Made by a program: the position numbers and the translations under genes | Notes under the pieces: model-generated | Database searches by the model: none | Told to the model about the DNA's origin: nothing | Seen by the model: only the letters and a program-made list of their open reading frames with translations | Source: Mesorhizobium shangrilense | GTDB taxonomy: Bacteria; Pseudomonadota; Alphaproteobacteria; Rhizobiales; Rhizobiaceae | Direction: 5' to 3' | Length of the DNA stretch: 64,000 nucleotides | Assembly (NCBI RefSeq): GCF_028826155.1 | Contig: NZ_JAQGPN010000001.1 | Coordinates: 744,001-808,000, forward strand | Part shown: positions 1-64,000 of the stretch, piece by piece | How positions within the stretch are numbered: position 1 is the stretch's first letter | Layout: the number at the start of each line of letters is the position of its first letter

Positions 1-754
1 CGATCATCGGCCAATTGTGGCGGGTGCAGATCTGGCGCGCATAGGTCAGTTCTTCGGTGATGGCCGCTCTGTCGACGTAGTCGGTCGCGTCATAACTCGA
101 CGTCGTTCCCAGCATCCGGTTCTGGCGCACCTGGGAAATCCGCTCGGCGGTGGCCACCAGGCCGACGATGAGCGGCCGCCGCGCGTCGACCAGGCTTTGC
201 GGCACCGGAACGCCCAGCACGATGGGAATGTTGGCGGTCTTGATGCCTCTGTTGGCGAGATAGATGCTGGTCGGCGTCTTCGACGTGCGCGAGATGCCGA
301 TGAGGACGATGTCGGCCTCCTCGATATCCATCGGCAGCTGACCGTCGTCATGCTCCATGGTGAAGTTCAGGGCGTCGATGCGCCGGAAATACTGGGCGTC
401 GAGCACATGCTGCGCCCCAACGCGCCGGCCTGCCGGCGCGCCGAGATAGGACTGGAACACGGCCAGCACCGGCTCCAGGACGGACACGCAGGGCAGTCCC
501 ATCTGCTGGCAGCGTTCGTCTATGGACCGGGCCAGCGCCTGGTCGACGACCGTGTAGAGGACGATGCCCGGCTCGTTCTCGACCTCCTCGAACACCTTCT
601 GCAGCTGCCGCTCGGTGCGGATCAGGGGATAGATGTGCTCGATCGCACGCGCGTCCTTGTACTGCGCGGACGCCGCGCGGCCGGCGGCCAGCAGGGTCTC
701 GCCCGTGGCGTCCGAAATCAGGTGCAGATGAAAGAAGCTCTGGGGTTTGTTCAC
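1..754 (-). CDS. Pyruvate, phosphate dikinase regulatory protein (DUF299), 3' end cut by window edge
   Basis: This is a bifunctional serine/threonine kinase and pyrophosphorylase family protein that switches pyruvate phosphate dikinase (or PEP synthase) on and off. The frame is open from a GTG at 754 to the left edge, about 251 codons of a family usually near 273 residues, so only the C-terminus is missing. The N-terminus carries the family's [10 protein letters not shown] stretch, and a P-loop-like [11 protein letters not shown] motif lies about two thirds of the way in, followed by YLANRG. The gene is divergent from hemE across the putative origin, the standard arrangement in alphaproteobacteria. 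GTG at 754 is chosen because it directly precedes the conserved N-terminus. Kinase versus phosphorylase direction and the exact partner (PPDK or PpsA) are inferred from the family. Confidence 0.9.
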
Positions 755-840
755 AGACGATGTGCCCGACCTGTTGAAGGCTGTGGATGGCTCGCCCGAG
801 CTGGTCCCGGGCGGCGCGGCGGACTGTATCAGAACGCCGT

Positions 841-916
841 TTGTCCACAATTCGAGGCGGCGTGAAGTTCGATGCCCCCATGTGGAGAAGATTGTGGGCT
901 TTCGGAATTATCCACG
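841..916. promoter_or_regulatory. Cluster of DnaA-box-like sites
   Basis: TTGTCCACA is at 841-849, TTCTCCACA on the reverse strand at 881-889, and TTATCCACG at 908-916. Each differs from the consensus TTATCCACA at one base. Such density in a non-coding gap next to hemE supports DnaA binding, which has not been measured. Confidence 0.65.
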
Positions 917-1074
917 GAGGCTGGATTCCGGCGACCAATCGCTGGTTGATCAAGTACCTGTCTCTGCTATGCTTTTCAAGCTTGTCCCCAGTGTTCACAC
1001 TGAGCGCCTGACAAGCGCTTTTCGCCGCGAAATCTCGGTTCTGGCGTCCGAGGCGTGACCTTTTGCCTACTCCC

Positions 1075-1106
1075 GATTCCAACAGACTCGTAGAATCAGA
1101 AGACTC
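1075..1106. promoter_or_regulatory. Dense cluster of GANTC (CcrM methylation) sites
   Basis: Four GANTC sites fall within 32 bases: GATTC 1075-1079, GACTC 1085-1089, GAATC 1093-1097 and GACTC 1102-1106. GANTC is the target of the cell-cycle methyltransferase CcrM in alphaproteobacteria. The cluster sits about 50-80 bases upstream of the hemE start and inside the putative origin, so it could couple methylation state to initiation or to hemE transcription. Confidence 0.6.
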
Positions 1107-1154
1107 TTTTCAAATAGGATTTTCTTTAAGGCTAGCCGGAAAGGACAACGCGAA

Positions 1155-2189
1155 TTGGCCGGAAAACGGATCGTCGTAGACGTGCTGAACGGGGAAGCGA
1201 GCTTCCCTCCTCCGATCTGGATGATGCGCCAGGCCGGACGCTATCTGCCGGAGTACCGGGAGGCCAGACGCCAGGCCGGCGGTTTCCTCGACCTTTGCTA
1301 CAACCCTGATCTCGCCGTGGAAGTGACCCTGCAGCCGATCAGGCGGTTCGGGTTCGACGCATCGATCCTGTTCTCCGATATCCTGGTGGTCCCGCATGCG
1401 CTGGGACGCGACCTGCGCTTCGAGGAAGGCCGCGGACCGTTGATGACGCCGATCCGGGAAGGCGAGGTCGATGAACTCGACGGCGAGGCGTTTCACGTGA
1501 ATCTCGCTCCCGTCTACGAGACGGTAACCCGCCTGCGGAAGGAACTTCCGGACGAGACGACGCTGATCGGCTTCTGCGGGGCGCCGTGGACGGTGGCGAC
1601 CTACATGATCGCTGGGCACGGCACGCCCGACCAGGCGCCGGCGCGGCTCTTCGCCTACCGGGCGCCCGAGGCAATGCGACGGCTGCTGAACACGCTTGCG
1701 GAGCGGTCGGCGGAATATCTGAAGCGCCAGATCGCGGCCGGCGCAGACGTGGTCCAGATCTTCGATTCCTGGGCCGGCGTGCTCGACGAGGCCTCGTTCG
1801 AGGCGTTTTGCATCGAGCCGGTGCGCCTGATCGTCGAGAGCGTGCGCCGCGAGTATCCGGACGTGCCGATCATCGGCTTCCCGCGCGGCGCAGGGGCTCT
1901 CTACGACACCTACCGGGCGCGGACGGGCGTGACCGCGCTTGGGCTGGATTGGTCGGTGCCGTGGACGCAGGCGAGAAAGCTGCAGGCCGAAGGGGCGGTG
2001 CAAGGAAATCTCGATCCGCTGCGGCTGGTGGCGGGCGGACGCGCGCTCAGCGAGGGCGTCGACGCGATCCTTTCCGAACTCGGCAACGGGCCCCTGGTGT
2101 TCAACCTCGGCCACGGGATCACCCCCGAAACGCCGATTGCGCATGTGGAGCAGATGATCGCCCGCGTGAGAGGCGCGTCGGCCAAATGA
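1155..2189 (+). CDS. hemE: Uroporphyrinogen decarboxylase HemE
   Basis: HemE removes the four acetate carboxyl groups of uroporphyrinogen III to give coproporphyrinogen III in cytoplasmic haem synthesis. The 344-residue product has the family length and both signatures: [16 protein letters not shown] near residues 19-34 and [13 protein letters not shown] near residues 139-151. The start is a TTG at 1155, supported by an AAGGA ribosome site about ten bases upstream and by the position of the N-terminal signature. It is the first gene to the right of the putative origin, and hemJ starts 10 bases after its stop, so the two form a haem operon. A parS-like palindrome lies in its coding sequence at 1489-1504. 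Confidence 0.96.
1489..1504. promoter_or_regulatory. parS-like site inside hemE
   Basis: CGTTTCACGTGAATCT matches the 14-base parS core GTTTCACGTGAAAC at 13 positions. It encodes part of an Ala-Phe-His-Val-Asn segment, so codon constraint alone could explain it. It is listed because several better matches occur within 7 kb and parAB are nearby. Confidence 0.5.
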
Positions 2190-2199
2190 GGCGGGTGCG

Positions 2200-2736
2200 A
2201 TGACCGGAAACGCGGTGACGGGGAGCGGTGGGTCCGCGGCGCGTCGGGCGGCAATCTCGGTCGCTGTCCTCGTCGGGCTGACGGGCGCCCTCTTCCTGCT
2301 GGCGCCGGACGGTCTCTATCCGTGGATCAAGGCGCTGCACGTGATCGCGGTGATCTCGTGGATGGCGGGAATGCTCTATCTTCCACGGCTCTTCGTCTAT
2401 CACGCCGACACTGAGACCGGGTCCGCGCAGTCGGAGACGTTCAAGGTGATGGAGCGCCGCCTGCTGCGCGCCATCATCAACCCGGCGATGATCGCCAGCT
2501 GGGCGCTCGGCCTCTGGCTGGCCTGGCGGGTGTTCGGTTTCCAGGGCGGGTGGCTGCATGTGAAGCTCGCCGCTGTCGTCGCCCTGTCGGCCGTGCACGG
2601 CTACCTGTCGGGCGCGGTTCGGCGCTTTGCCGAAGATCGCAACGTGAAGCCGGCGCGGCACTGGCGGATGGTCAACGAAATCCCTACATTGCTGATGATC
2701 CTCACCGTGATCATGGTGATCGTGAAGCCGTTTTAG
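2200..2736 (+). CDS. hemJ: Protoporphyrinogen IX oxidase HemJ, membrane protein
   Basis: HemJ is the membrane-bound, quinone-linked protoporphyrinogen oxidase of the UPF0093 family and replaces HemG/HemY in many alphaproteobacteria. The 178-residue protein has about four to five membrane segments. The hallmark is WIKALHVIAVISWMAGMLYLPRL, given here in two parts: WIKALHVIAVISW and MAGMLYLPRL, with the conserved histidine in the first half. An extra hydrophobic segment precedes it at residues 17-35. The ATG at 2200 follows the hemE stop by 10 bases, so the two genes are probably co-transcribed and catalyse successive late parts of haem synthesis. Confidence 0.92.
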   Translation: MTGNAVTGSGGSAARRAAISVAVLVGLTGALFLLAPDGLYPWIKALHVIAVISWMAGMLYLPRLFVYHADTETGSAQSETFKVMERRLLRAIINPAMIASWALGLWLAWRVFGFQGGWLHVKLAAVVALSAVHGYLSGAVRRFAEDRNVKPARHWRMVNEIPTLLMILTVIMVIVKPF

Positions 2737-2907
2737 GCGCGGCGTCTCGAAATTGGCGGCTTGCTCTTTGCGGGGCGCGGCGCTACAAGCGCATACTTCC
2801 CTCCCCGCCTTGCGCACTCGACACATCCGTTCGGGCGTCTTCGGCACGCATCGCGTTGCTCAGGCATATCTTCCTTCGAATCTTCCTTCGACCCGAGACC
2901 CTCTCCC
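2737..2907 (+). promoter_or_regulatory. rho leader with a 12-base tandem duplication
   Basis: The 171 bases before rho contain a C-rich, G-poor stretch at about 2790-2830 and an exact tandem duplication of ATCTTCCTTCGA at 2868-2879 and 2880-2891. Autoregulated Rho leaders with C-rich rut-like RNA are known in other bacteria. That role is only inferred here. The rho promoter must lie in this gap or in hemJ. Confidence 0.4.
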
Positions 2908-4173
2908 ATGCAGGAAATGAAACTCCAGGATTTCAAGAACAAGAAGCCCACGGACCTGATCGCGTTCGCGGAGTCTCTTGAGGTCGAGAACGCCAGTGTG
3001 ATGCGCAAGCAGGAACTGATGTTCGCGATCCTGAAGAAGCTTGCTTCTCAGGACGTCGAGATCATCGGCGACGGCGTGGTGGAAGTGCTGCAGGACGGCT
3101 TTGGGTTCCTGCGCTCGGCCAACGCCAATTACCTGCCCGGACCCGACGACATCTACATTTCGCCGTCGCAGATCCGGCGGTTCTCGCTGAAGACCGGCGA
3201 TACGGTCGAAGGACCGATCCGCAGTCCGAAGGAAGGCGAGCGCTACTTCGCGCTGCTGAAGGTCAACACGATCAATTTCGACGATCCTGAGAAGATCCGG
3301 CACAAGATCCATTTCGACAATCTGACGCCGCTTTACCCTACGTCGCGGCTGAAGATGGAGACGGACAACCCGACCGGCAAGGATATCTCGCCGCGCGTGA
3401 TCGATCTCGTCGCGCCTCTCGGCAAGGGCCAGCGAGCCCTCATCGTGGCGCAGCCGCGCACCGGCAAGACGGTGCTGCTGCAGAACATCGCGCATTCGAT
3501 CACCGCAAATCACCCCGAGTGCTATCTCATCGTCCTGCTCATCGACGAGCGGCCCGAGGAAGTGACCGACATGCAGCGCTCGGTGAAGGGCGAAGTGGTG
3601 TCGTCGACTTTCGACGAACCGGCGGCGCGGCACGTGCAGGTCGCCGAGATGGTGATCGAGAAGGCAAAGCGGCTGGTCGAGCATGGACGGGATGTCGTCA
3701 TCCTGCTCGATTCCATCACGCGGCTCGGCCGCGCCTACAACACGGTCGTCCCTTCCTCCGGCAAGGTTCTGACCGGCGGCGTGGACGCCAACGCTCTGCA
3801 GCGCCCCAAGCGCTTCTTCGGCGCGGCGCGCAACATCGAGGAAGGCGGTTCGCTGACCATCATCGCAACGGCGCTGATCGATACCGGCAGCCGCATGGAC
3901 GAAGTCATCTTCGAGGAGTTCAAGGGCACTGGCAACTCGGAAATCGTGCTCGACCGCAAGGTGGCCGACAAGCGCATCTTCCCTGCGATGGACATCCTCA
4001 AGTCTGGTACGCGCAAGGAAGACCTGCTGGTGCCGCGCTCGGACCTGCAGAAGATCTTCGTGCTGCGCCGCATCCTTGCGCCGATGGGCACTACGGATGC
4101 GATCGAGTTCCTCATCGACAAGCTCAAGCAGACGAAGACCAACGCCGACTTCTTCGATTCGATGAACACATAG
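2908..4173 (+). CDS. rho: Transcription termination factor Rho
   Basis: Rho is a hexameric RNA-dependent ATPase helicase that ends transcription. The 421-residue product matches the family length. The N-terminal helix domain covers residues 1-45, and the RNA-binding cold-shock domain follows (DGFGFLRS, then [10 protein letters not shown]). The ATPase core has Walker [11 protein letters not shown] and a Walker B region ending [15 protein letters not shown]. Frames are open further upstream, but the ATG at 2908 is chosen because the residues after it match the N-terminus usual in rhizobial Rho. Rho sits between hemJ and mnmE as in related genomes. Confidence 0.96.
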
Positions 4174-4192
4174 GCCGATTGGTCGGCCAAGA

Positions 4193-4216
4193 GCGCTGCC
4201 GCACAGGCGGCAGCGC
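4193..4216 (+). terminator. Hairpin after rho
   Basis: A perfect 10-base stem (GCGCTGCCGC paired with GCGGCAGCGC) with a 4-base loop begins 20 bases after the rho stop. A second 6-base hairpin (GGCCGA/TCGGCC) is at 4173-4188. No clear U run follows, so it may act as a processing or stability hairpin rather than a classic terminator. Confidence 0.5.
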
Positions 4217-4344
4217 CATCCCTTCGCGGTTCAGAGGCTCACCCTCACCGCCCCGGATTAACCAGATCCGATTCGCCTCCGCAACGATCCATGTGAAGCG
4301 CCGCTGCGCTTCGATCCGGGGGCAGAAGCTTTCGCGTGACTCGG

Positions 4345-4360
4345 TGATTCACGTGTGACA
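4345..4360. promoter_or_regulatory. Degenerate parS-like site upstream of mnmE
   Basis: TGATTCACGTGTGACA matches the parS consensus TGTTTCACGTGAAACA at 13 of 16 positions. It is intergenic, so coding constraint does not explain it. It is the weakest site I would still count as part of the cluster. Confidence 0.4.
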
Positions 4361-4440
4361 CTGACGGCTCAACGCCCGGCGCACTCGGACAAATTGAGGT
4401 TGACGCGTGCGTCGCTCGAAGGATCATGTTCGGATCGCCG

Positions 4441-5760
4441 ATGACGCTCTTCAAGGATACCATCTTCGCGCTTTCGAGCGGCCGACTGCCGGCCGGGGTC
4501 GCCGTCGTGCGCATATCCGGACCCCAATCTCGATTCGTTTACGAAACGATGATTGGAAGCCTGCCCACTGCCCGGCTTGCCAAGCTTGCCACGATCAGTA
4601 ACCGCGGCGGCGAGCCGCTGGACCGCGGCCTCGCCCTCTGGTTCGATGGTCCGGCGAGCTTTACCGGCGAAGACAGCCTGGAGCTTCATCTTCATGGCGG
4701 CGTGGCTGTAGTCACCGCGGTGCTGCAGGCGCTGGGGGAACTCGATGACGTCCGACATGCGGAACCAGGCGAATTCACGCGGCGCGCTTTCGCACATGGA
4801 AAGCTCGACCTGGTTCAGGCGGAGGCGCTGGGCGATCTTGTTTCTGCGGAGACGGAGGCCCAACGACGCTTCGCCTTGCTCAACGCCGAGGGACGGCAGG
4901 GCGCTCTCTACCGATCATGGCGCGAACGACTGGTGCATGCGCGCGCCATGATCGAGGCCGAGCTGGATTTCGCCGACGAAGCCGATGTTCCAGGCTCTGT
5001 CGCGGACCGGATCTGGCCTGATATGGAGCGGCTGGCACAGGAGATCGCGGACCATTGTGGGCACTTCCGGCGGGCCGAGATGCTCCGGGATGGCTTTGAC
5101 GTGGTCATCATCGGCGCGCCGAATGCCGGGAAGTCGAGCTTGCTGAACGCCCTGGTGCAACGGGACGTCGCCATCGTATCAAACGAGGCGGGAACGACAC
5201 GCGACCTCATTGAAGTGGCGCTTGATCTGGAAGGCTACAAGGTTCGCATCACGGACACAGCGGGGTTGCGCGACGCGGAGGGCGCGGTCGAACGGATCGG
5301 CGTTGATCGCGCGATCGCCAGGGCGAGAGGAGCGCATCTGGTGGTCGAGGTGCTGGACATGAGCGAGATGGCGGCGCCCACTCTCGACGGCGCGCCCGCG
5401 CCGCAGATACGCGTGGGCTCCAAGGCGGATCTCGGGCGCGGCGATGCCGCCAACTTCGACGTCGTCATCTCGACGGTCGACGGGCGCGGTGTCGACACTT
5501 TGTTGGGCCTGATCCGTGATGCAGCGAAGGCCGCCGCGGGCGCCAGCACGGATCTCGCCCCGTCGCGACTGAGGCAGGTGTTGCTGCTGAAGGACGGAGA
5601 ACGCCACATCCGGAGATCACTCCGGATGGACACCGCCTCCTTGGAACTGCGCGCGGAGGAACTGCGGCTGGCAGGCTCGGCCCTGGGGCGCATCACCGGG
5701 GACGTGGACGTCGAGGATCTCCTGGACGCGATATTTTCGAATTTCTGCATCGGAAAATGA
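4441..5760 (+). CDS. mnmE: tRNA modification GTPase MnmE (TrmE)
   Basis: MnmE works with MnmG to build the 5-carboxymethylaminomethyl group on wobble U34 of several tRNAs. The 439-residue product has the N-terminal tetrahydrofolate-binding domain, the helical domain, an inserted G domain and the invariant C-terminal CIGK, whose cysteine is conserved. In the G domain I see G1 GAPNAGKSS and G3 DTAG. The G4 position reads GSKAD rather than the usual NKxD. ATG at 4441 is chosen because DTIFALSSG usually lies within a few residues of the start. An ATG at 4426 would add five residues. mnmG lies 110 bases downstream with parS sites between them. Confidence 0.93.
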   Translation: MTLFKDTIFALSSGRLPAGVAVVRISGPQSRFVYETMIGSLPTARLAKLATISNRGGEPLDRGLALWFDGPASFTGEDSLELHLHGGVAVVTAVLQALGELDDVRHAEPGEFTRRAFAHGKLDLVQAEALGDLVSAETEAQRRFALLNAEGRQGALYRSWRERLVHARAMIEAELDFADEADVPGSVADRIWPDMERLAQEIADHCGHFRRAEMLRDGFDVVIIGAPNAGKSSLLNALVQRDVAIVSNEAGTTRDLIEVALDLEGYKVRITDTAGLRDAEGAVERIGVDRAIARARGAHLVVEVLDMSEMAAPTLDGAPAPQIRVGSKADLGRGDAANFDVVISTVDGRGVDTLLGLIRDAAKAAAGASTDLAPSRLRQVLLLKDGERHIRRSLRMDTASLELRAEELRLAGSALGRITGDVDVEDLLDAIFSNFCIGK

Positions 5761-5837
5761 CTCACGTGAAACATTTCCGTGATGGATTCACATGAAACGC
5801 GCCTGATGGATGGGCTGTTTGCGTTTCACGTGAAACG
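5758..5837. promoter_or_regulatory. parS cluster between mnmE and mnmG
   Basis: Three ParB-site candidates lie in 80 bases. CGTTTCACGTGAAACG at 5822-5837 is a perfect 16-base palindrome containing the full 14-base core. TGACTCACGTGAAACA at 5758-5773 overlaps the mnmE stop and matches the consensus at 14 of 16. GGATTCACATGAAACG at 5784-5799 is degenerate (12 of 16). ParB should load here and spread; parA and parB are 2.5-3.4 kb away. Confidence 0.85.
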
Positions 5838-5870
5838 AGCCTAGATGCTGGCTTTCAAAGGTTGATGCCC

Positions 5871-7742
5871 ATGGAAGAGAGATTCGACGTCATCGTCGTC
5901 GGTGGCGGTCACGCGGGCTGTGAAGCGGCTTCGGCCGCCGCGCGCGCCGGTGCGAGGACTGCCCTGGTGACACTAAGTTTCGCGACCGTCGGCGCCATGT
6001 CGTGCAATCCCGCCATTGGCGGGCTTGGCAAGGGTCAACTCGTGCGGGAGATAGATGCGCTCGACGGCCTGATGGGACGTGTGGCCGACGAGGCCGGCAT
6101 TCAGTTCCGGCTGCTCAATCGGCGCAAGGGGCCGGCAGTGCGCGGGCCACGCACGCAGGCGGATCGCAAGCTTTACCGAAACGCGATTCAGCGTCGCATT
6201 GGCGAGCAAGCCGGCCTTGCGGTGGTAGAGGCCGAGGTCGCCGAGATCATCGTCGAAAGCGACGCGATCAGGGGTATCAGGCTGCACGACGGCAGGGTTC
6301 TCGATTGCGCAGCGCTCGTCCTCACCACGGGCACATTCCTGCGTGGTCTCATCCACATTGGCGACAAAAGGATTGTCGCCGGCCGCATGAATGAGCCGGC
6401 CGCCGTGAGTTTGTCCGAATCCATGACCCGGATCGGGTTCAAGCTTGGGCGCTTGAAGACGGGCACGCCTCCCCGCCTCGACGGACGCACGATCGATTGG
6501 GCGAGCCTGGACATGCAGGCGGCCGATGCGGATCCGACGCCGTTCTCATTGATGACGGACAGAATCGTGACGCCGCAGATCGAGTGCGGCATTACGCGGA
6601 CGACCGCGGCGTCGCATGAGGTGATCCGCGCCAATCTCAGCCGCTCGGCGATGTATTCCGGTTCGATCGAGGGGATCGGGCCGCGCTACTGTCCATCGAT
6701 CGAGGACAAGATCGTCAAGTTCGGCGATCGTGAAGGTCACCAGATTTTTCTGGAGCCGGAGGGACTGGATGACCACACGGTCTATCCGAATGGTATATCA
6801 ACCTCCCTCCCCGAGGACGCCCAGTTTGCGCTGCTGAAAACCATTCCCGGACTCGAGCAGGCGCGCTTGCTGCAGCCGGGATATGCGATCGAGTACGACC
6901 ACATTGACCCGCGGGAGCTGCATGCGACGCTGGAGACCCGCAAGGTCGCCGGGCTGTTTCTCGCCGGCCAGATCAACGGTACGACCGGTTATGAGGAGGC
7001 TGGCGCACAGGGGCTGGTGGCGGGGCTCAATGCCGCTCGCAAGGCCGGCAATCTCGGCTGCCAGACTTTCAGCCGCACCGAATCATATATCGGCGTCATG
7101 ATCGACGATCTGACGACCCGTGGCGTGAGCGAACCGTATCGCATGTTCACCTCGCGGGCAGAGTTCCGCCTTTCGCTTCGCGCCGACAATGCCGACGAGC
7201 GCCTCACCCCGCTCGCCGATTCGCTGGGGATCTGCTTGGCCGAACGCAGGGCTCGCTTCGATGCGCATCAGGAGAAGCTCGCGATTGCGCGCGCGCTGAC
7301 GCAGTCGCTGACAGTGACGCCGAACGAAGCCGGGAGACAAGGCATCGAGGTCAACAAGGACGGCGTCCGGCGGTCAGCCTATCAACTGCTTGCCTATCCC
7401 GATATCGATGCCGCAATGCTCCGCCGTGTATGGCCTCAGCTTGGGGAGATCGACGAGGCGACCATGGAGCGGGTGGAAACCGAAGCGAAGTATGCCGTCT
7501 ATCTCGACCGCCAGCGAAGTGAAGCGAGCCAGATCCGGGCTGAGGAAGGGCGCATGATCCCTGTTGGCCTGGATCTCTCCAGTGTGCCCGGGCTCTCGAA
7601 TGAACTGAGGCAAAAGCTGGCGCTGCGAAAGCCGCGCTCGATTGGCGAAGCGCAGCGGATCGAAGGCATGACGCCGGCGGCGCTGGCTATCCTCCTGACC
7701 CAGGTCCGGAACCACGAAGTGTCCGCGGGTGTGGCAGCTTGA
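5871..7742 (+). CDS. mnmG: tRNA uridine-5-carboxymethylaminomethyl modification enzyme MnmG (GidA)
   Basis: MnmG is the FAD- and NADH-dependent partner of MnmE in wobble uridine modification. The 623-residue product has the N-terminal dinucleotide-binding motif [11 protein letters not shown], the family signatures [19 protein letters not shown] and [15 protein letters not shown] (shown as short blocks), and [16 protein letters not shown]. The C-terminal helical domain ends normally. ATG at 5871 is preferred over the TTG at 5862 and ATG at 5865 because an AAAGG ribosome site lies at a proper distance. rsmG overlaps its stop in a TGATG arrangement, implying translational coupling. Confidence 0.96.
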
Positions 7743-8377
7743 TGGAAGCGCGCTTTGTGGAACTGAAGCAGGCAGCCGGGACCGTTTCACGTGAAACGTT
7801 CGAGGATCTCCTGGCCTTCGAATCACTCTTCAGGAAATGGGCGGCGCGGATCAATCTGGCGGCGCCCTCGACGCTCGGAGATCTCTGGCGGAGGCACATC
7901 CTCGACAGCGCCCAACTGATCCGCCATGCCGCAGATGCGGAGAGGTGGGTCGATCTCGGATCGGGCGGCGGCTTTCCCGGTCTCGTCATTGCGATCTTCC
8001 TGAAGCGGCGCTCCGGAGCGCATCTCGACCTGGTCGAGAGCAACCGGAAAAAATGTGCGTTCCTCCAGGCTGTCGTCACCGATCTTGCGTTGCCCGCCCG
8101 CGTTCATGCGTCGCGAATCGAGGCAGTCGTGCCAACGTTGGGCACCCCTCATGTCGTGACCTCGCGCGCGTTGGCGCCCCTCCCCTTGTTGCTGGAACTG
8201 TCCGAGCCCCTGCTCTTGCAAGGTGGGCGCGCCCTTTTCCATAAAGGTCGGGATTACCGCCGAGAGATCGAAGAAAGCGCTGAGGACTGGGAGTTCGATC
8301 TGGTAGAACACGTGAGTCTCGTGGAGCATGACAGCGTCATTCTCGACATTTCAAATCTCAGGCGGCGGCAAGGATGA
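7742..8377 (+). CDS. rsmG: 16S rRNA (guanine-527-N7) methyltransferase RsmG (GidB)
   Basis: RsmG methylates N7 of G527 in the 16S rRNA 530 loop using S-adenosylmethionine; loss in other bacteria gives low-level streptomycin resistance. The 211-residue product has the SAM-binding motif WVDLGSGGGFPGLVIAI and the following LVESNRKKCAFL segment. The ATG at 7742 overlaps the mnmG stop. The N-terminal Val-Ser-Arg-Glu-Thr peptide is encoded by a perfect parS palindrome at 7783-7798. Its stop overlaps the parA start at 8374-8377. Confidence 0.95.
   Translation: MEARFVELKQAAGTVSRETFEDLLAFESLFRKWAARINLAAPSTLGDLWRRHILDSAQLIRHAADAERWVDLGSGGGFPGLVIAIFLKRRSGAHLDLVESNRKKCAFLQAVVTDLALPARVHASRIEAVVPTLGTPHVVTSRALAPLPLLLELSEPLLLQGGRALFHKGRDYRREIEESAEDWEFDLVEHVSLVEHDSVILDISNLRRRQG
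7783..7798. promoter_or_regulatory. Perfect parS site inside rsmG
   Basis: CGTTTCACGTGAAACG is identical to the 16-base palindrome at 5822-5837. It lies within the rsmG reading frame about 590 bases before parA. ParB binding here can both load the partition complex and affect parAB transcription. Confidence 0.85.
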
Positions 8378-9171
8378 CAAACAGTCTGCGCATCATCACC
8401 GTGGCAAACCAGAAGGGCGGCGTCGGCAAGACGACGACGACGATCAACCTCGCGACAGCTTTGGCGGCAATCGGCGAGAGCGTGCTCATCGTCGACCTCG
8501 ACCCGCAGGGCAACGCCAGCACCGGGTTGGGGATCGATCGGCGCGATCGGCTCATCTCTTCCTACGATGTCCTCACCGGCGAAGCGACGATCGAAGCGGC
8601 GGCTGTCGCCACGGCTGTTCCCGGCCTGTCCATCATACCGTCGACGCTCGACCTGCTCGGCGTCGAGATGGAGATTTCCAATGCGCCTGACCGGGTCCTG
8701 CGGCTCCGCAACGCCTTGCAGGCGTTTGCCGAACAGGCGAGCGGCTTCGGCTACGTGCTGATAGACTGCCCGCCGTCGCTCAACCTTCTGACGCTGAACT
8801 CGATGGCGGCAGCCGATTCCGTACTCGTTCCCCTGCAATGCGAGTTCTTCGCCCTGGAGGGCCTCAGCCAGTTGCTTGAGACCGTCGACCAGGTGCGGCG
8901 CACGATCAATCCGACGCTGAACATACAAGGCATCGTCCTGACCATGTTCGACGGTCGAAATAATCTTGCAAATCAAGTGGTTGAGGATGTCCGCGCCAAT
9001 ATGGGCGACAAGGTCTACAAGACGGTCATCCCGCGCAACGTCCGCGTTTCCGAAGCGCCCTCGCATGGCAAACCGGCGATCCTCTACGATTTGAAATGTT
9101 CTGGAAGCCAGGCCTACCTGCAGCTCGCGTCCGAAGTGATCCGCCGCGAGCGGCAGTTGCGAGCAGCGTGA
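8374..9171 (+). CDS. parA: Chromosome partitioning ATPase ParA (Soj)
   Basis: ParA is a deviant Walker ATPase that forms a dynamic DNA-bound gradient and pulls ParB-parS complexes apart so that origins segregate. The 265-residue protein is of the short chromosomal type, without an N-terminal DNA-binding domain. It has the Walker A KGGVGKTTTTINLA at about residues 12-25, an aspartate-rich VDLDPQGNAST motif, and the switch region LIDCPPSLNLLTLN. The ATG overlaps the rsmG stop (ATGA), and parB begins 15 bases after its stop. Operon context and nearby parS sites make chromosomal partition the clear role. Confidence 0.97.
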   Translation: MTNSLRIITVANQKGGVGKTTTTINLATALAAIGESVLIVDLDPQGNASTGLGIDRRDRLISSYDVLTGEATIEAAAVATAVPGLSIIPSTLDLLGVEMEISNAPDRVLRLRNALQAFAEQASGFGYVLIDCPPSLNLLTLNSMAAADSVLVPLQCEFFALEGLSQLLETVDQVRRTINPTLNIQGIVLTMFDGRNNLANQVVEDVRANMGDKVYKTVIPRNVRVSEAPSHGKPAILYDLKCSGSQAYLQLASEVIRRERQLRAA

Positions 9172-9186
9172 CGATTGGATAGCGCG

Positions 9187-10062
9187 ATGAATGACGATCC
9201 TTCACGGAAAAGATTGGGGCGCGGTCTCGCGGCGTTGATCGGAGAGATCGACCGCCCTGCCGAGCCCAGCCAGACCACTCAACGGGCCGACGGCAGAGTC
9301 CCGATCGAGTTCGTCGCGCCCAACCCGAAGAACCCGCGGCGGAATTTCGCCGAGCAAGATCTCGCCGACCTGGCGCAGTCGATCCGGGAGCACGGCGTCG
9401 TGCAGCCCATCCTGGTGCGGTCGGCGCCTGTTCCCGGCCGCTACGAGATCATTGCCGGCGAACGCCGGTGGCGGGCCGCGCAGCGGGCCGGCCTGATCGA
9501 GATTCCGGTGCTCGTGCGCGAGGTGAACGACCGCACGGCGCTCGAACTTGCCATCATCGAAAACGTCCAGCGCGCCGACCTCAATCCGGTCGAGGAGGCG
9601 CTGGGCTATCAGCAGCTGATCGACGAACACAGCTACACCCAGGCCGATCTCGGCCAGGTGATCGGCAAGAGCCGCAGCCACGTCGCCAACACGCTGCGCC
9701 TCCTCAAACTTCCCGAATCGATCCGCGACATGCTTGTGGACGGGCATCTTTCGGCGGGCCATGCGCGTACCCTGGTCACGGCCGAGGATCCGGTCGGGCT
9801 CGCCAAGCGCATCATCGACGACGGCCTTTCCGTGCGACAGGCCGAGGCTCTCGCACAGGAGCCCAATGCTGCGTCCAAGCGCAATGCGCCACGGGGCGCA
9901 CGGCCGGAGAAGGACGCCGACACGGTTGCGCTCGAAAAGCTGCTCAACGACGTTACCGGCCTCGCCGTCAGCATCGACCATAAGAGCGATGGCGGCGAAG
10001 TGCGCATTCGCTACCGGACGCTCGAGCAGTTGGACGAGCTCTGTCGGCGTCTGAAGGGCTGA
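9187..10062 (+). CDS. parB: Chromosome partitioning protein ParB (Spo0J)
   Basis: ParB is a CTPase clamp that loads at parS and spreads along DNA to form the partition complex. The 291-residue protein has an N-terminal ParA-interacting segment (RKRLGRGLAALIGE), the CTP-binding ParB/Srx domain with IREHGVVQPILVR and GERRWRAAQRAGL, the helix-turn-helix region (DLGQVIGKSRSHVANTLRLL), and a C-terminal dimerisation domain. ATG at 9187 is preferred to a TTG at 9175. It closes the gene series from mnmE and converges on holA 15 bases away. Confidence 0.97.
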   Translation: MNDDPSRKRLGRGLAALIGEIDRPAEPSQTTQRADGRVPIEFVAPNPKNPRRNFAEQDLADLAQSIREHGVVQPILVRSAPVPGRYEIIAGERRWRAAQRAGLIEIPVLVREVNDRTALELAIIENVQRADLNPVEEALGYQQLIDEHSYTQADLGQVIGKSRSHVANTLRLLKLPESIRDMLVDGHLSAGHARTLVTAEDPVGLAKRIIDDGLSVRQAEALAQEPNAASKRNAPRGARPEKDADTVALEKLLNDVTGLAVSIDHKSDGGEVRIRYRTLEQLDELCRRLKG

Positions 10063-10077
10063 TTGTTCGTCGGCTAT

Positions 10078-11121
10078 CTAGCGGCCGCGAGCGGCGGCCG
10101 ACGACTCTGCGGTAATTCCCAAAACTGCCTGCCGAATGGCCGGAGCTGCAAGCTCCGGTCGCTTGCGTGTCGCCAGAACGAGGGCCTGGAGACGCGTGAG
10201 CGTGCGCTCGGAGCGGCTGGTTGGCCACGAACCAAGCGCCCTTTCGATCAATTGACGCCGGCTAAAGAAAATCGGCGGCCGGGCCGAAGCGACCACGCTT
10301 CCCGGAGAAACGCCGGCGTCGACTGCGCCGCGCATGAGATGCAACGCCTGGACCTGGCGCATCAGGGCCGAAAGAACCTGGAATGTCGCGCCTTGCGCGG
10401 AAAGGGCTCGCGACAGCGCGGCATCGGCGCGCGGCATGTCGCCTGCCAACGCGGCGTCGATGACTTCGTCGACGGAACTTGCCGACACGTCGCTCACGGT
10501 GCACTCGACGTCCGAGCGCTCAATCTGCGTTCTCCCCGCCATATAGAGAACCAGCTTATGAAGCTCGCTGCGTGTGGCGCGGCGGTCGCCTCCAAGGCTG
10601 TCGCGCAGCACGCGGCGGGCATCGAGGCCGATGGAAAGACCGGCATTGCCGAGTTCCTCGTCGATCAGGCGATCAAGGTCGCGGCCCTCGTCGGCGTAGC
10701 ATGGCAAGGCCATGCTCGAGGCGCCGCCTTCCACGACGCTGCGCAGCGCAGCCCCCTTCTTCAGGTCGCCTGCCTCGATGAGCACGACGGCGTCGGCAGC
10801 CGGCCGGGCGATGAGCGCCTTGACGTCGTCCGCCAGCCGCCGATCCGCCCCTGCGCCACGTATCCAGATCAGCCGCTGCGCAGCGAACATGGCGACGGCA
10901 TGCGCCTCATCGAGCAGCCGCCCCGGATCCTTCTCCAGCGTGCTGGCATCGAGCTTCACCACCACGAACGGGTCGTCGAGCGGCAATCCGGTGCTCTTGG
11001 CAAAGCGTTCTGCGCGTTCCGAGACCAATCCCCGATCAGGCCCGTAGCACAGCACGATCGATGCTTCCGGCCGGGAGCGGGCCAGCCAGGCGTCGACTTC
11101 ATGAGATTTCTTCTGGGCCAT
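10078..11121 (-). CDS. holA: DNA polymerase III delta subunit HolA
   Basis: The delta subunit of the clamp loader opens the beta clamp during chromosomal replication. The 347-residue product has the usual length and layout: a degenerate AAA+ N-terminus (VLCYGPDRGLVSERAERF), then the region IWIRGAGADRRLADDVKAL, and C-terminal helical domains ending with a helix-rich segment. It converges with parB, with 15 bases between stops and no visible terminator. In related genomes lptE precedes holA; here the upstream 246 bases hold no recognisable lptE, and a DUF2793 gene lies there on the other strand. Confidence 0.88.
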   Translation of the reverse strand: MAQKKSHEVDAWLARSRPEASIVLCYGPDRGLVSERAERFAKSTGLPLDDPFVVVKLDASTLEKDPGRLLDEAHAVAMFAAQRLIWIRGAGADRRLADDVKALIARPAADAVVLIEAGDLKKGAALRSVVEGGASSMALPCYADEGRDLDRLIDEELGNAGLSIGLDARRVLRDSLGGDRRATRSELHKLVLYMAGRTQIERSDVECTVSDVSASSVDEVIDAALAGDMPRADAALSRALSAQGATFQVLSALMRQVQALHLMRGAVDAGVSPGSVVASARPPIFFSRRQLIERALGSWPTSRSERTLTRLQALVLATRKRPELAAPAIRQAVLGITAESSAAARGR

Positions 11122-11341
11122 GGGAATCCGGTTCGAGTGATCGTCTCAAGGTCTCCGGGTACGGGAGTTGCCATGATCGGAGCACTGGCAGGGGCGACTA
11201 TCGCGATGTGAGCACTTATGCCGCCGCCGCTGACAAACCACAACTGCGGGAAGGAACGACGGGCTTCGCGAGCCACGATCCGGCGCTGGGGTATCTGATC
11301 GTAGGAATAAATTCTTGACCACACCGGCCGGCAAGCGTATA

Positions 11342-11357
11342 GAGGAATTTTTTCCTC
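11342..11357. promoter_or_regulatory. Perfect hairpin-forming repeat before the DUF2793 gene
   Basis: GAGGAA-TTTT-TTCCTC is a perfect 6-base inverted repeat that ends just before the GGAG ribosome site of the gene at 11368. It could sequester translation or be an operator. It would lie in the 5' leader of the DUF2793 mRNA. Confidence 0.35.
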
Positions 11358-11367
11358 GGAGCGATTC

Positions 11368-12540
11368 ATGTCTGACACGACTGCCCGCCTCGCCCTTCCC
11401 CTCCTCGCCCCATCCCAGGCCCAGAAGCATGTGACCCACAACGAGGCGCTGATTGCGCTCGACGCCCTGGTGCAGCTTGCCGTAGCGGAGCGGCGGGCGT
11501 CACCGCCGCCTGTTGCGGCGGAGGGCGCCCGCTACATCGTCGCTGCGGGCGGCACAGGCGCATTCGCCGCGCACGAGGGCGAAATCGCCGTCAGGCAGGA
11601 TGCGGCCTGGATGTTCTTCGCGCCCGACGAAGGCTGGATCGCCTGGATTGCGGTCGAGTCCGCGGTCCTCGTGTTCAGCGGCGGCGTGTGGAGCGATCTA
11701 AAACCGCGCGTGGCCGACGAACTCGGGATTTCGACGACTGCGGACGCCGTCAACCGCCTTGCGGTTGCCAGCGAGGGGGTGCTTTTCACGCACGCCGGCG
11801 ACGATTGCCAGGTGAAGTTGAACAAGGCGGCGGCCGGCGACACCGCGAGCCTGATGTTCCAGACGGCATATTCGGGGCGGGCCGAGATGGGGCTTGCCGG
11901 CGACGACAAGTTTCACATCAAGATCAGCGCCGATGGCGCCAGCTGGCAGGACGTGTGGGTCGCCGATCCGACCAACGGAAACATCGGAATAGGCACGAGC
12001 GTGCCGGTTTCCCGCCTGCATCTCCAGGGGCCGGGTCTGCTTCAGGCGCAAATCAGGTGTCGTACCGAGGTCACCGGGACGAACTTCGGCGGAGGCATCA
12101 TCCTCCATCACAACAATGACGCCGGCGCATTGCCGGCCGCCAATGACCGTCTCGGGTACATGCTGTTCGGCGCTGCGGACGGAAGCGCGAGCCGTCAAGG
12201 CGGCGGCATCGTGGCCTATGCCGACGACACCTACTCCTCGACCTCGGCGCCCACTCGATTCGCCTTCGAAACGGCGCCCTCGGGCACTACGGCGCGCACG
12301 GTGCGGCTCATGATCGCCAGCAACGGAAATGTCGGCATCGGGGCCGGCACGCCCGCCACAAAGCTCGACGTGGATGGGCCGGTGAAGGTGAAATCCTACA
12401 CGCTTGGCGGCGGCCTGCCAGCAGCGACCGGCATTGCTGGCGCGATCATATTCGTGGGCGACGAGGCAGGCGGGGCGGTGCTTGCATTCTCGGACGGCGC
12501 TGACTGGCGGCGCGTCACCGACCGAGCTGTCGTCGCCTAG
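11368..12540 (+). CDS. DUF2793 protein resembling a phage or GTA tail fibre
   Basis: The first 110 or so residues match the DUF2793 pattern: RLALPLLAPSQAQKHVTHNEAL near the start (shown in parts as RLALPLLAPSQAQKH and VTHNEAL), then a tryptophan-rich WMFFAPDEGWIAWI region. DUF2793 is typical of phage tail and gene-transfer-agent-associated genes. The rest looks like a fibrous, repeat-built region, with GNIGIG near residue 204 followed by SRLHLQG, and GNVGIG near residue 320 followed by TKLDVDG. Such VGIG-type repeats occur in trimeric tail fibres and S74-type fibre proteins. I see no C-terminal intramolecular chaperone. It stands alone with no other phage genes nearby. Function is unknown. 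Confidence 0.75.
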   Translation: MSDTTARLALPLLAPSQAQKHVTHNEALIALDALVQLAVAERRASPPPVAAEGARYIVAAGGTGAFAAHEGEIAVRQDAAWMFFAPDEGWIAWIAVESAVLVFSGGVWSDLKPRVADELGISTTADAVNRLAVASEGVLFTHAGDDCQVKLNKAAAGDTASLMFQTAYSGRAEMGLAGDDKFHIKISADGASWQDVWVADPTNGNIGIGTSVPVSRLHLQGPGLLQAQIRCRTEVTGTNFGGGIILHHNNDAGALPAANDRLGYMLFGAADGSASRQGGGIVAYADDTYSSTSAPTRFAFETAPSGTTARTVRLMIASNGNVGIGAGTPATKLDVDGPVKVKSYTLGGGLPAATGIAGAIIFVGDEAGGAVLAFSDGADWRRVTDRAVVA

Positions 12541-12551
12541 CAAGGGAAGCA

Positions 12552-12579
12552 GCGGCGGCAGACTTCGTGATGCCGCCGC
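12552..12579. terminator. Hairpin between convergent genes
   Basis: GCGGCGGCA pairs perfectly with TGCCGCCGC around a 10-base loop, between the DUF2793 gene and the convergent ArsR gene. It has no U run on either strand. It may serve as a bidirectional end signal. Confidence 0.4.
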
Positions 12580-12643
12580 AACTTTCCCGGAAGGCCCTGC
12601 CCTCCCCTCCCCAATGGGCATCCCGAGCCGCTGCCGTCCGGCT

Positions 12644-12982
12644 TCAGGAGCGCCCGCGCTCCCCTTCCATGTCGCCCTTCAGCTTGTCCAGGATGCTGAT
12701 CGCGTGGCTTGCGTACTGGCTTATCCAGCGGTCGTGGATCTCCTTGATGGGCATGGAGTTCAGATGGTTCCAGCGCTCGCGGCCCGCGCGCTTCACGATG
12801 ATCAGATCGGCCGCCTCCAGCACCTTGAGATGCTGCATCACCGTGCACCGGTCGAGATCCGGAAACTGGCCGCATAGTGCGCCGGTCGTCTCCGGCGCCT
12901 CTTTGAGCCGATCGAGCAGGAGACGGCGCGTCGGGTGCGCCAGCGCCTTGAAAACATTGTCGTTCTTCGCATCGCTTGACAT
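12644..12982 (-). CDS. ArsR-family winged-helix repressor
   Basis: This 112-residue protein has the ArsR/SmtB winged helix: KALAHPTRRLLLDRLKEAP at the start and CTVMQHLKVLEAADLIIVKR as the recognition and wing region. It lacks an obvious metal-binding ELCVC motif; it is of the type that regulates SRPBCC/AHSA1 genes. It is divergent from such a gene (13030-13518), with a perfect operator-like palindrome between them. ATG at 12982 is chosen because an ATG at 13000 would place the palindrome inside the coding sequence, but neither start has a good ribosome site. Autoregulation and control of the neighbour are inferred. Confidence 0.88.
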   Translation of the reverse strand: MSSDAKNDNVFKALAHPTRRLLLDRLKEAPETTGALCGQFPDLDRCTVMQHLKVLEAADLIIVKRAGRERWNHLNSMPIKEIHDRWISQYASHAISILDKLKGDMEGERGRS

Positions 12983-13000
12983 GTTATAGAAATATAACAT
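12981..13000. promoter_or_regulatory. Perfect palindromic operator for the ArsR regulator
   Basis: ATGTTATA-GAAA-TATAACAT is a perfect 8-base inverted repeat of 20 bases in the 47-base divergent gap. It abuts the ArsR start and lies about 30 bases before the SRPBCC start, well placed to control both genes. The AT content stands out from the GC-rich surroundings. Confidence 0.75.
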
Positions 13001-13029
13001 ACCGTTAGGAGATGCAAGGGAAGGAAGGA

Positions 13030-13518
13030 ACGATGTCCCCTGAATTCAGAGTTACCACACGCATCTCGAGGCCGCTGGCCGACGTGTTCGACGCCGTGGT
13101 CAATCCGAAGAAGCTCAGCGCCTATTTCGTCACCACCGGCGGCGGCGCCAATGCGCCCTTGAGGGAAGGCACGACGGTCGTCTGGTGGGGCGACGTTTCA
13201 GTGGAAGTGGACCGGGTCGTCCCGAACGACCGGATCGAGCTTCGCTGGGATGCGAGCACGCCGCCCGGGGAGTCCGGCTACAAGACGAAGGTCGAAATGA
13301 GCTTCGCGGCTCTCGATGACGGCGGGACCATGGTCACCATCGCCGAGAGCGGGTGGCGGGAGAACGAGAACGGCGTGAGGAAGTCCTACCTGAACTGCGA
13401 AGGCTGGACCCAGATGCTGTGCTGCCTGAAGGCCTATGTCGAACACGGCATCAACCTTCGCGAGGGCTATTACCGTAGCGAAATGCACGGTGAGCCTGCC
13501 CGCGAACACAATCTCTAA
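13030..13518 (+). CDS. SRPBCC / AHSA1-type domain protein
   Basis: The 162-residue product has the START-like SRPBCC fold sequence pattern of the AHSA1 (Aha1-like) group: ISRPLADVFDAVVNPKKLS at the N-terminus, the VDRVVPNDRIELRW strand, and MSFAALDDGGTMVTIAESGW toward the end. Members bind hydrophobic ligands but most have no known role. ATG at 13030 has a GGAAGGAAGG ribosome site, which is better than the ATG at 13012. Pairing with a divergent ArsR regulator and a downstream glyoxalase-fold gene 17 bases away is common in rhizobia and suggests a stress or detoxification unit. Confidence 0.85.
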   Translation, partial: TMSPEFRVTTRISRPLADVFDAVVNPKKLSAYFVTTGGGANAPLREGTTVVWWGDVSVEVDRVVPNDRIELRWDASTPPGESGYKTKVEMSFAALDDGGTMVTIAESGWRENENGVRKSYLNCEGWTQMLCCLKAYVEHGINLREGYYRSEMHGEPAREHNL

Positions 13519-13535
13519 CCCACAGGGAGCATTAC

Positions 13536-13898
13536 ATGTCGAGCAAGTTCACCGGCGGCCTGAACATCGCAATGAAGGTGCCGCCGCACCAGATGGCGGA
13601 GACGGTGCGCTTCTACCGGGACGTCGTCGGCCTGGAGCCCTATGTGGGCAAGGGGCAGGAGATCGGCTTCAAGCTCGGGCCCAACCGCCTGTGGATCGAC
13701 GAAGCGCCAATGCAGAGCCAGGCGGAAGTCTGGCTGGAACTGTTCACCGACGATCATGAAGGCGCGCTGGCGGATCTCGAGAGCGCCGGGGTGGTCCGGT
13801 GCGACGCGATCGAGACGCTTCCCGAAGGCTTCAAGGGCGGCTGGATCAGCAACCCGGCAGGCATCGTTCACATGGTGCGCACGCCGGACGCGTGGTGA
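13536..13898 (+). CDS. Glyoxalase/VOC-fold protein
   Basis: This 120-residue protein has the vicinal oxygen chelate pattern: TVRFYRDVVGLEPY near residues 23-36 and WLELFTDDHEGALADLES in the second module, ending in a GGWISNPAGIVHMVRTP strand. VOC proteins include lyases, dioxygenases and binding proteins. The substrate cannot be read from the sequence. It follows the SRPBCC gene by 17 bases with a GGGAG ribosome site and is probably in the same ArsR-controlled transcript. Confidence 0.85.
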   Translation: MSSKFTGGLNIAMKVPPHQMAETVRFYRDVVGLEPYVGKGQEIGFKLGPNRLWIDEAPMQSQAEVWLELFTDDHEGALADLESAGVVRCDAIETLPEGFKGGWISNPAGIVHMVRTPDAW

Positions 13899-13928
13899 TT
13901 GCGTGAGGCGCCTGTCGCGACGGCGCGC

Positions 13929-14114
13929 ATGGAGATCCGGAACCACGGTTTCCGCGGAGAAGACGAGGCGCAGATTCGCCAGGCGATCGACTCCGCGGAA
14001 GGATTTGCACTGATGCTTGCCGGAGCCAAAGCCTGGCCGGAGCACGGCCTGCGCCTCGGTCTCGTCGCCGACCGCCATCCGGACATGCTGGTGCGGGGAT
14101 GGCTGCAGGCCTGA
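13929..14114 (+). CDS. Small hypothetical protein of 61 residues
   Basis: The frame runs from an ATG at 13929 and is open back to a TTG at 13899, directly after the VOC stop. The product MEIRNHGFRGEDEAQIRQAI... is charged, with no membrane segment, and I recognise no family. Third-position GC looks like that of neighbouring genes, and it is co-directional with the VOC gene. Expression is uncertain. Confidence 0.4.
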   Translation: MEIRNHGFRGEDEAQIRQAIDSAEGFALMLAGAKAWPEHGLRLGLVADRHPDMLVRGWLQA

Positions 14115-14123
14115 GATAGCGTC

Positions 14124-14140
14124 CGGCCGCTCTGCGGCCG
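14124..14140. terminator. Hairpin between convergent small ORF and terC
   Basis: CGGCCGC-TCT-GCGGCCG is a perfect 7-base stem with a 3-base loop in the 43-base gap before the terC stop. No U run follows on either strand. Confidence 0.4.
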
Positions 14141-14157
14141 TGCCATGCTCGTATCGC

Positions 14158-14940
14158 TCAGGCGTTGGTGTCTGGCTCCACAACCGCACCCGCTCCTTCC
14201 CTGCGGCGTCGGGCCAGCATGTTGAGGCCCTCGACCAAGGCCGAGAAGCCCATCGCGGCGTAGATGTAGCCCTTGGGCACGTGGAAGCCCATGCCGTCGG
14301 CGATCAGCGTCATGCCGATCATCAGCAGGAAGGCCAGCGCCAGCATCACGATGGTCGGGTTCTTGGCGATGAAATTGGCCAGCGGCGTCGCGGCCACCAA
14401 CATCACGGTTACTGCAGCGATGACGGCGATGTACATGATCGCGATCTCGTCGGTCATGCCCACGGCGGTGATGATGGAGTCGATCGAGAACACCAGGTCG
14501 AGCAGCAGGATCTGGAAGATCGCGCCGCCCAGCGAAAGCTGGAGCGTCTTGCCCAGCATGGTGTCCTTGTGATCGCTCGGGTCGACCGTGTGGTGAATTT
14601 CCTTCGTAGCCTTCCAGACCAGGAAAAGGCCGCCCACGATGAGGATCAGATCCCGCCAGGAAAAGCCATGGCCGAATACGCTGAACAGCGGCTGCGTCAG
14701 CTGTACGATGAAGGAGATGGTCGCCAGCAGCAGCAGACGCATGATGAGCGCCGCGCCGATGCCCAGCCGTCGCGCCCGCACCTGATGCTCAGCGGGCAGC
14801 TTGTTGGTGAGGATGGAGATGAAGATCAGGTTGTCGATGCCGAGGACGATTTCCAGAACGACAAGCGTCAGAAGGGCTACCCAGGCCGTTGGATCGTTCA
14901 CGAACGCGAAATAGGGCGCCAGGAAGTCGATGATCGGCAT
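14158..14940 (-). CDS. TerC-family integral membrane protein
   Basis: The 260-residue product is a polytopic membrane protein with about seven segments and the TerC signature [20 protein letters not shown] (residues about 29-48), with its acidic membrane residues, and a matching [18 protein letters not shown] segment in the second half. TerC proteins have been linked to tellurite resistance and to metal (manganese) loading of secreted proteins. Here there are no ter genes nearby, so a role in metal homeostasis is the safer guess. It is a single gene with a 259-base gap to the next gene in which I see nothing. Confidence 0.88.
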
Positions 14941-15199
14941 GGGCGAGAGCTCTTGGAAATGAGGGTTGGTTGGGCAGAGTTAGGTAGCGACAGCCAATCC
15001 GTCAATGTATGCAATTGTATTCATGAGAGCTGGCGGCGACGGATCGCGAGGAATTTCCCGCCAGGCCTTGGGCGGCTTACATCATGCAGCTTGCCACGAA
15101 CGCGCTTCCGCCGGGCTGAAGAAGGCCTATGCGGCCGCCGCTGACGTGGCCGGGCCGCGGGGTCTGCCAAACTTCCGACAGCGGGCTTTCGCCCGGATC

Positions 15200-16024
15200 C
15201 TATCGCCAGAACGCCGGGGTGGTTTCCTCGAGCCGGGGGCCGAGGCGCAAGGGCGCGACCCGTTCGGCAAGGCCTGTCCGATCCGAGATGTCGACGCCGA
15301 CGCCGCAGATGGTGGCCGGGCCTGCCGCAGCCTCGAAGCGGCCTTTGGGCACTTTCGACAGAAAGCGGTTGAGCGGCTCGTCCTTGTCCATGCCGAGCGA
15401 GGAATCATAGTCTCCGCACATTCCGGCGTCGGTCAGGTAGGCCGTGCCGCCGTTGAGGATCTGGTGATCGGCGGTCGGCTGGTGGGTGTGGGTCCCCACG
15501 ACGAGGCTCGCGCGCCCGTCGACGAAATGGGCAAAGCACATCTTTTCCGACGTCGCCTCGGCATGGAAGTCGATGATCGCCGCGTCGGCCTGCTCGCCGA
15601 GGGGGCACGCAGCGAGGATGGTTTCGGCCGCGTGGAACGGATCGTCGAGATCAGGGTGCATGAAGATGCGGCCCATGATGTTGGCGACCAGGACGCGGGC
15701 CCCGTTCTTCGCCATGAAAACGCCGGAGCCGGCGCCTGGCGTACCCTTCGGAAAGTTTGCAGGTCGCAGGAAGCGGCTTTCGCGCGGCGCGAACTCCAGC
15801 GCTTCGCGCTGGTCCCAGACGTGGTTTCCCGTCGTCACCACGTCGGCGCCGGCTGCCAGCGTCTCGCGAAAGATGTCCTCCGTGATGCCGAAGCCGCCGG
15901 CGGCGTTCTCGCCATTGACAACAACGAAGTCGAGCCGGAAATCCGAAATCAGGCCGGGCAGGCGATTCCAGACCGCCGTGCGGCCCGTGCGGCCCACCAT
16001 GTCTCCGAGAAAAAGCAGACGCAT
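15200..16024 (-). CDS. YmdB-like metallophosphoesterase (TIGR00282)
   Basis: The 274-residue product is a calcineurin-like phosphoesterase of the YmdB/TIGR00282 type. In Bacillus and Deinococcus such enzymes hydrolyse cyclic nucleotides or phosphate esters. Metal-site motifs are FLGDMVGRTGR at the N-terminus, VVNGENAAGG, TTGNHVWDQ, and VVGTHTHQPTADHQIL toward the C-terminus. ATG at 16024 fits the family start (MRLLFLGDM); the frame continues upstream without support. It follows the cyclo-ligase gene on the same strand by 64 bases, a pairing I have seen in rhizobial genomes. Confidence 0.9.
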   Translation of the reverse strand: MRLLFLGDMVGRTGRTAVWNRLPGLISDFRLDFVVVNGENAAGGFGITEDIFRETLAAGADVVTTGNHVWDQREALEFAPRESRFLRPANFPKGTPGAGSGVFMAKNGARVLVANIMGRIFMHPDLDDPFHAAETILAACPLGEQADAAIIDFHAEATSEKMCFAHFVDGRASLVVGTHTHQPTADHQILNGGTAYLTDAGMCGDYDSSLGMDKDEPLNRFLSKVPKGRFEAAAGPATICGVGVDISDRTGLAERVAPLRLGPRLEETTPAFWR

Positions 16025-16088
16025 CGATCGATCCCAGTTCTCAGAGGGGTCTAGAAGCCTGCGGCGTCCCTTGCAACCAAAAGCAGCA

Positions 16089-16667
16089 CTAGAGGAATTG
16101 CCGCATTCCACTTTGGGTCAGCAGTTCCGGGATAATCACGTCATGCCATTCGTTGGGCACGACCGGCACTTCCTGGCAGTCGAAGGCTATCCCGATCAGC
16201 CGCGGCGTCATCCCCTTCGCCTGCAATCTGGCAATTGCCCGATCGTAATAGCCCGCGCCGTAGCCGATGCGGTGGCCGCGCGAATCGAAGGCTGCGAGCG
16301 GCACCAGCATGACCGATGGATCGAGGACATCGGCCTCCTCGCCCGGTCCTGCGGTGCCGAAGCCCATGTCGACCAGCGGAGCGCCGCGCACCAGTTCACG
16401 GAAAACCATGGTTTGCCTGTCGAGGATGGCGGGCAGGCAAAGCCGCGCACCCTTCTCGCGAAGCGCGAACATCAGCGGACGTACGTCGACCTCGGAACGC
16501 ATGGGCCAGAAACCGGAGACGATCGTTCCGGGATCGAAATCGATCGCCGCCTTGCCCGTTTCAGCCATCTCAAGCGAGGCCTCGACGCGCCAGAAGGGGT
16601 CGAGCGCATCGCGACGCGCCAGCGCCGCCTTGCGCAGTTCCGTCTTGAGCATTCTTTCGGCCGACAT
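16089..16667 (-). CDS. 5-formyltetrahydrofolate cyclo-ligase
   Basis: This enzyme uses ATP to turn 5-formyl-THF into 5,10-methenyl-THF, recycling a folate storage form. The 192-residue product has the family motifs: RREALD-like ARRDALDPFW near the start, and VPLAAFDSRGHRIGYGAGYYDR (the ATP/folate loop, shown here as VPLAAFDSRGHR and IGYGAGYYDR) in the second half. In many alphaproteobacteria a 6S RNA gene precedes it. Here only 17 bases separate it from the upstream gamma-glutamyltransferase stop, so there is no room for one. Confidence 0.93.
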   Translation of the reverse strand: MSAERMLKTELRKAALARRDALDPFWRVEASLEMAETGKAAIDFDPGTIVSGFWPMRSEVDVRPLMFALREKGARLCLPAILDRQTMVFRELVRGAPLVDMGFGTAGPGEEADVLDPSVMLVPLAAFDSRGHRIGYGAGYYDRAIARLQAKGMTPRLIGIAFDCQEVPVVPNEWHDVIIPELLTQSGMRQFL

Positions 16668-16684
16668 CCGATGCTACGCCCTGC

Positions 16685-18271
16685 CTACCAGCCCAACGCG
16701 AGGCCATCCTTGCGCGGGTCTGATCCGCCGATCAGGAAGCCGCTCTCGTGATCCACAGCGATGATCTGGCCGCCCCCGTGCGGGGAGGCCGCATCGCGGA
16801 CCTGGTGGCCGCGCGCAATCATCCCCTGCCGCACGGATTCGGAGATGCCGCTCTCTACTGCGAGAACGCCGTCCTTGTCCCAGAAGAGGCGCGGATGGTC
16901 GACCGCTTCCTGCGGGTCCATGGAGAAGTCAACCATGTTGGCAAGCACATGGGCATGCCCCATCGGCTGGAAGGCGCCGCCCATCACGCCGAAGGAAGCG
17001 GCAACGCGGCCGTCCTTCATCGCCATGGCCGGAATGATCGTGTGCATCGGTCGCTTGCCCGGGCCGAGCTCGTTCGGATGGCCGGGCTCCAGGGTGAAGC
17101 ACGCGCCGCGATTCTGGAGAGTGACCCCCGACCTGGGCGTCACCACGCGGGAGCCGAAACCGCTATAGACGGAGTTGATGAAGGATACGGCGCGGCGGTC
17201 ACGATCGACGACGGTCAGGTAGATGGTGTCGGCATCCGGAAGTTCGGGCAGCGCGACATCCGGGTTGTGGCGTCTGGGATCGATTCTTCCCGCCAGCGCA
17301 TCAAGATGGGCGTCGGAGAGGATTGCGGCCGGGGCAACCGTCATCGTCTCCGGGTCGCCTACAAGATGATCGCGCACGGCATAGGCCAGCCTGGCCGCCT
17401 CGATCTCGAGATGGTAGCGCTCGACGCTGTCAGGCGCGGCGGTCCGCACGCCGATGCGCTCCATCAGCCCGAGCAGGATGAGCGCTGTGATCCCCTGCCC
17501 GTTGGGCGGCATCTCGATGATGTCGTGGCCGCCATAGGAGAGCGAGATCGGATCGACCCAATCTGCCGTGACCTGCAGCAGATCCTGCTCGGAGAGGAAG
17601 CCGCCCTTTGCCTGGATCGTCGCGGCCATTTCGGCTGCGATCTCGCCTTCGTAAAAAGCCTTAGCTCCACCCCGCGCGACGATGCGCAAGGTGGATGCCA
17701 GCGCCGGCGCACGAAACCGCTCGCCGACCTTGGGCGCCCGGCCGTCCACCAGCAAGTGTCGCGATCCGCCTTCATCCCGGCTGAGATCGGCGACATAGCC
17801 CGGCCAGTCGCGCGCCACCCGCGGATGGATCGCAAAGCCGTCCTCCGCGTATCGGATCGCCGGCCGGAACAGGTCGTCGAAACCGCGCGTGCCGAACCGA
17901 TGGAGCAAGGTTTCCCACGCCTTGAGGGCGCCGGGCGCGGTGACGCCAAGGGCGCCGGTTTCCGGAACCTCGCGAAGGCCAAGGGCGCGATAGCGCTCGC
18001 CGCTTGCGGCAGCCGGCGCTCGGCCGGAGCCGTTCAGGGCGTGCACCGAGCCGTCGGGTTCGGCAACGATGGCGAGGCAGTCGCCGCCGATGCCGGTCAT
18101 GTGTGGCTCGACCACGCACAGGGTTGCGGATGCAGCGACGGCCGCGTCGGCGGCATTGCCGCCGCCCTTCAGGACGTCGAGCGCAACCGCGGTCGCCAAG
18201 GGATGCGAGGTCGCAGCCATGCCGTTCTCGGCATAGACGGCGGACCGTCCCGGTCTGTCGAATGCCCGCAT
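16685..18271 (-). CDS. Gamma-glutamyltransferase family protein
   Basis: GGTs are Ntn hydrolases that cleave themselves and then move or hydrolyse gamma-glutamyl groups from glutathione and analogues. The 528-residue product begins MAATSHPLATAVALDVL and GGGNAADAAVAASATL, typical of the family. The self-cleavage threonine should be that of DADTIYLTVVDRD; most relatives have DTTY or TTHY here. GGAFQPMGHAHVLANM and GGGQIIAVDHESG are further family motifs. There is no signal peptide, so it probably acts in the cytoplasm, unlike the periplasmic E. coli enzyme. It starts the ggt - cyclo-ligase - phosphoesterase series. Confidence 0.9.
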   Translation of the reverse strand: MRAFDRPGRSAVYAENGMAATSHPLATAVALDVLKGGGNAADAAVAASATLCVVEPHMTGIGGDCLAIVAEPDGSVHALNGSGRAPAAASGERYRALGLREVPETGALGVTAPGALKAWETLLHRFGTRGFDDLFRPAIRYAEDGFAIHPRVARDWPGYVADLSRDEGGSRHLLVDGRAPKVGERFRAPALASTLRIVARGGAKAFYEGEIAAEMAATIQAKGGFLSEQDLLQVTADWVDPISLSYGGHDIIEMPPNGQGITALILLGLMERIGVRTAAPDSVERYHLEIEAARLAYAVRDHLVGDPETMTVAPAAILSDAHLDALAGRIDPRRHNPDVALPELPDADTIYLTVVDRDRRAVSFINSVYSGFGSRVVTPRSGVTLQNRGACFTLEPGHPNELGPGKRPMHTIIPAMAMKDGRVAASFGVMGGAFQPMGHAHVLANMVDFSMDPQEAVDHPRLFWDKDGVLAVESGISESVRQGMIARGHQVRDAASPHGGGQIIAVDHESGFLIGGSDPRKDGLALGW

Positions 18272-18328
18272 CGCCCCTCCCGCGATTGCCGCAACTGCCG
18301 CACAGGTCCGCTGCGCGAGAACCTCTTC

Positions 18329-18727
18329 CTACCCGATGGTCACATCGCGTCCGGCCGAACGCAGTGATACCGAGAAGCCGGCCAGCAAGTCCACAAGCGT
18401 GATCACCATCAGCGTGAAAAAGACATGGTGGGCCGCGCCGCTCACCAGCAGGAATTCGACCAAATATGCCATGAAGACAAAGGTCGAGAGAAGGTGGTCT
18501 ACCACGGATGCGTTGGACGTCCGGGTGGATTTCACGATCTCGATGAAAAGCAGGATCAGCGCGAAGGCGATCAGCGCGTCGCCCAGCGTCATCGTCCACA
18601 TGCCGCCCGACATCATCGGCATGGAAAACAGCTCTTCGGCCCAGATCGAGCCGGATTCAACGGATAGCGCCAGGCCGATATTGTACAGGAGGAATGGTAC
18701 GATCAGCAGGGGAACTGCGCTCAGCAT
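18329..18727 (-). CDS. Hypothetical membrane protein of 132 residues
   Basis: I do not recognise a family with certainty. The product has four predicted membrane segments: LSAVPLLIVPFLLYNIGLAL at residues 2-21, then a segment at about 47-63, and two at about 80-95 and 98-116. The loop SVESGSIWAEELFSMPMMSG carries acidic and methionine residues. It lies upstream of ggt on the same strand with a 57-base gap. A convincing ribosome site precedes the ATG at 18727. Confidence 0.7.
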   Translation of the reverse strand: MLSAVPLLIVPFLLYNIGLALSVESGSIWAEELFSMPMMSGGMWTMTLGDALIAFALILLFIEIVKSTRTSNASVVDHLLSTFVFMAYLVEFLLVSGAAHHVFFTLMVITLVDLLAGFSVSLRSAGRDVTIG

Positions 18728-18809
18728 CGAGATCTCCGTCGTGGACGTCCTCTAGATGGGCATCCCGAACCGCCGTCAAGAGGCGGGCCTCGACCTTTAC
18801 AAATGAAAA

Positions 18810-18828
18810 GACCGGCGCGAGGCCGGTC
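18810..18828 (-). terminator. Rho-independent terminator of rpmF
   Basis: GACCGGC-CTCGC-GCCGGTC on the minus strand forms a perfect 7-base stem with a 5-base loop, followed by TTTTCATTT. It begins about 25 bases after the rpmF stop. Confidence 0.8.
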
Positions 18829-18852
18829 GTTTCAGTCGATGAGGAGAGCCGA

Positions 18853-19035
18853 TCAGCTTTCCTTCGGCTCAAGCACCTGGCGGCCGCGATACATGCCCGT
18901 CTTCAGGTCGATGTGGTGCGGACGGCGCATCTCGCCGGAATTCTTGTCTTCGACGTAGCTCGGAGCCTTCAGCGCGTCGGCCGAGCGGCGCATGCCGCGC
19001 TTCGACGGCGAGGTCTTTCTTTTGGGTACAGCCAT
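18853..19035 (-). CDS. rpmF: 50S ribosomal protein L32
   Basis: L32 is a small zinc-ribbon-type or zinc-free protein of the large ribosomal subunit. The 60-residue product starts [20 protein letters not shown], the standard L32 opening. It lacks the cysteine pairs of the zinc form and so is the zinc-independent type usual in alphaproteobacteria. It lies between mtgA (upstream, same strand) and a strong terminator. Confidence 0.97.
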
Positions 19036-19176
19036 GTTGCGTTCCAGTCGGTCAAAAGCCCGGACCGCCCCACAAAAGGGCCGGCTGCCGGGCCGAGGTC
19101 TTCAATAAAGTGGCGTGCCTATACACGCTACGGCGTTGCTTGACCAGCATGGTCGGCGAAATTTTTCCGTGGACGA

Positions 19177-19929
19177 CTATTGGACGCACTGGACATAGGC
19201 GCCCGATCTGGCGGCAAGCCGCTCGACCCGTGCCGCCAGTCGCCGAAGATCTCGCGACGGGTTCGTCGGATCCCGCGCATATGGGTTGGGCAGCGTCACC
19301 GCCAGCAGGGCGGCCTGGCGGCGGGTCAGGTCCTTCGCCGACTTCTTGAAATGATGCTGTGCGGCTGCCTCGATGCCGTAGACGCCCGGGCCCCATTCGG
19401 CGATGTTCAGATAGATCTCGATGATGCGCCGTTTGGGCATGACGAGATCGAAGTAGACGGCGCCCGGCAGTTCGATCATTTTCCTGACTGCGCCGAGCGG
19501 CCGATGCCACAGGTAGAGGTTCTTGACCGTCTGCATGGTAATGGTCGAGGCGCCGCGGATCGGCCTCCCTGCCAGCAGGTCGTTGACCTCGGCCCTGAGC
19601 TCTCCCCAATCGACGCCCTTGTGGGAGCAGAACTGGCCGTCCTCCGACATGATCACCGAATGCACCATCACCGGGGCGATGTCGTCGAGCGGCACCCAGC
19701 GGCGGTCATAACCCTTGAGGGTGACGAGATCGGCCAGCATGAAGGTCGACACCGGGTGGACGAAGGATGGCAGGTAGAGAATCGTCAGCACGACGGGCAC
19801 AGCGGCGACCGCGACGGCGATCGCCATCAAACGCCGGGACCAGGAACGCAGCCAGTTGCGTCTTACGCCCTTGCGCGCGCCCATCCCCGCCGGATTCCTG
19901 ATCTCCGCTTCGATCGTCGGTTCGGTCAA
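19177..19929 (-). CDS. mtgA: Monofunctional biosynthetic peptidoglycan transglycosylase MtgA
   Basis: MtgA is a family 51 glycosyltransferase that polymerises lipid II into glycan strands without a transpeptidase domain. The 250-residue product has one membrane anchor at about residues 34-53 and the five GT51 motifs: motif 1 [14 protein letters not shown] (catalytic Glu), motif 2 [16 protein letters not shown], motif 3 [15 protein letters not shown], and later [14 protein letters not shown]. The GASTITMQ core is diagnostic. It is upstream of rpmF on the same strand with a 141-base gap. Confidence 0.94.
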
Positions 19930-20010
19930 TGCCCGGTCCCGTGTTCAAGCTCGGCATAAAGGCAGCCGCTCGCTTGCGCAACGCCTGACTGTCCGCTACC
20001 GCTGCCGGCC

Positions 20011-20928
20011 ATGAGTGAAATGGCGGAAAACGGCTTCGAGAAGGCCTTGGCGGCGCATGCAGAAGCGGTCGAGAGATTTCTGGACCGCGCGCTGGACGAG
20101 CGGCCGCGCTCAGGCGAGATCGCGCGGCCGACGCGCCTTCTGGCGGCGATGCGCCATGGCGTCCTGAACGGCGGCAAGCGGTTGCGCCCTCTCCTCGTCA
20201 TGGAAAGCGCCGCGCTCTTGCGGGGAGACAAGTCGGCAGCCCTGAGGGTCGCAGGCGCGCTGGAATGCGTCCACTGCTATTCGCTGATCCATGACGACCT
20301 GCCGGCGATGGACGACGACGACCTGAGGCGCGGTCAGCCGACCGTGCACAAGGCCTTTGACGAAGCCACTGCAATCCTGGCCGGTGACAGCCTGCTCACC
20401 TATGCATTCGAACTGATCGCGGACGACGAAACGCTGATCCCGATGGAACGCAAGGCCGCGCTCGTGCTCGGTCTGGCGCGCGCCGCCGGCATTGGCGGAA
20501 TGGCGGGGGGCCAGGCCCTGGACCTCGAAGCGGAGACAGTCAAGCCGGACGAAGCGGGCATCATCCGGCTGCAGGCCATGAAGACCGGCGCGCTGTTTCG
20601 CTACGCCTGCGAGGCGGGCGCCATCGTGGCTGGAGCGGCGGCGGCGGACCGCGAGGCATTGGCGGAGTTCGGATCCGCTCTGGGGCTGGCCTTCCAACTG
20701 GCCGACGACCTGCTGGACCTGACCGCCAGCCCGGAAACCATGGGCAAGGCGACGGGCAAGGACGCGACTGCAGGAAAGGCAACGCTGGTAGCGCTCCACG
20801 GCGCCGATTGGGCGCGCGCGCAGCTCAACGGACTGGTGGCCCAAGCGGAATCATTGCTGGAGCCGTTCGGCGCACGAGCCGCAGCCTTGCGGTCGGCCGC
20901 ACGCTTCGTGGTGGACAGGCGACACTGA
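20011..20928 (+). CDS. Polyprenyl diphosphate synthase (probable farnesyl/geranylgeranyl type)
   Basis: The enzyme condenses isopentenyl diphosphate with allylic diphosphates, supplying farnesyl diphosphate for ubiquinone, undecaprenyl carriers and haem A. The 305-residue product has the first aspartate-rich motif LIHDDLPAMDDDDLRRG and the second LAFQLADDLLDLT, and NGGKRLRPLLV near residues 52-62. The length fits the IspA class. Chain length cannot be set from motif alone. It is divergent from mtgA with an 81-base gap. A similar isoprenoid gene, ispG, lies 4 kb away. Confidence 0.9.
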   Translation: MSEMAENGFEKALAAHAEAVERFLDRALDERPRSGEIARPTRLLAAMRHGVLNGGKRLRPLLVMESAALLRGDKSAALRVAGALECVHCYSLIHDDLPAMDDDDLRRGQPTVHKAFDEATAILAGDSLLTYAFELIADDETLIPMERKAALVLGLARAAGIGGMAGGQALDLEAETVKPDEAGIIRLQAMKTGALFRYACEAGAIVAGAAAADREALAEFGSALGLAFQLADDLLDLTASPETMGKATGKDATAGKATLVALHGADWARAQLNGLVAQAESLLEPFGARAAALRSAARFVVDRRH

Positions 20929-21030
20929 CCGGCCGCCCGAAGCGAGTTGTTCCGCGAATCACGGCTACGAAATATTAATTCTAATCCCACTTAATCTGCG
21001 GCCATCGAACATGCGCGTAACAGGTGCGGG

Positions 21031-23367
21031 GTGGTGCGCGTGCAGGCCTATTCGCCATTCATCGGTTCTATTCGACGTCGCTATCTCACCGGCCTGCTGA
21101 TCTTTGCGCTTGCTTCCGGCTGCGTGATGTACGCGCTCAACCGGATCAACAATTTCCGCCACGACATAGACCGGCTGTCCGGCGGCATCTCGACGCTCGT
21201 GCGGGACCTGAAGAGCGCCACCAACTTCGCCGAGCAGGCGGTGGCGAACTGGCGGCCGGACACGCGCGACGCGCTGGTAAGCGCGGCCTGGGGCCATGTC
21301 GAGCGCCTCAATACGAGCATGGGCATCCTGAGTGCGCGGGTGGAGGCGATGCGCCCGCGGCTCTCCGAAAGGACCAATGACGAGCTGGATTCCGCCTCGA
21401 TCAATGGCGACCTGCTTTGGTCGGCCCGCGATATGGTCCGCAACCTCAAGCGGCTGGCGTCGGCGGACGCGGCCGACGAATGGATCTTCCGGGAGATCAG
21501 CAACCAGAACGAGCTGTTCGCACTGCCGATGCTGTTGCGCGCCCGCGCCGCCATGGAGAACGAGCGGCGTCTTGCCGACAGGGGCAACGACAGGCTGCTC
21601 TTGTGGGGCAGCGCGCTGCTGATCAGTGTGCTCGCCTTCTGCGCCGTGATGGTGTTCCGTCCGATGGAGCGTGCGATCCGCCGCGCCTTCCAGCAGTCCG
21701 AAGAGTCGCTTGCGCGCGCCGAAGCGGCAGACCGCGCAAAGTCCGAGTTCCTGGCCAATATGAGCCACGAGATCCGTACGCCCATGAACGGCGTCCTGGG
21801 CATGGCGGAACTCTTGGCGAATACCGAGCTGACGACGCGCCAAAAAACCTTCACCGACGTCATCGTGAAGTCCGGCAACTCGTTGCTGACGATCATCAAC
21901 GACATCCTGGACTTCTCCAAGATCAACGCCGGACAGCTGACCCTCGATCCAGCGCCGTTCCGCCTGGCCGAGGCGGTTGAGGATGTCGCTTCGCTGATCT
22001 CGACCCGCGTCGCCGAGAAGAACCTGGAATTGGTCGTCCGCGTCGACCCGCATCTTCCGCGTTTCGTCGTCGGCGACGTGGGACGGTTCCGCCAGATCGT
22101 CACGAACCTGCTCGGCAACGCCGTCAAGTTCACCGAAAAAGGGCATGTGCTGATCGACGTCACCGGCGTCGCGGCCGACGGAAAAACTGCGCTCAGAGTG
22201 CGCGTGGAGGACACCGGCATCGGCATTCCTCCCGACAAGGTTCAGGGCGTCTTCGAGAAATTCGCCCAGGTGGACAGCAGCTCGACGCGCCGTCACGAAG
22301 GGACTGGTCTCGGCCTTGCCATTGCCGCCCGACTGGTCGACCTGATGGGCGGCAAGATCGGCGTGGAGAGCGAGATCGGCCGCGGTTCGGTCTTCTGGTT
22401 CACCGTGGAACTTCCCATCCATGAAACGATCGAAGACGTCGCGCCGGTCCCGCTGGACGTGAGTGGCGCCCGCGTGCTGGTGATCGACGACAATCCCGTG
22501 AACCGTGACATCCTGATCGAGCAGTTGAAGAGCTGGGGCTTCGATTGCGCGGCGGCGGAAAGCGGCGCCATGGGCATCGCGTTCCTCAACCGAGCCTACC
22601 AGATGGGCGTCCAGGTCGACTGCGTCGTTCTCGACTACCAGATGCCGGGCATGAACGGAGCCGACGTCGCCAAGGCCATGTGCTCCGACGACAGGACCGC
22701 CGCCATTCCCATCATTCTGCTCAGTTCCGTCGACCAGATGGATTTCAGCCGGCTCGTGCTCGACTACAGCATCGCCGCGCAACTGACCAAGCCGGCGCGA
22801 TCGTCCGTCCTGCTGGCGGCGGTCGTTTCCGCCATCCAGAAGGCGCGGTCGAAGAGGGTGGCCGTACAGCACGTCCACGAACCCGCGATCTTGTCGATGC
22901 TGCAGCCGCCGGCGGCTGCTCGCGTACCGACCGCGCCGCACGTTGCACCGGCGGCACCGGCAAAGACGGCCGGGGGCGCGGATATCCTGATCGCCGAAGA
23001 CAATGATGTGAACCAGCTCGTCTTCGCACAGATCCTGAATGGGCTTGGCCATACGCATCGTATCGCCGCAAATGGCCGCACGGCCTTCGAGATGTTCCGG
23101 GCCCAACGCCCCAAGCTCGTCCTCATGGACGTGTCCATGCCCGAGATGAACGGCTACGAGGCGACGCGCGCCATTCGCGCCTATGAAAGCCGGCTGGGAT
23201 GGCACACGCCGATCATCGGCGTGACGGCGCACGCCTTGAAGGGCGACAGAGAGAAATGCATCGAAGCCGGCATGGACGACTATATGTCCAAGCCCATTTC
23301 GCCGGATCGACTGAGCGCCAAGATAAGCGCCTGGATGACCGATGGCGTGGTCGCCAAGTCGGCCTGA
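21031..23367 (+). CDS. Membrane hybrid histidine kinase with two receiver domains
   Basis: This 778-residue protein is a sensor kinase of unknown signal. It has two membrane segments (residues about 18-36 and 189-209) that flank a periplasmic domain of about 150 residues. A HisKA domain follows with His246 in ANMSHEIRTPMNG, then an HATPase domain with the N, G1 and G2 boxes (LLGNAVKFT, VEDTGIGIP, GTGLGLAI). Receiver 1 has Asp535 in VVLDYQMPGMNG, and receiver 2 has Asp700 in LVLMDVSMPEMNG. An alanine/proline-rich linker joins the receivers. There is no HAMP, PAS or Hpt domain, so phosphate likely passes to a separate Hpt protein. The start is GTG at 21031. No cognate regulator is adjacent. Confidence 0.93.
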   Translation: MVRVQAYSPFIGSIRRRYLTGLLIFALASGCVMYALNRINNFRHDIDRLSGGISTLVRDLKSATNFAEQAVANWRPDTRDALVSAAWGHVERLNTSMGILSARVEAMRPRLSERTNDELDSASINGDLLWSARDMVRNLKRLASADAADEWIFREISNQNELFALPMLLRARAAMENERRLADRGNDRLLLWGSALLISVLAFCAVMVFRPMERAIRRAFQQSEESLARAEAADRAKSEFLANMSHEIRTPMNGVLGMAELLANTELTTRQKTFTDVIVKSGNSLLTIINDILDFSKINAGQLTLDPAPFRLAEAVEDVASLISTRVAEKNLELVVRVDPHLPRFVVGDVGRFRQIVTNLLGNAVKFTEKGHVLIDVTGVAADGKTALRVRVEDTGIGIPPDKVQGVFEKFAQVDSSSTRRHEGTGLGLAIAARLVDLMGGKIGVESEIGRGSVFWFTVELPIHETIEDVAPVPLDVSGARVLVIDDNPVNRDILIEQLKSWGFDCAAAESGAMGIAFLNRAYQMGVQVDCVVLDYQMPGMNGADVAKAMCSDDRTAAIPIILLSSVDQMDFSRLVLDYSIAAQLTKPARSSVLLAAVVSAIQKARSKRVAVQHVHEPAILSMLQPPAAARVPTAPHVAPAAPAKTAGGADILIAEDNDVNQLVFAQILNGLGHTHRIAANGRTAFEMFRAQRPKLVLMDVSMPEMNGYEATRAIRAYESRLGWHTPIIGVTAHALKGDREKCIEAGMDDYMSKPISPDRLSAKISAWMTDGVVAKSA

Positions 23368-23395
23368 CGCCATGCGGCGAACGCGATGCGCGGCG

Positions 23396-24241
23396 TCAGC
23401 GGTTGCGGACGACGATGCAGGCGCCGCCTGCGCCACGTAGCTGCTGGCAGATGATGTCGGCGTTGGCGCGGTTGTCGACGCCGATGCGCACGGCATAGAT
23501 GCCGCGCCGTCCTATCGGCGTCCGCACACGGCTGACGACCGGCTCGTATTCGCTCAGAAGGGCAGGGAACCGCCCGCGGATGCGGCTCCACTGCCGGATC
23601 GCGGCGGCGCGACGGAAATTGCCGGCCACCTGGACGCCCCACGGCTTGACGTTTATGCGGGCCATCGGAATGGTCGCAGCCATGATGACGGGGAGCTTGC
23701 GGCAGGCCTCGCGGAACGAAAGCTTCCTGTCGAGCGGCTGCACGTTGCCGGCATAGGAAGCGGTCGAAAAGCTGTCGGCGGGCTCGCCCATGATGTCGAG
23801 CACGTAATCCTCGGTCTCGAGCGGCAGAAAGCCGCCGCTGGTCAACCAGCGGGAGACGCGCGCTTCTCCCGCGTTGTAGGCGGCTGCGGCCAAACCGAGA
23901 TTGCCGAAGTTCGTTTTCAGCTCGCCGAGATAGCGGGCCGACGCCGGAATCGCCTGCTCGACATCGAACGAGTCGGCCAGTCCGCGCATCCTGGCGGTGC
24001 CCGGCATGAATTGCGCGATGCCCTCCGCGCCGACGGGACTGACGGCTTCAGGATCGAACCGGCTCTCCTTCCAGATGAGACGGGCGAAAAAATCGCTGGG
24101 CAGCCGGTTGGCGTCGGCATGCGTCTCGATCAGGTGGCAGATGCGGCCGATCGTGACGGGTCTGGGCTGCGCGCTCGGCGGGTCCGCCTGCGCGGGCAGG
24201 GCAAGCAGGCAGGCGATGCCGGCTGCCAGCGTCGCCCGCAT
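23396..24241 (-). CDS. Secreted lytic transglycosylase with C-terminal SPOR-like domain
   Basis: The 281-residue product has a signal peptide (residues 1-20, ending in a LPAQA-type cleavage site). An SLT domain of family 23 follows, with catalytic Glu in IWKESRFDPEAVSPVGAEG, then GIAQFMPGTA and AAAYNAGEARVSRWL. The C-terminal 75 residues resemble a SPOR repeat (WGVQVAGNFRRAAA, then VRIGVDNRANADIICQQL), which binds glycan chains stripped of stem peptides at division sites. Together they suggest peptidoglycan turnover at septa. It begins five bases after the ispG stop and is probably co-transcribed with it. The same pairing occurs in some rhizobia. Confidence 0.88.
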   Translation of the reverse strand: MRATLAAGIACLLALPAQADPPSAQPRPVTIGRICHLIETHADANRLPSDFFARLIWKESRFDPEAVSPVGAEGIAQFMPGTARMRGLADSFDVEQAIPASARYLGELKTNFGNLGLAAAAYNAGEARVSRWLTSGGFLPLETEDYVLDIMGEPADSFSTASYAGNVQPLDRKLSFREACRKLPVIMAATIPMARINVKPWGVQVAGNFRRAAAIRQWSRIRGRFPALLSEYEPVVSRVRTPIGRRGIYAVRIGVDNRANADIICQQLRGAGGACIVVRNR

Positions 24242-24246
24242 CACGG

Positions 24247-25497
24247 CTATTCCGCCGCCGCCCTGCCGCGGCCGAAGCGCTGCTCGATGTAGTCCGCGAC
24301 CATCTTCTGGAAATCCTCGGCGATCGACGGCCCGCGCAGGGTGGCCGCCTTCTGGCCGTCGATGAAGACGGGCGCGGTCGGCATCTCGCCGGTGCCGGGG
24401 AGCGAAATGCCGATGTCGGCATGCTTCGATTCGCCCGGCCCGTTGACGATGCAGCCCATGACAGCGACCTTGAGCTCTTCCACGCCGGGGTACTGCTCAC
24501 GCCAGACCGGCATGTTGACGCGGATATCCTCCTGGATCTTCTGGGCCAGTTCCTGGAACACGGTCGAGGTCGTGCGCCCGCAGCCGGGGCAGGCCGCGAC
24601 GATCGGCACGAACTGCCGGAAGCCCATTGTCTGCAGGAGTTCCTGCGCCACCTGCACCTCGCGCGTGCGGTCGCCGCGCGGCTCAGGCGTCAGCGAAATT
24701 CGGATGGTGTCGCCGATGCCCTGCTGCAGCAGGATGCCCATCGCGGCGGACGATGCGACGATGCCCTTCGAGCCCATGCCGGCCTCGGTAAGGCCGAGGT
24801 GGAGGGCGTGGTCCGAGCGTTGGGCAAGCATGGTGTAAACCGAGATGAGGTCCTGCACCTGGCTCACCTTGGCCGACAGGATGATCTTTTCGCGCGGCAG
24901 CCCGATCTTCTCGGCCGCCTCGGCGGACAGCAACGCCGACTGCACGATCGCCTCGCGCATCACCTGCTCGGCGGTCAGGGGCGATCCCTCAGCCTGATTC
25001 TTGTCCATCAGGCTGGTCAGCAGCGCCTGGTCGAGCGAGCCCCAGTTGACGCCGATGCGCACCGGCTTGTCGTACTTGATCGCCATCTCGACGATGGCGG
25101 CGAACTGCTTGTCCTTCTTGTCCTTGAAGCCGACATTGCCGGGATTGATGCGGTATTTTGCGAGCGCCTCGGCGCAGGCCGGGTGGTCCGCCAGCAGGCG
25201 ATGGCCGATATAGTGGAAATCGCCGACCAGCGGCACGTCGACGCCAAGCCGGTCGAGCCGCTCGCGGATTGCGGGGACGGCCGCCGCGCTCTCGTCGCGG
25301 TCTACCGTGATGCGGACGATCTCCGAGCCGGCGCGATGAAGCGCTGCGACCTGCGCAACCGTCTCGTCAATATCGGCGGTGTCGGTGTTCGTCATCGACT
25401 GGACGACGACCGGCGCGTCACCGCCGACGATCACGCCGCCGACATCGACAGGCACCGAGCGCCTGCGGGGAAAGGGTGAGGAGAAATATCCGGTCAT
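24247..25497 (-). CDS. ispG: 4-hydroxy-3-methylbut-2-enyl diphosphate synthase IspG (GcpE)
   Basis: IspG is a [4Fe-4S] enzyme of the methylerythritol phosphate pathway that turns the cyclodiphosphate MEcPP into HMBPP. The 416-residue product has the N-terminal TIM-barrel region ([20 protein letters not shown]) and the cluster-binding C-terminal domain with CPGCGRTT and [18 protein letters not shown]. Cysteines of both motifs and a glutamate in the latter fit the cluster ligands. ATG at 25497 is chosen because an in-frame upstream region up to 25560 lacks family similarity. The SLT gene follows five bases after. Confidence 0.95.
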
Positions 25498-25609
25498 GCC
25501 GGTCGTCCAGTTTGACGGAAATGATGGCTTTGAGGTGGCTGAGCGCGCACGCCTTGTCAATGGGCGCGATGGTCACGCCACGACGAGGAGCCCCGCCGGA
25601 CCGCCACGG

Positions 25610-26215
25610 TCAGGGCTTGATGGCCAGTTCGATGACACGGACGAGCTGGCCGACCGCATTGCGTTGCCTTTCCATGTCCGGCGCGCGCATCTTCATGCCT
25701 TCCAGGCCGTCGACCAGAAATTCCGCCAGCATTTCGGCGCACAGGCCGCGTTCCTTCAGGACCACATGCGTGCGTCGCGTCTCAGCGGTGATCGCGTCGC
25801 AGAAGAGCTGCGCCAGCGCCTTCTTCCAGGTCTCGACCAGATCTCCGGCGAGCTGGCCCTTCAGGTCGAGCAGCTCGGCGCCGTGCGGCGATGTCTCGAT
25901 AGGGCACATCATGTCGATCATCTTGAATTCGATCGCGGAAGCCAGACGCTCGCCGAGCGTGCCCGGCCCCGCCAGCACTTCGGCGATATGGCGCGTGCAC
26001 TGCTCGAACATGCGACCGGCGATGGCCCGGTAGATGTCCGCCTTGTTCCGGAAGAGCAGGTAGAGCGCCGGCCGCGACATCTCCGCCGCGCGTGCGATGT
26101 CATCCATCGTGGTGCGATGATAGCCGTAGGCCAACACCACCTTCATCGCGCCGTCGAGCACGCGCGTGCGCTTTGCCTCCTCGACCGACCCCGTCTCCAA
26201 AGCGTCAGCAGTCAA
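25610..26215 (-). CDS. TetR-family transcriptional regulator
   Basis: The 201-residue protein has the TetR N-terminal helix-turn-helix at about residues 19-66 (GYHRTTMDDIARAAEMSRPALYLLF, shown in parts as GYHRTTMDDIARAA and EMSRPALYLLF). The C-terminal ligand domain is of unknown specificity. It is divergent from a two-subunit molybdenum hydroxylase operon with a symmetric operator between, so control of that operon is likely. The best start is a TTG at 26215; no ATG in a good position precedes the conserved region. It ends about 113 bases after the ispG start. Confidence 0.85.
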   Translation of the reverse strand: MTADALETGSVEEAKRTRVLDGAMKVVLAYGYHRTTMDDIARAAEMSRPALYLLFRNKADIYRAIAGRMFEQCTRHIAEVLAGPGTLGERLASAIEFKMIDMMCPIETSPHGAELLDLKGQLAGDLVETWKKALAQLFCDAITAETRRTHVVLKERGLCAEMLAEFLVDGLEGMKMRAPDMERQRNAVGQLVRVIELAIKP

Positions 26216-26278
26216 TTCGCGCCATTCTCCCGGGCAACGGTCCGCACACGGAGCGTCAAGCTCCTCGATACAGCACTG

Positions 26279-26309
26279 TTGACAAAAAGACAGAAAATGT
26301 CAATGTGTC
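26279..26309. promoter_or_regulatory. Symmetric operator for the TetR regulator
   Basis: GACA at 26281-26284 and 26289-26292 is mirrored by TGTC at 26298-26301 and 26306-26309, with equal 4-base spacing on both sides of a GAAAA centre. The outer TTGACA (26279-26284) and TGTCAA (26298-26303) form a second inverted pair. The site is 42 bases before the IorA start and lies in the divergent gap. Confidence 0.65.
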
Positions 26310-26350
26310 AGAACCTGTCGTCCGGTCCCGGGCGTCGATGAGGGTATCCC

Positions 26351-26812
26351 ATGCGCCTGACTGTAGACGGGAAGGTTGTGGAGATCGAGGCGGATCCCGA
26401 AATGCCGCTTTTGTGGGCGTTGCGGGACCTGGCGGGGATACTCGGACCCAAGTTCGGCTGCGGCGTCGCAGCGTGCGGAGCCTGCACCGTCCACGTCGAT
26501 GGCCAGCCCGTTCGCTCCTGTTCCATTCCTGTCGGCGAAGTTTCGGGCGCGGTAACCACCATCGAGGGCCTTTCGGCCGGCGGCAAGCTGCATCCGGTCC
26601 AGCAGGCCTGGCTGGAGGAGCAGGTCGCGCAATGCGGCTACTGCCAGACGGGCCAGATCATGAGCGCCGCGGCGCTGATCGACGAGATCCCTGACCCCAC
26701 TGACGAGGATATCGACAACGCAATGGCCGGCAATCTGTGCCGCTGCGGCACCTATCCGAAGATCCGCGCCGCGATCCGCAAGGCGGCGGCGCTGAAGACG
26801 GCAGGGATCTGA
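26351..26812 (+). CDS. 2Fe-2S subunit of a molybdenum hydroxylase (isoquinoline 1-oxidoreductase alpha type)
   Basis: The 153-residue subunit carries two [2Fe-2S] clusters. The plant-type site is [18 protein letters not shown] with a later cysteine (VRSC), and the C-terminal helical cluster is [10 protein letters not shown] with [11 protein letters not shown]. It passes electrons from the molybdopterin subunit. It precedes that subunit by three bases, and both are similar to isoquinoline 1-oxidoreductase (IorAB). The true substrate may be another N-heterocycle or an aldehyde. A TetR repressor is divergent. No dedicated electron-acceptor cytochrome or XdhC-like maturation gene is adjacent. Confidence 0.93.
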
Positions 26813-26815
26813 GCC

Positions 26816-29092
26816 ATGTGGCGCTTGGGCAAGATCACGCGGCGCGCTTTCATGCTTGGCTCGGCAGCCGTCGCCGGAGGGGTTGCGGTCGGCTACTACT
26901 GGTACAAGCAACCCTACGCAAACCCGCTGGAAGGCACGCTCGCCGAAGGCGAGGCAACCTTCAATCCCTATGTGAAGATCGCTCCGGACAACACCATCAC
27001 CGTCATCGCGCCACGTGCCGAGATGGGGCAGGGGGTTTCGACGACCCTCGCCGCCCTCGTTGCGGAGGAACTGGAAGTGGGCCTCGATCAGGTGAAGGTC
27101 GAGCACGGCCCGGCGTCCTATGCCTATTACAACTCTGCGATGTTCGAGGAGGGCGGTCCGTTCGCCTTCTTCGACGACAGCGCGATGGCGGAAGCGACGC
27201 GCGCAGCGCTAGGCAGCGTCGGCAAGATCCTGGGGCTGCAGGGCACGGGCGGCTCGACCTCGATCCGCGACGCCTTCGACAAGATGCGCCACGCGGGCGC
27301 TGCCGCGCGGCATGTGCTGGTCGCAGCGGCGGCCGACAAGCTCGGCGTCGCGGCGGCCGAACTCACGACCGAAGGCGGGATGGTTCTTCACAAGGCGTCG
27401 GGACGATCGGTCGCCTATGGCGAAGTGGTGGCGGCCGCTGCGGCGATTGCGCCGCCTTCCGAGGTCAGGCTCAAGGAAAAGGGCGAGTGGCGGCTGCTCG
27501 GCAAATCGCAGCCGCGCGTCGACATGCTCGCCAAGGTGACCGGGGCGCCGATCTTCGGCATCGATGTTCGTCTTCCCGACATGCTGTACGGCACCGTGCG
27601 GATGAGCCCCGTGTTCGGGGCGAAGCCGGTGAAGGCCGACACCTCGAAGGCCGAGAAGATGCCTGGCGTCGTCAAGGTCGTGTCGCTGGACACGACCTAC
27701 GGCCACGGCTTCGGGGTGATCGCGGAAAACACCTGGGCGGCCTTCAAGGCCGCAGAAGCTATCGACGTCGAATGGGGCCCGCCCGCATATCCGGCCGACA
27801 GCGACGGCATTTTCGCCGTGATCGCCGAAGCTGCCGCCCAGGGCGAGGGGACCGCGCTACGTGATGACGGAGACGTCGACGTGGCTTTCGCGGACGCTCC
27901 GCAGGAGCGCGTGATCGAGGCGGAGTATCGCGTCCCCTATCTCGCGCACGCGCCGATGGAGCCCATGAACGCGACGGCGCGCCTCAAGGACGGGGTGCTC
28001 GACGTGTGGGCGCCGAACCAGATGCCGACGCTGACCCGTTCCTTCTGCGCCGATCTGGCCGGCGTCGAGGAGGCGAAGGTCAACGTCAACACCACCGCGC
28101 TCGGCGGCGGCTTCGGCCGCCGGGGCGAACTGGACTATTCGCTCTATGCGACGCTGCTTGCCAAGGAAGCGGAAGGGCGTCCGGTCAAGGTGACGTGGAC
28201 GCGCGAGGAGGATTTCCGCCACGATGCCTACCGGACGGCTGCCGTCGGACGCTTTCGGGCCCGGCTGGGAGAGGACGGGCTGCCGGTGGCCGTGGATATG
28301 CGCGTGGCGGCGCAATCCATGATGGAGAGCATCCTCAAGCGCTGGTACCCTTCGATCTCGCCGCTCGGGCCGGACCGGACGATCACCGACGGCGCCCATA
28401 ACCAGCCCTACTCGATCCCCAGCTACCGGGTGACGGCGATTGCCGCGCCGCTGGGCATTCCGGTTGGCTTCCTGCGATCGGTCGGCAACTCGTACAACGG
28501 CTATTTCCACGAATGCTTCATGGACGAGATCGCCGCGATGGGGAAAATGGATCCCGTCGCGCTTCGCATGAAGCTCATGTCCCAGTTCCCGGCCGCGGTG
28601 AAGGTCGTCGAGAAGGTGGCCGCGATGGCGAAATGGGGCGAGGCGCTGCCTGCCGGTCGGGCCAAGGGTTTCGCCTTCACGTTGTCGTTCGGCAGCTGGG
28701 TCGGCCAGATCATCGAGATCGCCGACACGCCGGCCGGCATCAAGCTGGACAAGATGTGGATCGCCGCCGACGTCGGCCTCGCGCTCGATCCCGGCATCAT
28801 CGAGGCGCAGCTGATTTCGGGAGCGATCTACGGCCTGTCCACCGCCATGAGCCAGCAGATCACGTTCGCCGACGGCATGGTCGAACAGTCGAATTTCCAC
28901 GATCAGGATGCGCTGCGCATTTCACAGTGCCCGGTCTTCGAAGTCGCCATACTGGAGAATTTTCACAAGATGGGAGGCGTCGGAGAGGTCGGCACGCCGC
29001 CGTCGGTCCCGGCGCTCGCGAATGCGGTGTTCGCGCTCACGGGCAAGCGCATCCGGACACTTCCCCTCGACCGCGAGGTGACATTCGCATGA
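26816..29092 (+). CDS. Molybdopterin-binding subunit of an isoquinoline 1-oxidoreductase-type enzyme
   Basis: The 758-residue catalytic subunit holds the molybdenum cofactor. It begins with a twin-arginine signal (KITRRAFMLGSAAVAGG), so the folded heterodimer is probably exported by Tat, with the small subunit carried along. Family motifs include PRAEMGQGVSTTLAALVAEEL (shown as PRAEMGQGVSTT and LAALVAEEL), the GGGFGRRGELDY loop, and GGVGEVGTPPSVPAL near the C-terminus, whose glutamate is the expected base. Length fits IorB. Together with the upstream Fe-S subunit it hydroxylates a substrate with water-derived oxygen. The substrate is not readable. Confidence 0.93.
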   Translation: MWRLGKITRRAFMLGSAAVAGGVAVGYYWYKQPYANPLEGTLAEGEATFNPYVKIAPDNTITVIAPRAEMGQGVSTTLAALVAEELEVGLDQVKVEHGPASYAYYNSAMFEEGGPFAFFDDSAMAEATRAALGSVGKILGLQGTGGSTSIRDAFDKMRHAGAAARHVLVAAAADKLGVAAAELTTEGGMVLHKASGRSVAYGEVVAAAAAIAPPSEVRLKEKGEWRLLGKSQPRVDMLAKVTGAPIFGIDVRLPDMLYGTVRMSPVFGAKPVKADTSKAEKMPGVVKVVSLDTTYGHGFGVIAENTWAAFKAAEAIDVEWGPPAYPADSDGIFAVIAEAAAQGEGTALRDDGDVDVAFADAPQERVIEAEYRVPYLAHAPMEPMNATARLKDGVLDVWAPNQMPTLTRSFCADLAGVEEAKVNVNTTALGGGFGRRGELDYSLYATLLAKEAEGRPVKVTWTREEDFRHDAYRTAAVGRFRARLGEDGLPVAVDMRVAAQSMMESILKRWYPSISPLGPDRTITDGAHNQPYSIPSYRVTAIAAPLGIPVGFLRSVGNSYNGYFHECFMDEIAAMGKMDPVALRMKLMSQFPAAVKVVEKVAAMAKWGEALPAGRAKGFAFTLSFGSWVGQIIEIADTPAGIKLDKMWIAADVGLALDPGIIEAQLISGAIYGLSTAMSQQITFADGMVEQSNFHDQDALRISQCPVFEVAILENFHKMGGVGEVGTPPSVPALANAVFALTGKRIRTLPLDREVTFA

Positions 29093-29334
29093 ACGGAGGG
29101 AAAGTCTCCTGACGGCTACCGCCATTTGCCTCGCCAGTCGTCGCACAGTCATGCGAAAGCATTGGCCGGCGGCGGATGCAGCGCTGCGCTGCGGTGCTTG
29201 TCGCCCGAACTAACGCTGGCAAGTGACGCTCCCTTGCCCGCAGAATTGATGCAGCCATGAATATTAATGACTGTTGTGCAACGAACGATTGGGATAATGA
29301 GCGCGGTTCGCGTGGAGCGGGCGACCAAGACTCA

Positions 29335-29363
29335 TTGAACGAAGTATTGCGCGCACCCATATC
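29335..29363 (+). promoter_or_regulatory. Candidate promoter of the RND efflux operon
   Basis: TTGAAC at 29335-29340 and CATATC at 29358-29363 are separated by 17 bases, about 60 bases before the adaptor start. The match to sigma-70 is moderate. The whole gap 29093-29421 (329 bases) has no gene and I see nothing else definite in it. AATATTAAT at about 29258-29266 is an AT-rich patch. Confidence 0.35.
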
Positions 29364-29421
29364 GCCACGCAAATAGAGGGAACACGCCTTCGTCCTGAGG
29401 GACAGGGGCCGGAAAAAGACA

Positions 29422-30558
29422 ATGCCGAAGTTCAGGTTTCATAAGCTGGCGGCACTCGCCGTTCTTATCGCTTTTGCCGCGTGGATGGGCACGGGCAAGT
29501 TCTCCTCGGTCGGCAGCGCCTCCGCAGAGAACGAGGCGAAGCCCGCGGAGCAGGCGGCAGAGCAGGCCAAGGCCGCGCCTCGCACCGTTGCTGTCATCAC
29601 GCCGCCGCGTGTCCAGCACGCGCGCGCCATACGGCTCTCCGGACAGACCGAGGCCGACAAGCGTGCGGTTCTGGCAACACGCGCCGCAGGCATCATCGAA
29701 GAGCTGCCGGTCGTGCAGGGCGATCACGTCAAGAGCGGCGACCTGGTGCTGATGCTGAGCGCCGAGGACAAGCCGGCGATGGTCGACATGTCGAAGCAGG
29801 TGGTGAAGCAGCGCGAGGCTGAGCTGGAGGCTTCCCAGAAGCTCGCCAAGACAGGCAACCTGCCGAAGTTGCAGCTGGACACCGCGATATCCGCCCTGGC
29901 CCAGGCCAAGAGCCAGCTCGAGCAGGCGCAGGCCGAACTCGAACGCAACCGCATAGTGGCGCCGTTCAACGGCGTGGTCGACAAGGTCTCCGTGGAGCGG
30001 GGCAGTTCCGTCATGCAAGGCGGCGAGGTGGCGACGCTGATCAGCCTCGATCCGGTGCTGGTGAAGGGCGAGATCAGCGAGCGCGACCTGCGTCACATCA
30101 AGAGCGGCGACAATGCAGAGGCGCTCCTGGTCAATGGCGAAACGGTCAAGGGCAAGGTACGCTACATCAGCCGCGAGGCTTCCCCTGCAACGCGCACGTT
30201 CCGCATCGAGGTGGCCATACCCAATCCCGATCTGCGCATCCCTGCCGGGATGACGGCGGAGATCACCCTGCGCGCGGCCCCCGAGGACGCTGTCGTGCTG
30301 CCGAGATCGGTGGTGACGCTCAGCTCGCACGGCGACCTGGGCATCCGTGCAGCGGACAAGGACAACAAGGTCGTGTTCTTCCCGATCGACCTTGTCGATG
30401 ACACCTCGTCCGGCCTGGTGCTCGGAGGAATCCCCGCAGACGCACGCATCATCGTGGCCGGACAGGATCTCGTCCAGGAAGGCGACGAGGTGAATCCGGT
30501 GCAGGCCAATGCGGAACTGGTCAAGAAATTGGCGGGCGAGCCCGCCGGCACCAATTAA
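29422..30558 (+). CDS. RND efflux periplasmic adaptor (membrane fusion protein)
   Basis: The 378-residue protein links an inner-membrane RND pump to an outer-membrane channel. It has an N-terminal anchor (LAALAVLIAFAAWMG), a lipoyl/barrel-sandwich half (GIIEELPVVQGDHVKSGDLV), a short helical hairpin (about residues 115-175, charged and glutamine-rich), and the beta-barrel region NRIVAPFNGVVDKVSVERGS followed by FRIEVAIPNPDLRIPAGM. It is 18 bases upstream of the pump gene. No outer-membrane channel gene is adjacent, so it may use a shared TolC-like partner. Confidence 0.92.
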   Translation: MPKFRFHKLAALAVLIAFAAWMGTGKFSSVGSASAENEAKPAEQAAEQAKAAPRTVAVITPPRVQHARAIRLSGQTEADKRAVLATRAAGIIEELPVVQGDHVKSGDLVLMLSAEDKPAMVDMSKQVVKQREAELEASQKLAKTGNLPKLQLDTAISALAQAKSQLEQAQAELERNRIVAPFNGVVDKVSVERGSSVMQGGEVATLISLDPVLVKGEISERDLRHIKSGDNAEALLVNGETVKGKVRYISREASPATRTFRIEVAIPNPDLRIPAGMTAEITLRAAPEDAVVLPRSVVTLSSHGDLGIRAADKDNKVVFFPIDLVDDTSSGLVLGGIPADARIIVAGQDLVQEGDEVNPVQANAELVKKLAGEPAGTN

Positions 30559-30576
30559 GCAACGACGGACCCCGTC

Positions 30577-33500
30577 ATGGATATCGTCAAGATCGCGATC
30601 AAGAACGCGCGCCTCACTTTGTCGGTGCTGCTGTTCTTCCTGATTGCCGGCACGATCGCGTATCGCGCGGTTCCCAAGGAAGCGGAGCCAGACGTCGCGA
30701 TTCCGATCATGTACGTCTCCCTGATCTATCAGGGCATCTCGCCGGAGGACGCCGAGCGCCTGCTGCTCAGGCCAGTCGAGCAGCAGCTCAAGAACCTCAA
30801 GGGCCTGAAGGAGATGAAGTCGAACGCCTACCAGGGCGGCGCGAACGTCATCGTCGAGTTCGACCCCTCCGTGGACCTGGGCGACGCGCTGATCGAGACC
30901 CGCAACAAGGTCCAGGACGCCAAGCGCGACTTGCCGGTGGGCGTCGAGGAGCCGACGGTCAACGAGGTCAACATCTCGGAATTCCCCGTCGTCTTCGTCA
31001 CCCTGTCTGGCGACATCCCGGAGCGTGCTCTGACCGCGGCGGCCAAGGTGCTACAGGATCGCATCGAGGAGGTCCCGGGCGTGCTCGAAGCGCCGATCCA
31101 GGGCGCGCGCGACGAGATGGTCGAGGCGGTCATCGACCCGATGAAACTCGCCTCCTACAACATGCGCATGGACCAGTTGATCCAGGGGATCGGCCAGTCC
31201 AACAACCTGGTGGCTGCCGGGTCTATCGAGGGGTCGGAGGGCAAGTATGCGATCAAGGTGCCGGCGCTCATCGAGACGCCGGAGGACGTCGGCAACCTGC
31301 CGGTGGTCGCCGGACCGAACGCCGTGGTGCGGGTTCGCGACCTCGCCACGGTGCGCGCGACTTTCGAGGATCGCGAAACCATCGCGCGGCTGGACGGCAA
31401 GCCGGCGATCGTGCTCGAGGTGAAGAAACGCATCGGCGCCAACGTGGTCGAGACCATCGAAGGCGCCAAGCGGGTGGCGGACCAGTTCGTAGCCGACAGC
31501 AAGGCCACCATGCCCGACCTGCAGGTGACCTATACCCAGGACAAGTCGACCTTCGTCAACCAGCTGCTCAACGACCTGCAGAACCATGTGCTGATCGCGG
31601 TCATCCTGGTCTTCATCGTCATCCTCTACGCGCTGTCCGGGCGCGCTTCGATGCTGATCGGCCTTGCCATTCCCGCTTCCTTCCTGATGGGCATCCTGGC
31701 GCTTGCGATGATGGGCTACACGATCAACATGATCGTGCTCTTCTCGCTGATCCTGGCGGTCGGCATGCTCGTGGACGACGCGATCATCGTCACCGAGTAT
31801 GCGGAGCGGCGCATGTCGGAAGGCATGCCGAAGGCGCAGGCCTTCGAGGAAGCCGCCAAGCGCATGGCCGGGCCGGTCATCGCCGCGACGCTGACCCGCA
31901 TCGCCGCCTTCTCGCCGCTGCTGTTCTGGCCGGGCATCGTCGGCGACTTCATGAAGTACCTGCCGATCACGCTGATCGTGACGCTGGCGGCGTCGATGGC
32001 CTATGCGCTGATCTTCGCGCCCTCGATCGGCGCGCTCATCGGCAAGGCGCCGCTGCACACCGAGGAGGAACGCCGCGACGGCCTCTACATGGCGATCGTC
32101 AAGAAGGCGGTGCACTATCCGATCACCGCGCTCGCGTTGACGGTGGCGCTGCTCACCGGCGGCCTCTACGCCTACACGCAGTACGGCAACGGGGTCGAGT
32201 TCTTCCCCCAGGTGGAGCCCGACTACGGCCTTCTCTACGTCCATGCCCGCGGCAACCTCTCCCTGGAGGAGATGGACCTCGCCACGCGCGCGGCCGAAAA
32301 GCGCCTCATCGGCTGGCCGGGCATCAAGAACGTCTATGCCCGCGTCGGCAAGACGCGCGGCGGGCAGGATATCCCCGAGGATGTGGTCGGCGTCATCAAT
32401 TACGAATTCATCGACTGGCGCGAGCGCAAATCGGCGCATGAGATCCTTAACGACCTGCGCGTCGCCATGGCTGGCATCCCCGGCGTGGACGTCGAGGTGC
32501 GCGTGCCGGACGCCGGCCCGCCGACCGGCAAGCCGATCCAGGTGCAGCTCGCGGCGGTCAATCCAGCCGGGCTGAACGACTACGCGAAGGAAGTCGCGGC
32601 TGCGGTCGCCAAGGTGCCGGGCGTCATCGATCTCTCCGACGGTCTGCCGCCGCCCGGCGTCGACTGGGCGCTGGTGGTCGACCGCTCCAAGGCCGCGCAG
32701 TACGGCGTGTCACCCACCTCGGTCGGCACGGTGGTGCAACTCGTCACGACGGGACTCAAGCTCACCGACTATCGCCCCGCCGGCGCCGACGACGCCGTCG
32801 ACATCCGCCTCCGCCTGCCGGAAGACCGCCGCACGCTGGCGGCGCTCGACCAGTTGCGCATCCAGACGGCCGACGGGTCGGTGCCGATCTCGAACTTCGT
32901 CACCCGCAAGCCGGAGCCGACCGTCGGCGTCCTCAACCGGATCGACGGCAAGCGAACGATCACGATCCAGGCGAACGTCGCCAGCGGCTTCCAGGTGGCG
33001 GCCGTGCAGGCCGAGGTGAGCAAGGTGGTCGCCGGGATGGCGAAACCGGGCGTAGAGTGGAAGCTCGCCGGTTCGAGCGAGGACAGCGCCGAGGCCGCGG
33101 CGTTCCTCACGAATGCCTTTGGCGCGGCGATGTTCCTGATCTTCATCGTGCTTCTGGCGCAATTCAACAAGTTCACCAGCGTCGTGCTCGTGCTCACCTG
33201 CGTGGTGATGGCCATCGTCGGCGCGCTGCTCGGCATGCTGCTCACCGGGCAGACCTTCGTCATCGTGATGTCCGGCATCGGCTTCATCGCGCTCGCCGGC
33301 GTCGTGGTGAACAACAACATCGTGTTGATCGACACCTACGACCGGCTTCGCGAGGAGGGCTGGAACAAGTACGACGCCGTCCTTCAGACATGCCGCGAGC
33401 GCGCGCGTCCGGTGGTGCTGACGGCGGTGTCGGCGATCCTCGGCGTGCTGCCGATCGCCTTCGGCCTCGGCCTGGAGATCTTCCACCAGGAGACCACGAT

Positions 33501-33771
33501 CAACGCGCCGTCGACCCAGTGGTGGATCGCGCTGTCCTCGGCCATCGTGTTCGGCCTGTCCTTCGCGACCGTGCTGACGCTGATCGTGACGCCCTCGATG
33601 CTGATGGTTTTCACGCGCGACAAGCGCAAGCCGGGCGAGCGCGGCCGCGTGCAGCGCTTCTTCGACTGGATTTTACGCCGCGGCGGCAAGACGGAGCACG
33701 CGGCGACGGCCAAGGGCGGCGACAAACCGCTGGCCGAGCCCGAGATTCTCTATCCTAAGGCGGCAGAGTAA
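30577..33771 (+). CDS. RND-family multidrug efflux permease
   Basis: The 1064-residue pump has twelve membrane segments in two halves with large periplasmic loops. Membrane segment 4 carries the paired aspartates (GMLVDDAIIVTEYAERRM) needed for proton relay. The first hydrophobic segment is at residues 12-31. The docking and porter regions show GVEFFPQVEPDYGLLYVHARG near the second half. The sequence is of the hydrophobe/amphiphile (HAE) type rather than the metal type. It pairs with the adaptor upstream, and a terminator-like hairpin follows. Confidence 0.95.
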   Translation: MDIVKIAIKNARLTLSVLLFFLIAGTIAYRAVPKEAEPDVAIPIMYVSLIYQGISPEDAERLLLRPVEQQLKNLKGLKEMKSNAYQGGANVIVEFDPSVDLGDALIETRNKVQDAKRDLPVGVEEPTVNEVNISEFPVVFVTLSGDIPERALTAAAKVLQDRIEEVPGVLEAPIQGARDEMVEAVIDPMKLASYNMRMDQLIQGIGQSNNLVAAGSIEGSEGKYAIKVPALIETPEDVGNLPVVAGPNAVVRVRDLATVRATFEDRETIARLDGKPAIVLEVKKRIGANVVETIEGAKRVADQFVADSKATMPDLQVTYTQDKSTFVNQLLNDLQNHVLIAVILVFIVILYALSGRASMLIGLAIPASFLMGILALAMMGYTINMIVLFSLILAVGMLVDDAIIVTEYAERRMSEGMPKAQAFEEAAKRMAGPVIAATLTRIAAFSPLLFWPGIVGDFMKYLPITLIVTLAASMAYALIFAPSIGALIGKAPLHTEEERRDGLYMAIVKKAVHYPITALALTVALLTGGLYAYTQYGNGVEFFPQVEPDYGLLYVHARGNLSLEEMDLATRAAEKRLIGWPGIKNVYARVGKTRGGQDIPEDVVGVINYEFIDWRERKSAHEILNDLRVAMAGIPGVDVEVRVPDAGPPTGKPIQVQLAAVNPAGLNDYAKEVAAAVAKVPGVIDLSDGLPPPGVDWALVVDRSKAAQYGVSPTSVGTVVQLVTTGLKLTDYRPAGADDAVDIRLRLPEDRRTLAALDQLRIQTADGSVPISNFVTRKPEPTVGVLNRIDGKRTITIQANVASGFQVAAVQAEVSKVVAGMAKPGVEWKLAGSSEDSAEAAAFLTNAFGAAMFLIFIVLLAQFNKFTSVVLVLTCVVMAIVGALLGMLLTGQTFVIVMSGIGFIALAGVVVNNNIVLIDTYDRLREEGWNKYDAVLQTCRERARPVVLTAVSAILGVLPIAFGLGLEIFHQETTINAPSTQWWIALSSAIVFGLSFATVLTLIVTPSMLMVFTRDKRKPGERGRVQRFFDWILRRGGKTEHAATAKGGDKPLAEPEILYPKAAE

Positions 33772-33803
33772 CCGCTCGCCTGGTCATCAGCGACTGCCGC
33801 ATA

Positions 33804-33836
33804 GCCGGTCCGGGGAACCTCCGGGCCGGCTTTCGC
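33804..33836 (+). terminator. Terminator of the RND operon
   Basis: GCCGGTCCGG pairs with CCGGGCCGGC (one G-T type mismatch) around a 7-base loop, followed by a TTT run, about 32 bases after the pump stop. Confidence 0.7.
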
Positions 33837-33877
33837 ATTTCTGTGTCATTGCAATCATTTCGCGAGGGAAACCCGCT

Positions 33878-34036
33878 ATGACGCTTGGCACAATCCTGAT
33901 TATCATTTTGATCCTTATCGTTCTTGGCGCCATTCCCGCCTGGCCATATTCGCGTGGCTGGGGCTACGGACCGTCCGGCATCGCCGGAGTCATCCTGGTC
34001 GTGCTTCTCATCCTACTGCTGATGGGCAGGGTCTGA
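33878..34036 (+). CDS. Small DUF3309-like membrane protein of 52 residues
   Basis: The reading frame encodes a 52-residue protein MTLGTILIIILILIVLGAIP with a central PYSRGWGYGPSG hinge, and a second hydrophobic segment ending in LLLMGRV. This is the pattern of DUF3309 proteins, tiny two-helix membrane proteins found in many proteobacteria with no known role. The ribosome site CGAGGGA precedes the ATG at 33878. It is too short for most gene-finders with a 60-residue cutoff, so it is easily missed. The RND terminator lies just upstream, so it has its own promoter or is read through. Confidence 0.8.
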   Translation: MTLGTILIIILILIVLGAIPAWPYSRGWGYGPSGIAGVILVVLLILLLMGRV

Positions 34037-34105
34037 CGTACGTGGCGGGCTACCGCGCCTGGGCCAGCGGGGGCTGAGAACCTCCTGGCCGGACCGCGCG
34101 GGCTT

Positions 34106-35275
34106 TCACGCGTGTCTGAAATCCGCGCGGTGCACCACCGATGCGAACGCCGTCGCGCAGAGCAGCAAGGCGGCGACGCCGGCGAACACCGGACCGATAC
34201 CGGTGTGCTCGGCCACCAGCCCGACAACGGATGGTGCGATCAGAACGCCGGTTGACGCCATGGTGGTGGCGACGCTCATCCCGGTAGACGGCGCCATGCC
34301 CTCATGGTTTCCGGCTGCCGAGAAGGCGATCGGGATCATGTTCGCCGCACCGATCCCGGCGACCGCGAAGGCCGCCAGGGCCGGTAGGGTCCAGGGCGAA
34401 AGCGAGGCCGCCAGCATTCCGGCGGCCGTCAGAACGCATGACGCGCGCAGGGTGAGCACCGCTCCGAAGCGCTGACGAATGCCGTCGCCGAAAAACCGCA
34501 TGACCGCCATCGCTCCCGAGTAGAGGGCAAAGGCAAGACCGGCCACGCCGATATCGGCGCCGAGATCCTGTTCCATGAAAAGCGCCGCCCAATTGCGCAA
34601 GGTCACCTCGGGGACGACGCAGATCATGCCGATCAGGCCCACCATGTAGATCGTCGGCAGCACCGGGAGGGCCGACCGCCCGCCGCCCTCTGCCGAGGCG
34701 GGGCGGTCGCCGCCGACGATATGAGGGGCCGCAACCGCAACGACGATCCCGGTCACCGCTGCCACCAGCAGGGCGTGCACCGCATAGCCTTGGGTCTGGA
34801 TCAGAAAGCCGCCGATACCGCTGCCGACGAAGCCGCCCAAGCTCCAGAAACCGTGCGTCGACGACATGATGGGTCGCTTCAGGCGTCGTTCGACGGTGAC
34901 CGCGTTGGCGTTCATCGCAACGTCCATGCCGCCGAGGACGGCCCCCAATAGGAACAATGCGGCCGTGGAGGCGAACACGCCCGGAGCCAGCGTGACGAGC
35001 GGCAATCCGAACACGGCGAGGAAAGCGAGCGGCAGGACCACCGGACGCGAGCCGGCGCGCGCCATGATGAGACCTGCGCAAGGCATCGAACTCACTGCAC
35101 CCAGTCCAAAGCTGAGTATCAGCAGGCCGAATGTGGCTTCGCTGATGTCGAGACGCATCATGTAGGCGGGTATTTGCGCGGACCAGCTTCCTATTATGAA
35201 GCCGTTGATGAAGAACATCGCGGCGACAGCCCAGCGCCCGCGTTGCGCACTGGCAGTATGATTGGTGGCGTCCAT
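34106..35275 (-). CDS. MFS transporter (YbjJ-like)
   Basis: The 389-residue product has twelve membrane segments and the MFS motif pattern: GSWSAQIPAYMMRLDIS after segment 1, and LGAVSSMPCAGLIMARAGSRP as the loop 2-3 motif (shown as LGAVSSMPCAGLI and MARAGSRP). The motif GGMDVAMNANAV is typical of the YbjJ/inner-membrane sugar or drug exporter branch. The substrate is unknown. Adjacent 335 bases (35276-35610) separate it from the divergent SH3 gene. Confidence 0.88.
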   Translation of the reverse strand: MDATNHTASAQRGRWAVAAMFFINGFIIGSWSAQIPAYMMRLDISEATFGLLILSFGLGAVSSMPCAGLIMARAGSRPVVLPLAFLAVFGLPLVTLAPGVFASTAALFLLGAVLGGMDVAMNANAVTVERRLKRPIMSSTHGFWSLGGFVGSGIGGFLIQTQGYAVHALLVAAVTGIVVAVAAPHIVGGDRPASAEGGGRSALPVLPTIYMVGLIGMICVVPEVTLRNWAALFMEQDLGADIGVAGLAFALYSGAMAVMRFFGDGIRQRFGAVLTLRASCVLTAAGMLAASLSPWTLPALAAFAVAGIGAANMIPIAFSAAGNHEGMAPSTGMSVATTMASTGVLIAPSVVGLVAEHTGIGPVFAGVAALLLCATAFASVVHRADFRHA

Positions 35276-35610
35276 CTGAATATCTCGATGAGGTCGTCAG
35301 TCAAATTCCTAAATCGGTTCAACAACGTGTCAATCAGCGGCGGAGCCAAGCTCAATGTGAGCGGAAAGACAGTTCTTTGCCCGGAATCGGCAGTCGAACG
35401 CGTCAAAATGCGGGCGCTTCTGCTGACGGGATCGCAGTCATTTGGGCGCAAATGAGTCCCATGGCCCAACGAATGACCGGCCTTGGCCACATTCTTGTCG
35501 GATTCTAGGAGCGAAGAGTAAGTTGCTTACAATTGAGAGCGCTGGCCGGTTTAGAGGGAACCAGCCATCCCCGCGGCAGGGAGGACCAGCGCCCAACTGG
35601 AGGGATCATA
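35276..35610. other. Divergent intergenic region
   Basis: This 335-base gap between the divergent MFS and SH3-protein genes has no convincing gene, tRNA or repeat. It must hold two promoters, but I cannot place them with confidence. It is somewhat AT-richer than its surroundings around 35280-35340. Confidence 0.4.
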
Positions 35611-36519
35611 ATGCGTTTCCCCGCTGAAAATGCGCGGCGACCGCGCACGGTGATTCAGTGGCAAGACGATGGGCCTGCACCGCGCGTCCGTAATCTCCTG
35701 TCGGAGGACGTTTCGCCGTTCAAGGCGCTAGGACTTGCCGCCGTTCTGTGTGTTGCGTCCATTGCCGCAGTCGTGGCGGTCATTCAGTTCCAGCGTCAGG
35801 GCGGCCTTCCGGAGGTCGGCTCACTCGTCGAGCGCGCCCAGGCCAGCGTCGCGACCGCATTCCCAAAAGCTCCGGAGCCCGACACCACGACGGCCGAGGC
35901 GACCGCACAGCCGGCAAGCGTCGACGCCATGCCTATCGAGCCGACGGCTCCTCGAGCATCCAGCGCTCTATCGACCTCGCCGCCTGCCGATGTTGAACTG
36001 CCCGATGCTGTCGCGATGCAGGAGGTCGAACCGAGCGGCACGGCCGGCATCATCCTCGCCGAGGCGACCGCGCCGGATCAAGGCGATGTTGAACTTGAAC
36101 TGGAACCGCTGACCAAGAACGATCCCCGCTGGATCGACAGCGGAGTCGAGCCGATAAGCATCGACGCCATGGATCTTTCACGCGTGGCAGCGCTTGCAGA
36201 CGAACCGATGGCTCTCACGCCGGCCGGTGCGCCTGTCGTCATTCAAGAGCCCGATCCGGCCCCGAAAGTCGAGCCGATGGAGGTCGCCGCGATCGAGAAG
36301 GCGCCGACGTCCATGGCCGTCGGCTTCGATACGGGTCTGTCGAATGCCAGGGTGAGGACCGCCGTCTTCCTGCGGTCGCGGCCTGCCGACGGCTCAAAGG
36401 TGATCGTCACGATACCCGGCGGCGCGTCGATCCAGGCGCCTGCCAGCTGCAAGCACTGGTGCCAGGTGAGCTACCAGGGCAGGCGCGGCTTCATCTACAA
36501 GAGCTTCGTCCTGCGGTAG
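35611..36519 (+). CDS. Membrane-anchored protein with C-terminal bacterial SH3 domain
   Basis: The 302-residue protein has a cytosolic N-terminus with a RRPRTVIQW segment, one membrane anchor (FKALGLAAVLCVASIAAVVAVI at about residues 38-59, shown as FKALGLAAVLCV and ASIAAVVAVI), and a long Pro/Ala/Glu/Asp-rich periplasmic linker. The C-terminal 65 residues are SH3-like (VRTAVFLRSRPADGSKVI and WCQVSYQGRRGFIYKSFVLR). Such domains bind cell-wall or protein targets. ATG at 35611 has a GGAGGGA ribosome site. It converges with pyc across a hairpin. Confidence 0.85.
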   Translation: MRFPAENARRPRTVIQWQDDGPAPRVRNLLSEDVSPFKALGLAAVLCVASIAAVVAVIQFQRQGGLPEVGSLVERAQASVATAFPKAPEPDTTTAEATAQPASVDAMPIEPTAPRASSALSTSPPADVELPDAVAMQEVEPSGTAGIILAEATAPDQGDVELELEPLTKNDPRWIDSGVEPISIDAMDLSRVAALADEPMALTPAGAPVVIQEPDPAPKVEPMEVAAIEKAPTSMAVGFDTGLSNARVRTAVFLRSRPADGSKVIVTIPGGASIQAPASCKHWCQVSYQGRRGFIYKSFVLR

Positions 36520-36542
36520 CCGATAGCGCCCACCTCCGAAGA

Positions 36543-36564
36543 AGGGCGGCGCCAGCGCCGCCCT
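36543..36564. terminator. Bidirectional hairpin between SH3 gene and pyc
   Basis: AGGGCGGCGC-CA-GCGCCGCCCT is a perfect 10-base stem with a 2-base loop between two convergent genes. It lies 24 bases after the SH3 gene and 8 bases after the pyc stop. Confidence 0.6.
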
Positions 36565-36571
36565 GGTCCGT

Positions 36572-39500
36572 TCAGCCGTAGACGACCAGAAGGTCCTTCG
36601 CGTCGATCTGGTCGCCGGCCCGTACGAGCACTTCGGCGATCGTGCCGTCGCGCTCGGCGTGCAGGGCGGTTTCCATCTTCATCGCCTCGATGGAGAGCAG
36701 CACGTCGCCGGCCTTGACGGCCTGCCCGGCCGCAACCGACAGCGTCGAGATGACACCGGGCATCGGCGCGCCGACATGTGCGTCATTGCCGGCTTCGGCC
36801 TTGCGGCGCGCCTTGCCGTTCGACACGCCATGGGCGCGATCGGGCACCTTCACGCGGCGCGGCTGGCCGTTGAGCTCGAAGAAGACGGCGACCATCCCCT
36901 TCTCGTCCACGTCGGTCATCGCCAGGCAGCGGATGACCAGCGTCTTGCCCTTCTCGATGTCGACGAAGATCTCGTCTTCCGTCTGCATGCCGTAGAAATA
37001 GGTTGGGGTCGGCAGCACGCTGACCGGGCCGTACATCTCGTGGGCGGCGGCAAAGTCGAGGAACACCTTCGGGTACATCAGCCAGGAGGCGAACTCGTAT
37101 TCCGTCACCTTGCGGCCGAGCTTCTGCTCCAGCTCCTTGCGGCTGGCGGCGAGATCTGCCTCCTTGAGCAAAGAACCGGGCCGCACCGTGATTGGCTTCT
37201 CGCCCTTCAGCGCCTTCTTCTGGAGCTTGGAGGGCCAGCCGCCGGGCGACTGACCGAGGTCGCCGCGCAGCATCGACACGACCGATTCCGGGAAGGCGAT
37301 GTCGCGCGCGGGGTTCTCGACGTCGGCGACCGTCAGGTCCTGGCTGACCATCATCAGCGCCATGTCGCCGACGACCTTCGACGACGGCGTCACCTTGACG
37401 ATGTCGCCGAACATCAGGTTGACGTCATGGTAGGCCTGCGCCACCTCGTGCCAGCGGGTTTCGATGCCGAGCGAGCGCGCCTGCTCCTTGAGGTTTGTGA
37501 ACTGGCCGCCAGGCATCTCGTGCAGGTAGACCTCGGAGGCGGGTCCCTTGAGATCGCTCTCGAAGGCCGCGTACTGGTTGCGGACGGCCTCCCAGTAGAA
37601 CGAGATCTTGCGGATCCAGGCGGTGTCGAGGCCCGGATCGCGATCGGTGCCCTTGAGGGCTTCGGCGATCGATCCCAGGCAAGGCTGCGAGGTGTTGCCG
37701 GAGAACGCGTCCATCGCCGCATCGATTGCGTCGACGCCCGTCTCGACCGCGGCGAGCACGGTAGCTGCGGCAAGTCCGGACGTGTCGTGGGTGTGGAAAT
37801 GGATCGGCAGGTCGGTCGACTCGCGGAGCGCCTTGAAGAGCACGCGCGCGGCGGCCGGCTTGAGCAGTCCGGCCATGTCCTTCAGCGCGATGATGTGGGC
37901 GCCGGCAGCCTCGAGTTCCTTGGCGAGGCCGACATAGTATTTCAGGTCGTACTTGGCGCGCGCCGGGTCGAGGATGTCGCCCGTGTAGCACATCGCAGCC
38001 TCGCAGAGCCTGCCCTCCTCGAGCACGGCGTCCATCGAGACGCGCATGTTCTCGACCCAGTTCAGGCAGTCGAATACCCGGAACAGGTCGATGCCGCCCG
38101 CGGCCGCCTGCTTCACGAAGTGGCGCACGACATTGTCGGGATAGTTCGTGTAGCCGACGCCGTTGGCGCCGCGCAGCAGCATCTGCAGCAGAAGATTGGG
38201 CGCTGCCTCGCGCACGCTGGCCAGACGCTCCCATGGGTCCTCGGTGAGGAAGCGCATGGCCACGTCGAAAGTCGCGCCGCCCCAGCATTCGAGCGAAAGA
38301 AGCTGCGGCAGGGCGCGTGCATAAGTGCCGGCGATGCGGGCGATGTCGTGGGTGCGCATGCGCGTCGCAAGCAGCGACTGATGCCCGTCGCGCATGGTGG
38401 TGTCAGTCACCAGCACGCCCTTCTCGGCGCGCATCCACTGGGCGAAGGCGGCGGGTCCGAGCGCATCGAGCTTCTGCTTGGACCCGTCCGGAATGGATCC
38501 GGTGAACCACGGGATCACCGGGGCCGCAGCGTCGGGATTGGGCCTTGCGCGGCCGCGGGTCTCCGGATGGCCGTTGACCGAGACGTCGGCCAGGTAGTTC
38601 AGGAGCTTTGTCGCGCGGTCCTGACGCTTGACCTGTTCGAACAACTCGGGCGTCGAATCGATGAACTTCGTCGTGTACGAATTGTCGTGAAAGCTCCGGT
38701 GCGTGATGATCGCTTCCAGGAAGGTCAGGTTGGTGGCGACGCCGCGGATGCGGAACTCGCGCAGCGCACGATGCATGCGCGCGATGGCTTCGCCGGCGCT
38801 GGGCGCCCATGCGGTCACCTTTTCCAGCAGCGGATCGTAGAAGCGGGTGATGACCGCGCCGGAATAGGCGGTGCCGCCGTCGAGGCGGATGCCGAAGCCC
38901 GTCGCGCCGCGATAGGCGGTGATGCGGCCGTAGTCCGGAATGAAGTTCTGCTCGGGGTCCTCGGTGGTGATGCGGCACTGGAGGGCATGGCCGTTGAGGC
39001 GGATGTCCTTCTGCGCGGGCACGCCAGACTCCGGCGTGCCGATGGCGAAGCCGTCGAGGATGTGGATCTGCGCCTTGACGATGTCGATGCCGGTCACCTG
39101 TTCGGTGACGGTGTGCTCGACCTGGATGCGCGGATTGACCTCGATGAAGTAGAACTTGCCGGTGTCGGCATCCTGCAGGAACTCGACCGTTCCCGCCCCG
39201 ATGTAGCTGGTCTCGCCGGCGATCTTCAGCGCGTAGCCGCAGAGTTCCTGGCGCAGCGCGTCGCTGAGATATGGGGCCGGAGCGCGCTCGACGACCTTCT
39301 GATTGCGGCGCTGGATCGAGCAGTCGCGCTCGTAGAGGTGCACCACGGTGCCATGGGTGTCGCCCAGGACCTGGACCTCGACGTGGCGGGCGCGCTCGAT
39401 GAGCTTCTCGAGATAGACCTCGTCCTTGCCGAAGGCGGCCTTGGCCTCGCGCTTGCCCTCGGTGACCTCGCGGACAAGATCGGCCTCGCTGCGGATGGCG

Positions 39501-40030
39501 CGCATGCCGCGGCCGCCACCGCCCCACGACGCCTTCAGCATCACGGGATAGCCTATTCCCGCGGCCAGCTTCTTGACCTCTTCCATGTCGTCCGGCAGCG
39601 GATCGGTCGCCGGAATGACCGGCACCCCGACTTCAATCGCCAGGTTGCGGGCGGCGATCTTGTTGCCAAGCCGGCGCATGGTTTCCGGCTTCGGACCGAT
39701 GAAGGTGATGCCGTTTTCGGCGCAGGCCTCGGCGAACTCCGGGCTTTCCGAGAGAAGGCCGTAGCCGGGGTGGATGGCGTCGGCGCCCGAGAGCCTTGCG
39801 ACGCGCATGATCTCGTCGATGGACAGATAGCTCTCGATCGGGCCCATTTCCTTGGCCAGATGGGGGCCACGGCCGACCTGATAGCTTTCGTCCGCCTTGA
39901 AGCGATGTAGCGAGTATTTGTCTTCCTCGGCCCAGATCGCGACCGTTTTGAGCCCCAGCTCGTTCGCCGCGCGGAACACGCGAATGGCAATTTCAGACCG
40001 ATTGGCGACGAGGATCTTCGTGATCGGCAC
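36572..40030 (-). CDS. pyc: Pyruvate carboxylase
   Basis: Pyc adds CO2 to pyruvate with ATP and biotin to form oxaloacetate, the main anaplerotic step in rhizobia. The 1152-residue product has the whole single-chain layout. The biotin carboxylase has KILVANRSEIAIRVFRAANE at the N-terminus and the GGGGRGMRAI loop. The central carboxyltransferase is at TTMRDGHQSLLATRMRT, and the C-terminal biotinyl domain has the biotinylated lysine in EAMKMET. GTG at 40030 follows a GGAGAG ribosome site and fits the start of homologues (Met-Pro-Ile-x-Lys). The frame is open some 130 codons further up but overlaps the divergent gene and is not conserved. Confidence 0.97.
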   Translation of the reverse strand: MPITKILVANRSEIAIRVFRAANELGLKTVAIWAEEDKYSLHRFKADESYQVGRGPHLAKEMGPIESYLSIDEIMRVARLSGADAIHPGYGLLSESPEFAEACAENGITFIGPKPETMRRLGNKIAARNLAIEVGVPVIPATDPLPDDMEEVKKLAAGIGYPVMLKASWGGGGRGMRAIRSEADLVREVTEGKREAKAAFGKDEVYLEKLIERARHVEVQVLGDTHGTVVHLYERDCSIQRRNQKVVERAPAPYLSDALRQELCGYALKIAGETSYIGAGTVEFLQDADTGKFYFIEVNPRIQVEHTVTEQVTGIDIVKAQIHILDGFAIGTPESGVPAQKDIRLNGHALQCRITTEDPEQNFIPDYGRITAYRGATGFGIRLDGGTAYSGAVITRFYDPLLEKVTAWAPSAGEAIARMHRALREFRIRGVATNLTFLEAIITHRSFHDNSYTTKFIDSTPELFEQVKRQDRATKLLNYLADVSVNGHPETRGRARPNPDAAAPVIPWFTGSIPDGSKQKLDALGPAAFAQWMRAEKGVLVTDTTMRDGHQSLLATRMRTHDIARIAGTYARALPQLLSLECWGGATFDVAMRFLTEDPWERLASVREAAPNLLLQMLLRGANGVGYTNYPDNVVRHFVKQAAAGGIDLFRVFDCLNWVENMRVSMDAVLEEGRLCEAAMCYTGDILDPARAKYDLKYYVGLAKELEAAGAHIIALKDMAGLLKPAAARVLFKALRESTDLPIHFHTHDTSGLAAATVLAAVETGVDAIDAAMDAFSGNTSQPCLGSIAEALKGTDRDPGLDTAWIRKISFYWEAVRNQYAAFESDLKGPASEVYLHEMPGGQFTNLKEQARSLGIETRWHEVAQAYHDVNLMFGDIVKVTPSSKVVGDMALMMVSQDLTVADVENPARDIAFPESVVSMLRGDLGQSPGGWPSKLQKKALKGEKPITVRPGSLLKEADLAASRKELEQKLGRKVTEYEFASWLMYPKVFLDFAAAHEMYGPVSVLPTPTYFYGMQTEDEIFVDIEKGKTLVIRCLAMTDVDEKGMVAVFFELNGQPRRVKVPDRAHGVSNGKARRKAEAGNDAHVGAPMPGVISTLSVAAGQAVKAGDVLLSIEAMKMETALHAERDGTIAEVLVRAGDQIDAKDLLVVYG

Positions 40031-40208
40031 GCGGGCGCTCTCCGGAAAGGTGGGCTGATTTCGCCCTTGATTAGCGGATAATTTGTGCAGTGCAAACGAA
40101 AATGGCAGCCCGATCGCGCCGGGCGTCGCCGCGAGACCTCCTGGCCGCGGGTTTTGAATGGCGGTCGGTTCGTGTAGCGTGCGCGCGAACAGCTTAGGGG
40201 GTAGCGGA

Positions 40209-41507
40209 GTGTCACGCATTTTTGCACAGCTTGTCGCAGTGGTCGGCGCAGTTCTGATCTTCGTTCGGGGCCAGGACGGGCGCCGCGTCAAGCCGGCGTT
40301 CGGCGCTGAGCCGTCAATCCCGAAGGCGAAGCCGCAAGGGATTCCGACGTTGAAGATGCCCACTGCGCGGGGGTGGAAGGCAGGGGAAGCGCCGGCAGCC
40401 GCGCCCGGCCTCAAGGTGAACGCCTTCGCCACCGGGCTGAAGCATCCGCGCTGGATTCAGGTGCTACCGAACGGCGACGTGCTGACGGCGGAGGCGCTCA
40501 GCGTCCCGGGCGGCATCAAGAACGCCTTCGACTATGCCATGGTCACCACGATGAAGCGCGCCGCCGCAATCGGCGACAGCCCGAACCGGATCACGCTGCT
40601 GCGAGACGCGGATGGCGACGGCGTGGCCGAGACGCGTGAACTGTTTCTCGAGGGACTCAACCAGCCATTCGGCATGGCGCTGCTCGACGGCACGTTCTAT
40701 GTCGGCAACACTGATGGTCTGATGGCCTTTTCCTACATGGATGGGGACACGCGGATCCGGACGACCGGCAAGAAACTCGCCGGGTTCAAGCCGGGTGGAC
40801 ATTGGACCCGCAGCCTGCTGCCGAGCCGCGACGGCAAGAAACTCTATGTCGGCGTCGGATCGCTGAGCAACATCGGCGATCAGGGCATGGAGGCAGAGGA
40901 AGGACGCGCGGCGATCCACGAGTATGACGTCGCCACCGGCAAGCTCCGCATCTTTGCATCGGGGCTGCGCAACCCCGTCGGCCTTGCCCTGGAGCCGACG
41001 ACGGACACGTTGTGGACTGTCGTGAACGAGCGGGACGGGCTGGGCGACGAGACGCCACCCGACTATCTGACCTCCGTGGAGGACGGCGGCTTTTACGGTT
41101 GGCCGTACTGCTACTGGGGGCAGACGATCGATGATCGCGTGCCGCAGGATGCCGCCCTGGTCGCGTCAGCGATCACACCGGATTTCGCGCTCGGCGGACA
41201 TACTGCGTCGCTGGGCCTGTGCTGGATGCCGGCCGGCACGCTGCCCGGTTTTCCGGACGGCATGGTGATCGGCCAGCACGGATCCTGGAACCGGAGCACG
41301 CTCAGCGGCTACAAGGTCATCTTCGTGCCATTCACCGACGGACGACCTTCCGGCCCCGCACGCGACATCCTCACCGGCTTTCTCTCGCCCGACGAGAAGT
41401 CTTCCTACGGTCGGCCCGTCGGGGTGACGATCGGGCCGGATGGCTCGCTGCTGGTCGCGGACGACGTCGGCGACGTCATCTGGCGGGTGACCGGCGCCGC
41501 GAACTGA
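40209..41507 (+). CDS. PQQ-dependent-like sugar (sorbosone) dehydrogenase
   Basis: The 432-residue protein belongs to the soluble-glucose-dehydrogenase/L-sorbosone dehydrogenase beta-propeller group. Motifs are KHPRWIQVLPNGDVLTAE, GLNQPFGMALLDGTFYVGNT, FASGLRNPVGLALEP and, near the end, GVTIGPDGSLLVADDVGDV. It starts with a hydrophobic segment (FAQLVAVVGAVLIFV), so it is probably exported or anchored. GTG at 40209 is chosen after a GGAGTG-type site; the ORF extends earlier from an ATG at 40158. It is divergent from pyc. Real PQQ use and substrate are not proven by sequence; pqq genes are not in the window. Confidence 0.87.
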   Translation: MSRIFAQLVAVVGAVLIFVRGQDGRRVKPAFGAEPSIPKAKPQGIPTLKMPTARGWKAGEAPAAAPGLKVNAFATGLKHPRWIQVLPNGDVLTAEALSVPGGIKNAFDYAMVTTMKRAAAIGDSPNRITLLRDADGDGVAETRELFLEGLNQPFGMALLDGTFYVGNTDGLMAFSYMDGDTRIRTTGKKLAGFKPGGHWTRSLLPSRDGKKLYVGVGSLSNIGDQGMEAEEGRAAIHEYDVATGKLRIFASGLRNPVGLALEPTTDTLWTVVNERDGLGDETPPDYLTSVEDGGFYGWPYCYWGQTIDDRVPQDAALVASAITPDFALGGHTASLGLCWMPAGTLPGFPDGMVIGQHGSWNRSTLSGYKVIFVPFTDGRPSGPARDILTGFLSPDEKSSYGRPVGVTIGPDGSLLVADDVGDVIWRVTGAAN

Positions 41508-41560
41508 GGAGCCAGGCCGGGGGGGCCGAGGAGAAGATTGAGCATGGAGGAGGTTTTGCA

Positions 41561-41950
41561 ATGCTCTACGCAATTCTGGCGTATCACGTCGAAGACGTCA
41601 TCACCTCGATGTCGGACCAGGAGGATCGGGCCCTGATGGAGGATCTCCACGAGGTGCATGGACGGCTGACGCGTGAAGGCCGGCTCGGACCGGCGGCGCG
41701 CCTCGGCGCAACGACCAGTGCCTGCACGTTGCGCGGGCCAGGAGACGGCGTCGTTCTCGACGGTCCCTTTGCCGAAACCAAGGAGCAACTCCTGGGCCTC
41801 TATGTCCTCGATTGCGAGGCCAGGGAGGATGCGATCGCGGCGGCGCGCGACCTGCGCAGCGCAAACCCCAGCGCCGTCTATGAGATACGGCCGATCCAGC
41901 TCTACCTGCCTGGCGTGCCGTTTCCCGTGACCGAAACGTCGCCGGCGTGA
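41561..41950 (+). CDS. YCII-related (DGPF) domain protein
   Basis: The 129-residue product has the YCII/DGPF pattern: MLYAILAYHVEDV, a central LRGPGDGVVLDGPFAETKEQLLG, with the Asp-Gly-Pro-Phe motif, and a C-terminal YEIRPIQLYLPG. Such proteins are often next to ECF sigma factor genes; none is adjacent here. The ribosome site GGAGGAGG lies before the ATG at 41561. It follows the PQQ-type gene by 53 bases on the same strand. Enzyme activity is unknown. Confidence 0.85.
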   Translation: MLYAILAYHVEDVITSMSDQEDRALMEDLHEVHGRLTREGRLGPAARLGATTSACTLRGPGDGVVLDGPFAETKEQLLGLYVLDCEAREDAIAAARDLRSANPSAVYEIRPIQLYLPGVPFPVTETSPA

Positions 41951-41996
41951 GCGCCGCGGCCTGGTGGGCCGGGAAGGACCAGACGCCCAATGAAAA

Positions 41997-42020
41997 ATGC
42001 CCGGCGCGAGCGCCGGGCAT
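41997..42020 (-). terminator. Rho-independent terminator of the liv operon substrate-binding gene
   Basis: ATGCCCGGCG pairs with CGCCGGGCAT in a 10-base stem with a short loop. On the minus strand it is followed by TTTTTCATT. It is about 26 bases after the livJ-type stop. It could also end the convergent YCII gene. Confidence 0.85.
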
Positions 42021-42045
42021 CTGATCACTTGAACGGCAGTTCAGC

Positions 42046-43164
42046 TCATTCGTTCTCGAAGTAGTTGTACTTGCCGTCGTCGCCCTTCTTCCAGGTGTAC
42101 ATCACATAGTCCGGACGGGTGATGTCGCCCTTGGCGTCGAAGCCGAGGTCGCCGATCGCGGTCTTGAACGGACCCTTGGCCTTGGCGGCTTCCGCGACCT
42201 TCTGCGGATCAACGTCGCCGGCGGCCTTGGCGGCGTCCGCGATGACCTGCACGGCGGCGTAGGCGTAGAGCGTGTAGGCTTCCGGCTCGAAGCCCGCGGC
42301 GCGGAACTTCTCGACGATGTCCTTTGCGGCCGGGTTCTTGCGCGGATCCGGCGCGAAGGTCATCAGCGTGCCGTCAACGGCGTCGCCGGCGATCGAAGCA
42401 AGCTCGTTCGACACGATGCCGTCGCCCGACATGAAGGTCGCCTTCAGGCCCTGGTCGGCCAGCTGGCGCATGATCAGGCCCGCTTCGGTGTGGAGACCGC
42501 CGTAGTAGACGGCCGTCACGCCGGCTTCCTTCATCTTGGCGATGAGGGCGGAGAAGTCCTTGTCGCCGACGTTGATGCCTTCGTACATCGCCTCGGTGAC
42601 GCCGGCGCCGTTCAGCGCCTTCTTGGTCTCGTCGGCAAGGCCCTGGCCGTAGGGCGTCTTATCGTGGATGACCGCGATCTTGCCGTCCTTGAAGTTCTCC
42701 GCCAGGTACTGGCCGGCAACGATGCCCTGCTGGTCGTCGCGACCGCAGGTACGGAAGGTGTTCCACAGGCCGCGCTCGGTGTACTGCGGGTTGGTCGACG
42801 CCGGCGAGATCTGCATGATCCCGTTCTCAGCATAGACTTCCGACGCGGGAATGGAGACGCCCGAGTTGAAGTGGCCGACGACGAACTTGACGCCGTCAGC
42901 GACGAACTTGTTGGCGACCGAGATGCCCTGCTTCGGATCGGAGACGTCGTCGCCGACGACCACCTTGATCTGCTCGCCATTGATTCCGCCAGCAGCGTTG
43001 ATGTCGGCGGCCGCCTGCTCCGCGCCCTTCTGGAGCTGCGCGCCGAAAGCGGCGTTCGGGCCGGTGATTGGACCGGCGACGCCGATCAGGATGTCCGCCC
43101 AAGCGGTGCCGCCGAACGCGACGAGCGCGGTCAGGGCAACTGCGGACAACAGTGATTTCTTCAT
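42046..43164 (-). CDS. Branched-chain amino acid ABC transporter substrate-binding protein
   Basis: This periplasmic binding protein delivers branched-chain amino acids, or a related amino acid, to the liv permease. The 372-residue product has a signal peptide (residues 1-23, cleavage at AWA-D) and the LivJ/BraC fold pattern: [20 protein letters not shown] near residues 28-47 and [20 protein letters not shown]. It is the last gene of the liv cluster, with its own terminator. The DUF6867-type gene precedes it. Ligand choice is inferred from family only. Confidence 0.94.
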
Positions 43165-43297
43165 TAGTGACTCCCATTGTACGAGTGGGCTGAACCGAGC
43201 TTTCGTGCGACGCCCACCCTATCGCAGAAAGCTTAGAATGCCGATTTTCCGGCCGTTGTCACGTCGGTTTGGGTGCAAACCGGCGTATTGGTGAATG

Positions 43298-43642
43298 TCA
43301 TGCCTTGGCTTTCCAGCTTAGCGGGGACGCACGCTCGTATAGCCAACTATACTGCGTCACCATCTGCTTGGTGCGCGTGTATCGATGCGCGATCAGGCCG
43401 ACCGCAGCCAAGATGACGAGGTCGGACAAATAGTGCGGCAGACTGAGAAAGGGTCCGCCATAGAGCGCGTAGTGCAGGAATCGAACTCCTGCGGCGAGAA
43501 GCAGCGAATAGACGAGGAAACTCGCGGGTTCCTGCCATACACGCGCGACGGCGCGGCCGGTCATCCATGTCGCCCAGCAGGCGAGCAGGAAGAAACACAG
43601 TTCGCCGAAGTAGAAGTGCTCGGTGATCATTGCGAGGATCAT
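43298..43642 (-). CDS. Small membrane protein in the liv cluster (DUF6867-like)
   Basis: The 114-residue product has about three membrane segments (FFLLACWATWMTGRAVARVW, FLVYSLLLAAGVRFLHYAL, and SDLVILAAVGLIAHRY). A small conserved membrane protein at this place between livF and the binding-protein gene is usual in rhizobial liv clusters; I recall it as DUF6867 but cannot check. Its C-terminal QYSWLYERASPLSWKAK is cytoplasmic. It may aid assembly of the transporter. It starts 20 bases after the livF stop. Confidence 0.75.
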   Translation of the reverse strand: MILAMITEHFYFGELCFFLLACWATWMTGRAVARVWQEPASFLVYSLLLAAGVRFLHYALYGGPFLSLPHYLSDLVILAAVGLIAHRYTRTKQMVTQYSWLYERASPLSWKAKA

Positions 43643-43662
43643 CAGGGAAAACTCCGTTCGGC

Positions 43663-44391
43663 CTAGTGACGCCCGCCTTCGAGATAGGCGGCGCGTACCT
43701 CGGGATCGGCCAGCAGGTCCTTGCCGGTGCCGCTCATGGTCACCCTGCCGTTGACCATGACGTAGCCGCGCGTGGCGAGCTTAAGGGCGCCGAAGGCGTT
43801 CTGTTCGACCAGGAACACGGTGAGCCCTTGCGTCCGGTTCAGCTCTCGAATGGCGTCGAAGATCTGCTTGACGATGAGCGGCGCCAGACCGAGCGACGGT
43901 TCGTCGAGCAGCAGCAACTTGGGGCGGGCCATCAAGGCGCGGCCGATGGAGAGCATCTGCTGCTCGCCGCCCGACAGCGTGCCGCCACGCTGGGCGATGC
44001 GTTCCTTCAGGCGCGGGAACAGATGAAAGACCTTCTCGACGTCCTCGTCGTAGTACTTGAGCTTGTCGAGACCGGCGCCCATCTGCAGGTTTTCCATCAC
44101 GGTCATGCGGGGGAAGATGCGCCGGCCCTCCGGCGACTGCGCAATCCGCAATCTCGCAATCTCGTGCGTCGGCATTTCGGTGATGTCGGTGCCGGCGAAG
44201 GTGATCTTGCCGGTGCGTGCTCGCGGCGTCCCGAAGATGGTCATCATCAGCGTCGACTTGCCGGCGCCGTTGGCGCCGATCAGCGCCACGATCTCGCCTT
44301 CGTTGACATCGACCGAGACGCCGTTCAACGCACGGATGTTGCCATAGTAGGTCTCGACGCCCTCGACCTTGAGCAGGGTTTGCATGGCCAT
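43663..44391 (-). CDS. livF: Branched-chain amino acid ABC transporter ATP-binding protein LivF
   Basis: LivF is one of two ATPases energising branched-chain amino acid uptake. The 242-residue product has Walker A GANGAGKSTLMMTIFG, signature LSGGEQQMLSIGRALM and Walker B LLLLDEPSLGLAP. It starts at 44391 one base after the livG stop, so the two are translationally coupled. The N-terminal EGVETYYGNIRALNGVSVDV (the A loop and strand pattern) is LivF type. Confidence 0.95.
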   Translation of the reverse strand: MAMQTLLKVEGVETYYGNIRALNGVSVDVNEGEIVALIGANGAGKSTLMMTIFGTPRARTGKITFAGTDITEMPTHEIARLRIAQSPEGRRIFPRMTVMENLQMGAGLDKLKYYDEDVEKVFHLFPRLKERIAQRGGTLSGGEQQMLSIGRALMARPKLLLLDEPSLGLAPLIVKQIFDAIRELNRTQGLTVFLVEQNAFGALKLATRGYVMVNGRVTMSGTGKDLLADPEVRAAYLEGGRH

Positions 44392-45837
44392 CTAGTTGCG
44401 TCCCCCGCGCTTCGCCGGCGCTGCCTTGGCCGATCTCTGCTGTCTGGCGAGCGCCTTGGCCTGGCCCACCCAGTCCTCTCGGCCGATCCGCCCGTCGAAG
44501 GCCAGATAAGCCTCGGCCGCAGCGATGTCGGCCCGCTTCCATGCCGCGATCTGGTCGAAGTGGAAGATGCCGTGGTCGTTGAGCTTGCGCTCGTTCACTG
44601 GTCCTATGCCCTTGATCCGGGTCAACGCGTCCGGCTGGCCGCCGCGCGGGGCGGTCAAGGTGTTCGAAAGCACCGGCGCGGAAGGCGTCCGCCTGGTCGC
44701 CCTGGCGACCGGGCGCGCCTCGGCGGCCGGCACAGCATCGGATGCCCGCTTCGGCGATTTCGCGGAAGGCGGCTGCTTTGCGGTCTCTCCCGCCGGCGTT
44801 TGCGCAAGCCGCGCCATCCTCGCCTCGACTTGCCGCGCCCGAGAAGCGCCGGCCGAGACCTTTATTATCTCGCCCTCGTCGTCGCTGTGGCGGATGGTAT
44901 CGGAGACAGGACCCGCCATCATGGAGGCGGAAACCGAGGGACCGTGCGCTGGATCGGGCTCCGCGTCCAGTTCCTCGATGACGCTCTCATCGCCGACCTC
45001 GGTGAGCACCTCGGTCACCTCCTCGTCATCGACGCCGAGATAGGCGGCGATGACCTTCGGGTCGCTCTTGACCGACATCGGGTCGCCGTCGGAAATCTTG
45101 CGGCCGTATTCCAGCACGACGACGTGGTCGGAGATCTGCATCACGACCGACATGTCGTGCTCGATCAGCAGGATCGAGGTGCCGGTGTTCTCCTTGATGT
45201 CGTTGAGCAGGGCGTTGAGCGCCAGGGATTCCTTCGGGTTCAGGCCTGCCGCGGGCTCATCAAGGCAAAGCAGCTCCGGCCCCGTGCACATGGCGCGCGC
45301 AATCTCGAGCCGGCGCTGGGCGCCGTACGGGAGATCGCCCGCCGGATCGTCGGCGCGGCTGGTGAGATCCGCCTTCTCCAGCCAGAACTTGGCCAGCTCG
45401 ATCGAGTCGCGCGACGCCTGGGCATAGCCGCCGATGCCCAGCAGGCCGAGGATGGTGTAGCCCGACGCCTTCATGAGCACGTTGTGCTGCGCAACCAGCA
45501 GGTTCTCGAGTACGGTCATGCCCGAAAACAGCCGGATGTTCTGGAAAGTGCGCGCGACCTTCGCCTTCTGGGTGATCTGGAAGTCAGCCAGCCGCTCGAG
45601 GAGGTAGGTCGACCCGTCCTTGCGGGACAGCGTGATCATGCCTTCGCTGGGCTTGTAGAAGCCGGTGATGCAGTTGAACACGGTCGTCTTGCCGGCGCCG
45701 TTCGGCCCGATCAGCGCGGTGATCTCGCCGCGCCTGGCCTGAAAGGAGAGGTCGCCGATCGCCACCAGCCCGCCGAACTTCATCGACAGGTGTTCGACGT
45801 TGAGGATCGCATCGTTCATGGAAGCCGCCGCACTCAT
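44392..45837 (-). CDS. livG: ATP-binding protein LivG with a C-terminal helix-hairpin-helix extension
   Basis: The first 275 or so residues are a standard LivG ATPase: Walker A GPNGAGKTTVFN, signature region LPYGAQRRLEIARAM (the LSGG equivalent is degenerate, as usual in LivG), Walker B LLCLDEPAAGLNP. The protein is 481 residues, about 200 more than usual. A variable linker is followed near the C-terminus by LTRIKGIGPVNERKLNDHGI and FHFDQIAAW, ending in GREDWVGQAKALARQQ. That segment looks like the helix-hairpin-helix tail of rhizobial NuoE and some ribosomal proteins. ATG at 45837 overlaps the livM stop (TGATG). Confidence 0.93.
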   Translation of the reverse strand: MSAAASMNDAILNVEHLSMKFGGLVAIGDLSFQARRGEITALIGPNGAGKTTVFNCITGFYKPSEGMITLSRKDGSTYLLERLADFQITQKAKVARTFQNIRLFSGMTVLENLLVAQHNVLMKASGYTILGLLGIGGYAQASRDSIELAKFWLEKADLTSRADDPAGDLPYGAQRRLEIARAMCTGPELLCLDEPAAGLNPKESLALNALLNDIKENTGTSILLIEHDMSVVMQISDHVVVLEYGRKISDGDPMSVKSDPKVIAAYLGVDDEEVTEVLTEVGDESVIEELDAEPDPAHGPSVSASMMAGPVSDTIRHSDDEGEIIKVSAGASRARQVEARMARLAQTPAGETAKQPPSAKSPKRASDAVPAAEARPVARATRRTPSAPVLSNTLTAPRGGQPDALTRIKGIGPVNERKLNDHGIFHFDQIAAWKRADIAAAEAYLAFDGRIGREDWVGQAKALARQQRSAKAAPAKRGGRN

Positions 45838-47225
45838 CAACCGTGGCCTTCCTTGGTGAACGCGCTTGAGACGGCCTTCCGTTCGCGCAGGAAGGCGGTG
45901 GGCTCGCGGCTGGCCACGAAACCGCGCGGCTTCCAGATCATGACGATGACCATGGCCATTCCGAAGAGCAGCATGCGGTAGAGCTCCGGCGTGAAGTCGG
46001 GACCGAAGATCAGCTTGAGGAACTGCAGCTCGCGCAGCGCCTCCGTGCCCCCGACCATGACCAGCGCCGCAATCGCGATGCCGGTGAGCGAACCCATGCC
46101 GCCGAGCACGACGATGGCAAGGATGATCGCCGATTCCAGGAAGATGAAGGATTCGGGGCTGACGAAGCCCTGCCGCGCTGCGAAGAACGAGCCGGCGAAG
46201 CCGCCGAACATGGCGCCCGTCGCGAAAGCGGTGAGCTTCGTCGTGGTGGTGTTGATGCCGAGCGAACGGCAGGCGATCTCATCCTCGCGCAGCGCCTCCC
46301 AGGCGCGGCCGACCGGCATTCGACGCAACCGGATGGTGACGAAGGCGGTGAGCAGGCAAAGCAGAAGGATGAGGTAGTAGAGGAAGATCTTGTAGTAGAC
46401 GCCGGACTGCGGAATGCCGAATACCTTGGCGATGTAGAAGGGCGACGAGACGTCGAAATTGAAGAGGCCGAAGAACGTCACCTTGGGTATGCCGGAAATG
46501 CCGGCCGAGCCGTTGGTGAGTTCTCGCCAGTTGATCAGCACGAGACGGATGATCTCGCCGAAGGCCAGGGTCACGATGGCGAGATAGTCGCCGCGCAACC
46601 GCAACACCGGAAACCCGAGGATCACGCCCCACATTGCAGCCATGGCGCCGGCGGCGGGCAGCAGGATCCAGAACGACCAGCCGAACTCGGTGCCGAGCAG
46701 GGCGTAGCAATAGGCGCCGACTGCGTAGAAGGCCACATAACCCAGGTCGAGCAGCCCGGCGAGGCCGACGACGATGTTCAGGCCCCAGGCCAGCATCACA
46801 TAGATGAGAATCTGGATGCCGAAATTGTCGACCCACTTCAGGGAACCCTGGAGGCCGAACATGAGCACCATGGCGATGGGGAAGACAAAGAGGAACCCGA
46901 TGCCCAGCGCGTTGAAGTTCTTGCGCACAAAGCCGGCCTCGGCTTCCACCGGCGGAGCCTTGGCCTTGGCTGCCTTGCTGCGCTCGACGGCGGGCTGGAC
47001 GTAAGCCACCGACACGAAGCGCACGACCATGACAAGCGCCACGATGATCGCCAGCAGTCCCCAGCGGGGGACCAGGATCAGCTCATTGCGGATGTTCTGA
47101 TCGGTCTTCAGGCCTATCAGGAGGACGAAAAGGCCAAAGGCGATGAGCCCCGCATAGACGGCCTCGCGGAGGGCGCGCGGAAACAGGGCATCCGCGGCCC
47201 GTTCGGTTGTCGTAACGGCAGCCAT
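45837..47225 (-). CDS. livM: Branched-chain amino acid ABC transporter permease LivM
   Basis: The 462-residue permease has about ten membrane segments and the LivM signature [20 protein letters not shown] followed by VGAYCYALL. The N-terminal part before the first conserved region is longer than usual (about 110 residues with a charged Ala/Lys-rich linker). It forms the channel with LivH. LivH ends three bases upstream of its start. Confidence 0.94.
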
Positions 47226-47228
47226 GGG

Positions 47229-48131
47229 TCAGACCTTTTCGACTTCGGGCCGGCCGAGGATGCCGGACGGCAGGAAGATCAGGACGATAGCGAGGATGGA
47301 GAAGGCGGCGACGTCCTTGTAGTCGATCGAGAAATAGGCCGACCACATGCTTTCTATGAAGCCGATCAGCAATCCGCCGATCACGGCTCCGGGGATGGAG
47401 CCGATACCGCCGAGCACCGCGGCGGTGAAGGCCTTCACGCCGGGGACGAAGCCATCCGAGAAGGCGACGACGCCGTAGTACATGAGGAACAACGTGCCGG
47501 CGACGGCGGCGAGCGACGCGCCCATGATGAAGGTGATCGAGATCGTGCGGTCCACGTCGACGCCGAGCAGAGCGGCCATCTTGCGGTCCTGCTCGCAGGC
47601 GCGCTGCGCCCGGCCGAGGGCGGTGCGGTTGACGAGATACCAGAAGACGGCAAGCAGCGCGGCGGTGACCACGACGATGATGATCTGCTTCAGCGAGATC
47701 GAGATGCCTCCCACAGTGTAGACCTGGCTGACCATCGGCGGGATCGGCTTGTTGCGCGGCCCTTGGGTGACCTGCACGAAGTTCGACAGCGCGATCGACA
47801 TGCCGATCGCGGTGATCAGCGGCGCCAGCCGGAACGAACCGCGCAACGGCCGATAGGCGATCTTCTCAATCACCCAGTTGTAGAGGCTGGTCATCAGCAT
47901 CGCCACGATCATCATGATCAGAAGCGCGACGGCCACTGGCACCGAGTAGAAGAGGCTCAGCAGGATCAGGAACACGATCAGGGCGATGAAGGCGCCCACC
48001 ATGAAGATGTCGCCATGAGCGAAGTTGATCATGCCTATGATGCCATAGACCATCGTATAGCCGATCGCGATCAGCCCATAGATCGATCCCAGCGTCAGCC
48101 CGTTAACAAGCTGCTGGACGAAATATTCCAT
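47229..48131 (-). CDS. livH: Branched-chain amino acid ABC transporter permease LivH
   Basis: This 300-residue permease has eight or so membrane segments and the LivH pattern: LVNGLTLGSIYGLIAIGYTM, GMINFAHGDIFMVGAF, and GGIGSIPGAVIGGLLIGFIE. It is the first gene of the liv operon in order livH - livM - livG - livF - small membrane gene - binding protein. A 323-base gap (48132-48454) precedes it. Confidence 0.95.
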   Translation of the reverse strand: MEYFVQQLVNGLTLGSIYGLIAIGYTMVYGIIGMINFAHGDIFMVGAFIALIVFLILLSLFYSVPVAVALLIMMIVAMLMTSLYNWVIEKIAYRPLRGSFRLAPLITAIGMSIALSNFVQVTQGPRNKPIPPMVSQVYTVGGISISLKQIIIVVVTAALLAVFWYLVNRTALGRAQRACEQDRKMAALLGVDVDRTISITFIMGASLAAVAGTLFLMYYGVVAFSDGFVPGVKAFTAAVLGGIGSIPGAVIGGLLIGFIESMWSAYFSIDYKDVAAFSILAIVLIFLPSGILGRPEVEKV

Positions 48132-48454
48132 ATGTCTGCGGCTCCCCTGGAATGTCGCCCGTCGGGTCGCATTCCTTTTTCTTCCCCGAGTCGTAATGTG
48201 TCGGGCATGGAATGCAACGCAAAAAGTAGCGTGGCAGCAGGCCTTCCAGCATCGTATCCGCCTGCTTGTTCTTTGCGCGCAGGCTTATATACCAGGGCGG
48301 AAGCTAGCATTGGCCCAACGCAATGTCATTGTCTATTCGCGCATTTTTTTGAGCATCTGTGCAAGGATTCTGCGAATGTTGGGCACCCACCGGTTGAAAC
48401 ATGCGTGGTGGACGCCCTTCGCCAAAGCCCCCGGTGCGCATCTCGACCCGCATT
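48132..48454. other. Gap before the liv operon
   Basis: This 323-base stretch lies between the 3' end of the epimerase gene and livH, both on the minus strand. It should carry the liv promoter. A weak hairpin pairs GGGCACCCACC (48381-48391) with GGTGGACGCCC (48407-48417) with an internal mismatch and could mark the end of the epimerase operon. A TATATAA-like element lies near 48287. I see no gene. Confidence 0.4.
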
Positions 48455-49456
48455 TCAGGTCGCCACGAAGCCATGCGCGAACGGATCGCGATCATCGATG
48501 AAGATCGTATTCAAACCCGTCATGCGCGCCCACCCGCCAATGGATGGAACGATTGCCGGGCGGCCGGCCACCTCCGTTTCGCGCTCCACGCGCCCTTTGA
48601 ACAGCGATCCGATGATGGACTCGTGGACAAAGGAATCTCCGGCCTTCAGCTTGCCCTTTGCATGGAGCTGCGCCATGCGCGCCGAGGTCCCGGTGCCGCA
48701 AGGCGAGCGGTCGATCGCCTTGTCGCCGTAGAACACCGCATTGCGCGCGTCGGCTTCGGGATGCCTCGGCTTCCCGGTCCACAGCATGTGGGAGAGCCGG
48801 TTGATGGCGGGGTTCTCCGGATGCACGAAGCTGTATTTCTCGTTGAGCCGCTGGCGGACAACGGGACTCCAGGCGATGAAGTCGCCAGCGGAATGGTGGG
48901 CCATGTCGCGGAAATTCTCCTGCGGCTCGACGATGGCATAGAAGTTGCCGCCATAGGCCACGTCGACCTTGATCTCGCCGAGCGTCGGGCAGTCCACCGT
49001 CAGGCCCTCGGCATAGAGGAAGGAGGGGACGTTGGTGATGCGGACCTCCTCCACATATTCGCCCTCCTGGCGATACTCTGCGATGACGAGGCCGGCCGGC
49101 GTATCCAGCCGAAGCACGCCCGGCGTCTTCGGTTTCACCAGGCCGTTCTCGATCGCCATCGTGACGGTGCCGATCGTGCCGTGGCCGCACATCGGCAGGC
49201 AGCCTGAGGTCTCGATGAAGAGGATGGCGACGTCGCAGTCGTCGCGCGTCGGCGGGTAGAGGATCGATCCCGACATCACGTCGTGGCCGCGCGGCTCGAA
49301 CATGAGGCCGGTGCGAATCCAGTCGTATTCGGCGAGGAAGTGCGCCCGCCGCTCCATCATGGTCGCGCCGTGCAGTTGCGGCCCGCCGCCGGCGACCAGG
49401 CGCACCGGGTTGCCGCAGGTATGGCCGTCGATGCAGGTGAACGTGTTGCGTGGCAT
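48455..49456 (-). CDS. 4-hydroxyproline 2-epimerase (proline racemase family)
   Basis: The enzyme inverts the alpha carbon of trans-4-hydroxy-L-proline to cis-4-hydroxy-D-proline. The 333-residue product has two catalytic cysteines: Cys90 in the MCGHGTIG motif and Cys253 in DRSPCGTGTSAR. The pair Cys/Cys indicates an epimerase or racemase rather than a 3-hydroxyproline dehydratase (Ser/Cys). The operon with a D-amino-acid oxidase and a DapA-like lyase supports hydroxyproline rather than proline. ATG at 49456 fits the family start. It follows the oxidase stop by 10 bases. Confidence 0.9.
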   Translation of the reverse strand: MPRNTFTCIDGHTCGNPVRLVAGGGPQLHGATMMERRAHFLAEYDWIRTGLMFEPRGHDVMSGSILYPPTRDDCDVAILFIETSGCLPMCGHGTIGTVTMAIENGLVKPKTPGVLRLDTPAGLVIAEYRQEGEYVEEVRITNVPSFLYAEGLTVDCPTLGEIKVDVAYGGNFYAIVEPQENFRDMAHHSAGDFIAWSPVVRQRLNEKYSFVHPENPAINRLSHMLWTGKPRHPEADARNAVFYGDKAIDRSPCGTGTSARMAQLHAKGKLKAGDSFVHESIIGSLFKGRVERETEVAGRPAIVPSIGGWARMTGLNTIFIDDRDPFAHGFVAT

Positions 49457-49466
49457 CGTGTTGGTC

Positions 49467-50777
49467 TCAGAAGCGTTGCGCAGAGAAGGGGGACGTGTCA
49501 ATCGCGGAAATGCTGCCGAGCGCCATGTCGCTGATCAGGCGGCCGGTGGCGGCGGCCTGCGTCAGACCGAGATGACCGTGGCCGAAGGCGTAGAGAACCG
49601 GCCCGCGCGCAGCCTTGCCGATGACCGGCAGGGAATCGGGAAGCGACGGGCGGAACCCCATCCACTCGCGGCCACCTGAAGGGTCCAGCCCCGGCAGGAA
49701 CCGCCGCGCCTTTTCCATCATGGCTCTTGACCGCGCATGATTGGGCGGCCGGCGAAGTCCAGCCAGCTCAACCGCACCGCCGACGCGGATGCCGGTGTCG
49801 AGCGGCGTGACGACGAAGCCGTGGCCGGAGAAGATGAGCTGGCGCCTGACGTCGAAGGCGGAGCGGGGCAGGGTGGTGTTGTAGCCGCGCTCGGTTTCCA
49901 AGGGGATGCGGTCGCCGAAATGGCGCGCGAGCAGATGCGACCACGCGCCGGCGGCGACGACCAGCCGCCGCGCCACGATCGTGCGGCCCTCACGCAGTTG
50001 CACGGCGACGGTATCGCCCATCGGGACGGCGACCGCGACATCGCCCTGCACGAAGGACGCGCCGCGCTGCTCCGCGTAGCGCCAGACCGCCTTGCCCAGC
50101 AACTTGGGATCGGCGACCGTCTTCCAGCCCGGCACGAAGGTTCCCTTTATGAACTGTCCGGAGAGGCCCGGCTGGAGCGCCGCCAGATCGTCGCCGGCAA
50201 CATGCCGGTAGCCGATGCCGAAGCGGTCGCGCGCGGCCCATCCCGGGAGTGACGCGCAGAACTCGTCCTCGCTTTCGTAGAGCTCGAGCGAGCCGTCCTC
50301 GCGCAGCATGTGGCGCGTGCCGGAACGGTCCAGCAGGCTCATCCACTCGGCTTCGGCGAGCTTCATCAGCGCCGCCTGCGCCGACAGCGCCGCTTCGTAG
50401 TTCGAAGGCGCGCCGGCGCGCCAGAAGCGCCATAGCCAGGGCGCGAGCCAGGGCAGGTAGGCTGGCGGGATAGCCAAAGGCCCCAGCGGGTCGGCGAGCC
50501 AGCGCGGCAGGTGGCGCAGCATGCCCTTCTGGGCCAGAGGCAGCACGTCGGAGAAGGCGAAGGCCGCCGCGTTGCCCGAACTGGTCTCCTCGCAGATGCC
50601 GGTGCGGTCGATCACCGTTACCCGGCATCCGGCTTCCGCGAGGCAGGCCGCCGTGCAGATGCCGATGATCCCGGCGCCGACGATGACAACGTCGCCATCG
50701 TCCCCATTGGCGAGGGATGGCTGCTGCGCCGATGCGGGCCGCGAGGGCCTGTCGGAAGGTGCCGTCCTCCTGGTCAC
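49467..50777 (-). CDS. FAD-dependent D-amino acid oxidoreductase (probable cis-4-hydroxy-D-proline oxidase)
   Basis: The 436-residue product has the dinucleotide motif VVIVGAGIIGICTAACLAEAG near residues 29-49 (shown as VVIVGAGIIGICTA) and the DadA-like conserved regions RDRFGIGYRHVAGDD, GAWSHLLARHFGDRIPLETERGYN (parts) and GLTQAAATGRLISDMALG at the end. In the hydroxyproline pathway it oxidises cis-4-hydroxy-D-proline to the pyrroline carboxylate. The start at 50777 (GTG) is provisional; the first 28 residues lack similarity, and no other good start lies near. Confidence 0.88.
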   Translation of the reverse strand: MTRRTAPSDRPSRPASAQQPSLANGDDGDVVIVGAGIIGICTAACLAEAGCRVTVIDRTGICEETSSGNAAAFAFSDVLPLAQKGMLRHLPRWLADPLGPLAIPPAYLPWLAPWLWRFWRAGAPSNYEAALSAQAALMKLAEAEWMSLLDRSGTRHMLREDGSLELYESEDEFCASLPGWAARDRFGIGYRHVAGDDLAALQPGLSGQFIKGTFVPGWKTVADPKLLGKAVWRYAEQRGASFVQGDVAVAVPMGDTVAVQLREGRTIVARRLVVAAGAWSHLLARHFGDRIPLETERGYNTTLPRSAFDVRRQLIFSGHGFVVTPLDTGIRVGGAVELAGLRRPPNHARSRAMMEKARRFLPGLDPSGGREWMGFRPSLPDSLPVIGKAARGPVLYAFGHGHLGLTQAAATGRLISDMALGSISAIDTSPFSAQRF

Positions 50778-50840
50778 GTCTGCGCTGCCCTCATCTCCCG
50801 CAGCGTCCTCTCTAGTCCGTCTCCGCCCTGCGGGCCTTCC

Positions 50841-51734
50841 TCAGAGAGCGGGGAGCGTCGGGCGTTTGGCCAGCGCGTCCCTGACGATCTTCTCGGCCGC
50901 CTCGCGCCGCGCCCCGGACAGCGGCTGGCGGGGCATGCGGACGCGATCATTGCTTCCGATCGCAAGCACCTCGGCCAGCTTGATGTTCTGGACCAGGTAG
51001 GTGGACACGTCGAGGTCGAGCAGCGGGCGGAACCAGCGATAGATCGCCAGGGCCTCCTCGCGCCGGCCCTGCTTCATCAGCTTGTAGATCGCCACCGTCT
51101 CGCGCGGGAATGCGGTCACCAGTCCCGCGATCCAGCCGACCGCGCCGACCGAAAGCGCCTCGAAGGCGAGGTTGTCGACGCCGGTGAAGACGTCGAAGCG
51201 ATCGCCGAACCGGTTGATGATCTCGGTCGTACGCCGAATGTCGTCGGACGATTCCTTGATGGCGACGAAGAGATCGTCGGAGGCGAGTTCCGCCATCGTG
51301 TCGACGGTGACGTCGACGCGATAGGCGATGCGGTTGGAGTAGATCATCACCGGCAGCCCGCCCGCCGCGGCAACCGCCTTCAGCGTGGCGACGGTTTCAT
51401 CGGGGTTGGTGTGGTAGATCGGGCTCGGCACGACCATGAGGCCATCCGCGCCCGCCTTGGCGGCGCGCTTGGCGAGGGCGGCGCCCTCACGCGTCGCCGC
51501 CTCGTTGATCGTCATCAGCACAGGTCGGCTGCCGGCGATCTTCCGAGCCGTCTGGAAGACCTCGAGCTTCTCCTCGTGACTGAGCATGGGCCCCTCGCCG
51601 AGCGAGCCGCAGACGATCAGCCCGTCGCACCCTGCTTCGATCTGGAGGCCGAAGCAGCGTTCCATCTCGGCATGATCGAGACGATCATCCCCCGTGAACT
51701 TGGTGGTGACCGCCGGAAACACTCCGCTCCACAT
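50841..51734 (-). CDS. DapA-family lyase (probable pyrroline-4-hydroxy-2-carboxylate deaminase)
   Basis: DapA/NAL aldolase-family enzymes use a Schiff-base lysine. The 297-residue product has the family pattern CGSLGEGPMLSHEEK, the tyrosine in VPSPIYHTNP and the lysine in FVAIKESSDD. In hydroxyproline catabolism such an enzyme turns the oxidised product into alpha-ketoglutarate semialdehyde. The context, not the sequence, suggests that role. ATG at 51734 has a GAGGAGGAA ribosome site. The oxidase gene starts about 63 bases after its stop. It is divergent from a GntR regulator. Confidence 0.88.
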   Translation of the reverse strand: MWSGVFPAVTTKFTGDDRLDHAEMERCFGLQIEAGCDGLIVCGSLGEGPMLSHEEKLEVFQTARKIAGSRPVLMTINEAATREGAALAKRAAKAGADGLMVVPSPIYHTNPDETVATLKAVAAAGGLPVMIYSNRIAYRVDVTVDTMAELASDDLFVAIKESSDDIRRTTEIINRFGDRFDVFTGVDNLAFEALSVGAVGWIAGLVTAFPRETVAIYKLMKQGRREEALAIYRWFRPLLDLDVSTYLVQNIKLAEVLAIGSNDRVRMPRQPLSGARREAAEKIVRDALAKRPTLPAL

Positions 51735-51755
51735 ACCGTTCCTCCTCAAAAACTA

Positions 51756-51816
51756 ATATATCAGACATATATCACTGGACGACGGAATGTTGTCAATTGC
51801 GAAATTCGAGTGATAT
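51756..51816. promoter_or_regulatory. Operator-like repeats between the hydroxyproline operon and its GntR regulator
   Basis: Direct repeats ATATATCA at 51756-51763 and 51767-51774 are spaced 11 bases apart (one helical turn). AGTGATAT at 51809-51816 is the inverse of ATATCACT at 51769-51776. They lie in the 99-base divergent gap between the lyase and GntR genes and are likely GntR binding sites. Confidence 0.55.
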
Positions 51817-51833
51817 CTCGAAAAGGTTAGGGC

Positions 51834-52505
51834 ATGACACAGGCGCTGGAACACAGGATGGACGATGAAGCGGTTGGCTTCGAGCCGGTAGCCCTGAAGG
51901 CCTACCGCACGCTCGAGCGGATGATCGTGACGCTCGAACTGGCGCCGGGCTCGCTGACGACCGAAGGAACGCTGATCCAGCGGCTCGGCCTTGGCCGCAC
52001 GCCTGTCCGCGAGGCCATCCAACGCCTCGCCTGGGAAGGCCTGGTCGACGTCCGCCCGCGCGCCGGCCTGGCGATCGCGCCGCTACACGCAAGCGACTGG
52101 CTGCGGGTGCTGGACGCCCGCAAGGGGGTCGAGGTCGTCCTTGCCCGATCCGCGGCCCGGTTCATCACGCGGCCGATCGCGGAGCACTTCCATGCAGCTG
52201 CGCTGGCGATGCAGAAGGCGGTCGTGGCGAACGATCCCCTCCTCTATCTGGATGCCGACAAGCAGCTCGACGAGGCGATGGCGCTGGCCGCCGATAATGC
52301 CTTCGCTGCACGCGTGGCGGCCCCGCTCCAAACCCACAGCCGACGCTTCTGGTATCGCTATCAGACGGCAAGCCTCGCAGAGTCGGCCGAACACCATGTG
52401 CAGGTCATCCGCGCAGTGCTCGACGGGGACGAGGCCGAGGCCGCATCCGAAACCGAGAGGCTCATGGCGTTGCTGCTTCTCCAGGCGCGGGTCTCGCACC
52501 GCTGA
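51834..52505 (+). CDS. GntR-family (FCD) transcriptional regulator
   Basis: The 223-residue protein has an N-terminal winged helix (LTTEGTLIQRLGLGRTPVREAIQRLAWEGLVDV in parts: LIQRLGLGRTPVREAI) and a C-terminal FCD all-helix ligand domain. FCD regulators often respond to carboxylate or amino-acid-derived ligands, which fits a hydroxyproline pathway intermediate. It is divergent from the lyase gene with operator-like repeats between. Repressor or activator role is unknown. Confidence 0.9.
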   Translation: MTQALEHRMDDEAVGFEPVALKAYRTLERMIVTLELAPGSLTTEGTLIQRLGLGRTPVREAIQRLAWEGLVDVRPRAGLAIAPLHASDWLRVLDARKGVEVVLARSAARFITRPIAEHFHAAALAMQKAVVANDPLLYLDADKQLDEAMALAADNAFAARVAAPLQTHSRRFWYRYQTASLAESAEHHVQVIRAVLDGDEAEAASETERLMALLLLQARVSHR

Positions 52506-52563
52506 AAACTACGCCCTTCTGTCCGCAACGCGTCGCTCGGAGCCGGTGCGGAAAAAGCCGAAT

Positions 52564-52869
52564 TCAGGCATCCCGGCCGGCGATAAGGGTCTTGCTTTCC
52601 CAGCCTTCGCCCGCCGAAACGATGCAACTCGTGCCGTCGGTGCGGGTGGCGAGGATGGTCCATGTGCCCGTATCCGAAACGAACACCTCGAGGACGGCGG
52701 AGTTGTCGACCATTCCGACAGCCATCGGGCTTTCCCGGAAGTCCTTTGAGAGCTTTGCGACGATGTCGCCGCGCACGCCGCACAGGTTTGGCTGCTGGGC
52801 AGCGGCAGGAAATGAGAGAACGAGTCCCGCGAGGGATGCAGCCGCGAGGCTGAGGATCTTGCGTGCCAT
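52564..52869 (-). CDS. Small secreted hypothetical protein
   Basis: This 101-residue protein begins with a typical signal peptide (MARKILSLAAASLAGLVLSF ending in AAAQ at about residue 25). The mature part is about 76 residues, with cysteines at NLCGVRGD and TSCIVSAGEG likely to form a disulfide. I recognise no family. It is convergent with the GntR gene, 58 bases away, and lies downstream of the mmsA terminator-like hairpin region. Confidence 0.72.
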   Translation of the reverse strand: MARKILSLAAASLAGLVLSFPAAAQQPNLCGVRGDIVAKLSKDFRESPMAVGMVDNSAVLEVFVSDTGTWTILATRTDGTSCIVSAGEGWESKTLIAGRDA

Positions 52870-53086
52870 GACGACCTCCTGACTGCGACGCGGGCATCAA
52901 GCGGCTCCTGGCCGCCATCAACCGGGGTCGACCGGGGTTCCTGTTGCACCCGAACGCCTCCCGCGATCCGGTGCTGGATCAAGCGGGATCGCCGCGTCTG
53001 CGTTCCATCACGAACCATGTCACGTCGATAGGGTTGGTGAACCGTGCAGGCAGAAGATGGGCGAAGAGCGCACGCCCAAAACGCAT

Positions 53087-53110
53087 GAGGGCGGCCCGGA
53101 GACCGCCCTC
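53087..53110 (-). terminator. Hairpin after mmsA
   Basis: GAGGGCGG pairs with CCGCCCTC around an 8-base loop, 30 bases after the mmsA stop. No U run follows on the minus strand. Confidence 0.5.
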
Positions 53111-53139
53111 TGAGAGGCAAGCAATCGAAAGACGGGCGA

Positions 53140-54636
53140 TCAGTTCATCGTCGGGATGACGAACTCGGCGCCGTCCTTGATGCCGGACGGCCAGCGCGAG
53201 GTGACCGTCTTGGTCTTGGTATAGAAGCGGAAGGCGTCCGTGCCGTGCTGATTGAGGTCGCCGAAGGACGACGCCTTCCAGCCGCCGAAGGTGTAGTAGG
53301 CGATCGGCACCGGGATCGGCACGTTGACGCCGACCATGCCGACCTGGACGCGGCTGGCGAAGTCGCGGGCGGCGTCGCCGTCGCGGGTGAAGATCGCCAC
53401 GCCATTGCCCATCTCATGGTCGTTGGCCAACTTGATGGCGTTCTCGTAGGTCGGCGCGCGCACCACCGAGAGCACCGGCCCGAAGATCTCTTCCTTGTAG
53501 ATGCGCATGTCAGGCGTCACGTCATCGAACAGGCAGCCACCCATGTAGTAGCCGTTCTCGTAGCCCTGCATCTTGAAGCCGCGGCCGTCGACGACAAGCT
53601 TGGCGCCTTCTTCCACGCCGAGGTCGACATAGCCCTTGACGCGCTCCAGCGCCTGCCTGGTGACCAGCGGACCGAAGTCGGCGGACGAGTCGGTCGAGGG
53701 GCCGACCTTCAGGCTTTCGACGCGCGGGATCAGCTTGTCCATCAGCCGGTTGGCGGTGTCGTGGCCGACCGGCACGGCGACCGAGATCGCCATGCAGCGC
53801 TCGCCGGCCGAGCCGTAGCCGGCGCCGATCAGCGCATCGACCGTCTGGTCCATGTCGGCGTCAGGCATGATGATCATATGGTTCTTGGCGCCGCCGAAGC
53901 ACTGCACCCGCTTGCCCGACGCGGTACCGCGCGAGTAGATGTAATGCGCGATCGGCGTCGAGCCGACGAAGCCGATGGCCTTGATATCCGGATCGTCGAG
54001 GATGGCGTCGACGACCTCCTTGTCGCCGTTGACGACGTTGAGGATGCCGGCCGGCAGGCCGGCCTCGATGAACAGTTCCGCGATGCGCATCGGCACTCCC
54101 GGATCACGCTCGGACGGCTTCAGGATGAAGGCGTTTCCGCAGGCGATGGCCGGCGCGATCTTCCACAGCGGGATCATGGCGGGGAAGTTGAACGGGGTGA
54201 TGCCGGCGACCACGCCGAGCGGCTGGCGCATGGAATAGACATCGATGCCCGGGCCGGCGCCGTCGGTGAACTCGCCCTTCATCATGTGCGGCGCGCCGAT
54301 GCAGACCTCGACGACTTCCAGGCCGCGCTGGATGTCGCCCTTGGCGTCGGCGACCGTCTTGCCGTGCTCGCGGGCCAGCAGGTCGGCCAACGAGTCGTAG
54401 TCGCGCTGGACCAGTTCGAGGAACTTCATCAGCACGCGGACGCGGCGCTGCGGGTTGGTCGCGGCCCAGGCCGGCTGCGCCGCCTTGGCGTTCTCGACCG
54501 CGGCGCGCAATTCGGAAGCCGAGCCGAGCGCGACCTTGTTGCGTACAGCGCCGTCCATCGGCTGCATGACGTCCTGCGTGCGCCCGCTGGTCGAGGCGAC
54601 CTGCTTGCCGCCAATGAAATGTCCGACAACGTCCAT
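53140..54636 (-). CDS. mmsA: CoA-acylating methylmalonate-semialdehyde dehydrogenase MmsA
   Basis: MmsA converts methylmalonate semialdehyde (from valine or myo-inositol) or malonate semialdehyde to propionyl- or acetyl-CoA with NAD. The 498-residue product has catalytic Cys281 in GERCMAISVAVPV and the MmsA-type ITPFNFPAMIPLWKIAPA and KEEIFGPVLSVVRA motifs. Its length and opening residues (VGHFIGGKQV) fit the family. ATG at 54636 is chosen over the longer open frame. It is divergent from a LysR gene. It is not an obvious part of the nearby hydroxyproline operon, whose final step needs a different semialdehyde dehydrogenase. Confidence 0.93.
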   Translation of the reverse strand: MDVVGHFIGGKQVASTSGRTQDVMQPMDGAVRNKVALGSASELRAAVENAKAAQPAWAATNPQRRVRVLMKFLELVQRDYDSLADLLAREHGKTVADAKGDIQRGLEVVEVCIGAPHMMKGEFTDGAGPGIDVYSMRQPLGVVAGITPFNFPAMIPLWKIAPAIACGNAFILKPSERDPGVPMRIAELFIEAGLPAGILNVVNGDKEVVDAILDDPDIKAIGFVGSTPIAHYIYSRGTASGKRVQCFGGAKNHMIIMPDADMDQTVDALIGAGYGSAGERCMAISVAVPVGHDTANRLMDKLIPRVESLKVGPSTDSSADFGPLVTRQALERVKGYVDLGVEEGAKLVVDGRGFKMQGYENGYYMGGCLFDDVTPDMRIYKEEIFGPVLSVVRAPTYENAIKLANDHEMGNGVAIFTRDGDAARDFASRVQVGMVGVNVPIPVPIAYYTFGGWKASSFGDLNQHGTDAFRFYTKTKTVTSRWPSGIKDGAEFVIPTMN

Positions 54637-54853
54637 GGCATCTCTCCCTGAATCTGGTGATGGTCGCATTCTCGCCCTTTGACGGCGGATTGACAACGCG
54701 ACGCGAAACGCATCCGTTGTGCAGAAAATCGTGAGCCAGCATAATGAAGCATGAACTGACGCAAAGAAGGCCGGTGCACCCTCATGCCGGGCCGGGCGCG
54801 TTTTGCGCGAACTGGACTAGGCGGTGCGGCGCTCCCGGCGAGATGCGCCCATC

Positions 54854-55735
54854 ATGAACTGGGATGACGTCCGCATCTTTCTCGCAGTTGCTCGCGCCGG
54901 GCAGATCCTCAACGCCGCACGGCGGCTCGACCTCAACCATGCGACCGTGTCTCGACGCATATCCTCGCTCGAGGAGGCGCTCGGAACAAAACTCTTCCGT
55001 CGGCAGACCACCGGCAGCGAGCTGACACCGGCGGGCGAGCGCTTCCTGGCGATCGCCGAGCGCATGGAGGCGGACGTGATAACGGCGCGCGCCGAAGTCG
55101 CCGGGGAGGGCGACACGGTTTCGGGCACGGTGCGCATCGGCGCGCCGGACGGGTTCGGCGTCGCTTTCCTGGCGCGGCGGCTGGGCGCGCTGACGGAGGA
55201 GCATCCGGGGCTGACCATCCAGCTGGTCCCGGTGCCGCGCTCGTTCTCCCTGTCGAGGCGCGAGGCGGACATCGCCATCACGACCGAGCGCCCGACCGAG
55301 GGACGGCTGGTCGCGGCCAAGCTCGTCGACTATTCGCTCGGCCTCTATGCCTCGCGTGGCTATGCGGACCTCCACGGCCTGCCGGCGGGGCGAGACGACC
55401 TATCCGGGCACAGGCTGATCGGCTACGTCCCGGACCTCGTTGTCAATCCTTCGCTCGACTATGCGGCCGAGTTCAGTCCTGCGTGGAGGGCCGGTTTCGC
55501 CATCTCGTCGGCCCTGGGCCAGGTCGAGGCAGTGCGCTCGGGCGCAGGCATCGGCATCCTGCACGCCTTCATCGCGCGGGCCCAGCCCGATCTGGTCGAG
55601 GTGGGGGCGGCGCCGGCGATCCGCCGCGCCTATTGGCTCGTCTATCACGAATCCGTTCGGCCGCTGCGGCGGGTTCAGGTCGTTGCGGGCTTCATCCAGA
55701 AGGCGGTCGAGAAGGACCGGGCGCTGTTCCTGTAG
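54854..55735 (+). CDS. LysR-family transcriptional regulator
   Basis: The 293-residue protein has the LysR N-terminal winged helix (MNWDDVRIFLAVARAGQILN and ATVSRRISSLEEALGTKLF), then the periplasmic-binding-like effector domain. ATG at 54854 precedes the typical start. It is divergent from mmsA across a 217-base gap, so it probably controls mmsA in response to a valine or inositol metabolite. The cyclase remnant converges on it from the right. Confidence 0.9.
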   Translation: MNWDDVRIFLAVARAGQILNAARRLDLNHATVSRRISSLEEALGTKLFRRQTTGSELTPAGERFLAIAERMEADVITARAEVAGEGDTVSGTVRIGAPDGFGVAFLARRLGALTEEHPGLTIQLVPVPRSFSLSRREADIAITTERPTEGRLVAAKLVDYSLGLYASRGYADLHGLPAGRDDLSGHRLIGYVPDLVVNPSLDYAAEFSPAWRAGFAISSALGQVEAVRSGAGIGILHAFIARAQPDLVEVGAAPAIRRAYWLVYHESVRPLRRVQVVAGFIQKAVEKDRALFL

Positions 55736-55777
55736 CCGTCCCCGCTTCTCGCCGAGGCGGCAAGGCGCCGCGCTCGA

Positions 55778-56595
55778 TCAGAAAGCTTTCCAGGCGCACT
55801 CGAAGCTTTGCACCGGGTGAGAGAATCCCCTCAGACGCCGTCGTTTCGTCGGCAGGAAGGGGCCGGCGGCGCCGTACTCCCGGTAAATATTCTCCGACAC
55901 CAGGATATGGTCGCCGGTCGCCGCGGCACACAACCGGGCGGCGAGTTGGACCGCCGTGCCGAAGAGGTCGTTCTGTCCTCGACCGGCTCGCCGCAGTCGA
56001 GCCCGATCCGCACATGGATCGGCTCCGGGTTGCCGCCGTTGTAGCGCTCGAACCCCGCTTGGATGTCGATGGCGCAATCGATGGCCTCCTTCGCGGAGGC
56101 GAAGGAGGCCATGATGCCGTCACCGGTATGCTTCACCTCGCGCCCGCCGCGCCTGGTCAGGCAGCGCCGCACGATCGAGTCGTGCGCCCGCACCAGTTCC
56201 GTGGCGATGCGGTCGCCGAGCCGCTCCGTCATCCGTGTCGAGCCCACCATGTCGGTGAACATGATGGTGCGGTGCGCGGTGTCCATCTCCGCCGCCTGGC
56301 TCCCGGCCGGCGGCTCGGGATCCAGAACGCGGCCGAGAAAGGCCTCGACGACAGAGGGTGCAACCTCGACGATCTCCTCCGCCACGAAGCCATGGGCGTC
56401 GCGGTGCACGCACTGGGCGGCCTCCTTGTCCGGGGCGTCGATGAGGCAGAAGGTCGTGCCGCGCTGTTCGTCGAACCAATAGGTCAGGAACTTGACGCCG
56501 TATTGGTCTTGGATCTCGAGATCCTTGCGGTGGGCTTCCGCGATGTCGGACGCGGTGACCCCTGTCAGATTGTGTCGATCCATGAAGATGGGCAT
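55778..56595 (-). pseudogene. DUF4242-class III cyclase fusion, frameshifted
   Basis: The N-terminal 80 or so residues match the DUF4242 small-domain pattern (MPIFMDRHNLTGVTASDI). A class III nucleotidyl cyclase domain follows: metal site FTDMVGSTRMTERLGDR, then KHTGDGIMASFASA. After RIGLDCGEPVED the frame changes at about 55970-55985. The continuation, in the next frame, reads NDLFGTAVQLAARLCAAATG, DHILVSENIYREYG and ends at 55778. Restored length is about 270 residues. A single base deletion explains it. In the shifted version the C-terminal half of the catalytic domain, including the Arg of the QLAAR motif, is lost. It may be a true null or an assembly error. Confidence 0.8.
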
Positions 56596-56827
56596 CTTTG
56601 GCCCTCCGCGCGTTCCTCGTGGCGGCCAACGCCGGTCGCGGCCGATAGCTTAGGCCCATTATCGGGCATTTTCGTGCAAGCGGCTAGCCGGGTTCGCGCA
56701 CCATCGACCGCCCGCGCATGGTGGCGAGTGCACGAACAGGCCCGCTCGGTGTAAGCTGGAGGGATGCTGGCCCGGCACGCTGTTCGGATGCAACGCGGCG
56801 CTCAGCAGTGAGGGGAGGGACGGACCC

Positions 56828-57301
56828 ATGGGACAGGTGAGCCGCATCATGTTCGCGGTGGCAGCGGCGTTGCTGCTCGTCCTCGCCGCCGCGTTGATCG
56901 GATATGCAGGGTACCAGCTTGTGAAGGCGATGGCGTCGGCCAGCCAGGTGCTCGCCGCCGGCGATTTCGGGTACATCGTCATCGACTCCGTCGGCTATGT
57001 GGTGATCGCAATCGCAATCCTCGACGTCACCAAGCACATCTTCGCCGAGGAAGTGCGCGGCTGGCGGGATCGCAGCCGCGAGCATCTGTTCAGGGAGAGC
57101 TTTCACAAGTTCGTGTCGATTATTTCGATCGCCATCTTCCTGGAAGGGCTCGTATTGGTGTTCAAGGTCTCCCAGGACGAAGTCCGCCTCTTGCTCTATC
57201 CGGTGCTCCTGCTTTTCGTCGCGGTTGCCATGATGGTCGGCCTCGCCGTGTCGCAACGGCTCGGCGTCGCTCCCGACAGGGATGCGGACTCGCCGAACTG
57301 A
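56828..57301 (+). CDS. Hypothetical membrane protein of 157 residues
   Basis: The product has four predicted membrane segments: residues about 7-29 (FAVAAALLLVLAAALIGYAG), 48-66 (YIVIDSVGYVVIAIAILDV), 96-115 and 120-140. A charged loop after segment 2 includes KHIFAEEVRGWRDRSREHL. I do not recognise a family. The ATG follows a GGGAGGGA ribosome site. It is convergent with the dadA gene and divergent from the broken cyclase gene. Confidence 0.68.
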   Translation: MGQVSRIMFAVAAALLLVLAAALIGYAGYQLVKAMASASQVLAAGDFGYIVIDSVGYVVIAIAILDVTKHIFAEEVRGWRDRSREHLFRESFHKFVSIISIAIFLEGLVLVFKVSQDEVRLLLYPVLLLFVAVAMMVGLAVSQRLGVAPDRDADSPN

Positions 57302-57326
57302 GCTGCGGCCGGAGGCCCTCCGCCCC

Positions 57327-58580
57327 TCAGCCGTATCGGCCAAGCCCGAGTTCGCTGACGTCGATCTCCGGCTTCTTGCCGGAGATCACGTCGGCCAGCA
57401 CCCGCCCGGAACCGCAGGACATGGTCCAGCCCAAGGTGCCGTGGCCCGTGCTCAGATAGAGGTTCGGATAGCGCGACTGACCGATGATCGGAGGACCGTC
57501 CGGCGTCATCGGCCGCAAGCCGCACCAGAAGCTGGCGCGCGACAGGTCGCCGCCCTTCGGGAAAAGGTCGTTGACGGAATGCTCTAGCGTATCGCGGCGC
57601 GCCTGGTGGAGGCGAAGGTCATAGCCCGAGATCTCGGCGGTGCCGCCGGCGCGGATGCGGTCGCCGAGCCGGGTGATCGCCACCTTGTAGGTCTCGTCCA
57701 TGACCGTCGATTCCGGCGCGCCGATCGCATCGGTGATCGGCACGGTGATGGAATAGCCCTTGATGGGATAGACCGGGATGGACATGCCGATCTTGCGCAA
57801 CAGGATCGGCGAGTAGCTGCCCAGCGCCACGACATAGGCGTCCGCCTTGAGGACGCCGGCGCTGGTGGCGACACCCGCGATCTTGCCGCCCTCGACCATG
57901 ATCGCCTCGATGTCGACGCCGAACCTGAACGTCACGCCACGCCCGGCGGCGTGGGAGGCCAGCCGCTCGGTGAACATCTGGCAGTCGCCGGTCTCGTCGC
58001 CCGGCAGGCGCAGGCCGCCGACATACTTTCCCTTCACGTTGGCGAGGGCCGGTTCAGCCGCGATGCACCCGGCAGGGTCCAGCACCTCGAACGGCACGCC
58101 GAACTGCCTCAGCACCTCGATGTCGCCGCCGATGCCGTCGAGCTGCTTCTGCGTGCGGAAGAGCTGCAGCGTGCCCTGACTGCGCTCGTCATAGGTGATC
58201 CCGGTAGAGGTGCGCAGGTCGCGCAGACAGTCGCGCGCGTATTCGGCAATCGGCACCATGCGCGCCTTGTTGACCGCATAGCGCGCCGAGGTGCAGTTGC
58301 GCAGCATCTTGAACACCCAGGACCACATCGCCGGATCGACGAGCGGACGGATCACCAGCGGCCCGTGCTTCATCAGCAGCCACTTGATCGCCTTGACCGG
58401 AACGCCCGGCCCGGCCCACGGCGAAGAATAGCCCGGCGACACCTCGCCAGCATTGGCGAAGCTTGTCTCCAGCGCCGGGCCCGTCTGCCGGTCGACGACC
58501 GTGACCTCGTGGCCGGCCTCGGCGAGGTAGTGCGCGGCGGTGACGCCGATCACGCCACTTCCCAGGATCAGAACTTTCAT
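57327..58580 (-). CDS. dadA: D-amino acid dehydrogenase small subunit (DadA-type)
   Basis: DadA oxidises D-alanine and other D-amino acids to 2-oxo acids and ammonia, giving electrons to the respiratory chain. The 417-residue product has the FAD motif [20 protein letters not shown] and a DadA signature ([18 protein letters not shown]). C-terminal motif [21 protein letters not shown] binds FAD. It is upstream-linked to an alanine racemase on the same strand (16 bases after it), giving a dadA-dadX catabolic pair. Confidence 0.94.
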
Positions 58581-58596
58581 TTCTTCCGATGTCTCC

Positions 58597-59751
58597 TCAG
58601 GCGCCGAAATAGTGGCGGTGGAACCGCCTGCCGAAACTGGTCAGGATCTCATAGCCGATGGTGCCAGCGTGCTCCGCGACCTGATCGACTGTCTGATCCG
58701 CTCCGATCAGGTCGACAAGATCGCCGGGCCTCAAGGCGTCATGCGGCAGGGCCGAAATATCGAGGATGATGCTGTCCATCGAGACGCGCCCGGCAAAGGG
58801 CAGGCGTGCGCCATGGTGGAACGCAGCGGCCGCGCCGCGCCTGTGCCAGCCATCTGCATAGCCCAGTGAGATGGTGGCGAGGCGCATATGGGTCCTGGCG
58901 CGCGATGCGTAGCCATAGCCGATGCCGACGCCGTCGCCGACCTCGCGGGTCTGCACCACCTTGGCGCGCAGGCTCACCACCTGCCGCATCGGGTTCGCGT
59001 CCCCCGGCGTCGGGTTGACGCCATAAAGGGCTGCGCCGGGTCGAGCCAGGTCGTGGTGATAGTCCTGCCCCAAAAAAATGCCGGAGGAGTTGGCGAGCGA
59101 CGCGGGCACCGCCGGCAGCATCCGGCGCAGTCGATCGAAATTGTCACGCTGGAGCCGGTTCACCGGATTGTCCGGCTCATCGGCGCAGGCGAGATGACTC
59201 ATCACCAGCACGAGCTGCACGCCCGACAGCAGTGCTGGCGTCGCTGCCAACCGCTCGACCTCGTGGGGCGAAAGGCCGAGCCGCGACATGCCGCTGTCGA
59301 CCTGCAGGGCCGCGGGAAGCGGCCGCTCCAGCCGCCGCGCGAGGTCGGACCATGCCTGCAACTGCTCGAGACTGTTGAGCACCGGCGTCACGTCCGCTTC
59401 GGCGGAATCGCGCTCGGCGCCGGGGGGCAAGCCGTTCAACACGAAAATCGCGTGGTCGCGCGGCAGAACCGCGCGCAACTCCAGCGCCTCGAAAATGTGG
59501 GCCACGAAAAAGCTGCGGCAACCTTCGGCAGCGAGGGCTTCGGCCACCTCTGCCGCCCCCAGCCCGTAGGCGTCCGCCTTGACGACGCCGGCGCAGGCTG
59601 CGCGGCCGAGCCGCGCCTTCAAGATGCGATAGTTCTCACGCAGGGCGCCGAGATCGATGCCGAGCAGTGCGCCGGCCAAATGCTCCGGCACGGTGGGCTG
59701 CACGGGCAGTGCGCCCGGTCCTTTCGTCACACCGCCCGGGGGCGTCGTCAT
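58597..59751 (-). CDS. Alanine racemase
   Basis: PLP enzyme that interconverts L- and D-alanine, for catabolism with DadA or for peptidoglycan. The 384-residue product has PLP lysine 58 in [10 protein letters not shown] and the opposite-face tyrosine in [11 protein letters not shown]. The C-terminal beta domain has [13 protein letters not shown]. Residues 1-25 precede the usual start and are non-conserved. Operon position (alr then dadA, 16 bases apart) points to the catabolic isozyme, often called dadX. ATG at 59751 is preferred to an upstream start because the region before it overlaps no conserved sequence. Confidence 0.93.
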
Positions 59752-59893
59752 CAGGGTACCTCGTCGTGAAAGCCTACGCGCAAAGGCTCTAGGATGAGAC
59801 GAGTGGCACTGCAACTCGGCCTGGCGGATTGTTGATTGGTCCAAGCCGTTGGGCCACGCTGGAGGTGGGTCCGCTGCGTCGCTGGGCCGCACT

Positions 59894-61126
59894 TCAGGAG
59901 GGTTTTGGCTTGTCTTGGCGGATCGCCGGCTCGGGCACACGTCGCCATAGAAGCCAGGCCAGGATGGCGATCGCCCCCATGGTCGGGATGACGGTGGCGA
60001 GCGCCGTCACCGGTTCGCCGATCATGGCGCAAACAGAGCCGCCCACCAGCCCGCCGCCCATCTGGACGAAGCCGCTCAGGGACGATGCGGCCCCCGCATT
60101 TTGGGGGAAGGGAGCCATGGCGGCGGACAAGGTGGCGGGAGTCACGAACGCAATGCCGAAGGCGAAAAGGCCCAGCGGTCCCATCACGCTGAGGAAAGTC
60201 GGCTCCCAGATGCGCAGCAGGACCGCCAGCAGAAGGCTGCCGACAGCGATGAACACCAGCCCGATCGGCACGAGGCGAAACGCGCCAAGTCGGCCGATGA
60301 GCAGGCGAACGGTCGCCGATCCCGCAAAATAGCTGCCGCTCTGCATCAGCATGCCGGCGCCGAAAGCCGTAGGCGAGAGGCCGACCCGGTCCATGAGAAT
60401 GAAGGGCAGGATGGTGGCCTGGGTGTAGAGTGCGCCCACCGCACCGGCGAGGATGATGCTGCAAAGCACGAAATAGGGTGTGGCGAGCAACATCCCGTAG
60501 GAGCGGATAAGGGCGCGCGGCGCGATGCGCGACAGATCGCGCTCGACGGTCTCGGTCATGGCGAAATGGACCATCAGCATGATCGCGATGCCGACCGCGA
60601 CCATGAGCAGGAAGATGGCGTGCCAGCCTGCGACCTGCATGGTGAGGCCGCCCAGGGTCGGCGCAAAGGCGGGGCCGATGCCGAGGATCATGCCGATCAG
60701 ATTCATGATCCGGGCGGATCGCTCATGGGTGAAGAGATCGCGGACGATGGCGCGCGATATGGCGACGCCGACCGCCGCGCCGAAGCCCTGTATGCAGCGC
60801 GCCACGATGAGCGCCTCGATCGTCGGGGCGAACAGCGCGTAGAGCGATCCCGCCACGTAGATGCCCATGAAGGCGAAGGTGACTGGCTTGCGGCCGAAGC
60901 CGTCCGACAGGGGCCCGCAGATCAGCTGAGCGAAGGCGAAGCCGGCAAAATACAGGGACAGCGTCATCTTGACCGCGGCTTCGGTGGTCCCGAAGGCGCG
61001 AACGATCTCGGGCATGGCCGGGGTGAACAGGGCCATGGAGACTGGCCCGATGGCGACGAGCGCTGCGCCGATCAGCGAGACGCGACGCTCGCTCATCAGC
61101 GGCGGTGGGGCTGGATGCGCGCTCAT
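59894..61126 (-). CDS. Bcr/CflA-family MFS drug transporter
   Basis: The 410-residue protein has twelve membrane segments of the drug:H+ antiporter DHA1 group, with LPxD-like FTPAMPEIVRAFGTTE and the loop 2-3 motif GPLSDGFGRKPVTF. Bcr/CflA members export bicyclomycin, chloramphenicol or sulfonamides; the substrate here is unknown. Its start at 61126 overlaps the MarR stop (ATGA), so both are one operon. Confidence 0.92.
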   Translation of the reverse strand: MSAHPAPPPLMSERRVSLIGAALVAIGPVSMALFTPAMPEIVRAFGTTEAAVKMTLSLYFAGFAFAQLICGPLSDGFGRKPVTFAFMGIYVAGSLYALFAPTIEALIVARCIQGFGAAVGVAISRAIVRDLFTHERSARIMNLIGMILGIGPAFAPTLGGLTMQVAGWHAIFLLMVAVGIAIMLMVHFAMTETVERDLSRIAPRALIRSYGMLLATPYFVLCSIILAGAVGALYTQATILPFILMDRVGLSPTAFGAGMLMQSGSYFAGSATVRLLIGRLGAFRLVPIGLVFIAVGSLLLAVLLRIWEPTFLSVMGPLGLFAFGIAFVTPATLSAAMAPFPQNAGAASSLSGFVQMGGGLVGGSVCAMIGEPVTALATVIPTMGAIAILAWLLWRRVPEPAIRQDKPKPS

Positions 61127-61608
61127 GCAACAGGGCCCTGCGAGGTGGGGGCGGCGCGGCAACCGGCAAGATTGTCCCGCGCGGCCTTGAGCACGCTCAT
61201 GAAACGCTCCCAGTCGCGCGCGTCCATGCCGGCCGATGCCTTCGCCCGCGTGGTCGTCCCCAGTTGCTTGATGGTCGCCAGCACCTCGTCCGCCGCTTCG
61301 GTCACCTGGACCAGCTTGGCCCGCCGATCGGCGGGGTCGGCGACGCGCCGGATAAGCTGCTTTGCTTCCAGCCGGTCGAGGAAGCCCGTGACGGTCATCG
61401 CCTCGACCCCCATGCGCTCGGCCAGCACGTTCTGCCGGACGAGCCCGGCGCGGGCGGCGTGCGACAGCGTACGCGCCTCGCCCGCTGTGACGCCGATGCC
61501 GGAGCCCGCCACAGCCCTGTCGAAATCGGCGCGCACGAGGCGGGCAAGGTCGGTCGCCAAGAAGCCGAAGCCATCGGGGTTGACACTGTGGGTCACGGCC
61601 GCGTCCAA
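61123..61608 (-). CDS. MarR-family transcriptional regulator
   Basis: The product, about 161 residues from a TTG at 61608, has the MarR winged helix (GLVRQNVLAERMGVEAMTVTGFLDRL in parts: VLAERMGVEAMTVTGFLDRL, and RRVADPADRRAKLV as the wing). A GTG at 61596 is an alternative start. The frame is open up to 61665, but that region carries two palindromes that look like operators and a TATAAT element, so it is probably non-coding. It likely represses its own operon with the downstream drug transporter and is released by a small-molecule ligand. Confidence 0.88.
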   Translation of the reverse strand: MDAAVTHSVNPDGFGFLATDLARLVRADFDRAVAGSGIGVTAGEARTLSHAARAGLVRQNVLAERMGVEAMTVTGFLDRLEAKQLIRRVADPADRRAKLVQVTEAADEVLATIKQLGTTTRAKASAGMDARDWERFMSVLKAARDNLAGCRAAPTSQGPVA

Positions 61609-61609
61609 T

Positions 61610-61634
61610 CTTAGTAAGAAAACCTTATTATAAG
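61610..61634. promoter_or_regulatory. Tandem palindromes upstream of the MarR operon
   Basis: CTTA-G-TAAG at 61610-61618 and CTTAT-T-ATAAG at 61624-61634 are perfect palindromes sharing the CTTA/TAAG arms, with centres 15 bases apart. They overlap a TATAAT-like sequence on the minus strand. The site lies just upstream of the MarR start and also in the gap facing the M3 peptidase gene. It is a likely MarR operator. Confidence 0.65.
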
Positions 61635-61742
61635 CCCGCTTAGGTACATCGACCGCCAGCGTCAAGATGGTTGCGACAGCCGTTTTCGCGGCCTACATCC
61701 AACCATATCAATGTCCGAACCTCTCCCCCGAAGGCTTTCATG

Positions 61743-63830
61743 ATGTCGCAGAACGAACCCATCGACCTCGGCGCCCATGCGCTCACCTCGTGGACCGGGT
61801 CCTTCGGGTTGCCGGACTTCAGCCGGATCGGCGAAGGCGATTTCGGTCCTGTCTTCGATGCGGCATTGGCAGCTCATCGGGCGCAGATCGATGAGATCGC
61901 AGGCAACCCGGACAAACCCAGCATCGAGAACACGCTGAGGGCGCTCGAACTAGCCGGTGATCCGCTCGACCGGGTATCGTCCATCTTCTGGTGCCGCGCC
62001 GGCGCGCACACCAACGATGCGATCCAGGCGATGGAGCGCGAGATCTCCCCGAAAATGGCGCGGCATTTTTCCGCCATTTCGATCAACGCGCAGCTGTTTT
62101 CCCGGATCGACGATCTCTACCAGCGCCGCGCTGATCTGGACCTCGATGCCGAGACGCTGCGGGTGTTGGAAAAGTGCTGGAAGGGTTTCGTGAAATCCGG
62201 CGCCAGGCTCGATCCGGAGGGCAAGAAGCGGCTCGCCGCCATCAACGAGGAACTGGCTTCGCTTGGCGCGAAGTTCGGCCAGAACGTGCTCGCCGACGAG
62301 CGCGACTGGGCACTGTTCCTGGATGAGGGCGACCTGGCCGGTCTGCCGGATTTCCTCAAGAGCGCCATGGCCGAGGCCGCCGAGACGCGCGGACAGAAAG
62401 GGCGCTATGCCGTTACCCTGTCGCGCTCGATCTACGAGCCATTCATGACCTTTTCCACGCGCCGCGACCTGCGGGAAAAGGCGTTCAGGGCTTTTACCAT
62501 GCGCGGTCAGAATGGCGGGGACACCGACAACAGCGACATTGTTCGCGACACGCTGCGGCTGCGCACCGAGAAGGCGAAGCTCGTCGGATACGAGACCTAT
62601 GCCGCGCTGAAGCTCGACGACACCATGGCGAAGACGCCGGCGGCGGTGATGAACCTGCTTGAGCCGGTCTGGGCGAAGGCGAGGGAGAAAGCGGCGGCGG
62701 ACGAGATTCTGCTCGGACGTATCGCGGTCCGTGAAGGTGCGAACGAGAAGATCGCGGCCTGGGATTGGCGCTATTTTCAGGAGAAGCTGCGCGCCGAGAA
62801 GTACGATTTCGACGAGGCGGAGCTAAAGCCCTACCTGCAGCTGGAAAGGGTCATCGATGCCTGCTTCGATGTCGCGCAGCGTCTGTTCGGTCTTACCTTT
62901 GTCGAGAAGAAGGGGATTCCCGCCTGGCACGAAGACGTCCGCGCCTTCGTCGTCCGCAACGCCGACGGCAGCGAACGCGGCCTGTTCCTCGCCGACTACT
63001 TCAACCGGCCCTCGAAGCGTTCCGGCGCCTGGATGAGCAGCCTGCAATCGGGCTACCGTCTCGGTGAAGGCTCGACGCCGATCATCTACAACATCATGAA
63101 CTTCGCCAAGCCGCCGGCGGGCGAAGCGGCGCTGCTCTCCGTCGACGAGGCGAAGACGCTGTTCCACGAGTTCGGACATGCGCTGCACGGCATGCTAACC
63201 GACGTCACCTGGCCCTCCGTCGCCGGCACCTCGGTCAGCCGCGACTGGGTCGAACTGCCCTCGCAGCTCTACGAGCACTGGCTGACGGTCCCGGCCGTGC
63301 TGGAGAAGCATGCAAGGCACTTCAAGACCGGCGAACCCATGCCCAAGGCGCTGATCGACAAGATGCTCGCAGCGCGCAACTTCGCGGCGGGCTTCAACAC
63401 GGTTGAGTTCACATCCTCGGCCCTGGTGGACATGGCATACCATTCCCGCGCCGACGCCCCCGCCGATCCACTCGCCTTCGAGGCGGAAACCCTGCAGAAA
63501 CTGGAGATGCCGGACACCATCGCGATGCGCCATCGGACGCCGCACTTCCTGCACGTGTTCTCGGGCGACGGCTATTCGGCCGGCTACTATTCCTACATGT
63601 GGTCCGAGGTGCTGGATGCGGACGCCTTCCAGGCGTTCGAGGACACCGGCGACCCGTTCGATCCCGTGATGGCCGAGAAGCTCCTCAAGCATATCTATGC
63701 TGCCGGCGGCTCGCGCGACCCGGAAGCGCTCTATCTGGCCTTCAGAGGCAAGATGCCGTCGCCCGAGGCGATGCTGAGGAAGCGCGGGCTCGCGGCGGTG
63801 ACCCCGCTAGGCGGACCTGGCGAGCGCTAG
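61743..63830 (+). CDS. M3-family zinc oligopeptidase (Dcp/oligopeptidase A type)
   Basis: This cytoplasmic metallopeptidase degrades short peptides. The 695-residue product has the zinc motif TLFHEFGHALHGML, with the catalytic glutamate and two histidines, and the third ligand about 25 residues later in the DWVELPSQLYEHWL region. The C-terminal YSAGYYSYMWSEVLDADAF is typical of the M3A oligopeptidase/Dcp group. The start is the second of two adjacent ATGs (61740, 61743), with a GAAGG ribosome site. Its last 24 bases overlap the 3' end of the cyclase gene coming from the right. Confidence 0.93.
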   Translation: MSQNEPIDLGAHALTSWTGSFGLPDFSRIGEGDFGPVFDAALAAHRAQIDEIAGNPDKPSIENTLRALELAGDPLDRVSSIFWCRAGAHTNDAIQAMEREISPKMARHFSAISINAQLFSRIDDLYQRRADLDLDAETLRVLEKCWKGFVKSGARLDPEGKKRLAAINEELASLGAKFGQNVLADERDWALFLDEGDLAGLPDFLKSAMAEAAETRGQKGRYAVTLSRSIYEPFMTFSTRRDLREKAFRAFTMRGQNGGDTDNSDIVRDTLRLRTEKAKLVGYETYAALKLDDTMAKTPAAVMNLLEPVWAKAREKAAADEILLGRIAVREGANEKIAAWDWRYFQEKLRAEKYDFDEAELKPYLQLERVIDACFDVAQRLFGLTFVEKKGIPAWHEDVRAFVVRNADGSERGLFLADYFNRPSKRSGAWMSSLQSGYRLGEGSTPIIYNIMNFAKPPAGEAALLSVDEAKTLFHEFGHALHGMLTDVTWPSVAGTSVSRDWVELPSQLYEHWLTVPAVLEKHARHFKTGEPMPKALIDKMLAARNFAAGFNTVEFTSSALVDMAYHSRADAPADPLAFEAETLQKLEMPDTIAMRHRTPHFLHVFSGDGYSAGYYSYMWSEVLDADAFQAFEDTGDPFDPVMAEKLLKHIYAAGGSRDPEALYLAFRGKMPSPEAMLRKRGLAAVTPLGGPGER

Positions 63831-64000
63831 GCGTCGCGTATCCAGCCGCATTCCCTGCGGCACGACCAGGACTTCGAGCGGCTGCGATCGGCCCCGTATG
63901 TCGACTGTGCGGACCTCGGAGCCGGCAAGGTCGATGCCGGACAGTTCCGCCGCAGTGGCGGAGACGACGACGGCGGCGTCCAGTTCCTTGGCCACCGCTT
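63807..64000 (-). CDS. C-terminal end of a class III adenylate/guanylate cyclase, cut by window edge
   Basis: Only about 64 codons are present and the frame is open to the right edge. AKELDAAVVVSATAAELSG and VDIRGRSQPLEVLVVPQG are typical C-terminal parts of class III nucleotidyl cyclases (the strand after the catalytic arginine and the closing beta strand). The gene converges on the M3 peptidase with a 24-base overlap of the 3' ends. The N-terminal sensing domains lie outside the window. Whether it makes cAMP or cGMP cannot be said. Confidence 0.75.
   Translation of the reverse strand, partial: AVAKELDAAVVVSATAAELSGIDLAGSEVRTVDIRGRSQPLEVLVVPQGMRLDTRRLALARSA

Follow-up and report, generated by a model that had tools for sequence, protein, structure and literature searches.

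The C-terminal domain dealt with here is already recorded, without a function, in databases and in one paper (PMC12079452). According to this paper, the C-terminus of protein-O is shared with NuoE and others and the functions of these domains are called obscure; in the RC-LH1 structure of Dinoroseobacter shibae (PDB 8yy9) the trace of protein-O is limited to residues 8-59, and the domain itself was not seen (PMC12079452). This was the only paper on the domain found in our literature search, and absence of the LivG tail from print is not claimed beyond it.

In the present study a LivG-type ATPase was analyzed that is encoded in the window, i.e., the whole stretch of 64,000 nucleotides from Mesorhizobium shangrilense under investigation. 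Its tail matched the C-terminal parts of the NCBIfam models for extended NuoE (NF009040, 1.9e-26), bL21 (NF008915 and NF008916, 1.9e-20 and 1.8e-18), uS2 (NF008966, 9.7e-18) and the phasin PhaH (NF045508, 5.9e-14), in each case with a score short of the cut-off set for the whole protein, which is what a tail alone should give. On sequence comparison these matches are judged to lie far beyond chance, and they corroborate the helix-hairpin-helix (HhH) pattern which the sequence-only reading had described as shared with extended NuoE and ribosomal proteins. However, the models cover whole proteins and not the module, and their hosts differ from LivG. The same 65-residue module was also recognized in the C-terminal domain of protein-O (8yy9 chain O, E 6.2e-13 with the window tail), where the host, unlike LivG, serves a photosynthetic complex as membrane subunit, and in a chain of PDB 9wqv (E 3.7e-17).

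Outside the module, the closest PDB sequence in a profile search was acidic repeat 2 (AR2) of NusA (7.1e-5), but this match is restricted to positions 1-44 of the 78-position profile, and two elements kept in the module are missing from AR2, namely the second glycine of the hairpin and the GRxxR(D/E)xWxxQA half. The AR2 entries listed include a complex with SuhB (6ib8) and 2jzb, a complex with the C-terminal domain of the RNA polymerase alpha subunit. The predicted fold is weakly placed nearest to the NusA acidic-repeat/RadA N-terminal HhH type. Several proteins with this tail bear the JGI label "Predicted flap endonuclease-1-like 5' DNA nuclease"; a FEN1-like nuclease was rejected for LivG, since no nuclease domain was among the 13 Pfam families listed for it up to E 1.

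The LivG-type ATPase and its extension

The protein in the window is a LivG-type branched-chain amino-acid importer ATPase, as both Pfam domains exceeded their cut-offs (ABC_tran with 101.5 bits versus 25, BCA_ABC_TP_C with 31.7 versus 25.5; Table 1). The best of the NCBIfam families listed, NF008449, reached 316.1 bits and stayed below its equivalog cut-off of 362, therefore "LivG" is used as a description of type and not as a formal equivalog call. The ATG start shares nucleotides with the stop codon of the upstream open reading frame (TGATG), an alternative TTG at 45840 would give 482 aa (45840..44392, minus strand), and a TAG/ATG junction lies between LivG and the downstream ATPase frame. 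The surrounding genes look by sequence like livM, livH, livF and the gene of a substrate-binding protein, the Pfam scan having covered the livF-like frame among them. A hydrophobic frame of 114 aa is situated between the livF-like and the likely substrate-binding protein frames (window 43298-43642).

Table 1. Features of the LivG-type gene in window coordinates.
Feature	Position	Strand	Extent and basis
livG-type ATPase gene with C-terminal extension	44392..45837	-	481 aa from ATG 45837; ABC_tran and BCA_ABC_TP_C over cut-off
ABC_tran match	45250..45753	-	residues 30-197 of the 482-aa reading; Pfam, 7.6e-29
BCA_ABC_TP_C, C-terminal domain of branched-chain amino-acid importer ATPases	45025..45102	-	residues 247-272; Pfam
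Conserved acidic segment (DDEEV...SRAR)	44833..45030	-	residues 271-336, ~66 residues; alignment
Variable Ala/Pro-rich linker	44638..44832	-	residues 337-401; composition
HhH tail domain	44440..44637	-	residues 402-467, 66 residues; genome coordinates of match
Short basic C-terminal end QRSAKAAPAKRGGRN	44395..44439	-	alignment

Because the match to NF008449 stops at residue 269, the extension amounts to about 213 residues, in agreement with the earlier estimate of about 200 residues over the usual length. The linker had been described as low-complexity, but this is limited to its later part, since its beginning forms the conserved acidic segment, which is disordered in the structure model (pLDDT <50 over most of its length). 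In an alignment of 17 sequences the linker proper varied greatly in sequence and length between relatives, the tail domain was nearly gap-free, and a GG near the C-terminal end was conserved. Modelled alone, the tail reached a mean pLDDT of 91.9 and a pTM of 0.79 and is confidently predicted to be a separately folded domain on a disordered arm. The Pfam family HHH_5 was matched at residues 405-441 below threshold (19.8-23 bits, cut-off 27), a value exceeded by one RND host with two module copies (29.6 bits). The GRxxR(D/E)xWxxQA half is present in the window tail as GRIGREDWVGQA, and conserved positions among 153 copies include R57 (91%), R60 (88%), W63 (98%) and Q66 (95%).

Hosts and spread of the module

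A search for the tail through the window's genome, as had been proposed beforehand, retrieved three convincing copies, on LivG, NuoE (414 aa) and bL21 (203 aa), and a fourth match of E 0.79 only. At least one copy was present in 28 of 31 genomes (the own genome and 30 relatives), the three without it measuring 1.1, 1.4 and 2.0 Mb, and matches were found in 73 of the 81 genomes of a family sample. At E<=1e-5, 25 of 241 genomes in a class sample and 72 of 249 in a phylum sample matched; three of these 72, all of one genus and with weak matches, lay outside the class. Strict confinement to Alphaproteobacteria was consequently rejected, on account of these three genomes and of a clear membrane-anchored form in Campylobacterota MAGs. 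An origin from phages or plasmids was considered and rejected as well: a phage collection gave no tail match at E<=0.001, and the seven matching plasmid records (Sinorhizobium 4, Rhizobium 1, Shinella 1, Methylobacterium 1) were all of 2.4-4.6 Mb.

Hosts of 153 distinct tails, with labels read from sequence and the membrane-anchored class defined by a hydropathy threshold, were NuoE (33), membrane-anchored proteins (31), bL21 (25), LivG (14), uS2 (11), RND permeases (5), bL19 (4), the PHB depolymerase PhaZ (3), dipeptide ATPases (2), a glutamine-type ATPase (1), PntA (1) and others (23); these loci comprise best matches and hand picks, therefore the counts should not be read as frequencies. 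For the PntA, PhaZ, RND, GlnQ-like, Dpp-like, bL19 and uS2 hosts, examples were identified with curated models, several of them with scores below whole-protein cut-offs. The earlier suggestion that several complexes use the module thus proved right, with NuoE, ribosomal proteins, transporters and other hosts. The module occurs on ABC-importer ATPases of three kinds, and in the GlnQ-like one (L042, 1122-2237, minus strand), an independent fusion to another importer, it is located at the N-terminus and is therefore not a C-terminal signal. Judged from sequence, the tail is regarded as a mobile, mostly alphaproteobacterial module, and what lends it weight is that one small domain, kept under selection on LivG, has been placed on eight or more host families that are unrelated to each other.

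Also noted were small module-bearing proteins (L068, L072, L098, L029, L037) whose family was not recognised, several of them encoded near nuoE. Pfam revealed no phasin family in four such neighbours of NuoE (L037 1953-2729, L068, L072, L098), for which "phasin-like" is a guess. Another appended form of uS2 is described by the "sunset domain variant" model NF051451, which matches the uS2 part of L060 (2001-3125, minus strand) well below cut-off.

No membrane-anchored copy was found in the window's genome. An OmpA motif gene lay near 12 of 29 membrane-anchored module loci and near none of the 115 tail loci of other kinds, where the 29 loci overlap and correspond by coordinates to 25 places, 11 of them with the motif, and where neighbours were scored by a loosened motif that also fits Campylobacterota. 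Pfam OmpA was detected in 9 of the 10 neighbours scanned, and BON was over cut-off in two and weak in three more. Seven of nine Campylobacterota loci, mostly from Sulfurovum MAGs, had an OmpA neighbour; another 7 of the 29 membrane-type loci are adjoined by nuoE/nuoF-type genes, as is the case with protein-O. A membrane-anchored HhH protein beside an OmpA-family gene was noted in L192 (2580-4492), L071, L069, L079, L085, L102, L115 and L020. The Campylobacterota flank TEFSKRVD.GEV resembles, under a loose pattern, the stretch after 8 of 14 LivG tails; with a narrower pattern this type of flank occurred in 0 of 120 LivG homologues listed, and the window's LivG lacks it. A small membrane-anchored module protein with an OmpA neighbour is a possible founder of the module.

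Possible roles of the tail

The LivG-HhH fusion is real; it is conserved and constrained, and the module is reused on many hosts. Tentatively, with a probability of roughly 0.45, we read the tail as a cytoplasmic docking tag, for which a common partner protein (or RNA) would be more likely than DNA. LivG would be an ordinary-looking importer ATPase provided with such a tag at its C-terminus, and the tag itself an independently folded HhH domain that putatively resembles the NusA acidic-repeat and RadA N-terminal domains most and is held by a long disordered arm. The module has likewise been joined to complex I, ABC importers, transhydrogenase, RND pumps, RC-LH1, ribosomal subunits and PHB-granule enzymes, and by binding a protein (or RNA) surface of a common cytoplasmic partner, rather than DNA, it may tether or cluster the assemblies of its hosts. 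A protein (or RNA) docking module is favoured because the identified hosts are mainly large assemblies or parts of them and a long arm carries the domain, which is what one would expect of a docking tag; constraint on the tail, its separate fold, its reuse on unrelated hosts, the similarity to AR2 and the charge and Glu data given below speak for it as well. We infer a single common partner and a tethering effect; the tether to ribosome or membrane suggested in the sequence-only reading is kept as a proposal. Such a partner could explain extended NuoE, bL21, uS2, bL19 and protein-O together, and LivG offers a clean place to test the tag, since removal of the tail leaves the enzyme domain intact and related genera possess LivG both with and without it. 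A wider proposal, namely an alphaproteobacterial address tag shared by importers, respiratory and photosynthetic complexes, PHB granules and ribosomes, which would bring all of them to one common cytoplasmic hub and would derive from an ancient protein with a membrane anchor whose partner was an envelope protein of the OmpA family, is speculative and rather doubtful.

A tether to the nucleoid, by which HhH hairpin and basic linker would keep LivG, granules and ribosomes near DNA, is unlikely. DNA binding is common among HhH relatives, the glycines of the hairpin are retained in 99% and 96% of 153 copies, and the linkers of 116 homologues are rich in Ala, Lys and Pro (38/20/16%); kept glycines, basic linker and non-acidic LivG copies point towards DNA. 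However, the domain is near-neutral or acidic in most host groups, with mean net charges of -2.5 in bL21 (n=25), -3.1 in uS2 (n=11), -3.3 in bL19 (n=4), +0.5 in NuoE (n=33) and +1.8 in LivG (n=14). In addition, the small-residue position in the first turn after the hairpin is occupied by Glu in the window tail and in 76% of the 153 copies, as against none of six HhH proteins of the same genome, which we take to be DNA-repair proteins (8 of 13 HHH_5 rows were examined for this set, the weak L189 and L190 and the three module copies being left out). Charge, Glu and hosts that mostly have no DNA role point away from ordinary DNA binding; a DNA-binding role, as implied by the earlier description of the module as DNA-binding-like, is not supported, and a DNA-binding label for the tail domain is doubtful.

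The occurrence of the module on bL21, uS2 and bL19 and the ribosomal HhH proteins eL32 and uS13 among the profile matches (E 0.0009-0.03) would suit a domain through which membrane complexes are brought to translation by contact with ribosomes or ribosomal RNA, but the most acidic copies are the ribosomal ones, and bL21, uS2 and bL19 are widely separated on the ribosome, which makes this tether improbable. Equally improbable is self-association, in which tails would bind one another and cluster their hosts in the manner of SAM domains, which bind each other; the matches in this direction were weak only. Compared with these, the docking tag is retained as the preferred reading.

LivG tails in relatives

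Altogether 1104 proteins matched LivG residues 270-482 at E<=0.001. Among the 120 matches listed, the named rows were mostly Mesorhizobium, and a regular expression detected one HhH motif in 107 proteins, two in 11 and none in 2. In the family sample LivG was matched in 64 of 81 genomes (E<=1e-20), and among the matches listed, from which 27 tail rows were picked by eye, at least 21 of these 64 had the tail on LivG and in 43 it was not seen; the matches listed end at about E 4e-25, therefore weaker LivG tails could be missed. Eight of the 43 genes without a visible tail were inspected, and the HMM confirmed its lack in every one. Among the thirteen loci examined in this connection, with tails assigned by HMM, L167 gave no LivG match and was left out of all counts. 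The conserved acidic segment occurs without the tail in five genera (L156-L160) and the tail without the segment in another LivG group (L009, L040, L165, L166, L168), hence the two are separable.

The LivG tail is constrained like the ATPase core, and the linker is not: dN/dS of the tail was 0.03-0.22 in 13 of 14 gene pairs (the remaining pair, with very low dS, gave 0.82), that of the core 0.01-0.22 in all 14, and that of the linker 0.20-0.80 in the nine pairs where it was computable. The lack of a visible tail in the 43 genomes could suggest a frameshift, a misassembly or a functionless, unselected addition, yet the uninterrupted frame, the recurrence of the fusion in relatives and the similar dN/dS of tail and core make this highly improbable, and a frameshift or assembly fusion was rejected. 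What the sequence-only reading had named as refuting was looked for and did not appear, as homologous tails exist in relatives and the fusion is not confined to this assembly.

On a LivG core tree of 28 rows, tail presence needs seven changes. In a 63-column tail tree, which is poorly resolved (good support for 10 of 149 inner branches), the LivG tails need two, and the nearest non-LivG rows, bearing on a possible origin from NuoE, are NuoE and membrane-anchored proteins.
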